From contig JAQCFG010000015.1 of NCBI GenBank assembly GCA_027618255.1, positions 1 to 37,383 on the forward strand: a stretch of DNA of 37,383 nt. The letters are read 5' to 3'. Source of the DNA: Cyanobacteriota bacterium (lineage in GTDB: Bacteria; Cyanobacteriota; Vampirovibrionia; LMEP-6097). The notes under the pieces were generated by a model. The model made no database searches and was not told the DNA's origin. It worked only from the letters and a program-made list of their open reading frames with translations. This document shows, one piece after another, positions 1-37,383 of this stretch. The position numbers were made by a program, and so were the translations under genes. How positions within the stretch are numbered: the stretch's first letter is position 1; the number at the start of each line of letters is the position of its first letter.

Positions 1-63
1 GACCCGGCGTTGATGGAAACAATTCTAGTTACATGGCTGTCTAAGGTCAAGAGGGGCAAAATA

Positions 64-1488
64 ATGAGAGTGAAAAAAAATAAGACACGTGATTTTGTGT
101 TGCTTATGTCCGTTTGGGCCATGGCTACTAATGGCCTTTGGGCACAGCGAGAATCACTCGATAAATTTCAAACTAGTCTCAAACAAGAATCAACAATGCA
201 AGCTGTTGAGTTAGATTTGCAAGAGATATTGGCGAAAGCAATTGAAAACAACATTAATTTGCAGATTGCTAAGTCAAATAGTCAAGAAGCGAAATGGAAA
301 TATTGGGAACGTATTTCTGATGCCTTACCTGATGTGGAATTGAATGCAACGAAGCGAAATCGAGATGGTACTTTTTTCCTCAATACTAATTTTCAAAATG
401 GAATTGATGAGACGACTTCAACGGCTGGTGTGAGATTGAATTATCGTGCCTTTAATGGAGGAACTACTAGCTTCCTTGCTTGGGCAGAAAAGTTTTACCG
501 TAAGTCAAGCCAGAACCTTGAACAAGCAGAATATAACAAACTTATCTATGATTCAATCCGTCTCTACTACGAGCTTATAAAGGCACAAGTAGCGCTTAAT
601 AGTAATGAAAAGGCTCTTAAGAATGCTGAGTCTAACCATGACCTTGCCAAAAAGTTTTTTAATGCAGGTACTGGTACCAAGTTTGATTTAGTGCAAGCTG
701 AAGCTCGGGTTGCGCGCAAAGAACAAGAACTCATAGAACAAATTGCTGAATTCAGAAAAGCAGGGATTGAACTAGCCAATCACATTAATGCCCCACTTGA
801 GACTTCTTATAAAACAGCTGTGAAAGAAATTGCAAAATTGGAATTGATAGAAGAAAATATAAGTGCTAAGGATTTCTTGGACACGGCTTTTAAACAAAAT
901 CCAAGTATCAAAAGTGCAATGCAATTGCGCGAGGGCGCGCTCAAGGAGGGACTTGCCAAGGCTGGTGATTACCTGCCTAAAGTAGATGTCTATGCTGAGA
1001 TGGCTGGTACCGGCGAGACTTGGGATAATATGTTTGGTTTGACGACACTTGGTTTTGAGGCGAGATATGACATTGGTGATGGACTTGGACTTACTGCAGT
1101 CGCTGACACCATGCAGTCACGCGCCAAAGTGAAACGTGCCAAGCTGGAATATCAAAAGGAGCTACAAGGAATTGAAAGAAGTCTTAGATTGAGTTTCTTG
1201 GATTTCCATAAATCCAAATCTATTGTCAAAGCAGCCCAAAAAGAACAGGAAGCTTCAACAGAAGCTCTGAGACTCGCTAAGTTGCGATACGAAAACGGTA
1301 TAGATGTTTTTGCTAGATTGATTGAAAAAGAATCAGAACTTACAGCCGCTGAACTTAATTTGATCACTAGTGTCGCTGATTATAATTTGACCCAAGCTAA
1401 ATTAGCTTATGATATGGGCACAATTAGTTCAGCAGCGCTGCAAAAACAATTGGGTTCTGAACGATCGAATTTAAAGGCTTCTAACTAA
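64..1488 (+). CDS. TolC-family outer membrane efflux protein
   Basis: Likely the outer-membrane channel of a tripartite export system, with the periplasmic and inner-membrane partners presumably upstream of the window. From this start the product is about 475 residues. It opens with a basic stretch and a hydrophobic segment ending GLWAQ, a plausible signal peptide cut near residue 27. The mature part shows the two-fold OEP pattern of long amphipathic helices rich in Ala, Glu, Lys and Leu (for example LDLQEILAKAIENN, then AEYNKLIYDSIRLYYELIKA). I chose ATG at 64 because GAGGGG lies at 51-56, whereas the longer frame from TTG at 10 would put 18 residues before the signal peptide. The stop is 3 nt before the next gene, so the two are co-transcribed. 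The TolC family is clear; the exported substrate cannot be told. Confidence 0.85.
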   Translation: MRVKKNKTRDFVLLMSVWAMATNGLWAQRESLDKFQTSLKQESTMQAVELDLQEILAKAIENNINLQIAKSNSQEAKWKYWERISDALPDVELNATKRNRDGTFFLNTNFQNGIDETTSTAGVRLNYRAFNGGTTSFLAWAEKFYRKSSQNLEQAEYNKLIYDSIRLYYELIKAQVALNSNEKALKNAESNHDLAKKFFNAGTGTKFDLVQAEARVARKEQELIEQIAEFRKAGIELANHINAPLETSYKTAVKEIAKLELIEENISAKDFLDTAFKQNPSIKSAMQLREGALKEGLAKAGDYLPKVDVYAEMAGTGETWDNMFGLTTLGFEARYDIGDGLGLTAVADTMQSRAKVKRAKLEYQKELQGIERSLRLSFLDFHKSKSIVKAAQKEQEASTEALRLAKLRYENGIDVFARLIEKESELTAAELNLITSVADYNLTQAKLAYDMGTISSAALQKQLGSERSNLKASN

Positions 1489-1491
1489 TAG

Positions 1492-2772
1492 ATGAACAAG
1501 AAGAACCACAAACTTGAATCACTGGAACTGCTTGAAAGCACTGATTCAGGCTATCCTGAGTTGGAGCAAGACTATAACAGTAACAAGAATTATTTTGGAT
1601 TTTTGGTACTGCTGGTTAATGGCAAATATCAACAGCTCAATGATTTGTTGATGGAAAATCCTCATCAGGTTGATACTGTTAAATGCAAAGCCTTATTTCT
1701 ATTGAATTTAATTCTCAATAAACAAAAGATCGTTCCAATGCATATCTCTATTCGCAAAGCTAGACCTGAGTTAATTGATGATGTGAGTTATGAAATGATT
1801 GAACTTTATAAAGACTTGCGCAATTTGATTGAATTTCCTGAGATTGATTTTTACCAACAGATAGAAGTCTTGCCTAATTTGGCAATATACTTCTCTGATT
1901 ATTTATTGAATGAGGTGTCATTGCATGCTGAGCATAGCGAGGCGTGGCAATCTAGATTAGAAGAAATAATTTCTAACGATGAGAATTTTGTTAAATTGAT
2001 AGATGATAATTTAAGAGCTCAACAATATAGATTGCGCGCTCAGTATTATAGGCGTTTAGATCAAATGGACAAAGCAGAAACTGAGCTGGTAAAATATCGT
2101 AAGAACTTCAATCCTAGTCCGGATTATACGCTAGACAAGCTTGCTACCACCAAGGCATTCCCTTCTGCTGCAATACTTGATAATTTAGCAACTATTTATA
2201 AAGAAGTTGCTGAAGTTCAAGAAGAGGTGTTATTGCGTTCCGGGATTTATCAGGACACTTGTTTTTATTATCAATGTAGTGATTGTTGTAAGAAGGATTT
2301 TCCTTCTGTCTCGCTTACTGAGTTTTTGTTTATCAAAAATAGTTTGAGTGATGATGAGCTTGTTAGGTTTAAAACAAGAGCAGCAAAAATACAAGAAGCT
2401 CATGTCAAAGAACATGGAGAGCCACTCAAGATTGTTGATCAAATTACTAGTGCCAAAGAAAATCCACACGAGATGAAATTCACTTGTCCCTTTCTTGATG
2501 AGCATGACTCTTGCGAGATTCATACACTAAGACCACTAGCATGTAGGTCTTTTGGTCTGGCGACGATCAATAATAAAGATGTGCAAGCATGCAAGCTCTA
2601 TTTGAAGCAATATCAAGCCAACTCTAGTCATAGAGGAGAAAGACCAGTCTACGACTCGCGAGAGACAACAGCGATGATTGGTGGCAGTAACACCAGGCTC
2701 GCTCAAGAACATGGTTTCAAGGAGATGAAACAACCGGTGGGGACTTTGGTTGCCTGGTTGACTAATTCCTAA
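1492..2772 (+). CDS. YkgJ-family cysteine-cluster protein
   Basis: Contains the CxxCxxCC-type metal-binding module of the YkgJ family (annotated as zinc or iron chelating; the cluster and reaction are not established for most members). The first cluster is C257, C262, C265, C266; the second half is C332-P-F-L, C341-E-I-H and R-P-L-A-C351-R, with a further Cys in VQACKLY. The first ~250 residues are helical and look TPR-like (the stretch QYRLRAQYYRRLDQMDKAE resembles a TPR), which is longer than typical stand-alone YkgJ proteins. It starts 3 nt after the tolC-like stop, with no obvious separate promoter, so it is probably translationally coupled. Its 3' end overlaps the convergent methyltransferase by 11 bp. 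Confidence 0.8.
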   Translation: MNKKNHKLESLELLESTDSGYPELEQDYNSNKNYFGFLVLLVNGKYQQLNDLLMENPHQVDTVKCKALFLLNLILNKQKIVPMHISIRKARPELIDDVSYEMIELYKDLRNLIEFPEIDFYQQIEVLPNLAIYFSDYLLNEVSLHAEHSEAWQSRLEEIISNDENFVKLIDDNLRAQQYRLRAQYYRRLDQMDKAETELVKYRKNFNPSPDYTLDKLATTKAFPSAAILDNLATIYKEVAEVQEEVLLRSGIYQDTCFYYQCSDCCKKDFPSVSLTEFLFIKNSLSDDELVRFKTRAAKIQEAHVKEHGEPLKIVDQITSAKENPHEMKFTCPFLDEHDSCEIHTLRPLACRSFGLATINNKDVQACKLYLKQYQANSSHRGERPVYDSRETTAMIGGSNTRLAQEHGFKEMKQPVGTLVAWLTNS

Positions 2773-3406
2773 CAGCAAAAGCCAAACCATCCTGGATCGT
2801 TACAATACAAGAATCAAAATCTGGATGCGCAGCTAGTTTATCGTTAAAGTCTCTAATAGCTTGGGTTTGCTTGTCATCAACACTAGGGTCAACGACCTTA
2901 CCAGACCAAAGACAATTGTCTACCAGTAAGAGTCCGCCACTGGGAAGCAATTGAGCAGCGAGGTCTAAGTAGTTAGAATAATTAGCTTTGTCGGCATCAA
3001 TAAAAATCATTTCAAAGATTTTGCCTTCGTCAATCATGCGCTGCATGATATCGATGCCTGAGCCATGATGAATCACGCAAGTATCTTCTAAGCCAGCTTG
3101 CTTGAAGTGATCTTCTAAGATCCTGCATTGCTCTGAAGAGACTTCGATGCAGTGTAATTTGCACGACGATGTTAGAGCGCGCGCCAGCCACACAGAGCTA
3201 TAACCATAGTAACTACCGACTTCTAGCACATTACTAGGTTTCAATAATTTAACTAGAAGCCCTAAGAACTTGCCTTGATCTGGCCCAATATTCATCATTG
3301 GTCCACCGCCAGCTTCTTGATTTTTTAAAATAGTTTTGAGTAAATCATCTTCTTGTGCGAAGCGTTCACTAATATATTCAACTACTACATTGCGTTCGTC
3401 AGACAT
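2762..3406 (-). CDS. Class I SAM-dependent O-methyltransferase (caffeoyl-CoA OMT-like)
   Basis: A 214-residue enzyme with the layout of metal-dependent bacterial O-methyltransferases. The SAM-binding motif I is VLEVGSYYGYSSVWLA, followed by the acidic residue in LHCIEVSSEQ. Motif IIFIDADKANYSNYL supplies the Asp-Lys pair, and LLLVDNCLWSGKVVD the second metal-binding Asp-Asn. The family methylates catechol-type hydroxyls or related small molecules; the substrate here is unknown. It lies 3 nt after the stop of the upstream minus-strand gene, so the two form an operon. The last 11 bp overlap the 3' end of the convergent ykgJ-like gene. Confidence 0.88.
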   Translation of the reverse strand: MSDERNVVVEYISERFAQEDDLLKTILKNQEAGGGPMMNIGPDQGKFLGLLVKLLKPSNVLEVGSYYGYSSVWLARALTSSCKLHCIEVSSEQCRILEDHFKQAGLEDTCVIHHGSGIDIMQRMIDEGKIFEMIFIDADKANYSNYLDLAAQLLPSGGLLLVDNCLWSGKVVDPSVDDKQTQAIRDFNDKLAAHPDFDSCIVTIQDGLAFAVRN

Positions 3407-3409
3407 TAT

Positions 3410-4414
3410 TTATTTCTTGCGTGGCAGGAGCCCGAGTTTACGTTCGAGTTCTTTTTCTTTTTTGAGGGCTAGTGACCACATGTTGGCAACCTCTTCCTCG
3501 GCAAAACGTTCAGCTTCCAGTAAGAAATCTCTAAGTGATTTAATTGGCATTTGTTCAATGACTTGTTTGAGCTGGTGCACTATGTTAACCTCGTGTTCAG
3601 TGGCTTCCTGATTGACAGCGTGGTTCATGTTCTCCCTGACTGTGTCATCAACGTCTTCTACTTGTGACCTACCGCGTTTGATTTTAATGATCTGTGTAAT
3701 TAGTTTATAAATTTCTTGGAGTAGTAGAGGTGACTTGGCGATGTTTGGATTATTGATTGCCATTAAGAGTTGTACTAATTGTGGATTAGATTTAAGCATT
3801 AAAAATGCAGCTCGGTTATTAACTAACCAAGAAGCAAATACTTGCGGACTTGTTACTAAATTACTGAGTTGAGGCTTAGTTGGTACATGAGTATCTGCCA
3901 AGTCTTTGCTTACCAAGTTTGCTTGATTTCTTGTTGCTTGCTGGCGATAGCCAACAAATTCATCACCAAGATCTTTAACGATTGGTTTGAAAATAGCTTC
4001 TAGCTCTGTGCCACTCTTAGATTGTGTTTCAGGTCTGCGAAGTTGCTCGAATGCTTTGGCGTTTTGTTCTTGGGTTCTTTCTGAAGCGCCACTCTTGACA
4101 AAGTCAAGAAAGAAGTTTTTGATATCCGTTAAACTTGATGCCTGTCCTGTTCCAACAAATTTGCGGATCATTTTAAATGCCATGAACTCTGGTACATTAA
4201 GTCTTGAAGCTAAATACCTTGCAAGAATCCCAAGATCTTTATCACCGATATTGCCTGATAAATTTCCTGAATTAGCCGTCATCCTAGCTCGAGCAAATCT
4301 TGCTTGCGCCAAATTAGAACTTGGATTATTAAGTTCTGTTTTAAGTGCAGCAATATTTGGATTTTGCGTTAATTCACTCATATTGACATATTCCAGATTC
4401 TTGGGCCAAAGCAT
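3410..4414 (-). CDS. Conserved-looking protein of unknown function
   Basis: I do not recognise this 334-residue protein. It is polar and largely helical, with no signal peptide or membrane segment. Visible features are a central stretch ASWLVNNRAAFLMLKSNP, a helical QLLMAINNPNIAKSPLLLQE segment, and a basic C-terminus (LKKEKELERKLGLLPRKK). The start is uncertain: ATG at 4414 and ATG at 4381 are both possible, and neither has a strong Shine-Dalgarno site; the shorter form begins MSELTQNPNI. It is the first gene of a two-gene unit with the O-methyltransferase (3 nt gap) and diverges from the HU gene. The product looks cytoplasmic. Its composition matches the neighbouring housekeeping genes, so there is no sign of transfer. 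Confidence 0.6.
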   Translation of the reverse strand: MLWPKNLEYVNMSELTQNPNIAALKTELNNPSSNLAQARFARARMTANSGNLSGNIGDKDLGILARYLASRLNVPEFMAFKMIRKFVGTGQASSLTDIKNFFLDFVKSGASERTQEQNAKAFEQLRRPETQSKSGTELEAIFKPIVKDLGDEFVGYRQQATRNQANLVSKDLADTHVPTKPQLSNLVTSPQVFASWLVNNRAAFLMLKSNPQLVQLLMAINNPNIAKSPLLLQEIYKLITQIIKIKRGRSQVEDVDDTVRENMNHAVNQEATEHEVNIVHQLKQVIEQMPIKSLRDFLLEAERFAEEEVANMWSLALKKEKELERKLGLLPRKK

Positions 4415-4471
4415 CTTTCTTGATGATGCTTTATCATCGCGCCAGCCTGTATTACGTATAATAATAGCAGT

Positions 4472-4620
4472 TTTAGTACTAAATTTTACTAATATTAGTG
4501 GAAAATACCTATATTATCTCAAATAAACCCCAAAAATACTGTAATAAGGGGTTGCAAAATACAGTAAAACTGTTGTAATTTGCTTATATAGCCAGGTGTT
4601 GGCTTATATAAGCAAAGGAG
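4472..4620 (+). promoter_or_regulatory. Palindrome-rich HU promoter and leader
   Basis: The gap between the unknown minus-strand gene and the HU gene holds several perfect palindromes. These are TTTAGTACTAAA (4472-4483), ACTAATATTAGT (4488-4499), the pair TACTGTA/TACAGTA (4537-4543 and 4560-4566), ACAGT-AAA-ACTGT (4561-4573), and a direct repeat GCTTATATA (4582-4590 and 4602-4610) whose second copy extends to the palindrome GCTTATATAAGC. A possible -35 is TTGCAA at 4552. A strong ribosome-binding site AAAGGAG lies at 4614-4620, 9 nt before the HU start. Which elements are operators is not determined. Confidence 0.5.
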
Positions 4621-4629
4621 ATTTAACCA

Positions 4630-4908
4630 ATGAATAAAGGTGAATTAGTATCAAAAATCGCAGAAGATGGCGACTTAACTCAAAAACAAGTAGATCTAGT
4701 AGTAACAGCGTTATTAGATGAAATTAAAGACCAGGTTGCACACGGGACCAAGATTACATTAACAGGATTCGGTACTTTCCAAAAGAGAGACAGAAAAGGT
4801 AGAATCGGTAGAAACCCAAGAACAGGAGAAGAGATTAAAATCCCTGCGTCAAGCGTTCCTGCATTCTCTGCTGGTAAACAATTCAAAGATACAGTTAAAG
4901 CTGCGTAG
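4630..4908 (+). CDS. hup: HU-family DNA-binding protein
   Basis: Small histone-like protein that bends and compacts DNA as a dimer in the nucleoid. The 92 residues match the family length exactly: N-terminal helices (MNKGELVSKIAEDGDLTQKQ), the LTGFGTFQKRDRKGRIGRNP core, and the arm motif RNPRTGEEIKIPASSVPAF followed by GKQFKDTVK. The start is fixed by AAAGGAG nine bases upstream. It is transcribed alone: a palindrome-rich promoter precedes it and an intrinsic terminator follows within about 25 nt. Distinguishing HU from IHF by sequence alone is not secure, but the RNPRTGE and IPA residues favour HU. Confidence 0.97.
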   Translation: MNKGELVSKIAEDGDLTQKQVDLVVTALLDEIKDQVAHGTKITLTGFGTFQKRDRKGRIGRNPRTGEEIKIPASSVPAFSAGKQFKDTVKAA

Positions 4909-4932
4909 TTGAACTGAATTACAAATATATAT

Positions 4933-4962
4933 AAAAAACCACACTTTAGGGTGTGGTTTTTT
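4933..4962 (+). terminator. Intrinsic terminator after the HU gene
   Basis: Perfect 12-bp stem: AAAAAACCACAC (4933-4944), a 6-nt loop, and GTGTGGTTTTTT (4951-4962). The A/T tracts make it usable in both directions. It lies 24 nt after the HU stop codon. Confidence 0.9.
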
Positions 4963-4997
4963 AATGCCTTATTAACTTAAATTGACTTTAATGGGAA

Positions 4998-6218
4998 ATG
5001 GGTCTAGGACCAATTAAACCTGTTAGGGACAATGCCTTACCGCCCTTGCAGCAAAATCCAACTGAAGCTGCTGCAAGCAGTGGAAATCACATTGTGTCTG
5101 GCAATGGAGCTGCTGGTCAAGTAGCTAAACTTCAAGCCCCTACTATTCCAGATCGTGATCTTGAGATCTTGTCTCAAAAGCGAGATCGTATTTGGAATAA
5201 ATGGCAAGAGTTTAGGTCTTCCATTCCTGAAACAACAAGGCAAGCTGATGATCACAGAAAACTAGAACTTAAAACCGAAATTGCAGCATTTGCTGAAGAG
5301 CTGAAGAAAAAGGGCTTGATAGATTCTTTGTTAGGGGTTGGTACTTTTGGTTCGGTTTTTAAGCTTAGCTCAGGTTCTCATTCTGTTGCAATGAAGTTTT
5401 TTATGACCGATTCTTGTGATAGTGTTGACGGGGCTAAGAAGAATCTCTGTCAACTTGAGAAAGATGAGTTAGCTCGAGTAGATCAGGTTTTAGATCTAAG
5501 GCGCCAAGAGTTACAGCAGCCAAACAGATTTGCTTTTGTACAAAGAGAAATCCTTTTGCCACAAGCTCAATCAGAACCTGGTTTAAATTCACTGGTAACT
5601 AATATTATGCCTGGATCTAATATTATTACGGATGTTTTTGAACTGGATAAGTCAGAAATAAACTCTGATTATTTGATAAGGGGTTTGAGTGATGAATATT
5701 TGCTTGAGTATATTGATTGTATCAAGACTTTGTCAAAAGCTGGAATTGATTTGAAGGATACTGCACGTAGTCAGAACTCTCATTATGATAAAAGACGTTT
5801 GTATTTATTTGATTTTATTGGAACAGTTGAGAATGATGCTACTAGTGCAAGGTTAGAGCTGGGGAGAGAAAAACCTATTACTAGAGCTTTATATACTCTA
5901 ATGACAAGTGTACAGTTACATGAACTTGATCAAGTTTTTTATATGGATAAGCATAGAGAAAAAATGGACTTGCAGTTACAGAAATTGGGTTCAAGTTTGA
6001 CTGACAATAGAGAACAAAGATTTGCTCAATTACAAAGGGTTTTAGTAAAAGCTCAGGAGCAAGGTATTGTGCAAGCTGCTGAGATTAGCGATGCTGTTGC
6101 TGAACTCAAAAGGATTCAAAGATTGGAGATGAATGATCAATTGAAATATTTTATTTTCCCACTTACTGATGAAGGTAATAATTATTTAGAGAATATAGCA
6201 GCGGCAGTAACAGCTTAA
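4998..6218 (+). CDS. Divergent protein-kinase-like protein
   Basis: A 406-residue protein that I read as an atypical kinase or pseudokinase. Residues 111-133 give a textbook nucleotide loop, LLGVGTFGSVFKL, followed by VAMK with K133 as the expected ATP-anchoring lysine. E184 in QREILLP could be the partner glutamate. Further on, GIDLKDTARSQN (about 249-260) sits where a catalytic loop would be, and LYLFDFIG (about 268-275) resembles a DFG motif. The canonical HRD is absent and the Asp-to-Asn spacing is unusual, so activity is uncertain. The first ~100 residues are low complexity then charged and helical; the C-terminus is helical. The start has only a weak GGGA upstream. It stands alone between the HU terminator and the repeat element before gyrA. 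Confidence 0.55.
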   Translation: MGLGPIKPVRDNALPPLQQNPTEAAASSGNHIVSGNGAAGQVAKLQAPTIPDRDLEILSQKRDRIWNKWQEFRSSIPETTRQADDHRKLELKTEIAAFAEELKKKGLIDSLLGVGTFGSVFKLSSGSHSVAMKFFMTDSCDSVDGAKKNLCQLEKDELARVDQVLDLRRQELQQPNRFAFVQREILLPQAQSEPGLNSLVTNIMPGSNIITDVFELDKSEINSDYLIRGLSDEYLLEYIDCIKTLSKAGIDLKDTARSQNSHYDKRRLYLFDFIGTVENDATSARLELGREKPITRALYTLMTSVQLHELDQVFYMDKHREKMDLQLQKLGSSLTDNREQRFAQLQRVLVKAQEQGIVQAAEISDAVAELKRIQRLEMNDQLKYFIFPLTDEGNNYLENIAAAVTA

Positions 6219-6249
6219 TAAATTGAGGCAAAATCCTTTGCACGCGAGT

Positions 6250-6426
6250 CTTAAGAAGCTTATGCACAAAACAATTTATCCGAAAAATGCCTGGAGGCGT
6301 TCTATAGCTTGAAAGTAAATTCTGCGTTGCGTGGCAGAATTTACTTTCAAAAAATGTGACCAAGTCTTGTGTTTAACGTCGCCGAAGCCATTTTTCGGGA
6401 AATTCGTTTTGTGCATAAGCTTTAAG
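6250..6426. repeat. Nested inverted-repeat element (177 bp)
   Basis: Two hairpins, one inside the other. The outer arms are 6250-6289 and 6389-6426; their core AGCTTATGCACAAAAC is identical in the two arms and the rest differs at a few positions. The inner arms are a perfect 17-bp inverted repeat, 6309-6325 (starting TTGAAAGTAAATTCTGC) and 6334-6350, with an 8-nt loop. It fills most of the 372-bp gap between the kinase-like gene and gyrA and contains no credible gene. The outer arms resemble those of the element at 12616-12734, sharing AAACGAATTT followed by CCG. Confidence 0.75.
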
Positions 6427-6578
6427 CAGTAAACCTGAGATGGTGATTACCTCAAGTTATTGAGCTTTTACTAACGGCAGAAGGGACTGGTTTAAGATAA
6501 ACGTACAGCTGATTTGCTTAAGATTTTACATATCTTTATAAAACACCAAAGAGTACAATAGTTTTTATAGTAAAATTA

Positions 6579-6584
6579 TATAGT
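6579..6584 (+). promoter_or_regulatory. Putative -10 box of gyrA
   Basis: TATAGT ends 6 nt before the gyrA ATG, and there is no Shine-Dalgarno sequence, so the transcript may begin at the start codon. An alternative -10, TAAAAT, lies at 6571-6576 and would give a short leader. Confidence 0.4.
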
Positions 6585-6590
6585 TAAGCT

Positions 6591-9170
6591 ATGAAAGAAT
6601 TATTTAGAACCGGCGGCAAGATTACAGAAATCACAATCAGAGATGAAATGAAACAGAGTTTCATTGACTATGCGATGTCTGTCATCGTGAGTCGTGCGCT
6701 TCCTGATGTTCGTGATGGTTTGAAGCCGGTGCACAGACGTATACTTTACGCGATGCATGATATGGGAATGTATCCAGACAAAGCCTTTAAGAAATGTGCA
6801 CGTATTGTTGGAGAGGTTCTTGGTAAGTACCACCCGCATGGCGATACTGCTGTTTATGATTCTTTAGTTAGATTGGCTCAGCCTTTTAGTTCACGTTACA
6901 CACTTGTGAGTGGTCACGGTAACTTTGGTTCGCTTGATGATGGACCAGCAGCGATGCGTTATACCGAGGCGAAACTAGACAAAGTTTCAGTAGATTTCCT
7001 TACTGATATTGAATCAGAGACGGTTGATTTCGTAGACAACTTTGATGGTTCGCTCAAAGAGCCCAAAGTATTGCCTTCTAAAATTCCAGGACTATTGGTT
7101 AATGGTTCTACTGGTATTGCTGTTGGTATGGCAACAAATATTCCACCGCATAATTTAACAGAAGTGATGAATGGAGTAATTGCTTTAATTGATAATCCTG
7201 AGATTGAGTTTAAAGAAATGAACAAGATCATCAAGGGTCCTGATTTTCCTTCTGGTTGTACTATTCTTGGTACCAACGGTATTGTTGACGCGTTCACTAC
7301 TGGTAAAGGTGGTATTAAACAAAAAGCAACTTATACTATTGAAGAAATTAGCAAAGGTAAAAGCTCGTCACAGACAGCAATTGTGATTACGGAGTTACCT
7401 TACTTAGTGGGCGCGGAAGCGTTTATTACTAAGGTCGCAGAGTTAGTTAAGAATGAAAGAATTACTGGAATTGCAGATGCCAACGATGAATCTGGACGTG
7501 ATGGTAGACGTATTGTGATCAAACTCAAGCGTGATGCTAATCCACAGGTTGTCGCAAATAATTTACTTAAATATACACAGCTACAACAAAACTTCTCAAC
7601 CAATATGGTTGCGCTGGTTAATGGTAAGCCAAGACAACTTACTTTGATGCAGATATTAAAGGAGTTTGTCGAGTTTAGAGTTGAAGTTGTTACTCGCAAG
7701 GCGCAGTTTGACTTGAAGAAAGCAGAAGCTCGTCACCATATCGTTGAAGGTTTATTAATTGCCATTGGTGATATTGATGCTGTTATTAAGCTAATCAAAA
7801 AATCTGCAAATACTGAAGAAGCTCGTGAAGGTTTGATGCAGAAATTCAAGCTTTCTGAGAAGCAAGCAAGCGCGATACTTGACATGCAGCTAAGACGCCT
7901 TACTGGACTGGAATTAGAGAAGCTTGAGAAAGAGAAAAAAGAACTTGAGAAAACAATCAAATCTCTTATTCGTCTTCTTGCAAGTCGTAAGTTGATTCTT
8001 GATCAAGTGAAAATACAATCAGAAGAAGTAATTAAAAATCATGGCGATGAACGTAAGACCCAGATTGCCAGAGGTACTGGTGATGATATGTCTATGGAAG
8101 ATTTGATTGCCGATGAGAAGATGGCTATCTTTATTACTAAGCAGGGTTACGTTAAACGTATTCCGTTGATTACTTTTGAACGCCAGCGTCGTGCTACTAA
8201 GGGCAAAGGCGGCATTAAGACAAGAGATGAAGATGATTTATTACATTTCTTTGTAACTTCGATGCATGATACTTTATTGTTCTTTACGGACAAAGGACAG
8301 GTATACAGTACCAAGGTTTACGATTTGCCAGAGGGCTCAAGACAAGCTAAGGGACAGGCTTTGGTCAACTTTATTAGTGTTAAGTCTGAGGATGAAATCA
8401 CAGCTGTGATTCCAACTCGTGATTTTGATGAAGGTACTTATCTGAGTATGTTGACTAAGCAAGGTACCGTGAAGAAAACTAGTCTTGCTGATTTTGCCAC
8501 TGTACGTAAGTCTGGTATCATCGCAATCGGTTTAGAGAAGGGTGATGCTTTGAATTGGGTTCGTATCTCTGATGGTACGAAGAGTTTTATTCTTGGAACT
8601 AGAGATGGTATGGTGATCCGTTATTCAGAATCTGAAGTAAGATCAATGGGTAGAGTAGCCAAAGGCGTTAAAGCCATGACTTTGCGTAAGGGTGATGAGC
8701 TTGTAGGTTTTGATATTGTTGATTCAGAGAATGAAGACACTAACCTACTTGTGATTACTAATGATGGTTTTGGTAAACGTATCAAGATTGGTGAGTTTAG
8801 AGTACAAGGGCGTGGTGGATTAGGTCTTATTGGTACTAAATTCAAGACTCCTAAGTCTAAACTAGCAACTATTAGAGTAGTAAGTCCTGATGATGAGTTT
8901 ATAATTGCAACTTCCAATGGTGTTGTTGTAAGACAAAGAACAGGTGACATTAGTTTCCAAAGTCGTATGGCGACAGGTTCAAGAATTATCAAACTTGGTG
9001 ATGACGATGAAGTAGTATCTATCAATCCAATCATTGACCCAGAGAATGATGAGCAAGTTATGTCCGCTGCTGAGATTGAGGCTGAGGGTTCTGAGCAATT
9101 AGTGCTTACTGCAAGTACTAAGGAAGTTGAATTGCCACCTGATGAAGAGCCGCTTGAAGAGCTTGATTAA
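6591..9170 (+). CDS. gyrA: DNA gyrase subunit A
   Basis: ATP-dependent negative supercoiling of DNA, acting with GyrB as an A2B2 complex. The 859-residue length is typical. The breakage-reunion domain begins [20 protein letters not shown]; the DNA-cleaving tyrosine is Y124 in [10 protein letters not shown], preceded by R123. The quinolone-determining region reads [16 protein letters not shown], with Thr (T86) at the position of E. coli Ser83 and Asp (D90) retained at Asp87; Thr there is natural in some lineages and does not show resistance. The GyrA box QRRATKGKG at about residue 530 identifies this as GyrA rather than ParC, and six-bladed C-terminal repeats follow. The acidic tail is long. 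No gyrB is adjacent. Confidence 0.97.
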
Positions 9171-9305
9171 CTAGGCTACAGGTGCTGGAATAAGAGATTC
9201 ATTCTCAACGATTTTTTCTCTTGCTTGAGAGTCCAATGACGACATGTGAACCCTTAGCTTATGGTTTGGTGAGAAGCTGAAGTTGACGGCATAGAATGAG
9301 AATCC
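9171..9305 (-). pseudogene. Possible C-terminal gene remnant
   Basis: Read on the minus strand, this stretch stays open for 44 codons and ends with TAG at 9171-9173, right against the gyrA stop. The peptide (FYAVNFSFSPNHKLRVH, then QAREKIVENESLIPAP) has natural codon and residue use. A stop (9306-9308) closes it upstream and there is no good start. It reads like the tail of a lost gene, but I cannot name a family. The remainder of the gap up to 9369 holds only a -10-like box. Confidence 0.3.
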
Positions 9306-9369
9306 CTATAAGATTTTATACTAGAAGTTGGAAAGTGCCTGAAAACAAGTAAATATATGCTAAGCTATC

Positions 9370-10059
9370 ATGTTAATGCACCCCGCCACTACAGTTGCTA
9401 CCAGTCCAGTATTGATAGGTCCAGCCGCAAGGCTTGAATCATTCGACGATGTTTTCAAAGCTGAACTTCAATACTACAGACAAAGATTAGATCTCACAGC
9501 AATGGACAATCCCTATAGGATCTTAAATATTGCTTGCGGGCAAGACCCTGGCATACACGGAATTGTCGATTTTTTTACAAATTAAAAAAACTTGGCAAGT
9601 TCAACTAAAATTGAATACAAAGGCTTGGATCAAGATGATTCAAGTTTTTGGTATTCGATAGTACAAAGACACAGAGCTTCAAAAAAAATATCTATTGAGT
9701 ATCAAAAGAGAGACTGCACTAATCCAAACTATTTCAGAAATGAAGACAATGATATTTTATTCTTCCAGCACCCTGCAAATCTTTTAGACCCACTCACCTT
9801 TACAAGAATTTTTGCTAATGGATTTCGTACACTAAAACCTGGTGGAATAGTTATCGCAAGTTTTCATGATGAACAAGAGAGATCAGCTTTTATAAAGTCA
9901 ATAGAACCATACCCAAACATTGAGATTCTAGCAAATGAAGCAGCGCCTAAAGAAATATATTCTCGTTTACCCCGTGATGTTTTCACTTTGTTTTCACAGA
10001 TAGTAATTTTAAAGAAAAATAACGGGGATCAGGTCTCCACAATTCCAGATTTATACTAG
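9370..10059 (+). pseudogene. Methyltransferase-like gene split by an in-frame TAA
   Basis: Two open stretches, 9370-9585 and 9586-10059, lie in the same reading frame and are separated only by TAA at 9583-9585. Read through, they form one roughly 229-residue protein resembling a class I SAM-dependent methyltransferase: ILNIACGQDPG (motif I), then EYKGLDQDDSSF (strand 2 acidic residue), DILFFQHPANLLDP (motif II region) and FRTLKPGGIVIASFHDE (motif III). Because the frame is kept across the stop, a single-base substitution is more likely than an indel. Runs of seven T and seven A flank the stop, so a sequencing error is possible. No Shine-Dalgarno; a weak -10 (TATGCT, 9356-9361) lies 8 nt before the ATG. 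The catalytic substrate is unknown. Confidence 0.6.
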
Positions 10060-10064
10060 CACCT

Positions 10065-10082
10065 GAAACAGGGTCGCATCCG
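10065..10082 (+). repeat. Copy 1 of an 18-bp dispersed motif
   Basis: GAAACAGGGTCGCATCCG occurs just after the broken methyltransferase gene. An inverted copy with 16 of 18 matches lies at 30001-30018, beside the transposase remnant. The rest of the 88-bp gap to the DUF4143 gene shows nothing else. Confidence 0.4.
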
Positions 10083-10147
10083 CAAAAAGCACGCTTTGAT
10101 TAAGAACTAGCCCTAATTAACCATTCTGCACCAATACTTCATTATAG

Positions 10148-11479
10148 TTAAACTAGACGTAAAGCCTTTACCAGCCGAGGAATCTCAGCAACTGCATAAA
10201 GCGGTACACTCAAAATCCCATCTTTAAAATCCAAACGATTAGTTGAAATTCGCAAGCCTATAGGACAATCAAAATTGTCCATGAAATACTTGAGACTTTT
10301 GAGTCTACCTCGATGACTAGACTTAACTTCAACTGGAATTTGTTTAGAGCCTACTGAAATTAAATAATCAATTTCTGCAGCATTACTTTTATCCTCTCGC
10401 TCCCAATAGAATAATTTTTGATCCTGCAGAGCTGAAGTAGTTGCGAGTAATTCTTGTCCAACAAATTGTTCAGCTAAGGCTCCAGCAGCAATAGAGTGAA
10501 GATCTTTAGTCAAGATGATGTCTTCACTAAGCCCTAAAATATTTTGCATCAAACCAATATCAAGCATGATTGCTTTAAAGTGCTTGTCTGAAGCACCTGC
10601 TTCAAATGGTAAACCAGTACCATTAGCACGTTTGATTTTATGAGCAACTTTAGCTTTGACCAACAGTTCCAAAGCCTCTTTAATATTAGTCGATTTGGTG
10701 TCAGGATTAATTCTAGAATAAACAAACTTGTTACTCACAAGTTTTGGCAAGCCTTGCAGCACTTCTTCTAAATACTTAGCTTGAGCTCTTTGGGAATACT
10801 TCCCAAAATCGTCTTTATAGCTGGTAAGTAGTGAATCTTGCAGGCTTAGTAATTTAGTGATATTGACTTGATTAATATAGGCATGAATAATTTCTGGCAT
10901 ACCGCCAAGGTAAAAAAACTGCTTTAGTTCTTCATTGATAACTGAATCAATACTGGCTTGATACTCATCCTCAAGCGATAGTAATTGAATCCATTCAACC
11001 ATGGAAGATTTACCGATAGCTTCTAAATATTCATAAAAACTCATTGGATAAAGATACATGTACTGCACTCTGCCAACAGGTACACTAATCTGTTCTGACT
11101 CCAAAGTAAAATCTAATAATGAGCCTGCACTGATCACATGCAGGTCAGGCATCTCCTCATAAAAATATCTAAGACTAACTATTGCTTGCGGACATTGTTG
11201 AATCTCATCAAGAAACAAAAGTGTTTTGGATGGAATAATTTTTTGAGATAAAGTAATTTGAATTGCGTTAATAATTTTTTGTGGATCATTAGTATTAAAA
11301 ATATCCTTGAGTTCAGGCCTCCTTTCAAAATTAATCTCTACAAAATTAGCAAAGTTGTTCTTAGCAAAATTTCTGATGATATATGACTTGCCAACCTGCC
11401 TAGCCCCGCGAAGTATCACTGGTTTGTGTTGTTTTGACAGAAACCACTGCTTAAGCTCTTGTTCTATTTTACGTCGCAT
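10148..11479 (-). CDS. AAA ATPase with C-terminal DUF4143 domain
   Basis: A 443-residue member of the AAA_14/DUF4143 family, widespread multi-copy ATPases of unsettled role. Walker A is GARQVGKS (residues 25-32), Walker B TLLFLDEIQQC, and sensor-like VISAGSLLDF follows. The C-terminal domain ends with a restriction-endonuclease-like pattern, AAEIDYLISVGSKQIPVEVKSS, where E, D and the ExK triad fit the PD-(D/E)XK fold to which DUF4143 is usually assigned. It is transcribed alone, divergently from plsX. TATAAT ends exactly 6 nt before the ATG and no Shine-Dalgarno is present, so the mRNA is probably leaderless. Two further relatives occur in this window (24604 and 28238). Confidence 0.88.
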   Translation of the reverse strand: MRRKIEQELKQWFLSKQHKPVILRGARQVGKSYIIRNFAKNNFANFVEINFERRPELKDIFNTNDPQKIINAIQITLSQKIIPSKTLLFLDEIQQCPQAIVSLRYFYEEMPDLHVISAGSLLDFTLESEQISVPVGRVQYMYLYPMSFYEYLEAIGKSSMVEWIQLLSLEDEYQASIDSVINEELKQFFYLGGMPEIIHAYINQVNITKLLSLQDSLLTSYKDDFGKYSQRAQAKYLEEVLQGLPKLVSNKFVYSRINPDTKSTNIKEALELLVKAKVAHKIKRANGTGLPFEAGASDKHFKAIMLDIGLMQNILGLSEDIILTKDLHSIAAGALAEQFVGQELLATTSALQDQKLFYWEREDKSNAAEIDYLISVGSKQIPVEVKSSHRGRLKSLKYFMDNFDCPIGLRISTNRLDFKDGILSVPLYAVAEIPRLVKALRLV

Positions 11480-11485
11480 AGCATA

Positions 11486-11491
11486 ATTATA
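11486..11491 (-). promoter_or_regulatory. -10 box of the DUF4143 gene, leaderless spacing
   Basis: A perfect TATAAT on the minus strand, with 6 nt (TATGCT) between it and the ATG at 11479. Transcription would start at or next to the initiation codon. Confidence 0.6.
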
Positions 11492-11570
11492 CCCACAGAT
11501 TTGGACAAAATCAATCTAAATATATGGGTATATTTGGGTTATTCTTGAAAAAACTAGCATTTTTCAGTGA

Positions 11571-11576
11571 TATACT
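11571..11576 (+). promoter_or_regulatory. Extended -10 of plsX
   Basis: TGATATACT: extended TG motif at 11568-11569 and hexamer TATACT, 12 nt before the plsX ATG. This predicts a leader of about 6 nt. A loose -35 (TTGAAA, 11545-11550) is 20 nt away, so the TG extension probably compensates. Confidence 0.55.
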
Positions 11577-11588
11577 GGATTCCGTTAG

Positions 11589-12596
11589 ATGAACAAGCAA
11601 ATCACAATAGCTATAGACGCCATGGGCGGAGATTATGCGCCAGAGGAGATTATCAAGGGAGCCATTATGGCTGCCCGTGAGCTTGGCGTTAAAATCATTC
11701 TTACCGGAAAGAAACAGCAAGTAGAAAAAGTCCTGCATGAGAATGGCGGTTGCTGCTTAGCTATAGAAGTTATTGACGCGCCTGAAGACATTACCATGGA
11801 TGAAAAAAATCCAGCACGTGCTGTCAAGCGTGCTGTCAATTCCAGTGTAGTCGTTGCAAATAGATTAGTAGCTGAAGGTAAGGCCGATGCTGTGATTGCA
11901 GCTGGTCATACTGGAGCTGCTACTGCTGCTTCTTTGTTTGGACTTGGACGCATTGAAGGTTTTGAGAGACCTTGCATTTGTACTGTGATTCCAACCACTC
12001 TGTCTAAGATGTTACTCATTGATGGTGGTTCTAATATAGAATCTACTCCTGAGCAAATGCGCCAGTCAGCAATTATTGGAGATATTCTGGCCAAGATAGT
12101 TCTGAAGAGACCAAGTCCTACAGTGGGTTTACTGAATGTAGGCGGGGAGCCTGGTAAGGGTACTGATAGATATAAAGAAGCTTATGAATTATTAGACAAT
12201 GAATCTCGAATTAATTTTATTGGTAATGTTGAAGGTAAAACAATTATTGATGATATTTGTGATATTGCGGTCTGTGATGGTTTTACGGGCAATATTCATC
12301 TTAAGTCACTTGAAGGTGGACTTAAGATGATGATCTCTGCTTTGCAACATCAAATCAAAGCTACTGGTCCTCTTGAAATGCTTGGCGGTTTATTACTTAA
12401 GCTCTCAGGAGCTTTTGATAGGATCAAGGATCAATTTCATCCCAACTCATTTGGTGGAGCTTTACTCGGTGGCTTGAACGGGATCTCAATTATTTCTCAT
12501 GGTAGTTCTAATGCTGAAGCAATTAAGAATGCTTGCAAGCATGCAAAGTTGTTGGTGGAGAATGATGTGATTGAGGCTGTTAAGGCTGAATTTTAA
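11589..12596 (+). CDS. plsX: Phosphate acyltransferase PlsX
   Basis: Converts acyl-ACP to acyl phosphate, the acyl donor for PlsY in phospholipid synthesis, at the inner face of the membrane. The 335 residues match the family. Diagnostic stretches are IAIDAMGGDYAPEEII at the N-terminus, AVIAAGHTGAATAASLF, LLIDGGSNIESTPEQM, GLLNVGGEPGKGTDRYKEAY, DIAVCDGFTGNIHLKSLEG and, near the end, FGGALLGGLNGISIISHG. Unusually it is not beside fabH or rpmF, its common partners: it stands alone between a divergent DUF4143 gene and a convergent aminotransferase. There is no Shine-Dalgarno site; an extended -10 lies 12 nt upstream of the ATG. Confidence 0.96.
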   Translation: MNKQITIAIDAMGGDYAPEEIIKGAIMAARELGVKIILTGKKQQVEKVLHENGGCCLAIEVIDAPEDITMDEKNPARAVKRAVNSSVVVANRLVAEGKADAVIAAGHTGAATAASLFGLGRIEGFERPCICTVIPTTLSKMLLIDGGSNIESTPEQMRQSAIIGDILAKIVLKRPSPTVGLLNVGGEPGKGTDRYKEAYELLDNESRINFIGNVEGKTIIDDICDIAVCDGFTGNIHLKSLEGGLKMMISALQHQIKATGPLEMLGGLLLKLSGAFDRIKDQFHPNSFGGALLGGLNGISIISHGSSNAEAIKNACKHAKLLVENDVIEAVKAEF

Positions 12597-12615
12597 GCTT
12601 AGTTATAATAGTCTC

Positions 12616-12734
12616 AGCAAATACTAAACGAATTTTACCGCTCGACAGAATTGAAAAACAAGCATTTTCTTCGAAAATGAATTTTGAATGTTTTTCTGCT
12701 TACCCTCGCGGACAAAATTGTTTAGCTATTTGCT
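12616..12734. repeat. Nested inverted-repeat element (119 bp)
   Basis: Lies between the convergent plsX and dapL genes. The outer arms are 12616-12641 (AGCAAATACTAAACGAATTT then TACCGC) and 12708-12734, matching at about 23 of 27 positions. Inside is a hairpin, 12646-12698, with arms of the type GAAAAACA/TGTTTTTC, and inside that CATTTTC-TTC-GAAAATG. The outer arm shares AAACGAATTT...CCG with the element at 6250-6426. It could also act as a two-way terminator for the two convergent genes. Confidence 0.7.
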
Positions 12735-12770
12735 TTTGAAAACACTGGTGAGATAAGTTAAGGACGATGG

Positions 12771-13973
12771 TTAAAACTTAATACCCTTATCTGCCATCCG
12801 CTTAAACGCTTCTTGAATCCTAGGCACATTGGTTGTCATAGCAATACGGAAAAAGCCTTCGCCAGAATCGCCAAAAGCATTCCCTGGAGAGACGACTATG
12901 CCGCATTCATCAAGTAGTTTTTCGCAAAAAGCAGCTGCAGAGCTTTCACTGCGCGGAATAGGAGCCCAAACAAACATAGTTGATTTTGGTCCTTGTATCT
13001 CCCAACCTAAAGATCTAAGACCCTCAAGTATTGCTTGGCGTCTTGGTTCATAAATATCTTGGTTGCGTTTGGTGATATCAGCTTGAGGAATTTGAAATCC
13101 TCTAATACCCGCTTTTTGGATGGCTTTGAAGACACCGGAGTCAACATTGGTTTTGACTTGAGCTAATGCTTGAATCGCTTGTTGATTACCAAGTACCCAA
13201 CCTAATCTCCAACCAGTCATGTTGTAACTCTTAGAGAAAGAATGAAACTCAATTGCAATATCTTCGGCGCCTATAGCGTTAAAGATAGAAGGAGAAGTAT
13301 AGCCCTCAAAATATATTTCTGAATATGCCATGTCATGAGCTAACAAGATATTGTGTTTTTTACAAAAATCTACAGCTGCTTGGAAAAACTCAACTGGAGC
13401 AGTTGCGCTTGTTGGGTTGTTTGGGTAATTAATAAACATCACTTTGGCTTTGGCAGCAATATCTTTTGGGATAGCATCAAGATCAGGCAAGAAATTATTC
13501 TTAGCTAGTAGTGGCATTTTGTATGGAGTACCGCCAGCAAAGATAGTCCCAGTGTTGTATACAGGGTAGCCAGGATCTGGAATCAAAGTATAATCACCAG
13601 GATCAACGAAAGCCAAAAATAAATTATGAATAGATTCCTTAGAGCCAACGGTTGAAAGGCATTGAGTTACTGGATCAAACTCTTGAACCCCAAATCGCTC
13701 AGCTGTCCATTTGCAAGCTGCTTTGCGAAAATCTAAAGTACCAGTGTATGGCGGGTAGTCATGAGTACTCGCATCATCAATTGCAATGTGCATCTCATCG
13801 ATTACAGCTTGCATAGTTGGCTGATCAGGGTCACCTATGCCCATGTTGATTACATCAACACCTTTGGCTTTGGCTTCTGCTTTTTTTTGATCTATTCTTG
13901 CAAAAAGATAAGGAGGAATTAAATCCAATCTCTTTGATGTGCCTAGTTCTGTTTTTTCTGCTGTGTCTGTCAT
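12771..13973 (-). CDS. dapL: LL-diaminopimelate aminotransferase (DapL-type)
   Basis: A fold-type I PLP aminotransferase of 400 residues. The N-terminus RLDLIPPYLFARIDQKKAEA and VDVINMGIGDPDQPT match LL-diaminopimelate aminotransferases, which make LL-DAP from tetrahydrodipicolinate in one step for lysine and peptidoglycan. The PLP lysine is in FHSFSKSYNMTGWRLGW; the Asn of INYPNNPTSA, the Asp-Tyr of AHDMAYSEIYF and the carboxylate-binding Arg in FFRIAMTT are in place. The broader class also includes LL-DAP-like aspartate/alanine aminotransferases, so the substrate is probable rather than proven. No Shine-Dalgarno; an extended -10 (TGATAAAAT) ends 9 nt before the ATG. Convergent with plsX. 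Confidence 0.78.
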   Translation of the reverse strand: MTDTAEKTELGTSKRLDLIPPYLFARIDQKKAEAKAKGVDVINMGIGDPDQPTMQAVIDEMHIAIDDASTHDYPPYTGTLDFRKAACKWTAERFGVQEFDPVTQCLSTVGSKESIHNLFLAFVDPGDYTLIPDPGYPVYNTGTIFAGGTPYKMPLLAKNNFLPDLDAIPKDIAAKAKVMFINYPNNPTSATAPVEFFQAAVDFCKKHNILLAHDMAYSEIYFEGYTSPSIFNAIGAEDIAIEFHSFSKSYNMTGWRLGWVLGNQQAIQALAQVKTNVDSGVFKAIQKAGIRGFQIPQADITKRNQDIYEPRRQAILEGLRSLGWEIQGPKSTMFVWAPIPRSESSAAAFCEKLLDECGIVVSPGNAFGDSGEGFFRIAMTTNVPRIQEAFKRMADKGIKF

Positions 13974-13982
13974 AACTATCGA

Positions 13983-13988
13983 ATTTTA
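13983..13988 (-). promoter_or_regulatory. Extended -10 of dapL, near-leaderless
   Basis: On the minus strand TGATAAAAT is followed by 9 nt and then the ATG at 13973. It sits immediately next to the REPIN-like repeat beginning at 13996. Confidence 0.55.
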
Positions 13989-13995
13989 TCATCTC

Positions 13996-14109
13996 AGGGG
14001 TCGTTTGACCCCATTGAAGGGTTTTTATTGATTTGATTTTAGAAATTAAATCTGAAAACCCTTGTTATAATTGGATTTTATTGAAATGCTCAGAGGTTAA
14101 ATGACCCCT
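13996..14109. repeat. REPIN-like paired palindrome element (114 bp)
   Basis: The outer arms AGGGGTCGTTTGACC (13996-14010) and GGTTAAATGACCCCT (14095-14109) are inverted copies with two mismatches. Each arm with its flank is itself a hairpin (GGGGTC-GTTT-GACCCC; AGAGGTT-AAAT-GACCCCT). Between them is a perfect 9-bp pair, AAGGGTTTT (14017-14025) and AAAACCCTT (14055-14063). Two inverted palindromes around a spacer is the architecture of REPINs. It occupies most of the 183-bp gap between dapL and the divergent small membrane genes; TTATAAT at about 14065-14071 may be a promoter for the latter. Confidence 0.55.
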
Positions 14110-14156
14110 TTCATTTTTAGTTATGGTTTTGTAAGATAGCTGGAAAGGAGAAGAGA

Positions 14157-14402
14157 GTGAAAAGTTTGCCTGAATCATTATTGTATGGGACAAGATTGAT
14201 ATTTCTTGCAGCAATCACCTTAATGACACCATGGTGTTCTATTCTGCTTGAAGTGGTTAGACAAGACTATGTTTATCATGGCTTAAGTAGTATATTTTGG
14301 GGTTTTATATCGATAGTTTCATTTATTGGTGGTTTTAAACTAATGATGTATAATCATGAATATATTGTTTCAAAGGAGTTTGAATATGGAGTTAGGTATT
14401 GA
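14157..14402 (+). CDS. Small two-helix membrane protein
   Basis: An 81-residue protein I cannot assign. It has two hydrophobic segments (about residues 12-32 and 44-64) separated by a short polar loop EVVRQDYVYHGLSS, so it should be an inner-membrane hairpin. The start is GTG, supported by an excellent site GGAAAGGAG (14142-14150) at 6-nt spacing. It overlaps the next gene by 17 bp in another frame. Function unknown. Confidence 0.6.
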   Translation: MKSLPESLLYGTRLIFLAAITLMTPWCSILLEVVRQDYVYHGLSSIFWGFISIVSFIGGFKLMMYNHEYIVSKEFEYGVRY

Positions 14403-14562
14403 GTTTTGGATAGGAATATCTCTGACTTTGTTCATGTTTGTAATGTTAGTAGTAGTTCTACCTTTGAAACTCGGGATGAAAGAGCTAGTCTTGGCTTTTT
14501 GGGGCTTAAAACCCTTTAAGCATCATGAGTACAAGCCACCACAGACTCTCACCAAGGACTAA
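14386..14562 (+). CDS. Small single-span membrane protein
   Basis: Starts at ATG 14386, chosen because AAAGGAG at 14371-14377 sits 8 nt upstream; the longer frame from 14356 lacks such a site. The 58 residues begin MELGIEFWIGISLT and carry one strong membrane helix (about 9-30), then a basic tail ending KHHEYKPPQTLTKD. It overlaps the previous gene's end, suggesting coupled translation and a two-protein unit, and its last 57 bp overlap the 3' end of the convergent cobS. I do not recognise a family. Confidence 0.55.
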   Translation: MELGIEFWIGISLTLFMFVMLVVVLPLKLGMKELVLAFWGLKPFKHHEYKPPQTLTKD

Positions 14563-15417
14563 ACCAGCCCCCATGCTATCTCCATTGTGCCCTTTGAGTT
14601 TAAAAGCAAGCCATTTATAAATAAACCAAGTTGCGATCATCCAGGGAATGATAATCAAGTCTAATTGAATTAATTTGTCTAAGCTAATTGCTACTTGACT
14701 GATATAAATAATGGCAGCAAGTTTGATCCAAACCAGATTGACAATGATATCAATCACGGGTTCTTGATACTTCTTAAATATAGCTAATGAGCTATTTGAT
14801 TTGACTTTGACTTGAAAGAGAATTGCAAGCACCATCATCAAGCGAGAAATTGCCGGCACTAATAAAACCAATAAAGCAATTTGATTATTCGTGTAATCAA
14901 GCTGGGCTAGAGCAACGACTTGAACAATCAGTGCAAGACTGCCAGCCATTGAGCCGAAAGCACCAACACGACTGTCTTTCATTACTTCAAGAATATCTTT
15001 GCGATTAGTTTTGCCGCAAGCTATGCCATCAAAACAATCCATTAAACCATCCAGGTGCAAACCGCCAGTGACACAAGTATTGATTAACACAAGTACAACT
15101 GCAATAAGCCATGGGTTCATTAAATTAAATTGCAGTGTCAAAGATTCTGGTGCTAGCGCTAATCCCCAGTCAATAAACCAAGGCATGAGTTTGGAGATTT
15201 GAGTAATAAACTGATCAAGGTTGAGGCTTAGAGAACTTAAGTACTGTGCAAGATATAAAAAACTCAAATTGAATAAGCCAAGAACTAATCCAGCTAATGA
15301 AAAATAAATAATCGATCTAGCAAATTCTTGGTTTTTGATTTTGCCTTTGGGGCAGATTGGCAAGATTGTCAAAAAACTTACCGCTAATCTAATACCTTTG
15401 ATTAAGTTAAACTCCAT
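14506..15417 (-). CDS. cobS: Adenosylcobinamide-GDP ribazoletransferase
   Basis: Last steps of cobalamin synthesis: joins adenosylcobinamide-GDP with alpha-ribazole (phosphate) in the inner membrane. The diagnostic motif GGLHLDGLMDCFDGIAC is followed by KDSRVGAFGSMAG, both hallmarks of the CobS/CobV family, and about six or seven hydrophobic helices cover the rest. At 303 residues it is slightly longer than the usual ~250, with an extended loop after the first helix (residues ~55-85). It begins inside cysS (16-bp overlap), so it is translated from the ybeY-cysS transcript. No other cobalamin genes are in the window. Confidence 0.92.
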   Translation of the reverse strand: MEFNLIKGIRLAVSFLTILPICPKGKIKNQEFARSIIYFSLAGLVLGLFNLSFLYLAQYLSSLSLNLDQFITQISKLMPWFIDWGLALAPESLTLQFNLMNPWLIAVVLVLINTCVTGGLHLDGLMDCFDGIACGKTNRKDILEVMKDSRVGAFGSMAGSLALIVQVVALAQLDYTNNQIALLVLLVPAISRLMMVLAILFQVKVKSNSSLAIFKKYQEPVIDIIVNLVWIKLAAIIYISQVAISLDKLIQLDLIIIPWMIATWFIYKWLAFKLKGHNGDSMGAGLVLGESLWWLVLMMLKGF

Positions 15418-16823
15418 TCAGTCTCCTGATCACGGTGATCTTTTATAGAGATGCCTGCTTCAGTCAATGAGTTCCTGATTTTGTCACTTGTTGCAAAATC
15501 CTTATTATTGCGAGCAGCGTCTCGCATTTTTAGTAATAATCTGATTATGGCATCTAGCGCACTTGTTATTTTTGGATTATCTTGGTCGGATTTTTGACTT
15601 AAGTCAAAACCTAAGACCTCTAAAAGATAGGCGACCGTTTCAGTTGAGTCTTTGTTTTCAAATAATAAGGCAAGTGCTTTGGCGCTGTTTAGATCGTCGT
15701 CCATGGCGGCGTTGAATTTAGATACCAAGTCTTTATCATGGGCTTTTGCTTCTGTGCCTTTTATGCTTGATATTAATGATTCAAAACCAGTTTCTGCCGC
15801 CTCGAGAGCTTCATGTGAGAAATTAATTTGCTTCTTATAATGAGTACTCAAGCAAAAATATCTAATTGAGTTTGCTTTGTATTTTGCTAGAACATCTTTG
15901 ATAGTGAAATAATTACCTTCTGATTTTGACATCTTGCTGCCATTGATCATGACCATGCCATTGTGCATCCAATACTTGGCAAGTGGTTTGCCACTAAGGC
16001 TTTCTGATTGCGCACACTCATTTTCGTGATGTGGATGAACTAAGTCATCGCCGCCGGCATGAATATCAAGAGTATCTCCTGCTCCGTGTTGTTTTAAGAT
16101 GGAACGAATCATACTGCTACATTCAAGATGCCAGCCTGGTCTACCAAGTCCCCAAGGAGACTCAAAACTAGAATCGTCATTTGGAAAACTTTTCCACAAT
16201 GCAAAATCAAGTTGGTCTTCTTTTTTGCTATTAGGGTCTACTCGAGAAAGCCCGTCCCTGAGCTGTTCAAGGTTTTGTCCTTTGAGCTGACCGTAGTTTT
16301 GGTGCTTGCTGACTCTAAAATAAACATCATAACCTACCTGCAAATCCCCAACTGCTGCGTTACGCTTGTCCGAACTTCGCAAGCCTTGCATTTGAGAATT
16401 TTCAGGCAGGTTCTCTACTTTGTAGGCAAAGCCTTGATCAATCAGCTCTTCAATGAACTTAATCATCTCAGGAAGAAAGTCAGTTGCACGCGGTTCAAAA
16501 TCTGGCCATGAGACATTAAGAGCTTTCATATCTGCCCAAAACTCTTGAGTATAAATTCTGGATAATTTATCGGCGCTGATTCCTTGTTCTGTTGCACGAG
16601 CAACTATTTTGTCATCAATATTGGTGATATTGCGGATCCATTTGGTTTTGTAACCCTTATGATTTAAGTAACGATAAAGTAAATCCCAGTTGATGGTACT
16701 ACGAGCGTGTCCAATATGTGAAACATCATAGACAGTTGGACCACAACTATATATAAAGACTTGAGGCGCATTTACGGGCTCAAATTCTTCTATCTTGCGG
16801 CTTAGATTATTAAAGATGCGCAT
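15402..16823 (-). CDS. cysS: Cysteinyl-tRNA synthetase
   Basis: Charges tRNA-Cys; a class I synthetase, 473 residues from this start. Motifs: C27-GPTVYD then HIGH (H36-IGH) in the nucleotide site, HLECSSM and HHENECAQ completing the zinc site that selects cysteine, and KMSKS within GSKMSKSEGN. The ATG at 16823 is preferred over the adjacent GTG at 16826. It follows ybeY after 10 nt and overlaps cobS by 16 bp. One variation is an insertion of about 20 residues after VENLPENSQMQGL in the connective region, containing RSSDKRNAAVGD. Confidence 0.97.
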   Translation of the reverse strand: MRIFNNLSRKIEEFEPVNAPQVFIYSCGPTVYDVSHIGHARSTINWDLLYRYLNHKGYKTKWIRNITNIDDKIVARATEQGISADKLSRIYTQEFWADMKALNVSWPDFEPRATDFLPEMIKFIEELIDQGFAYKVENLPENSQMQGLRSSDKRNAAVGDLQVGYDVYFRVSKHQNYGQLKGQNLEQLRDGLSRVDPNSKKEDQLDFALWKSFPNDDSSFESPWGLGRPGWHLECSSMIRSILKQHGAGDTLDIHAGGDDLVHPHHENECAQSESLSGKPLAKYWMHNGMVMINGSKMSKSEGNYFTIKDVLAKYKANSIRYFCLSTHYKKQINFSHEALEAAETGFESLISSIKGTEAKAHDKDLVSKFNAAMDDDLNSAKALALLFENKDSTETVAYLLEVLGFDLSQKSDQDNPKITSALDAIIRLLLKMRDAARNNKDFATSDKIRNSLTEAGISIKDHRDQETEWSLT

Positions 16824-16833
16824 CACTAGTATT

Positions 16834-17349
16834 TTAGCAGCTTATGCGAACTATGTATCCATGCTTCTCAAGGACAGTGTTTTGTAAGCCAAACATTTGT
16901 TCAGCGTCCTCTCTTTGCATATGATCGTAACCTAATAGATGTAGTAAGCCATGTACAAAAAGCATGACGATTTCTTGTTTGAGCTCGCAATTTCTTTCTG
17001 CTGCTTGAGCTTGAGCGATAGAAACACAAATTACTATATCTCCTAAAGCACAATCTTCTGGTTCCAAGTCTTCAGTGTTAGCCAGGTCTTCAAATTTTTC
17101 AAGGTCAGAACACAAATTGCCAATAGCATTGAATGACAAAACATCAGTGACTTCATTTTTGTATCTATATAAACGATTGAGCTCTTGAATCTCTTCAGCT
17201 TCAACAAAACTAATTACGATTTCGTGCTCTTTGAAATATGGCTTATAACTATCGTCAAGAACGGTATCCGCTAGAAGATTCCATTGAATTGAATCTTCTG
17301 GGATTAATTCTGGGTTTTTTGTTCTGTTGGATATGGATACTTTGGCCAT
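16834..17349 (-). CDS. ybeY: Endoribonuclease YbeY (rRNA maturation factor)
   Basis: Single-strand-specific, zinc-dependent endoribonuclease that helps 16S rRNA 3'-end maturation and ribosome quality control. The signature HGLLHLLGYDH gives the three metal-binding histidines H133, H137 and H143. RLYRYKNEVTDVLSF matches the conserved N-terminal half. Length 171 residues is normal. First gene of the ybeY-cysS-cobS unit. There is no Shine-Dalgarno; TAGAAT with an upstream TG lies 11 nt before the ATG on the minus strand, another short-leader promoter. Confidence 0.95.
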   Translation of the reverse strand: MAKVSISNRTKNPELIPEDSIQWNLLADTVLDDSYKPYFKEHEIVISFVEAEEIQELNRLYRYKNEVTDVLSFNAIGNLCSDLEKFEDLANTEDLEPEDCALGDIVICVSIAQAQAAERNCELKQEIVMLFVHGLLHLLGYDHMQREDAEQMFGLQNTVLEKHGYIVRISC

Positions 17350-17423
17350 CTGAAGTGATTATTCTAGCATGCATGAATAGTCTAGAAACTGTAGCGGCTT
17401 TTGTGGTGTTCAAGATCAATGCC

Positions 17424-17475
17424 TCTGAAGCCCCAAGGGGCGTGTCCGAAGTTTACTGACGTAAACGAGGATTCA
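17424..17475. repeat. Pair of short hairpins between ybeY and the flagellar genes
   Basis: The 158-bp gap between ybeY and the hook/rod gene holds the perfect palindrome GCCCC-AA-GGGGC, followed about 10 nt later by GTTTAC-TGAC-GTAAAC. Neither has a T tract, so they are not classical terminators. The core AAGCCCC...AAGGGG also occurs inside the symporter gene near 27988-28003. No gene is visible here. Confidence 0.4.
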
Positions 17476-17507
17476 GATAAAGCAGCTATTGAGCATTACG
17501 AAAGTTG

Positions 17508-18401
17508 CTACTGGATCATCTCGATGGCGGTTCCAGATATCTTGTCTGCTAATTTATGTACTTGAGTAGCTGCCTGGAAATATCTTTGTGCATCGGTTAA
17601 GTAATGAGCTTCGAGTTTTACCCAAGCATTACTTTTTTCTAGTGCTTCATTTACTACGATATTGCCTGAAACGCTGTAGCTAGGAAGTCCACTGGTATCG
17701 CTTGATTTGAAATAGATTCCGTCTTTGGCATTTACCAAACCATCTGGATTATTGAATGCAACAACAGATAGTCTATAAAGTGAAACTAGGTTATTGCCGT
17801 CTCTTCCGTAGATTACTCCATCTTGTCCAACTTTAATTGAGTCATATCTTCCAAGATATCTGCCGTTGCGTCTATCTATGCCGAGATTCACGTCAGCTAC
17901 TCCACCGAGAGCTTGTCCTGGTGCATTGATTTGTTGAGCATTGTTAGTATAAGGATTATTGAATGGATCCACGAAGTTAGGATTAACTTGATCGTAGTCA
18001 GGGTTGGCTGGGTCAGGACTATTAAGATGTGTAGCAGCTCCTGCTAGAGGAATTGCTTGTAATCTAAAACCTTCTGAAGAAACCATATTACCAGCTCCAT
18101 CTAAGTGAAAATCACCGAGTCTAGTGTAATAAGTTTTTTGATATTTTGGATCTTGAACAGTGAAAAAACCTCTGCCTTTGATCATCATTTTGCTCCACTC
18201 GCCTGGTCTAGGCTCTGCTTTGCCTTGTGTCATTTTGAAACCACCATCATTGATTTCACCACCATTCATAAAATCATTAAATGTCCATCTACGAGCACGA
18301 TGCCCGTTCATGGTGTAACCAAAAATATTGTTCGATACCACATCCATTAATTCGACTGAATTCATGGTTGCGTTTCTGGATAGGTGTTGTATTCTATTCA
18401 T
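17508..18401 (-). CDS. Flagellar hook/rod protein (FlgE/FlgF/FlgG family)
   Basis: A 297-residue axial flagellar protein. The N-terminal D0 region (TMNSVELMDVVSNNIFGYTM) has the family's SNNI/ANN-type motif; MMIKGRGFFTVQDP and TYYTRLGDFHLDGAGNMVSS match the central FlgE/F/G signature; and the C-terminal helix NEALEKSNAWVKLEAHYLTDAQRY is the matching D0 closure. Length lies between FlgF/FlgG (~250-260) and FlgE (~400), so rod versus hook identity is undecided. Exported by the flagellar type III system without a cleaved signal. It follows the fliK-like gene by 24 nt with GAGGGGAG upstream, downstream of fliJ in the same direction. Confidence 0.85.
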   Translation of the reverse strand: MNRIQHLSRNATMNSVELMDVVSNNIFGYTMNGHRARRWTFNDFMNGGEINDGGFKMTQGKAEPRPGEWSKMMIKGRGFFTVQDPKYQKTYYTRLGDFHLDGAGNMVSSEGFRLQAIPLAGAATHLNSPDPANPDYDQVNPNFVDPFNNPYTNNAQQINAPGQALGGVADVNLGIDRRNGRYLGRYDSIKVGQDGVIYGRDGNNLVSLYRLSVVAFNNPDGLVNAKDGIYFKSSDTSGLPSYSVSGNIVVNEALEKSNAWVKLEAHYLTDAQRYFQAATQVHKLADKISGTAIEMIQ

Positions 18402-18425
18402 TGCCTCTGTTCTCCCCTCTTCTAA

Positions 18426-19226
18426 TTAAGCAGCAGCTTTCGCTTTCGACTTCCTTAATACATCTCCATCAAATACTTGGAATTTATCCAAGCCAATTGA
18501 TTTTGCGCCAAGTCTATTGGCTAGTTCTGATTCATTAGAAATTAATTGTTCCATCGCTCCTTTGGAACCTATAACTTGGATGCCAACTGATCCTTTATTC
18601 ATTCTGATAATGAGAGTTTCTAGATCTGCGATCCCTGGTATATCAAGTCTAATGGCTTTGTTGGTTGGATCTTCAATAATTGATGGAGCAAGCTCTTCCC
18701 AATTTGCAAGCTGTCTTTTTCTTTCGTTAGAACTATCATTGTAATTCGCTTCTTGCTGAGCAATATTGCCTTCACGCATTGCTTCTGTAATTTGTTTATT
18801 GTTGACTTGTCCAACATTGGCGTTTAATGCTTCAGAGTTACCAAATTTGTCTGAAAGTTCTTGAGCCTCTTTTTTAGATTCTTCAGTTGTTTGCGTTTGT
18901 AGCATTTCTTTATTGAGTTCTTGATTGCGTAAAGTTTTTAATTGAGTTTCTGCATCTTGATTGAGTGCTTGAGAAAAACCTGGCATAGTAGCTGTTGTTT
19001 GTTTTGCTGTAGTGTTTGTCGCTGGATTTTGTTTAAGTACTTGAACATCCTCTTGAATCATTGGTTTTGCTTCTGATCTTGCTTGACCAGCTGATTCGCG
19101 CATCATTGCAAGTTCATTGGCGAAACTATTCTGTCCCTTGCCTGCTTTATGGCCGTTGATTAAAGAGTTGGCATTGTTTTGCAATGGCTGTTTGTTTATT
19201 TGTTTATGGTCAATTAGTACGCTCAC
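18426..19226 (-). CDS. FliK-like flagellar hook-length control protein
   Basis: 266 residues. The first two thirds are polar, Gln/Asn/Glu-rich and apparently unstructured, as in the ruler part of FliK. The last ~85 residues (AIRLDIPGIADLETLIIRMN, then a substrate-switch-like beta/alpha region ending around QVFDGDVLRK) resemble the FliK C-terminal domain, although the usual LRLxPxxLG motif is only loosely kept. The assignment leans on context, between fliJ and a hook/rod gene. It is short compared with typical FliK (~375-400), which could mean a shorter hook or a different ruler. Alternative: another unstructured export partner. Confidence 0.55.
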   Translation of the reverse strand: MSVLIDHKQINKQPLQNNANSLINGHKAGKGQNSFANELAMMRESAGQARSEAKPMIQEDVQVLKQNPATNTTAKQTTATMPGFSQALNQDAETQLKTLRNQELNKEMLQTQTTEESKKEAQELSDKFGNSEALNANVGQVNNKQITEAMREGNIAQQEANYNDSSNERKRQLANWEELAPSIIEDPTNKAIRLDIPGIADLETLIIRMNKGSVGIQVIGSKGAMEQLISNESELANRLGAKSIGLDKFQVFDGDVLRKSKAKAAA

Positions 19227-19284
19227 GTATTATTCGTAACAAGTAGGGGTTATGCTTTGGTTAAGGCTATAGTAAAAGGTTGTT

Positions 19285-19737
19285 TTAAACTTCAATCTCT
19301 TCTTGATTTGCATACATATCATTTGCAAACTTCATGGTTACTCTTTCATCAGTGAGTCTCTGCTCTAATCTTGATTCTTCTAAGATATATTCTTCTTCTT
19401 GTTTCTCACGTAGTTTCTCAAGAGCTTCTAGTTTCTTTTGAGCTTCTATAAGTTCGTGTTTCTTGTTTTCAAGATCTTGCTCTCGTTGCAAAAGCTCTTT
19501 CTGAGCCTGAGCTAGCTTCTTATCAAGGGTTTTGATGACCCTGAGGTAGTTTTCTGCCATTGCATAATTACTTTCAATTAATTCATCATGTTTTTCTTTG
19601 AGTTCAAATTTGACACTCTCTACATGTTTTTGAGCTTTGATAAGTTCGGATTGGGCAGCAATCACAGCGAGGCGAGCCTTTTCCAAAGCTTGCCTCCTTA
19701 TTGTTAATACTCTTTCGAGCCTAAAAGTGAATGCCAT
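19285..19737 (-). CDS. fliJ: FliJ-like flagellar export protein
   Basis: A 150-residue, almost wholly coiled-coil protein. FTFRLERVLTIRRQALEKAR at the N-terminus and EALEKLREKQEEEYILEESR near the C-terminus match FliJ, the central stalk of the flagellar type III export ATPase (analogous to the gamma subunit of F1). Length fits. It precedes fliK-like and hook/rod genes on the same strand, as in many flagellar operons; fliI is not in the window. The 171-bp gap to rpsB on the other strand carries an imperfect hairpin around AATAGCC-AC-GGCTAT. Confidence 0.8.
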   Translation of the reverse strand: MAFTFRLERVLTIRRQALEKARLAVIAAQSELIKAQKHVESVKFELKEKHDELIESNYAMAENYLRVIKTLDKKLAQAQKELLQREQDLENKKHELIEAQKKLEALEKLREKQEEEYILEESRLEQRLTDERVTMKFANDMYANQEEIEV

Positions 19738-19908
19738 TAGGGATATTTTGGCAGAATATCATTAAGTAGAAGTTAAGAAAACACAATAGCCACGGCTATA
19801 TTGCTAAGATTTGTGCAGATTTCCCCGTGATTCGGGCTAATCTAGCATTAAAACAGGGCAAAATTGAGAAAGGTTAAAGCTCGATTCTAGGCCCATAAAA
19901 GGAAAACA

Positions 19909-20679
19909 ATGGCAACAACAGTAACAGACAAAAATACAGATAAAGAACAAACAGTAGATAGGGCAGCAAAACTAGAGCAAGCTAAGGCTTTACTCAAGGA
20001 TTTAGTAACTGCAGGAGTACACCTTGGACATGATACTAAGGAATGGAACCCCAAAATGACAGAGTACATTTTTGAGACTCGTAACAATACTCACATTATA
20101 AATTTAGGTAGAACAGTAAACAACATGATGATTGCTGGAGATTTTTTGACAAGACAATCTAAGCTAGGCAAAAATGTTATGTTCGTTGGAACTTCAAAAC
20201 AAACATCAGCAATTTGCAAAGCAGAAGCTGAAAGAGCAGATATATTTTTTATTAACCAGAGATGGCTAGGTGGATTAATTACCAATTTCGATACAATTAG
20301 AGCGAGATTGAATAAGTTAAGAGAATTGGAAACGCAAAAAGAAACTGGTGGTTTTGATAACTACGGTAAAAAAGAAGTTGCCAGTATCAACCGTACAATT
20401 AGCAAATTGAACAAATCACTTGGTGGTTTGAAAAAAATGCGTGGTAAGCCAGACGTGATTGTTGTTTTTGACCAAATCAAAGATGCAATTGCAGTAAGTG
20501 AAGCCAAAAAAGTCAAGGCTGTTTTAATTGCTTTGACTGACACCAATTGTGACCCAACTGGAATCGATCACGTGATCCCAGCTAATGATGATTCAATGAG
20601 ATCTATCAATGTGATTGCAAAGTATTTTGCAGACGCAATTATTGCCGGCGCAGCAACTGCAGGCAGCAAACGTAGATAA
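19909..20679 (+). CDS. rpsB: 30S ribosomal protein S2
   Basis: Structural protein of the small subunit, needed for S1 binding. Residues AGVHLGHDTKEWNPKM, TGIDHVIPANDDSMRSIN and QRWLGGLITNF are diagnostic. The 256 residues include an extra charged N-terminal extension of about 25 residues (TDKNTDKEQTVDRAAKLEQA) before the usual start LKDLVTAGVHLGH. AAAAGGAAAA lies just upstream of the ATG. Followed after 19 nt by tsf, the standard rpsB-tsf operon. The 3' end lacks the long C-terminal tail seen in some phyla. Confidence 0.97.
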   Translation: MATTVTDKNTDKEQTVDRAAKLEQAKALLKDLVTAGVHLGHDTKEWNPKMTEYIFETRNNTHIINLGRTVNNMMIAGDFLTRQSKLGKNVMFVGTSKQTSAICKAEAERADIFFINQRWLGGLITNFDTIRARLNKLRELETQKETGGFDNYGKKEVASINRTISKLNKSLGGLKKMRGKPDVIVVFDQIKDAIAVSEAKKVKAVLIALTDTNCDPTGIDHVIPANDDSMRSINVIAKYFADAIIAGAATAGSKRR

Positions 20680-20698
20680 ATATACTAAGGAGATAAAT

Positions 20699-21571
20699 AT
20701 GAATTTTACAGCAAAAGACGTAGCAGAGCTTAGAGCGATGACTAGTGCAGGGATGATGGACTGCAAAAATGCACTCGTGGAAAGCAACGGCGATATGGAA
20801 GCGGCGATTAATTACCTTAGGCAAAAAGGTATCGCCAAAGCAGCTAAGAAGGCTGGCAATATTGCAGCTGAAGGGGTAATTGCAACAGCAGCTGATGCAA
20901 AAACAGCAGTTCTAGTTGAAGTGAATGCGCAAACAGATTTCGTAGTTAAGAATGAGGATTTTCAAGCTTTTGTAGCCAAGGTTGCACAAGCTGCATTGAC
21001 TAACAAAACTAAGGACATTGATTCTTTATTGAAAGCAGATCTTAATGGACAGTCTGTAGCAGATACAGCGGTTGAATTAACAGCGAAGATCGGTGAGAAG
21101 ATTGAGGTAAGAAGAGTTGCTTTAGTTGAAGCAAGTGGTGGAGTAGCTAGTTACGTACATCCGGTTGGCTCTAAGATCGGAGTTTTGGTTGCTTTATCTA
21201 AAGCTGATGCTAGTAAAGGTTCTGATATTGCAATGCATATAGCAGCTTCAAATCCAGCTCCTGAATTTATTGATAGAACTGAGATTCCTGCTGAAACAAT
21301 TGCCAAAGAAAAAGAACTTGAATCTCAAAAGGATGACCTTAAAGGCAAGCCCGCTGAAATTATTGAAAAAATCGTTACAGGCAGAGTTGATAAATTACTT
21401 GCTGAAAGAGTTTTGCTTGAGCAACCTTTTGTTAAAGACCCTAGTACCAAAGTATTAGCTTTCTTGGGTGACATTACAGTTGAATCATTTGTTCGTTTCA
21501 ATCTTGGCGATGGTGTTGAGAAGAAGACAGAGGATTATGCTGCTGAAGTTGCTGCGGCAATGAAAGTATAA
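20699..21571 (+). CDS. tsf: Elongation factor Ts
   Basis: Nucleotide exchange factor for EF-Tu. The 290 residues begin MNFTAKDVAELRAMTSAGMM, and DCKNALVESNGDMEAAINYLRQ plus KGIAKAAKKAGNIAAEG complete the N-terminal EF-Tu-binding domain; VEVNAQTDFVVKNEDF starts the core. AAGGAG at 20687-20692 fixes ATG 20699, rather than an earlier in-frame ATG at 20615 lying inside rpsB. The C-terminus ends AEVAAAMKV as usual. Transcribed with rpsB. Confidence 0.97.
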   Translation: MNFTAKDVAELRAMTSAGMMDCKNALVESNGDMEAAINYLRQKGIAKAAKKAGNIAAEGVIATAADAKTAVLVEVNAQTDFVVKNEDFQAFVAKVAQAALTNKTKDIDSLLKADLNGQSVADTAVELTAKIGEKIEVRRVALVEASGGVASYVHPVGSKIGVLVALSKADASKGSDIAMHIAASNPAPEFIDRTEIPAETIAKEKELESQKDDLKGKPAEIIEKIVTGRVDKLLAERVLLEQPFVKDPSTKVLAFLGDITVESFVRFNLGDGVEKKTEDYAAEVAAAMKV

Positions 21572-21587
21572 AGAACATAAATTGTTG

Positions 21588-21593
21588 TACAAT
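21588..21593 (+). promoter_or_regulatory. Putative -10 of tRNA-Leu
   Basis: TACAAT, 13 nt before the tRNA, inside the palindrome AATTGT-TGT-ACAATT. The downstream bases ATTAGTC are shared with the hisI promoter region. Confidence 0.45.
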
Positions 21594-21606
21594 TAGTCTT
21601 TGTAAT

Positions 21607-21693
21607 GCCGTTGTGGTGAAATTGGTAGACGCGCTAGACTCAAAATCTGGTTCAGGCAACTGAGTGTCGGTTCGATTCCGACCAACGGCACCA
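21607..21693 (+). tRNA. tRNA-Leu (anticodon CAA)
   Basis: The acceptor stem GCCGTTG pairs with CAACGGC; the D arm contains TGGTAGACGCG; the anticodon stem CTAGA/TCTGG holds the loop CTCAAAA, giving anticodon CAA; there is a long variable arm typical of class II tRNAs, then the T arm GTCGGTTCGATTCCGAC, discriminator A and an encoded CCA (21691-21693). It reads UUG codons. Confidence 0.96.
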
Positions 21694-21716
21694 TCTTTAT
21701 GATAAGATAAACAGTT

Positions 21717-22322
21717 ATGACTGTTCAGCGGAAAGAATTTACTTTAACTACTCGTGTTTTGATGATATTGGGTAGTCTGGCTAGTGGAGAGAATGATGAA
21801 ACGCAAAGAACCCCTCTAGAAAGCTTTTGTCAGATGAGCTCTGATAAAGTTATGTGGGAAACAATCAATAGAGTGCAAGCAAGTATTATTGCAAAAGCAG
21901 GGATTCCAAAACTAAAAAGTTCTCTTGACGACCTTTTCAGGATTTTTGATGCAATTGCTCAGCTATTACCCGATGCAGAAGTTCAGTCTAAGTTGAGCGA
22001 GATTGTTAGTGAGAATCAGCCAGCAGCTGTAATTGAAGAAGCTTTAAAAACTCTAGCGTCTGGTGAACTATTGAGAATCGGTAGGGATCCAGACAAGAAT
22101 GATATTGTTTTCGTCAATGATTTAACTGTGAGCCGCGAGCATTGCAAGATCACAAAACAAGATGATGGCTCTTTAGCAATAACGGGTAAGAGCACTGGGA
22201 ATGGAACCTTTGTTAATGGTGCACTTGTAGACGTGGAACCAGTAGCTTTAAATACCGGAGATTGTGTTAAATTGGGTGGAGCTATTTTAGAGTTCACTGT
22301 TCCAAAGCTCACCTGTAGTTGA
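21717..22322 (+). CDS. FHA-domain protein
   Basis: A 201-residue protein with a C-terminal forkhead-associated domain from about residue 118: LLRIGRDPDKNDIVFVND, VSREHCKI, GNGTFVNG and LNTGDCVKLGGAILEF show the conserved GR, SRxH and NGT(F)VNG phosphothreonine-binding residues. The N-terminal ~115 residues are helical and unassigned. FHA domains read Ser/Thr phosphorylation, which is of interest because a kinase-like protein is encoded at 4998-6218, but no link is shown. It lies 23 nt after the tRNA and lacks a clear Shine-Dalgarno site. Likely cytoplasmic. Confidence 0.85.
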   Translation: MTVQRKEFTLTTRVLMILGSLASGENDETQRTPLESFCQMSSDKVMWETINRVQASIIAKAGIPKLKSSLDDLFRIFDAIAQLLPDAEVQSKLSEIVSENQPAAVIEEALKTLASGELLRIGRDPDKNDIVFVNDLTVSREHCKITKQDDGSLAITGKSTGNGTFVNGALVDVEPVALNTGDCVKLGGAILEFTVPKLTCS

Positions 22323-22323
22323 C

Positions 22324-22355
22324 TTAAACCAAGCCAGGATGCTAACTTGGTTTAA
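22324..22355. repeat. Perfect 10-bp inverted repeat
   Basis: TTAAACCAAG (22324-22333) and CTTGGTTTAA (22346-22355) with a 12-nt loop, directly after the FHA gene. There is no T tract. The second arm ends on the A of the next start codon, so in mRNA it could hide that start. Confidence 0.6.
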
Positions 22356-22729
22356 TGCCAGAGTCTAAACTAAACCCCCATGACAGCTACCGCGATACTC
22401 CTTGGGGATCTTGGACTGTTTTGGATGATAGCAAGACTCACAAGGTCAAGAAGTTCATCGTTAAGCCAGGGCATAGATTAAGTTATCAAAGACACCAAAA
22501 AAGATCATAGTTTTGGGTAATAGCTCAAGGCAAAGCTGATGTTACTCTTAATGATCAAGTTCAGCATTTGGTGAAAGGACAATCGGTGACGATTGTTCAA
22601 GGAGCTAAACATAGAATTGCTAATCCAGCTGGCAGCACAGAAGATCTTATTGTTATTGAAGTTCAACTTGGCACCTATTTTGGTGAGGATGATATTGAGC
22701 GGTTTCAAGATGATTATGGACGCGGCTAG
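22355..22729 (+). pseudogene. Mannose-6-phosphate isomerase type II cupin, broken by TAG
   Basis: One reading frame of 124 codons encodes a complete small cupin of the type found at the C-terminus of ManC: RDTPWGSWTVLDDSKTHKVK, FIVKPGHRLSYQRH, then VTLNDQVQHLVKGQSVTI, AKHRIANPAG, LIVIEVQLGTYFGEDDI and RFQDDYGRG. A TAG at 22508-22510 replaces the Glu of the usual RSEHW motif, and the following His is Phe. The preceding metal-ligand histidines are also altered (RHQK instead of RHHH). Several active-site changes beside the stop argue for a decayed gene rather than one sequencing error. The remaining half could only be translated from an internal start. Confidence 0.75.
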
Positions 22730-22790
22730 CAGAAACCTTAGATTTCTGGGTAAATAAGTATTACACAGCTGTTAAAATAAGGGGTAGAAC

Positions 22791-24557
22791 ATGGCAAACG
22801 AGACTTTAGGCCTTAACGACGATTTTACGCTTGATCCTGACTATCAAGCCAAGCTTGATGTCATCGAAAATGGTGGACTCAATGGTGAGATTATTGATCA
22901 TACTAAGCATTTTGATGAGTTCTTTCCAAGTCTAGAAAAGTTTTTGCGCAGAGCCGTTGAGTATTCCAAAAATCCAAACAAGACAGTCAATATGAACCAT
23001 CTTGATTATGGAATTCATGTACCTGATGAGCTTGGAGTTGAGCAAGAAGCGATTGACTATGTTTTGCCTTTTTATAATTCTATTGACAGTAGAACTGGGC
23101 TTGATTGGCGCAATGTGATGCCAATTACTTTATTGCCTGCGGTGCTTGGTGCGCTTGGTGCTGTCATTGTAAATCCAAATCTAGTTACCAGTAAGTATGG
23201 CAAGCGCGCAAATGAGCTTGAAGTGCGCGTGGTCAAATCGCTTGCCAAGATTCTTGGTTTTAAGGATCTTGCCAAAGCCGGTGGGCTCTCTCTTGAAGGC
23301 GGCACCAAGGGCAATATGTACGGGTATATTTTTGGTTTGCGCAAGGCTTTCCCCAATGTCAAAGAAACTGGTTTGATGAACGTCAAAGAGAAGTTTTTGT
23401 TTATAAATTCACAAGCTGGACATTTTTCTAACTTTACTAACCTAGCTGCAATTGGAGTTGGTAGGCAAAACTCTATTCGTATTCCTTGTCATAGTGATGC
23501 TTCTATCAATCTTGATAAACTCAAAGAGACTTTATTTAGTTGTATGGAAAACAATATTGTTGTTCCTACGATTTTAATTACCGTTGGCACCACAGATGCT
23601 TGTGCAATTGATGATGTGCGTGCGGTGCGTGAGATTATTGATGAAGCTAGCAAACAGTTTCCAAAGATGCACAAGCCGCATCTGCACATTGATGCAGCGA
23701 TTGGTTGGGCATTTAGTTTTTTTAATAACTATGATACAGCAGCGAATCCTTTGCATTTTACTGAGTCATTTATTGAGAAATTACCTGAGATTCAAGCAAA
23801 ATCTAGAAATTTAAATTTGGCAGATTCAGTTACTGTCGATGTGCACAAAACTGGTTTTACTCCTTATAGTTGTAGCTTCTTAGTGGTCAAAGACAAAGAG
23901 GATTTTGAACACTTGATGTGGGATGCTAGTGAGTTTAAGTATTTTGATCCAAGCGAATCTAAAATAGCACCTGTGCAGTACTCACTTGAGTGTACTAGAA
24001 GTAGTATTGGGATTTATGCTGCAGCAATGGCCTTTAACACTCTTGGTATTGAGGGCTATCAAACCCTCTTGGCTGCTAGTTTACAGTACTCTGATATGCT
24101 CAAGCAAAGATTTATGAGCTTTAATAATATCGGGGTGATTAACAAGTCACTTGGTTTTACTACTTTGTTTAGACCTTATCCTAGTTTTGTCAAAGATGCT
24201 GAAGCGCTTTTGAAGCACGAGATTAAAGATCCAGATTTTCAAACTCAATCAAAACAGCTCTCGGTTTTTGTTGATGATTTTTTTAAGTTCTGGGAGCTGC
24301 ACAAAAAACCAGATACTCCATTACTAGATCATATTAAGTCAGGTGCTTGGGGACAATATGGCAAGCATGATTATGAACTGACAGCTTGGAAGGCTTATTT
24401 ATTGAATCCTCGCGCCGGTCGCTATCTCAAAAGATTTGTTGATGAGTTTATCGCTTTGCGCAGAGAATATGAGAGACAATTGCCAGAAGAGTATTTGGCT
24501 GAAATAAAGAGTATTTGCAGTTTCAATGCGATTTCTACGGAGTCCGCTCCTGAATAA
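22791..24557 (+). CDS. PLP-dependent (group II) amino acid decarboxylase
   Basis: A 588-residue fold-type I enzyme. HIDAAIGWAF gives the PLP-ring Asp (D301), DSVTVDVHKTGFTPYSCSF the Schiff-base lysine K353, and VGTTDACAIDDV the conserved strand before them. GLSLEGGTKGNMYG resembles the phosphate-binding stretch of glutamate and aromatic-amino-acid decarboxylases. It is about 100 residues longer than typical group II enzymes, with extra segments at both ends, so the substrate (glutamate, aromatic or another amino acid) is not fixed. AAGGGG lies about 7 nt before the ATG. Monocistronic by appearance; its 3' end is duplicated just downstream (see repeat at 24538-24590). Confidence 0.85.
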   Translation: MANETLGLNDDFTLDPDYQAKLDVIENGGLNGEIIDHTKHFDEFFPSLEKFLRRAVEYSKNPNKTVNMNHLDYGIHVPDELGVEQEAIDYVLPFYNSIDSRTGLDWRNVMPITLLPAVLGALGAVIVNPNLVTSKYGKRANELEVRVVKSLAKILGFKDLAKAGGLSLEGGTKGNMYGYIFGLRKAFPNVKETGLMNVKEKFLFINSQAGHFSNFTNLAAIGVGRQNSIRIPCHSDASINLDKLKETLFSCMENNIVVPTILITVGTTDACAIDDVRAVREIIDEASKQFPKMHKPHLHIDAAIGWAFSFFNNYDTAANPLHFTESFIEKLPEIQAKSRNLNLADSVTVDVHKTGFTPYSCSFLVVKDKEDFEHLMWDASEFKYFDPSESKIAPVQYSLECTRSSIGIYAAAMAFNTLGIEGYQTLLAASLQYSDMLKQRFMSFNNIGVINKSLGFTTLFRPYPSFVKDAEALLKHEIKDPDFQTQSKQLSVFVDDFFKFWELHKKPDTPLLDHIKSGAWGQYGKHDYELTAWKAYLLNPRAGRYLKRFVDEFIALRREYERQLPEEYLAEIKSICSFNAISTESAPE

Positions 24558-24590
24558 TGACATTTTTGCGGAGTAGGCTCCTGAATAATG
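24538..24590. repeat. Tandem duplication of the decarboxylase 3' end
   Basis: Two 22-bp copies, 24538-24559 and 24569-24590, match at 20 positions (CGGAGT..GCTCCTGAATAATG). Copy 1 encodes the final residues and stop of the decarboxylase; copy 2 is noncoding. Each contains the small hairpin GGAG-nnnn-CTCC. The TG ending copy 2 forms the extended part of the next gene's promoter. Confidence 0.7.
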
Positions 24591-24591
24591 G

Positions 24592-24597
24592 TATAAT
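24592..24597 (+). promoter_or_regulatory. Extended -10, leaderless spacing
   Basis: TGGTATAAT (TG at 24589-24590) followed by 6 nt (CTAAGT) and the ATG at 24604. Start of transcription and translation should coincide. The same 6-nt distance occurs at the DUF4143 gene ending at 11479. Confidence 0.65.
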
Positions 24598-24603
24598 CTA
24601 AGT

Positions 24604-25800
24604 ATGAGTTTTGAGCGTATCTTGGATATAGATTTGCCTAAACAGCAAAGTTGTTTTTTGTTTGGAGCAAGGCAGACTGGCAAAACAAGCTATTTGCGAG
24701 TGAAATTTCCTTCTGCCAAAGTAATAGATTTACTCAAAACAGACCTATACTTACGCTACCAGGAAAATCCAAGCTACCTGAGAGAGGATTTGTTGGCCCT
24801 CAAAGTAGATTCTCTACATCAGTTAGTAGTTATAGATGAAGTCCAAAAAATACCACAACTCTTGGATGAAGTTCACTGGCTAATTGAAAACACTAAGATG
24901 AATTTTATACTTTGTGGTTCTAGTGCCCGTCAGTTAAAAAGATCAGGGGTGAATTTATTGGGAGGCCGCGCTTGGAGTTTCAAGATGTTTCCTCTTGTCT
25001 ATCCTGAATTAGGCAAAGACCTAGATTTGCTTAAAATCTTTAACCGTGGACTTTTGCCAAGTCATTATTTAAGCAAAAATCCACTCAAAGACTTAGAAGC
25101 CTATACTCAGGATTATCTCACTGAAGAGATTAAAGCGGAAAGTTTAGTAAGAAATTTATCAGCATTTTCTAAATTTCTAAAATCAATCGCTTTTTCTCAT
25201 GGAGAATTAACAAATTATTCTAATATTGCTAGAGACTGTGGAGTTGATGCTAAAACGGTTAAAGAATACTATCAAATTTTAATAGACACTCTCCTGGGAT
25301 ACTACTTAGAGCCGTTCTCTAGAAAAGTTACTAGAGACACGATACGATCTACTCCAAAGTTTTATCTATTTGATGTCGGTCTTGCAAATTATATCTGTCA
25401 GAGAGAAATGAAGAGCCTTCAGGGTGCAGAAGCAGGTAAGTCTCTTGAGCATTATATTTTCTTAGAACTACTAGCGTGCATAAAATATAGGGGGCTAAGA
25501 TATGACTTGCAATTCTGGAGAACACAAGATGCTAAGCACGAAGTGGACTTTATCATAAGCAAACAAAATGAGCCTCTGTCCGCGATTGAAATTAAAATTA
25601 CTACTAAAGCAAGCAAACAAGATTATAAATCTCTTCTTAGCTTCCATAAAGAATTTCCAGGAACTAAGCTAATCCTTGTTAGCCAGGACCCAGTCAAACG
25701 CCTAGTCAAGCTTGATGACTCGACTGAGATTCTGGTTTATCCTTATTTGGAGTTTTTGCAAGACTTGTGGAGTGATTTTTTTGATAAAATTAATCAATAA
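24604..25800 (+). CDS. AAA ATPase with DUF4143 domain, operon with RNA ligase
   Basis: A 398-residue ATPase of the AAA_14/DUF4143 family. Walker A GARQTGKT (about residues 20-27), Walker B LVVIDEVQKI, sensor FILCGSSARQLK; then a winged-helix-like region (NYSNIARDCGVDAKTVKEYY) and a C-terminal PD-(D/E)XK-like pattern, HEVDFIISKQ with SAIEIKI. Its stop overlaps the start of the RNA ligase by one base (TAATG), so the two are made together. It is clearly diverged from the other two copies in the window. Biochemical role is not established for the family; ATP-dependent handling of nucleic acid is a guess from the fold. Confidence 0.88.
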   Translation: MSFERILDIDLPKQQSCFLFGARQTGKTSYLRVKFPSAKVIDLLKTDLYLRYQENPSYLREDLLALKVDSLHQLVVIDEVQKIPQLLDEVHWLIENTKMNFILCGSSARQLKRSGVNLLGGRAWSFKMFPLVYPELGKDLDLLKIFNRGLLPSHYLSKNPLKDLEAYTQDYLTEEIKAESLVRNLSAFSKFLKSIAFSHGELTNYSNIARDCGVDAKTVKEYYQILIDTLLGYYLEPFSRKVTRDTIRSTPKFYLFDVGLANYICQREMKSLQGAEAGKSLEHYIFLELLACIKYRGLRYDLQFWRTQDAKHEVDFIISKQNEPLSAIEIKITTKASKQDYKSLLSFHKEFPGTKLILVSQDPVKRLVKLDDSTEILVYPYLEFLQDLWSDFFDKINQ

Positions 25801-26783
25801 TGGAATTTAGTTTCAAACCCTATCACCCAGTTGAAAATCTTAGTCGAGAAGAATTTATTGCGACTATTTATGACAATGGTTTAGCTGGTGGTGAGTTTAT
25901 AGTTCAAGAAAAAATACATGGCGCTAATTTATGTTTTATTACTGACGGACAAGTTATTTATTCAGCCAAACGCACCGGCTTACTGAAAGAGGATGAGAGG
26001 TTCTTTAATTTCCAGAAAGTACGAGATAAGTACAAAGAACAAATACTCAAAGCTCATTCATTAGTCACAAAGCTCTATCCAGAAACAGATTTGCTCTATA
26101 TTTTTGGTGAGCTTTTTGGTGGTTACTATCCGCATCCTGATGTTCCCAAAGTCAAAGATGCAATTCAATTACAGCAAGGGGTTTGTTATTCAGCTGATAA
26201 TGATTTTTATGCTTTTGATTTGCGTATTCACAATGCTAGTTATTTGAGCTTGGATGAAAGTATGTCAATTTTTGAGGAGCTTGGTTTTCTCTATGCCAAA
26301 GAGCTTTTTAGAGGGACCTTGGATGCTTGTCTGGCTTTTCCATATGAATTTGAATCAAAAATACCAGGCTACTTGGGTCTACCAGTGATAGCCAGCAATA
26401 TTGCTGAGGGGCTCGTTATTAAACCACTGGAAGCGAAATTCTTACCAAGTAAAGCTAGGGTTATAATCAAAAACAAAAATCCTAAGTATGAAGAAAAAAT
26501 CATCAAAAAGACCAAACACAAAAAAACCAAAGTGAAATTAACAGATGCTTGCAAGAAATTAGCACAAGAAGCAGAAAACTATATCAACCAAAATAGATTA
26601 GATGCTGCTATTAGCAAACTAGGTGAAGTTCATGATGGTCAGTTGATAGGTTTTCTTGCTAAGGATGCTTATGAAGATTTTGCTAAGGACTTTATTAAAG
26701 AGCTTGAGGCTTTGGACAAAGAAGAACAAAAACAAATTAGGCAAATAATTTCCAAAACTGCTGGGGTCTTAGTAAGATCTTGA
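25800..26783 (+). CDS. Rnl2-family RNA ligase
   Basis: ATP-dependent RNA ligase that would seal 3'-OH/5'-phosphate ends, of the T4 Rnl2/KREL type. All nucleotidyltransferase motifs are present in order: motif I EKIHGAN with lysine K38 as the AMP acceptor, SAKRTG (Ia-like), motif III IFGELFGGYY with E104, motif IV AEGLVIKP with E203, and motif V RVIIKNKNPKY. The 327-residue length equals T4 Rnl2 (334), and the ~90-residue C-terminal domain is kept, starting with a Lys-rich linker (KKTKHKKTK). It overlaps the upstream ATPase by 1 bp and the downstream symporter by 4 bp. Such ligases are uncommon in bacterial chromosomes and suggest RNA repair. Confidence 0.9.
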   Translation: MEFSFKPYHPVENLSREEFIATIYDNGLAGGEFIVQEKIHGANLCFITDGQVIYSAKRTGLLKEDERFFNFQKVRDKYKEQILKAHSLVTKLYPETDLLYIFGELFGGYYPHPDVPKVKDAIQLQQGVCYSADNDFYAFDLRIHNASYLSLDESMSIFEELGFLYAKELFRGTLDACLAFPYEFESKIPGYLGLPVIASNIAEGLVIKPLEAKFLPSKARVIIKNKNPKYEEKIIKKTKHKKTKVKLTDACKKLAQEAENYINQNRLDAAISKLGEVHDGQLIGFLAKDAYEDFAKDFIKELEALDKEEQKQIRQIISKTAGVLVRS

Positions 26784-28174
26784 TAAACCTATCTATAGTT
26801 GACTATGCAATTCTCATTGGCTATTTTGTCCTAGTATTTGCCATTGGCTTTTTTGTTAAAAATGAGCAAGGTGATGATTTGGAGAATTATTTTTTGGCAG
26901 GACGCAAGCTCACCTTGCCACTTTTTGTGGCGACCTTGGTTACTACTTGGTACGGTAATTTACTTAGTGTCGGCGAGTTAGCTTTCAAGCAGGGGCTAGT
27001 AATGTGGCTTACTCAAGGATTGTTTTGGTATTTTACTTATTTTTTTGTAGCATTTTTTCTGGCTGAGAAAATCCACAAGACCAAGTTGTTTTCGATTCCA
27101 GATCAACTAGAAGCTAGTTATGATAAGGCAACTGCCTTGCTTGGAGCTGGGGTCAATCTGCTCTTGATGGTGCCAGCGGTTTATATTCTTTCGCTTGCTT
27201 ATATCTGTGAATTGATTTTTGGCTGGGATAAAATCTCTTGTGTCTTAGTCGGTACCTTGATTCCACTACTCTATATGATCAAAGGTGGTTTTAAGGCAGT
27301 TGTTTACACTGATTTTATTCAGTTCATTTTTATGTTTTTGGGAATAGCTTTCGTGATTCCTTTTGCTTATTTCAAGTATGGTGGTTTTGAATTTCTTACT
27401 GCTAATTTACCTAGCTCGCACCTGAGCTTGACTGGGGAATGGTCTTGGCAATTGATTTTGGCATGGTTTTTAATTGCAATGTGGGCAATAGTGCATCCAA
27501 GTTTTTATCAGAGGATTTTTGCAAGTCCTGATCTTAAAACAGCCAAGCAAGGGATTCTATGGTCAATTGGTTTTTGGTTTATTTTTGATATGATGATTAA
27601 CTTGGTGGGGCTTTATGCTTTTGCTGCAATGCCTGATCTTGAACCAGCTACTTCGCTATTAGTTTTCTCAGCTAGTGTTTTGCCTGTTGTCTTTAAAGGA
27701 ATATTTTTTACTGGTTTAGTTGCAACTGTGATGTCGACACTTGACTCACTTGGTTTCTCTAGTGCGATGTCGGTTTCTTATGATATTTTCCTTCGAGTCA
27801 AAAAAGATCTTAGTCACAAACAAGTGATTAATATTAATAAATGGGCTTTGGTTTTTATTCTTGGCTTGGGAATTATTATTGCAATATATTTTGAGTCTTT
27901 GATTGAGCTTATGTATGTGCGCGGCACTATTGCGATTAGTGCTTTGTTGGTGCCTTTGCTGGCAAGTTATTTCCCTAATATCATTGCAAGCCCCCCAAGG
28001 GGGTTTAGCAAGCAAAGCAATCCCAGAAGAGCTGGATTCTGGTCTATGCTTGCTGGTATATTAGGAGCAAGCTTAGGATATTTCTTGAAGCAGTATTGTG
28101 GGCTTGAGCTTGAACCGATATTTTTAGGGCTCGTTTTATCCTTGCTATGCTTTGTTTTTAAGCAAAAATCTTAA
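26780..28174 (+). CDS. Sodium:solute symporter (SSS family)
   Basis: A 464-residue polytopic inner-membrane protein with about 12-13 helices. NYFLAGRKLTLPLFVATLVTTWYG is the SSS signature region around helices 1-2, and KGIFFTGLVATVMSTLDS contains the Ser-rich sodium-site stretch of helix 8 (VATVMSTLDS). The substrate is unknown. The start is TTG at 26780, whose codon overlaps the RNA ligase stop (TTGA), so translation is coupled. There is an odd palindrome within the coding sequence (27983-28021), giving the hydrophilic insert SPPRGFSKQSNPRR. Its place in an operon with an ATPase and an RNA ligase is unexplained. Confidence 0.88.
   Translation: MINLSIVDYAILIGYFVLVFAIGFFVKNEQGDDLENYFLAGRKLTLPLFVATLVTTWYGNLLSVGELAFKQGLVMWLTQGLFWYFTYFFVAFFLAEKIHKTKLFSIPDQLEASYDKATALLGAGVNLLLMVPAVYILSLAYICELIFGWDKISCVLVGTLIPLLYMIKGGFKAVVYTDFIQFIFMFLGIAFVIPFAYFKYGGFEFLTANLPSSHLSLTGEWSWQLILAWFLIAMWAIVHPSFYQRIFASPDLKTAKQGILWSIGFWFIFDMMINLVGLYAFAAMPDLEPATSLLVFSASVLPVVFKGIFFTGLVATVMSTLDSLGFSSAMSVSYDIFLRVKKDLSHKQVININKWALVFILGLGIIIAIYFESLIELMYVRGTIAISALLVPLLASYFPNIIASPPRGFSKQSNPRRAGFWSMLAGILGASLGYFLKQYCGLELEPIFLGLVLSLLCFVFKQKS
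27983..28021. repeat. Palindromic insert inside the symporter gene
   Basis: A hairpin CCCCC-AA-GGGGG flanked by ATTGC (27983-27987) and GCAAT (28017-28021) encodes an unusual polar, basic loop between membrane segments. Its core AAGCCCC..AAGGGG matches the hairpin near 17430. An adjacent AATCCCAG-AAGAG-CTGGATT (28019 onward) forms a second hairpin. Confidence 0.35.
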
Positions 28175-28237
28175 ATTTTGATCGGTATGTTAATATCCAG
28201 GCATAAATATTGGACTACAGGGTAAAATATAGGTATA

Positions 28238-29356
28238 TTGAAACGCTACCTTGAACAACAGATCAAACAAGATCTTGAGCAAAAAATGGTTTTGGTTACT
28301 GGCCCTAGGCAAGTAGGTAAGACGACACTTGCTTTAGATTTATTAGATAATCAAGAAGATCGATATCTCAATTGGGACACTAGTAGTGGTAGGGACAAAA
28401 TCTTGCAAAAAGTTTTTCCGAGTTCTGCTGGGATTGTAGTCTTGGATGAAATTCACAAGTTTGCTAAGTGGCGTGATCTGCTCAAAGATCTTTATGATTC
28501 ACGTTCTAATGATTTTCAGATTTTGGTGACTGGTAGTGCCCGCTTGGATCATTACCGTAAGGGAGGAGATTCGCTGCAAGGGCGCTATCATCTTTTACGT
28601 TTGCATCCATTGTCATTTAGGGAATTAAATCAAAATGATTTTAAGACTTTAAACTCTCTTCTTGATCTTGGTCCATTCCCTGAGCCTTATCTCTCTCAAG
28701 ATGAGACTGAAGCTAGGCGTTGGTCGCGTGAATATAGACAAAGATTGATTAACGAAGAATTGCAGGACTTGGAAAAGGTCTCTGAGATCTCTTTGTTGGA
28801 GCTGCTTTCACACAAGCTTTCTGATTCTGTAGCTTCCATACTTTCAATTAATTCACTTAGAGAAGATCTTGGAGTGGCACATAAAACAGTTAGTCGTTGG
28901 ATAGAAATATTTGAAAATCTCTATCATATTTACAGAGTACATCCATTTGGCTCATCCAAAATTAAAGCTGTGAAAAAAGAATCCAAGCATTATTTCTATG
29001 ATTGGAATTTAATCGAGAACCCAAGTGCTCGTTTGGAAAATATGCTTGCTTCACATTTGCTTAAGTGGTGCCATTATATCGAAGATACTCAAGGCTATGA
29101 TATGGAGCTTAGGTTTTTTAGAGACCTTGAACAGCGCGAAGTAGATTTTGTGATTTTGCAAAACAATAAGCCAATTGAATTTATTGAGTGCAAACTCAGC
29201 CAAAGACCAATAGACAAGAATTTAGTTTACCTTAAGAAAAAATTTCCTGAGGTTAAGGCTACTCAGGTCTGTCTTGAGGACTGTGAGGATCAGCGAATGG
29301 GTGATTTGCAAATTAGACAATGTTCTATTAAGGATTATCTCTGGGAGAAGATTTGA
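28238..29356 (+). CDS. AAA ATPase with DUF4143 domain (third copy)
   Basis: A 372-residue protein of the same family as those at 10148 and 24604. Walker A GPRQVGKT (about residues 22-29), Walker B IVVLDEIHKF, sensor ILVTGSARLD; then a helical mid-section with DNA-binding-like LREDLGVAHKTVSRWIEIFE; and a PD-(D/E)XK-like end, REVDFVILQNNKPIEFIECKLS. The best start is TTG at 28238 with TAAAAT 9 nt upstream, near-leaderless. It follows the symporter after 63 nt in the same direction and may be a separate unit. Together with the gene at 24604 it brackets the RNA ligase and symporter. Confidence 0.85.
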   Translation: MKRYLEQQIKQDLEQKMVLVTGPRQVGKTTLALDLLDNQEDRYLNWDTSSGRDKILQKVFPSSAGIVVLDEIHKFAKWRDLLKDLYDSRSNDFQILVTGSARLDHYRKGGDSLQGRYHLLRLHPLSFRELNQNDFKTLNSLLDLGPFPEPYLSQDETEARRWSREYRQRLINEELQDLEKVSEISLLELLSHKLSDSVASILSINSLREDLGVAHKTVSRWIEIFENLYHIYRVHPFGSSKIKAVKKESKHYFYDWNLIENPSARLENMLASHLLKWCHYIEDTQGYDMELRFFRDLEQREVDFVILQNNKPIEFIECKLSQRPIDKNLVYLKKKFPEVKATQVCLEDCEDQRMGDLQIRQCSIKDYLWEKI

Positions 29357-29368
29357 AGGATTGGGTCT

Positions 29369-29463
29369 TCAACCTCCACAACTAGATCCACAACCATGAC
29401 CACCGCAAGAATGTGAGCCACAAGAATGTCCTCCATCATGTCCATGTGAAGCATGGGAAGCAT
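29369..29463 (-). pseudogene. Gly/His/Cys-rich C-terminal gene remnant
   Basis: Read on the minus strand this encodes a tail HASHASHGHDGGHSCG, SHSCGGHGCGSSCGG and a TGA stop (29369-29371), a composition typical of the extreme C-termini of some membrane proteins. No start codon is present and the frame is cut at 29463/29464 exactly where the inverted-repeat element begins, so it is the tail of a gene lost by insertion or rearrangement. Confidence 0.5.
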
Positions 29464-29648
29464 GGGTCCGTAGCTAGACATTAGACAAATTATATGTAGT
29501 TTTGCGAAGCTTATAAAATTTGATTATAGAAGTCCTAGCTTACTCAAAATTATTAAAACACTAATCACAATTTCAAAATCAAGTAATTGATTTTTTGTAC
29601 ATGTAGTAAAAGAACTAATAAAAATGTCTGATGTCTAGCTACGGACCC
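29464..29648. mobile_element. 185-bp element with 24-bp terminal inverted repeats
   Basis: The arms 29464-29487 (starting GGGTCCGTAGCTAGACAT) and 29625-29648 are inverted copies with a single mismatch. The 137-bp interior is A+T-rich and noncoding. It is bounded by two broken genes, one on each side, so it looks like a MITE-like insertion or a repeat-mediated junction. I see no flanking target-site duplication. The arms contain GTAG, the tetranucleotide typically linked to REP sequences, but do not form a strong hairpin individually. Confidence 0.6.
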
Positions 29649-29881
29649 TATCTCTTTACCTTAGATAGGTTTGCATCAGGGGTTGAAAGATAAAGGTGAT
29701 AATGATTGTGCATTAAACAAAAAGCAAATATTCTAATATTGAATTTCTCCACAGCTTTTCTACATAACGACAGAAAATAAAAGAAATCATCTTCTTGATT
29801 ATATAAATTTTGTCTATTAATTCCACGTGAACAAACATGGTAAAAAGCATCCGGAAATTCAATACTTAAATCTCGAGTCAT
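29648..29881 (-). pseudogene. REP-associated tyrosine transposase (RAYT), N-terminal fragment
   Basis: A 77-residue fragment of a Y1/IS200-like HUH transposase. FPDAFYHVCSRGINRQNLY is the family N-terminus, and CLMHNHYHLYL holds the metal-binding HUH histidines (H60, H62). The frame breaks after PDANLSK, a few bases before the inverted-repeat element; the catalytic tyrosine region (normally some 50-100 residues later) is gone. The ATG at 29881 has a strong AAAGGAG site, better than GTG at 29884. Inactive as it stands. RAYTs mobilise REP/REPIN repeats, which fits the nested palindromes elsewhere in the window. Confidence 0.75.
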
Positions 29882-30000
29882 CACAAACTCCTTTCAAGTA
29901 TTTAATCCTAACGAATTCTCTTCAAAAAATTTATTGACTTGCGGTAATTAACATAGGAGTCAAACTTTAGGGGCAGACCTTAACTTAAATGTTCGTTGTT

Positions 30001-30018
30001 CGGATACGACCCTGTTCC
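30001..30018 (-). repeat. Copy 2 of the 18-bp dispersed motif
   Basis: On the minus strand GGAACAGGGTCGTATCCG, matching 16 of 18 bases of 10065-10082. Close by (about 29969-29985) is AGGGGCAGACCTTAACTT, a type of sequence often seen at RAYT element ends. The 200-bp gap 29885-30090 holds no complete gene. Confidence 0.4.
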
Positions 30019-30090
30019 TCTCAAACCTTTAATTCAGAGTCAGTGATCCCTGCAACAGTAAGACTAATACCATTAGTAGAGATAGAACCC

Positions 30091-31872
30091 TTATGAATAA
30101 TGTATTTTCTCTACAAATAGTTTTGGTACCTTAACATTTTGATCTCTTTTGAAACAAATCTTGCCGCCAATATGAGTTAAAGCATCTGGAAGAGAAGTCA
30201 CTTGTGAGCTACGTAAATTCAAATCGCCGCCAATATGAGTTAAAGCATCTGGAAGAGAAGTCACTTTTGAGGTATATAAATTCAAATCGCCGCCAATATG
30301 AGTTAAAGCAGCTGGAAGAGAAGTCACTTGTGAGCTACGTAAATTCAAATCGCTGCTAATATGAGTTAAAGCATCTGGAAGAGAAGTCACTTGTGAGTTA
30401 GATAAATCCAAATAGCCGCCAATATGAGTTAAAGCATCTGGAAGAGAAGTCACTTGTGAGTTTTCTAAATCCAAATAGCCGCCAATATGAGTTAAAGCAG
30501 CTGGAAGAGAAGTCACTTGTGAGCTACGTAAATCCAAATCGCCGCCAAAGATTTTAGTATCATCATTAAGTTCATCTATTGAAGTAGCTACTTTGTTAGC
30601 CAAGACATCAAAGATGCTTGCATAGTCTTGCTTCATATCTCTTTTAGCTTTTATTTCAGCTATTCTAGGATCTTTTTGATAACCAAAGCCTTCTATGATG
30701 GAGTCTATTTCATAAAGGAATCGTAATTCGTCTTTAGTTAAATCTACAGTATTCTCTATATCAGTAAGAGCCTTCATGTCAGCAGATTTTTTCTTATACA
30801 ATTTACCATCTTGGAATTCTTTAAGCTTATCTTCTACGACATCAGTAATAGCAGAATCTAAGTTTTGTTGTTCAGCAATTCCTCTTACTTCAGCGATACT
30901 ATTATTCTGCATTCTAATAGCGGCTCTAGGAATAGTAGGTTTGTTTTCAGAGTCAAAAGAAAAATACACATAGAAATCACCTGAGCTTAATTGAGTCCTA
31001 GCTGTAGATTCAGCAGCAGTACACCATCCTGTGCCTTTACCCTTAAGTGCTTCGACAAGAACTATATGATCTGAGCCTTTAGGGTACTTTACCCATGCAC
31101 CTTCTGTAGTACTAAGATTTTTTTCAGATGAAGCTAATTTTTTAATAGCATATTCATAGAGAGTTCTAAAATTAGCATTTTGTATTAAATCTTTTAATTG
31201 ATTATCATCCTTAATTTCTGGAAATATTGCCTCTAAATTTGTGTTTTTTTCTTGTTTACTAAGGTGATTTGGAAGAGTGTCAAATTGAGTAACTTTTTTA
31301 ATAACTAAGTCCATCACTAGAGCGAGAGCTTCTCTATCAAGTTCAGTGAAGGGTGCAGTAGTATCAGAAGACCTATTGCTAAATTTCTGTTTTGTTTTAT
31401 CGTATTGTCCAAGCTTAAGCATTCCATCAAAAGCCCAGTGTTTAGCCCATATAGGGTAACTAGAGCTATCATCGGAGAGTAAATAATCAAGCCAATCTTC
31501 GATTCTAGCTTTTTGGTCTTGGATAATAACTTCTGTTAGTTGTTTTTTTAATTCATCGGTAATATCGACATCACCATGCCCCAAGTCTCTTGCAATTCTT
31601 TGTTGTCTTATGAATTCTGCTTCTGGAATATTTTCTGGTTTGATAACGTGTTCTTTGAAGTAGTAGTCTTTAATTCTTGCGATTCTATCTGGGTTTGGTG
31701 GCTGTGGGAAGTGGGTCTGGACAATTGCTCTATGGAAATTTGCAATTTTTGTTGTTGGCTTGCTATCAATAGGTTCTCTAATAGCTGCAAGGCCTGTAGG
31801 TAAGGTAACATGAAACTTATCATCAACTCGATGTATTAAATTAGCGCCAGCAGCTGCAATCTGATTAAGCAT
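30091..31872 (-). CDS. Large protein of unknown function with C-terminal leucine-rich repeats
   Basis: 593 residues, no signal peptide or membrane helix. I do not know its function. The middle contains a distinctive block: WVKYPKGSDHIVLVEALKG, then GKGTGWCTAAESTARTQL (W283, C284), GDFYVYFSFD, PRAAIRMQNNSIAEVRGIAE. I have the impression of similar TGWCTA blocks in hypothetical proteins of candidate-phylum genomes but cannot verify it. Residues about 445-570 are six nearly identical 21-residue repeats of the form GGDLNLRSSQVTSLPDALTHI, an LPx-type leucine-rich repeat. AAGGGA lies upstream of the ATG. A likely frameshift at the 3' end (see findings) may have shortened it by some 25 residues. The N-terminal 250 residues are helical. 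Confidence 0.75.
   Translation of the reverse strand: MLNQIAAAGANLIHRVDDKFHVTLPTGLAAIREPIDSKPTTKIANFHRAIVQTHFPQPPNPDRIARIKDYYFKEHVIKPENIPEAEFIRQQRIARDLGHGDVDITDELKKQLTEVIIQDQKARIEDWLDYLLSDDSSSYPIWAKHWAFDGMLKLGQYDKTKQKFSNRSSDTTAPFTELDREALALVMDLVIKKVTQFDTLPNHLSKQEKNTNLEAIFPEIKDDNQLKDLIQNANFRTLYEYAIKKLASSEKNLSTTEGAWVKYPKGSDHIVLVEALKGKGTGWCTAAESTARTQLSSGDFYVYFSFDSENKPTIPRAAIRMQNNSIAEVRGIAEQQNLDSAITDVVEDKLKEFQDGKLYKKKSADMKALTDIENTVDLTKDELRFLYEIDSIIEGFGYQKDPRIAEIKAKRDMKQDYASIFDVLANKVATSIDELNDDTKIFGGDLDLRSSQVTSLPAALTHIGGYLDLENSQVTSLPDALTHIGGYLDLSNSQVTSLPDALTHISSDLNLRSSQVTSLPAALTHIGGDLNLYTSKVTSLPDALTHIGGDLNLRSSQVTSLPDALTHIGGKICFKRDQNVKVPKLFVEKIHYS
30163..30540 (-). repeat. Six tandem 63-bp repeats encoding leucine-rich repeats
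   Basis: Units begin at 30163, 30226, 30289, 30352, 30415 and 30478 (plus-strand GCCGCCAATATGAGTTAAAG or a close variant); a degenerate seventh starts at 30541. The units differ at only a few bases, so copy number was probably changed recently by slippage or recombination. Confidence 0.95.
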
Positions 31873-32125
31873 AATAATCCCTTAGAATTATAAAGGGAGT
31901 TTTAATAGATAATTGATAGTAAATCAGAACTTATGAATGAGGCAAATTCCAACTTCTAGCTTAATTTTCTAAAAAGACTCATAGATTACTTGTTAATCCT
32001 AGCTTATTACAATTTAAAAGATAAAATGAATTTCAAAAATCCATAGGTTAAAACCACCAAAAAGTAGATCTAATCGTCAAAATCAGGAGAAAATACCCCT
32101 GAATCTCTATTTAGTTGGATTTTTA

Positions 32126-32280
32126 TCAGCTAGTGTCAAAAGCGAGTTCTTTCTCAAGAGCTTCTGCTGGAGTCATCCAGTCCAAACATTTCAACGGAGC
32201 TGTTCTTATATTTTCTGTAATTATATTCAAATCTGCTTGAGTAACATTACTAAAATCAGTAAGAATAAGTCGAATAAGGG
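32126..32280 (-). pseudogene. IS30-like transposase, C-terminal remnant
   Basis: The minus strand encodes TDFSNVTQADLNIITENI, then RTAPLKCLDWMTPAEALEKE and a TGA stop (32126-32128). This matches the end of IS30-family transposases (N-x-R-P-R-K-x-L-G-x-x-T-P-x-E). About 45-50 residues remain; the catalytic DDE core is absent. The rest of the 453-bp gap (31873-32125, and 32281 to the speE promoter) shows no gene. Confidence 0.55.
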
Positions 32281-32311
32281 TCAGGTTGAAGTGCACTCCT
32301 TATACTGATGA

Positions 32312-32317
32312 TAAAAT
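32312..32317 (+). promoter_or_regulatory. Extended -10 of speE, near-leaderless
   Basis: TGATAAAAT (TG at 32309-32310) followed by 8 nt and the ATG at 32326; no Shine-Dalgarno site. Confidence 0.55.
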
Positions 32318-32325
32318 AGACCCCT

Positions 32326-33111
32326 ATGTCAACAATAACAACAAACTGGTTTCATGAAACACACAAAGATCACCACTCACTGGGAATGTCTCAAAAAGAA
32401 GTGCTTTATCACGAGCGTAGTGATTATCAAGATGTTTTGGTTTATGAAAATGAGCTTTATGGCACTGTGTTAGTTTTGGACGGTTGCTATATGCTCAGTG
32501 ATCTTGATGAACACATGTATCACAAAGCTCTTACCACTTACGGACTTCAGAATTTAACTGGACGTAGTAATTTAAATATCTTAGTAATCGGTGCTGGCGA
32601 CGGTGGTATCGTTCGTGACCTCTTGCGCAATTGGGACAAGCAAATAGACAAAGTAACTATGGTAGAAATCGACCAAGCTGTGATTGATGTTTCTAAGAAA
32701 TTCTTTCCGCAAATTGCTGCTGAGTTTGATAATCCTAAACTAGATCTCAAGGTGCAAGACGCACTTGAGTTTATCAAATCTGCTCCTGATGCTAGTTACG
32801 ACTTGGTGCTTTGTGACTCAACTGACCCTGAGGGCTTTGCTGCTGGCTTAATAGAAGTAGATTTTTATCAAGGTATCAAAAGAATCATGAAAGAGGATGG
32901 AGTGTTTTGCGCTCAATCTGGTTCGCCTATTTTTATGAAAGAAGAGCTTGAAAAAACTCAAACTAATTTGGTCAAGGTTTTTGATGATGTGCATACTTAC
33001 TACGCGCCCATGCTTGTTTACCCAGGTAGCTTGTGGTCTTATACTGCTGCCGGAAAGAGCTTGATGAATAAAAATAATTTAGACTTAGGAGAGTTTGTTG
33101 CCAAGAGTTAG
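32326..33111 (+). CDS. speE: Spermidine (polyamine) synthase
   Basis: Transfers the aminopropyl group of decarboxylated SAM to putrescine. The 261-residue protein begins with the family beta-domain (WFHETHKDHHSLGMSQKEVLYHERSDYQDV, read as two halves) and YGTVLVLDGCYMLSDLDEHMYH. ILVIGAGDGGIVRDLLR is the nucleotide loop; MVEIDQAVIDVSKKFFP follows, and LVLCDSTDPEG carries the catalytic Asp of the usual DSSDP motif. The C-terminus differs from the usual family end. It overlaps the glycosyltransferase gene by 17 bp. No speD or speA-type gene is adjacent, although a PLP decarboxylase lies 8 kb upstream. Confidence 0.93.
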   Translation: MSTITTNWFHETHKDHHSLGMSQKEVLYHERSDYQDVLVYENELYGTVLVLDGCYMLSDLDEHMYHKALTTYGLQNLTGRSNLNILVIGAGDGGIVRDLLRNWDKQIDKVTMVEIDQAVIDVSKKFFPQIAAEFDNPKLDLKVQDALEFIKSAPDASYDLVLCDSTDPEGFAAGLIEVDFYQGIKRIMKEDGVFCAQSGSPIFMKEELEKTQTNLVKVFDDVHTYYAPMLVYPGSLWSYTAAGKSLMNKNNLDLGEFVAKS

Positions 33112-34009
33112 TGTAGTTGTTCCATCCTATAACCGCGGGGATTATATCTCTGAAACGATTGAAAGTATTCTTGCTCAGACTTTTGCTGATTTTGAATTGA
33201 TAGTTATTGATGACGGCAGTACTGATAATACTGAGTCTATAGTCAAAGCCTTTGCTGATAAGGATTCTAGGGTCAAGTATTTTAAACAAGCCAATTCAGA
33301 GAGAGCTGTTGCAAGGTCTTATGGAATGAGTTTGTCAGAAGGTGAGTTTGTTTGTTTGGTGGATTCAGATGACACTTGGTATCTGCATAAATTAGAAAAA
33401 CAAGTTGTAGTAATGGATGCTGATCCTGAGCTTGCTTGCTGCTACGCGGCTGTTGATAGAATGGATATGGCAAGTAATCTGGTTGCTCCAGCAAAGCGTC
33501 AACTTGAGGGCTACTCGGGAAATATCTATGAAGAACTTTTGAAGCGCAATTTTATTCCATCTGTCACTCCAATCATTCGCAAAAAATATATTGAGATGGT
33601 AGGTAAACAAAATACAGAGTTTATTCCTTATGAGGATTGGGATTTTTGGTTACGCCTTGCTCGTATCGGTAAGTTTGAGCATATCAAGGAACCTCTTGGT
33701 TCTTATCGTTTGCATCCTGGACAGTCGGTGCAGAATGTAAAAGCTCACAAGATTGAAGAAGTGACATTTAAAGTCCTTGATGCTAATACGCCAAACACAA
33801 ATGAGGCCTATAGTCTGGCTTACCTGCGTTGCGCTTACTGGTATATCATTGCTGGTGATCTCAAGGCAGCTAGAGACAGATTGCGTAAGTCACTAGAGAG
33901 AAACGCCAAAAGACTATATGATTGTAGATGGTGGGGCTTGTACTTGATGAGCTTTGCTAAAACAATAATGCCTGATACTGTAAACAAGTTTTTGGGCTCC
34001 TTCCATTGA
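33095..34009 (+). CDS. Family 2 glycosyltransferase
   Basis: A 304-residue GT-A enzyme. RVSVVVPSYNRGDYISETIESIL, FELIVIDDGSTDNTESIV and FVCLVDSDDTWYLHKLEKQV show the nucleotide-sugar site with the DxD-like DSDD, and PYEDWDFWLRLARIG is the ED-type acceptor/catalytic motif. It probably adds a sugar to a cell-envelope or polysaccharide acceptor; the specificity is unknown. The start is TTG at 33095 or 33098, inside the 3' end of speE; the stop TGA overlaps the next gene (TGATG). The order speE-GT2-PAP2 with overlaps indicates a single transcript. Confidence 0.9.
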   Translation: MLPRVSVVVPSYNRGDYISETIESILAQTFADFELIVIDDGSTDNTESIVKAFADKDSRVKYFKQANSERAVARSYGMSLSEGEFVCLVDSDDTWYLHKLEKQVVVMDADPELACCYAAVDRMDMASNLVAPAKRQLEGYSGNIYEELLKRNFIPSVTPIIRKKYIEMVGKQNTEFIPYEDWDFWLRLARIGKFEHIKEPLGSYRLHPGQSVQNVKAHKIEEVTFKVLDANTPNTNEAYSLAYLRCAYWYIIAGDLKAARDRLRKSLERNAKRLYDCRWWGLYLMSFAKTIMPDTVNKFLGSFH

Positions 34010-34509
34010 TGCAAGACAAAATACTTAGATTAATACTTCGCACTCTAACTTATGCTGGCAATATCTTCCCGCAGTTTTGTATTTGTTGTTTGCTTTTGTA
34101 TCTTGATTTTAAACAAGGCTATCAAGTGGGTTCGATCTGGTTTTGGGGTTATGCTGTCAATCTTGCGTTCAAGAATACTATTCGCAAGCCAAGACCACCT
34201 GTCTCTGGATGGAAAGTTAAACATGTTAAGGGCTGGAGTTTTCCTTCAGGACATTCTTTAGTATCTTTGGTTTTGTACTGGTCTATAGCCAAGCATTTTG
34301 CAGTTGCTAGCCCTTATGCTGAGCTACTTTATGCCTTGCCATTTGTTTTGGGCTTATCGCGTCTTTATCTGCGAGTGCATTTTGTAGAGGACGTAGTAGT
34401 AGGTTGGCTTATTGCTTTTAGTTATTTGTATTTTTGTGAAGATCTAGTGCTTAGATTTAATGCTCCGTTTTATGAGGTTTTTTATAAGATTTGCCATCTT
34501 TGGGCCTAG
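34009..34509 (+). CDS. PAP2-family membrane phosphatase
   Basis: About 166 residues with five or so membrane helices. The three phosphatase motifs are present: KNTIRKPRPP (KxxxxxxRP), FPSGHS (PSGH) and SRLYLRVHFVEDVVVG (SRxxxxxHxxxD). Likely dephosphorylates an isoprenoid or lipid pyrophosphate such as undecaprenyl-PP, consistent with a neighbouring glycosyltransferase; the substrate is inferred. ATG at 34009 overlaps the upstream TGA; the alternative TTG at 34006 is less likely. Confidence 0.9.
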   Translation: MQDKILRLILRTLTYAGNIFPQFCICCLLLYLDFKQGYQVGSIWFWGYAVNLAFKNTIRKPRPPVSGWKVKHVKGWSFPSGHSLVSLVLYWSIAKHFAVASPYAELLYALPFVLGLSRLYLRVHFVEDVVVGWLIAFSYLYFCEDLVLRFNAPFYEVFYKICHLWA

Positions 34510-34514
34510 TTTTA

Positions 34515-34542
34515 TTGATAAATTATCAAAATTACACGTAAT
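34515..34542. promoter_or_regulatory. Two perfect palindromes upstream of hisI
   Basis: TTGATAA-A-TTATCAA (34515-34529) is a perfect 7-1-7 palindrome, followed by ATTAC-AC-GTAAT (34531-34542). The first resembles 7-1-7 operators of the Fur/Zur family (TGATAAT-N-ATTATCA is the form reported for cyanobacterial Zur), differing in the innermost base. It lies 66-80 bp before the hisI start, upstream of its -10. A site for another regulator, or part of the PAP2 gene's terminator, is also possible. Confidence 0.4.
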
Positions 34543-34579
34543 TTCTGGATTTCAACTGAAGTATGAAATACGCATTTGT

Positions 34580-34585
34580 TACAAT
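34580..34585 (+). promoter_or_regulatory. Extended -10 of the hisI operon
   Basis: TGTTACAAT followed by 9 nt and the ATG at 34595; no Shine-Dalgarno site. Confidence 0.55.
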
Positions 34586-34594
34586 TAGTCCCTA

Positions 34595-35077
34595 ATGTCC
34601 GAGATATTCCAAAAACGCAAAACTATAGAACAAGTCGAAGAAGCAAATGAGCTTGCGCCTAAGTTTGATGAGCATGGTTTGATCTCAGTTGTTACTACTG
34701 ATTATCAAACGGGTGAGCTATTGATGCAGGGCTATATGAACGCTGAAGCGCTCAAGCAAACTATAGAAAAAGGACAAGCGGTTTATTACTCCCGCTCGCG
34801 CAAAGTGCTTTGGCACAAAGGAGCAACTAGTGGTCTTTATCAAGACATCAAAGAGATGCGCATCGATGACGATCAGGATTGTGTTTGGTTACGAGTTACT
34901 GTCACTGGTTCTGGTGCTAGTTGTCATGTGGGTTATCGTTCTTGTTTTTACCGGACTGTGCCCAATGGCAAGGACTATGATCCTAGTAAGCCAATAGAGC
35001 TTACGTATGTCGAGAGTGAGAAGACTTTTGATCCACAGGAGGTCTATGGTGATGTCCCCAATCCTACACAATTGTAG
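34595..35077 (+). CDS. hisI: Phosphoribosyl-AMP cyclohydrolase
   Basis: Third step of histidine synthesis, a zinc-dependent hydrolysis of PR-AMP. This is the stand-alone HisI form (160 residues), lacking the HisE domain. [31 protein letters not shown] and [10 protein letters not shown] are diagnostic; the zinc-binding cysteines occur in DQDC, GASCH and YRSCFY, all retained. No other his genes are adjacent. Instead folE2 begins 12 nt downstream, an arrangement that fits the known recurrence of hisI paralogues among Zur-controlled genes, though this copy may simply be the housekeeping one. A C-terminal tail of ~35 residues ([15 protein letters not shown]) is extra. Confidence 0.95.
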
Positions 35078-35089
35078 ACCTGTTTGACT

Positions 35090-36022
35090 ATGAATAAAAT
35101 TATCGACAATGACATGAATAAAAAACCTGACGCAGCAAGTGAGCTGCGCTCACCAATTGCAACCACACTTGATCGAGTGGGCATGTCTCAAGTAGAGTTG
35201 CCTGTCTTGATTCATGATCATAAGGGCAACTTGGCTACGATTCCAGCGAGAGCAGAGCTTTATGTCAGCCTTGATGACCCGCACGCCAAGGGCATTCATA
35301 TGTCTAGGCTTTATTTGAAAGCCAAAGAGTTTTTTGCTGCTTACCCATTGAGCTTCCCTAGTCTTGCTAGTTTGACTGAAGCGATGCTTGAGACTCATAA
35401 GAACTTGAGTTTCTCTGCTCATGTAGCAGTGAGTTTTGAATATATTCAAGCCAAAAAAGCCCTGGTGAGTGATGAGACTGGTTATAGATTTTATCCTGTG
35501 ACTTTGTCTATGACTAGAGGTCCAGGAACCAAGCTGGTTTATGAAATGCAACTTGAAATAATTTATTCAAGCACTTGTCCTTGTTCTGCGGCTCTTGCGA
35601 GGCAAGTTGTTAAAGAAGAGTTTTTGAAAAAGTTTGATCAGGATCAATTGAGTCGTGATGAAGTCGCTGACTGGATTGCCTCAGAAAAGTCACAAGCTGC
35701 CGTGCCGCATGCACAAAGAAGCAAAGTCAATCTCAATCTCAAGTTCAATGAAGTAAGTGCCAAGCTTGATTTGAATTATTGGATTAATCTAATTGAAACA
35801 ACACTTGCTACCCCAGTGCAAGCTGCTGTCAAACGCGAAGATGAACAAGAATTTGCCAGGCTCAATGGCACTAATATGATGTTTAGTGAAGATGCTGCTC
35901 GCAGGCTCAAAGCCTGTCTGGATAAGCAAGCTAGAGTAGCTGATTATCAAATCAAAGTTGAACATCTTGAGAGTTTGCATGCGCATAACGCTGTTGTGAT
36001 TACTAGTAAGGGAGTTAAATAA
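35090..36022 (+). CDS. folE2: GTP cyclohydrolase I type FolE2
   Basis: Makes dihydroneopterin triphosphate from GTP for folate and related pterins; the FolE2 type can use Mn or Fe and replaces zinc-dependent FolE under zinc limitation in several bacteria. About 310 residues. DRVGMSQVELPVLI starts the conserved core; IIYSSTCPCSAALAR holds the catalytic Cys; VPHAQRSKVNL, and YQIKVEHLESLHAHNAVV near the end, match the family. ATG at 35090 is taken; TTG at 35084 and a later ATG at 35111 are possible. Its stop overlaps the next start (TAATG). It probably shares the hisI promoter. Confidence 0.95.
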   Translation: MNKIIDNDMNKKPDAASELRSPIATTLDRVGMSQVELPVLIHDHKGNLATIPARAELYVSLDDPHAKGIHMSRLYLKAKEFFAAYPLSFPSLASLTEAMLETHKNLSFSAHVAVSFEYIQAKKALVSDETGYRFYPVTLSMTRGPGTKLVYEMQLEIIYSSTCPCSAALARQVVKEEFLKKFDQDQLSRDEVADWIASEKSQAAVPHAQRSKVNLNLKFNEVSAKLDLNYWINLIETTLATPVQAAVKREDEQEFARLNGTNMMFSEDAARRLKACLDKQARVADYQIKVEHLESLHAHNAVVITSKGVK

Positions 36023-37149
36023 TGGCTTGTAAAGATGGAGCTTGCTCAATTCATCATGGTCCGAAAACTCAAGCGCGTCCTGTAACTAAAAGTCATGCAC
36101 CAAAACATCGTTCTAGTCATAGCGGTGTAAGTAGGTCAAGAGTTTCGTCAAGCGCTAGTCATATAAGCAAACAGCCAAAACCTCTTCAAGAAGCTGCTCA
36201 TATACACCATGACAATTGTGGAATCTGCCATGATCACAAACAGCTAAAAGAGAACCACGGTATAAGCCACATTCATGAGAAGCTACATAAGCATGATCAT
36301 AGTTGTCATGATCATAGCTGTGAGCACCATGGTACTCCACATGGTCATATTAAGCAGCATGATCATAGCCACGGTCACCATAATGAAGCACATGATCATA
36401 AGCATACACACGGTCATGACCACCCTAATACTTTAGAGTCAATTATTGCTCATAGTAAATTGCCTCAATGGCTTAAAGAGCTAAGTCTCAACGTTTCCTT
36501 TCTTTCACCAGCTTTGATTATTAGTAAATTATTGTCTAAGGCTAAAATTCCACAGATATTAAAGACTCTTACTGCAATTACTGGGATGCATGCATTGAAT
36601 AGAGGCCGTACTAAGTTAGGCAGGCTTGCTTTGACTTATTTGGTTTCTGGTGCCGCGGCAGGTGATAAAGCCTTAGCTGAGGCTACAAAGAATAAAATTG
36701 GCTTGGGGACTAACATGGCAAGGTTCTTTGCTACTACAGCAGTAGCTATCATTGAAAAATTTAGTGGTGATAGTCATGTAAATAATTTAGGCGAAGAAAT
36801 AGCGGCGTTTCAGAAAAATATCCGTGATCTTAAAAAATGGAAAGAACTGCTGCCAAGCTTGATTAATGTCGAATCCAAAGTCCAGATTATCTCACCACTA
36901 ATTAATAAGCTAATTCAATTTAGTAGTCGAAATTTAAGTGCGGGAAGCCAAAATATAGTCTCAACTTTGTCTCGGATTCTGTTGACCAGTGCTGGTTTTG
37001 TAGGTTTTGATCAAATACTAAAATCTTTGTCTGGAATTTTTGGTAAGAGTTCTGTTTTTGCTAGTATGACTGGAGCGATTTGTGGTTGTTGTGGCTCACC
37101 AGTATGTGCAGCAGCAGCGACAGATTCAGCATTGAATAATAGTTTCTAG
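36022..37149 (+). CDS. Histidine-rich putative metal-binding protein
   Basis: 375 residues. Residues about 60-135 are extremely His-rich (HDHSCHDHSCEHH, HGHIKQHDHSHGHH, HDHKHTHGHDH), with Cys near the start (MACKDGACSIHH) and the end (GAICGCCGSPVCAA); such stretches bind Zn, Ni or Co. The last ~220 residues are helical with moderately hydrophobic segments (FLSPALIISKLL, AICGCCGSPVCAAAATDS); no signal peptide. I know no family for this part. Coupled to folE2 by a 1-bp overlap and to the next gene by TAGTG, which suggests a role in metal storage, chaperoning or buffering. The repeated CATGATCATAG-type codons (about 36290-36425) make a low-complexity tract. Confidence 0.6.
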   Translation: MACKDGACSIHHGPKTQARPVTKSHAPKHRSSHSGVSRSRVSSSASHISKQPKPLQEAAHIHHDNCGICHDHKQLKENHGISHIHEKLHKHDHSCHDHSCEHHGTPHGHIKQHDHSHGHHNEAHDHKHTHGHDHPNTLESIIAHSKLPQWLKELSLNVSFLSPALIISKLLSKAKIPQILKTLTAITGMHALNRGRTKLGRLALTYLVSGAAAGDKALAEATKNKIGLGTNMARFFATTAVAIIEKFSGDSHVNNLGEEIAAFQKNIRDLKKWKELLPSLINVESKVQIISPLINKLIQFSSRNLSAGSQNIVSTLSRILLTSAGFVGFDQILKSLSGIFGKSSVFASMTGAICGCCGSPVCAAAATDSALNNSF

Positions 37150-37383
37150 TGAAAAGATTTTTAATATTGATATTGTTGTTCCAGTTTGTAGCCGTCCAGG
37201 CTCACGGCGGTGCTTGTGGTTGTAGTAGTTTACAGGGTACTGGTTTAGCTGGACCAATCATCACTATCCCTGCTTATAATATGAGCAAAGGTGTTACCAG
37301 TGTGAGTTTTGGATTGGGTTTCCATAATTCAGGCAGAATTGCCCCTAATGATTTAAGTACTTTGATTCGTAATGATGAACATG
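37149..37383 (+). CDS. Secreted protein, 5' part only
   Basis: Starts with GTG at 37149, overlapping the preceding TAG, and runs off the window end after about 78 residues. VKRFLILILLFQFVAVQA is a signal peptide, followed by HGGACGCSSLQGTGLAGPI and TIPAYNMSKGVTSVSFGLGF, which looks like the first strand of an outer-membrane barrel. The Cys/His motif right after the cleavage site (HGGACGC) could bind metal or carry a lipid anchor. Context suggests an outer-membrane partner in metal handling. The family is not recognised. Confidence 0.6.
   Translation, partial: MKRFLILILLFQFVAVQAHGGACGCSSLQGTGLAGPIITIPAYNMSKGVTSVSFGLGFHNSGRIAPNDLSTLIRNDEH

What the first reader, a model, noticed from the sequence alone, without database searches (positions are those of the whole stretch)
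24604..28174. Overlapping operon of DUF4143 ATPase, Rnl2-type RNA ligase and SSS symporter
The three genes overlap by 1 and 4 bp and share one leaderless-type promoter. The ligase has all nucleotidyltransferase motifs (K38, E104, E203, motif V lysines). An RNA-sealing enzyme coupled to a AAA ATPase with a nuclease-like C-terminal domain suggests an RNA repair or anti-phage module that cuts and rejoins RNA, with the symporter as an unexplained membrane component. A further DUF4143 ATPase follows directly. I know of no described system with this composition.
Basis: partly seen in the sequence, partly recalled or inferred. Interest (0 to 1): 0.62.

Follow-up and report, generated by a model that had tools for sequence, protein, structure and literature searches.

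The report
RNA-ligase defence-ATPase cassette inserted in operon
The three overlapping genes are real, but they are not one machine: a mobile candidate-defence ATPase gene and an RNA-ligase gene have been inserted between two older metabolic neighbours, so the symporter only looks like a partner, although the ATPase family carries an unexpected, tightly spaced control element in its promoters.

Summary
The genes, overlaps and ligase motifs are confirmed. The three-gene system is not. The window is from a Melainabacteria MAG. In its nearest sister genome the same decarboxylase runs directly into the same symporter through a TAATG overlap, with no ATPase and no ligase. A second congener also lacks both. 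Bases ~24503-26779 are therefore an insertion into a decarboxylase-symporter gene pair, and the symporter is a bystander. The following DUF4143 ATPase lies in a second, separate insertion. Rnl2-type ligases elsewhere (22 loci) never have a DUF4143 ATPase or symporter beside them; the closest (63%) stands alone.

The ATPase belongs to PDC-S01, a very common, experimentally unvalidated, single-gene defence candidate with 14 copies in this genome. The ligase meets the motif and domain criteria of T4 Rnl2 but scores below NCBI's equivalog cut-off.

One finding looks new. Promoters of this ATPase clade carry paired direct repeats exactly 31 or 32 bp apart (22 of 41 non-redundant genes against 2 of 88 control genes). 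The sequence varies between genes; the spacing does not. This suggests an autoregulatory double operator, which here also sits upstream of the ligase. Whether ATPase and ligase cooperate is open; recurrence gives no support.

The parts
22791..24557 (+). PLP-dependent (Pyridoxal_deC) decarboxylase: left flank, ancestral partner of the symporter
   Evidence: Pfam E 4.7e-26; 91% and 86% identical orthologues in G001 and G002; in G001 its stop overlaps the symporter start
24503..26779 (+). inserted block (operator/promoter + ATPase + ligase), absent from the same site in sister species
   Evidence: BLASTN of G001 C45: homology ends at 24502 and resumes at 26780; G002 site also lacks it
24525..24590 (+). 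two copies of a 35-bp direct repeat at 31-bp spacing (24525-24559, 24556-24590), with palindromic cores GGAGTCCGCTCC (24539-24550) and GGAGTAGGCTCC (24570-24581): predicted double operator
   Evidence: same 31/32-bp spacing upstream of 22 of 41 non-redundant relatives against 2 of 88 control genes
24592..24597 (+). TATAAT -10 box, 6 nt before the ATPase ATG (leaderless-type promoter)
   Evidence: sequence
24604..25800 (+). AAA_14 + DUF4143 ATPase (PDC-S01): AAA, winged helix, PD-(D/E)XK
   Evidence: Pfam, PADLOC PDC-S01 E 3e-48, AlphaFold2 model pLDDT 92.6, invariant G26 K27 D78 E79 and E329
25785..25790 (+). TAAAAT -10-like box that could drive the ligase on its own
   Evidence: sequence; same position as in several other genes of the window
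25800..26783 (+). Rnl2-type ATP-dependent RNA ligase with T4_Rnl2_C domain
   Evidence: Pfam, T4 Rnl2 structures phmmer E 7e-26, motifs; TIGR02307 177.8 bits, below the 197.15 cut-off
26780..28174 (+). SSF sodium:solute symporter: right flank, bystander
   Evidence: Pfam; 83% identical orthologue directly after the decarboxylase in G001
28238..29356 (+). second DUF4143/PDC-S01 ATPase, distant paralogue, in a separate insertion between symporter and spermidine synthase
   Evidence: Pfam, PADLOC; G001 goes straight from symporter to spermidine synthase

Best explanation
Bases ~24503-26779 are an insertion at the stop/start junction of a decarboxylase-symporter gene pair. The insert holds (1) a leaderless promoter overlapped by a double operator, (2) a PDC-S01-type ATPase made of an AAA domain, a winged helix and a PD-(D/E)XK nuclease fold, and (3) an Rnl2-type RNA ligase. 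Shown: the empty site, the absence of a recurrent three-gene order, the domain content and the 31-bp operator repeat. Inferred: the ATPase binds its own operator through the winged helix and keeps its promoter low; on invasion it is released or activated and its nuclease domain attacks nucleic acid, as proposed for PDC-S01. Also inferred: the ligase, made by read-through from that promoter or from its own -10 box, seals 3'-OH/5'-phosphate nicks in RNA by the T4 Rnl2 chemistry (lysine-AMP, then AppRNA, then sealing). The ligase is a passenger whose RNA-repair benefit does not need the ATPase. The symporter has no part in it. Its overlap with the ligase is a by-product of insertion into a pair that already overlapped.
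For: G001: decarboxylase stop and symporter start overlap (TAATG), with no insert. G002 has no ATPase or ligase there. The ligase was found in only one other of 60 relatives and 5 others of 382 class genomes. No DUF4143, SSF or decarboxylase lies in 22 ligase loci. DUF4143 genes number 14 in this genome and 9-41 in family members. A second DUF4143 gene sits at another TAATG junction in G001 (ychJ) that is empty in this genome, so tight overlaps are not special to the ligase. PDC-S01 match. Model with winged-helix-like helices 185-228 and an alpha/beta C-terminal domain carrying EVDF and AIEIK. Operator spacing P ~ 3e-19 against control genes. The ligase in G045 is a lone gene with its own TATAAT.
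Against: ATPase and ligase came to lie at one junction with a 1-bp overlap, so they may have been selected or transferred together. In G045 the nearest ligase and the nearest ATPase homologue lie on one contig, 20 kb apart. No transposase, terminal repeat or target duplication was identified, so how the block moved is unknown. Independent loss of the pair in G001 and G002 cannot be formally excluded.
Confidence: 0.8

Rival explanations
1. Two-gene cut-and-repair or toxin-antidote module: the ATPase's nuclease domain cuts RNA (for example tRNA) on infection and the co-expressed ligase rejoins the host RNA or limits self-damage; the symporter is irrelevant.
For: 1-bp overlap and probable shared operator-controlled promoter; both genes inserted at one site; T4 Rnl2 chemistry seals RNA; relatives of the ligase sit near RlaP in Tenacibaculum, an RNA-repair-associated family by Pfam's description.
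Against: No second ATPase-ligase pair in 382 class genomes or 22 ligase loci; close ATPase relatives are solo genes; nearest ligase is solo; PD-(D/E)XK domains usually act on DNA.
Confidence: 0.13
2. A true three-component ATPase-ligase-symporter system.
For: Gene order and overlaps in this one genome.
Against: Orthologous symporter follows the decarboxylase without ATPase or ligase in the sister species; no recurrence.
Confidence: 0.02
3. Assembly error or chimera in the MAG: the ATPase-ligase block was joined artificially between decarboxylase and symporter.
For: Draft MAG of 104 contigs; unique placement.
Against: Junctions preserve both flanking reading frames; G+C is even (35-39%) across the block; a 56% paralogue of the ATPase lies elsewhere in this genome; a similar insertion is seen independently in G001.
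Confidence: 0.05

Closest known systems
PDC-S01 (PADLOC single-gene phage-defence candidate; AAA_14 + DUF4143)
   Same: Whole-length profile matches for both ATPases (E 3e-48 and 1.7e-51); ATPase fused to PD-(D/E)XK, as described in PMC12988326; single-gene, multi-copy, scattered
   Different: Followed here by an Rnl2 ligase at 1 bp overlap; carries a 31-bp-spaced double operator that the passages I read do not mention. Activity of PDC-S01 itself is not validated (PMC12988326).
T4 RNA ligase 2 (Rnl2) family
   Same: Motif I K38, R58, E104, E203, K224/K226 and the C-terminal T4_Rnl2_C domain
   Different: About 31-34% identity to the best phage enzymes; below the NCBIfam TIGR02307 equivalog cut-off; bacterial chromosomal, no phage genes beside it
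Chromosomal Rnl2-type ligases of Bacteroidota and Melainabacteria
   Same: 40-63% identity, same domain order
   Different: Neighbours differ each time: NTP_transf_5/AbiEii-like gene, RlaP, Band_7, restriction-modification; no ATPase or symporter
HARP-Rnl3 linkage (PMC12153264)
   Same: An RNA ligase genetically linked to another nucleic-acid enzyme in prokaryotes
   Different: A different ligase family (Rnl3, PF18330) and a different partner (protein-only RNase P)

Membership tests
PDC-S01 (DUF4143 ATPase) | Profile match over most of the protein | tested here: met
   PDLC04789 E 3e-48, residues 7-367; Pfam AAA_14 and DUF4143. PADLOC's own detection thresholds were not available here.
PDC-S01 (DUF4143 ATPase) | Walker A/B ATPase plus PD-(D/E)XK residues | tested here: met
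   G26 K27 D78 E79 and E329 invariant, E313 D315 K331 at least 90% in 61 sequences; fold
PDC-S01 (DUF4143 ATPase) | Protects against phage | not testable with these tools
   Needs an assay; described as awaiting validation in PMC12988326
Rnl2 RNA ligase | Nucleotidyltransferase motifs with lysine nucleophile | tested here: met
   K38, R58, E104, E203, K224, K226 invariant
Rnl2 RNA ligase | C-terminal T4_Rnl2_C domain | tested here: met
   PF18043 51.5 bits, cut-off 27
Rnl2 RNA ligase | NCBIfam TIGR02307 equivalog score | tested here: not met
   177.8 bits against 197.15; therefore called Rnl2-type, not an equivalog
Rnl2 RNA ligase | Seals nicked RNA with ATP | not testable with these tools
   biochemistry needed
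ATPase-ligase-symporter system (proposed) | Recurrent gene order in other genomes | tested here: not met
   0 of 22 other ligase loci; empty site in G001
Transposon or integron cassette | Transposase/integrase or terminal repeats bounding the insert | tested here: inconclusive
   None seen at 24503 or 26779; ends fixed only to about 20 bp

The most novel reading that the evidence does not exclude
DUF4143/PDC-S01 genes are self-contained mobile cassettes whose ATPase is its own repressor. Its winged helix binds two palindromic sites fixed at 31 or 32 bp (three helical turns), with site sequence and protein diversifying together. Invasion lifts repression and arms the nuclease. Here the same switch also controls an RNA-ligase cargo. 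The repeat regularity is shown; binding, sensing and arming are inferred.
Probability: 0.35. Interest if true: 0.65.

Novelty: new member of a known kind. Interest (0 to 1): 0.36.

Why it matters
The case shows how overlap and operon-like order can mislead: a candidate defence gene inserted at a stop/start junction borrows the look of an operon. It also gives PDC-S01, reported as the fourth most common defence in prokaryotes (PMC12988326) and of unknown mechanism, a concrete handle: a fixed-spacing double operator predicted to be the DNA target of the protein's own winged helix, which a gel shift can test at once.

Tried and rejected
Searching IMG/VR with the first ATPase gave no relatives, so viral carriage of this ATPase was not seen. 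The repeat unit GGAGTNNGCTCCTGAATAAT is not dispersed: it occurs only at this site in the genome, so it is not a REP/MITE family. A terminal-repeat or target-duplication model for the 24503-26779 block was looked for by reading the junctions and not established. PDB sequence and fold searches of the ATPase find only generic AAA+/STAND proteins with low whole-chain TM-scores. The consensus promoter scan was uninformative, with hits at the shuffled level. The 31-bp rule was tried on distant DUF4143 genes: 1 of 10 distant class members passes, Simkania shows a weak 31-bp repeat that is not its best offset, and Thermus, Aliarcobacter, Runella, Rhizobium and Phaeobacter plasmid copies show none at 31/32 as best offset. 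The rule is therefore claimed only for the clade near the first ATPase. Operator similarity tracks protein identity (Mantel rho 0.27, P 0.001) and not host genome, but linked inheritance of promoter and gene would give the same.

Full report
WHAT IS THERE. The coordinates and overlaps in the finding are exact. Gene 1 (24604-25800) is AAA_14+DUF4143. Gene 2 (25800-26783) is an RNA_ligase domain with a T4_Rnl2_C domain. Gene 3 (26780-28174, TTG start) is an SSF symporter. Gene 4 (28238-29356) is another AAA_14+DUF4143. The ligase matches T4 Rnl2 structures (phmmer E 7e-26) and the trypanosome editing ligase. K38, R58, E104, E203, K224 and K226 are invariant with six relatives. It scores 177.8 bits on TIGR02307, under the 197.15 equivalog cut-off, so I call it Rnl2-type. 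The window is a whole contig (C15) of a 1.99-Mb draft genome. Its nearest ligase relative is in a Candidatus Melainabacteria MAG of the same class.

THE SYMPORTER IS A BYSTANDER. In G001, the nearest relative held, the decarboxylase (91% identical to the window's 22791-24557) ends in TAATG, whose ATG starts the symporter (83% identical). BLASTN of that contig against the window is continuous up to window 24502 and resumes at 26780. G002 has decarboxylase, a small unrelated ORF, then the symporter, again without ATPase or ligase. The ligase is absent from every other genome of the family that was searched. The simplest reading is one gain of 24503-26779 in the window's lineage, at the junction of two genes that already overlapped. 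The junction is sharp to about 20 bp. The decarboxylase C-terminus changes from ELRALVS to EIKSICSFNAISTESAPE, and the symporter N-terminus (MINLSIVDYAIL against MNLALIDYAIL) is kept. The symporter has no promoter-like box of its own before its TTG.

THE SECOND ATPASE IS A SEPARATE EVENT. G001 goes from symporter directly to spermidine synthase. The window carries 28175-32325 in between: ATPase 2, a short inverted-repeat element and an LRR protein. Conversely G001 has its own DUF4143 gene in front of hisI, where the window is empty, and another at the junction before ychJ. In this genome the upstream gene (recR-like by its C-terminal sequence, my reading) overlaps ychJ by TAATG at that place, with no insert. 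In that last case the DUF4143 stop again overlaps the next start codon. Tight overlap is therefore how these genes can sit, and is not evidence of partnership with what follows.

DUF4143 GENES ARE MANY AND SOLO. There are 14 matches to ATPase 1 in this genome and 9-41 in other family members. The closest relatives (52-56%) stand alone between housekeeping genes, or their downstream neighbour could not be read because the contig ends. Both ATPases match PADLOC PDC-S01. Published surveys describe PDC-S01 as an ATPase fused to a PD-(D/E)XK domain, the fourth most common defence across prokaryotes, with experimental validation pending for most such candidates (PMC12988326). It is also the most frequent individual locus in rumen genomes (PMC13356809). 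A Thermus DUF4143 gene (TT_P0211) is listed among genes whose expression changes with plasmid DNA (PMC4406477).

DOES THE ATPASE-LIGASE PAIR RECUR? No case was found. In 382 genomes of the class the ligase occurs in six, including this one. In 22 other ligase loci from genomes and viral contigs, tblastn finds no ATPase, symporter or decarboxylase. Neighbours there are an NTP_transf_5/AbiEii-like gene, RlaP, Band_7 proteins or a restriction-modification gene. In G045 the 63% ligase is a lone gene with its own TATAAT 8 nt before the start; a 53% ATPase homologue lies 20 kb away on the same contig, which I cannot interpret. The window's ligase also has a -10-like box of its own at 25785-25790. 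Rnl2 ligases are common in T4-like phages (1358 records, at best 34% identical).

AN UNEXPECTED REGULARITY. Before ATPase 1 lie two 35-bp direct repeats 31 bp apart, each centred on GGAGnnnnCTCC. In 58 relatives (at least 36% identical, window gene included) the best-scoring direct-repeat offset, among 44 offsets allowed, is 31 or 32 in 34 genes; after removing proteins over 70% identical it is 22 of 41. In 88 unrelated genes, most of them from the same genomes, it is 2; binomial P about 3e-19. The repeat sequence differs between genes (TCCGAAATAGT, ACTCCAAATTAT, GTACTTTCGATTATCATG, CTATTTTCAGAAATACT) while the spacing does not. The repeats usually lie just before or over the start of the gene, in the -10 region. 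Operator similarity follows protein identity (Mantel rho 0.27, P 0.001) and not host genome, although linkage alone could cause that. An AlphaFold2 model (pLDDT 92.6) has an AAA domain, a three-helix plus wing segment (helices 185-195, 205-212, 216-228, strands 232-235 and 252-255) and a C-terminal alpha/beta domain with EVDF and AIEIK. A dimeric winged-helix protein binding two palindromes three helical turns apart is the natural reading. Binding is not shown. The rule is not seen in distant DUF4143 genes.

MECHANISM. Shown: insertion, domain content, operator repeats, non-recurrence. Inferred: autorepression by the ATPase, release on invasion, nuclease action; ligase made by read-through or from its own start and sealing RNA nicks as T4 Rnl2 does; symporter unrelated. 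The most serious rival is a two-gene cut-and-repair pair. It is not excluded, because one genome cannot show or deny co-selection, but nothing beyond adjacency supports it.

VERDICT. The system as proposed is not supported. The components are new members of known kinds. The operator regularity of the PDC-S01 clade is the part worth following.

Noticed in passing
window 10148-11479 (-): A third DUF4143/AAA_14 ATPase with TATAAT 12 nt before its ATG, only weakly similar to the second one.
   Followed up: partly
window 29464-29487 / 29625-29648: 24-bp inverted repeat (96% complementary) around 137 bp, MITE-like, beside a short remnant that could encode a Gly/His/Cys-rich tail; the arm sequence occurs nowhere else in the genome.
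   Followed up: partly
window 30091-31872 (-): 593-aa protein with LRR-like TSLPxALTHIGG repeats; weak NCBIfam hits to LRR effectors come only through the repeats; lies in the second insertion, absent in G001.
   Followed up: partly
promoters of many window genes: A -10-like box lies 8-20 nt before the start codon in many genes, suggesting frequent leaderless or short-leader transcripts in this lineage.
   Followed up: partly
L120 (Simkania negevensis plasmid pSn), 1625-4673: A 39.5% identical DUF4143 gene sits between two integrase genes that are near-duplicates, with GGAATATACTCC and GGAGTATACATCC upstream, resembling the window operator core.
   Followed up: partly
L038 7804-9857 (G001): Sister species carries its own DUF4143 insertion between a PAP2-like gene and hisI, where the window is empty.
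   Followed up: partly
L010 3274-4341 and 5998-6999 (Tenacibaculum): Rnl2-type ligase near RlaP (RNA repair pathway polymerase-beta family) and a DUF434/DUF5616 protein: a more convincing RNA-repair neighbourhood than the window's.
   Followed up: no
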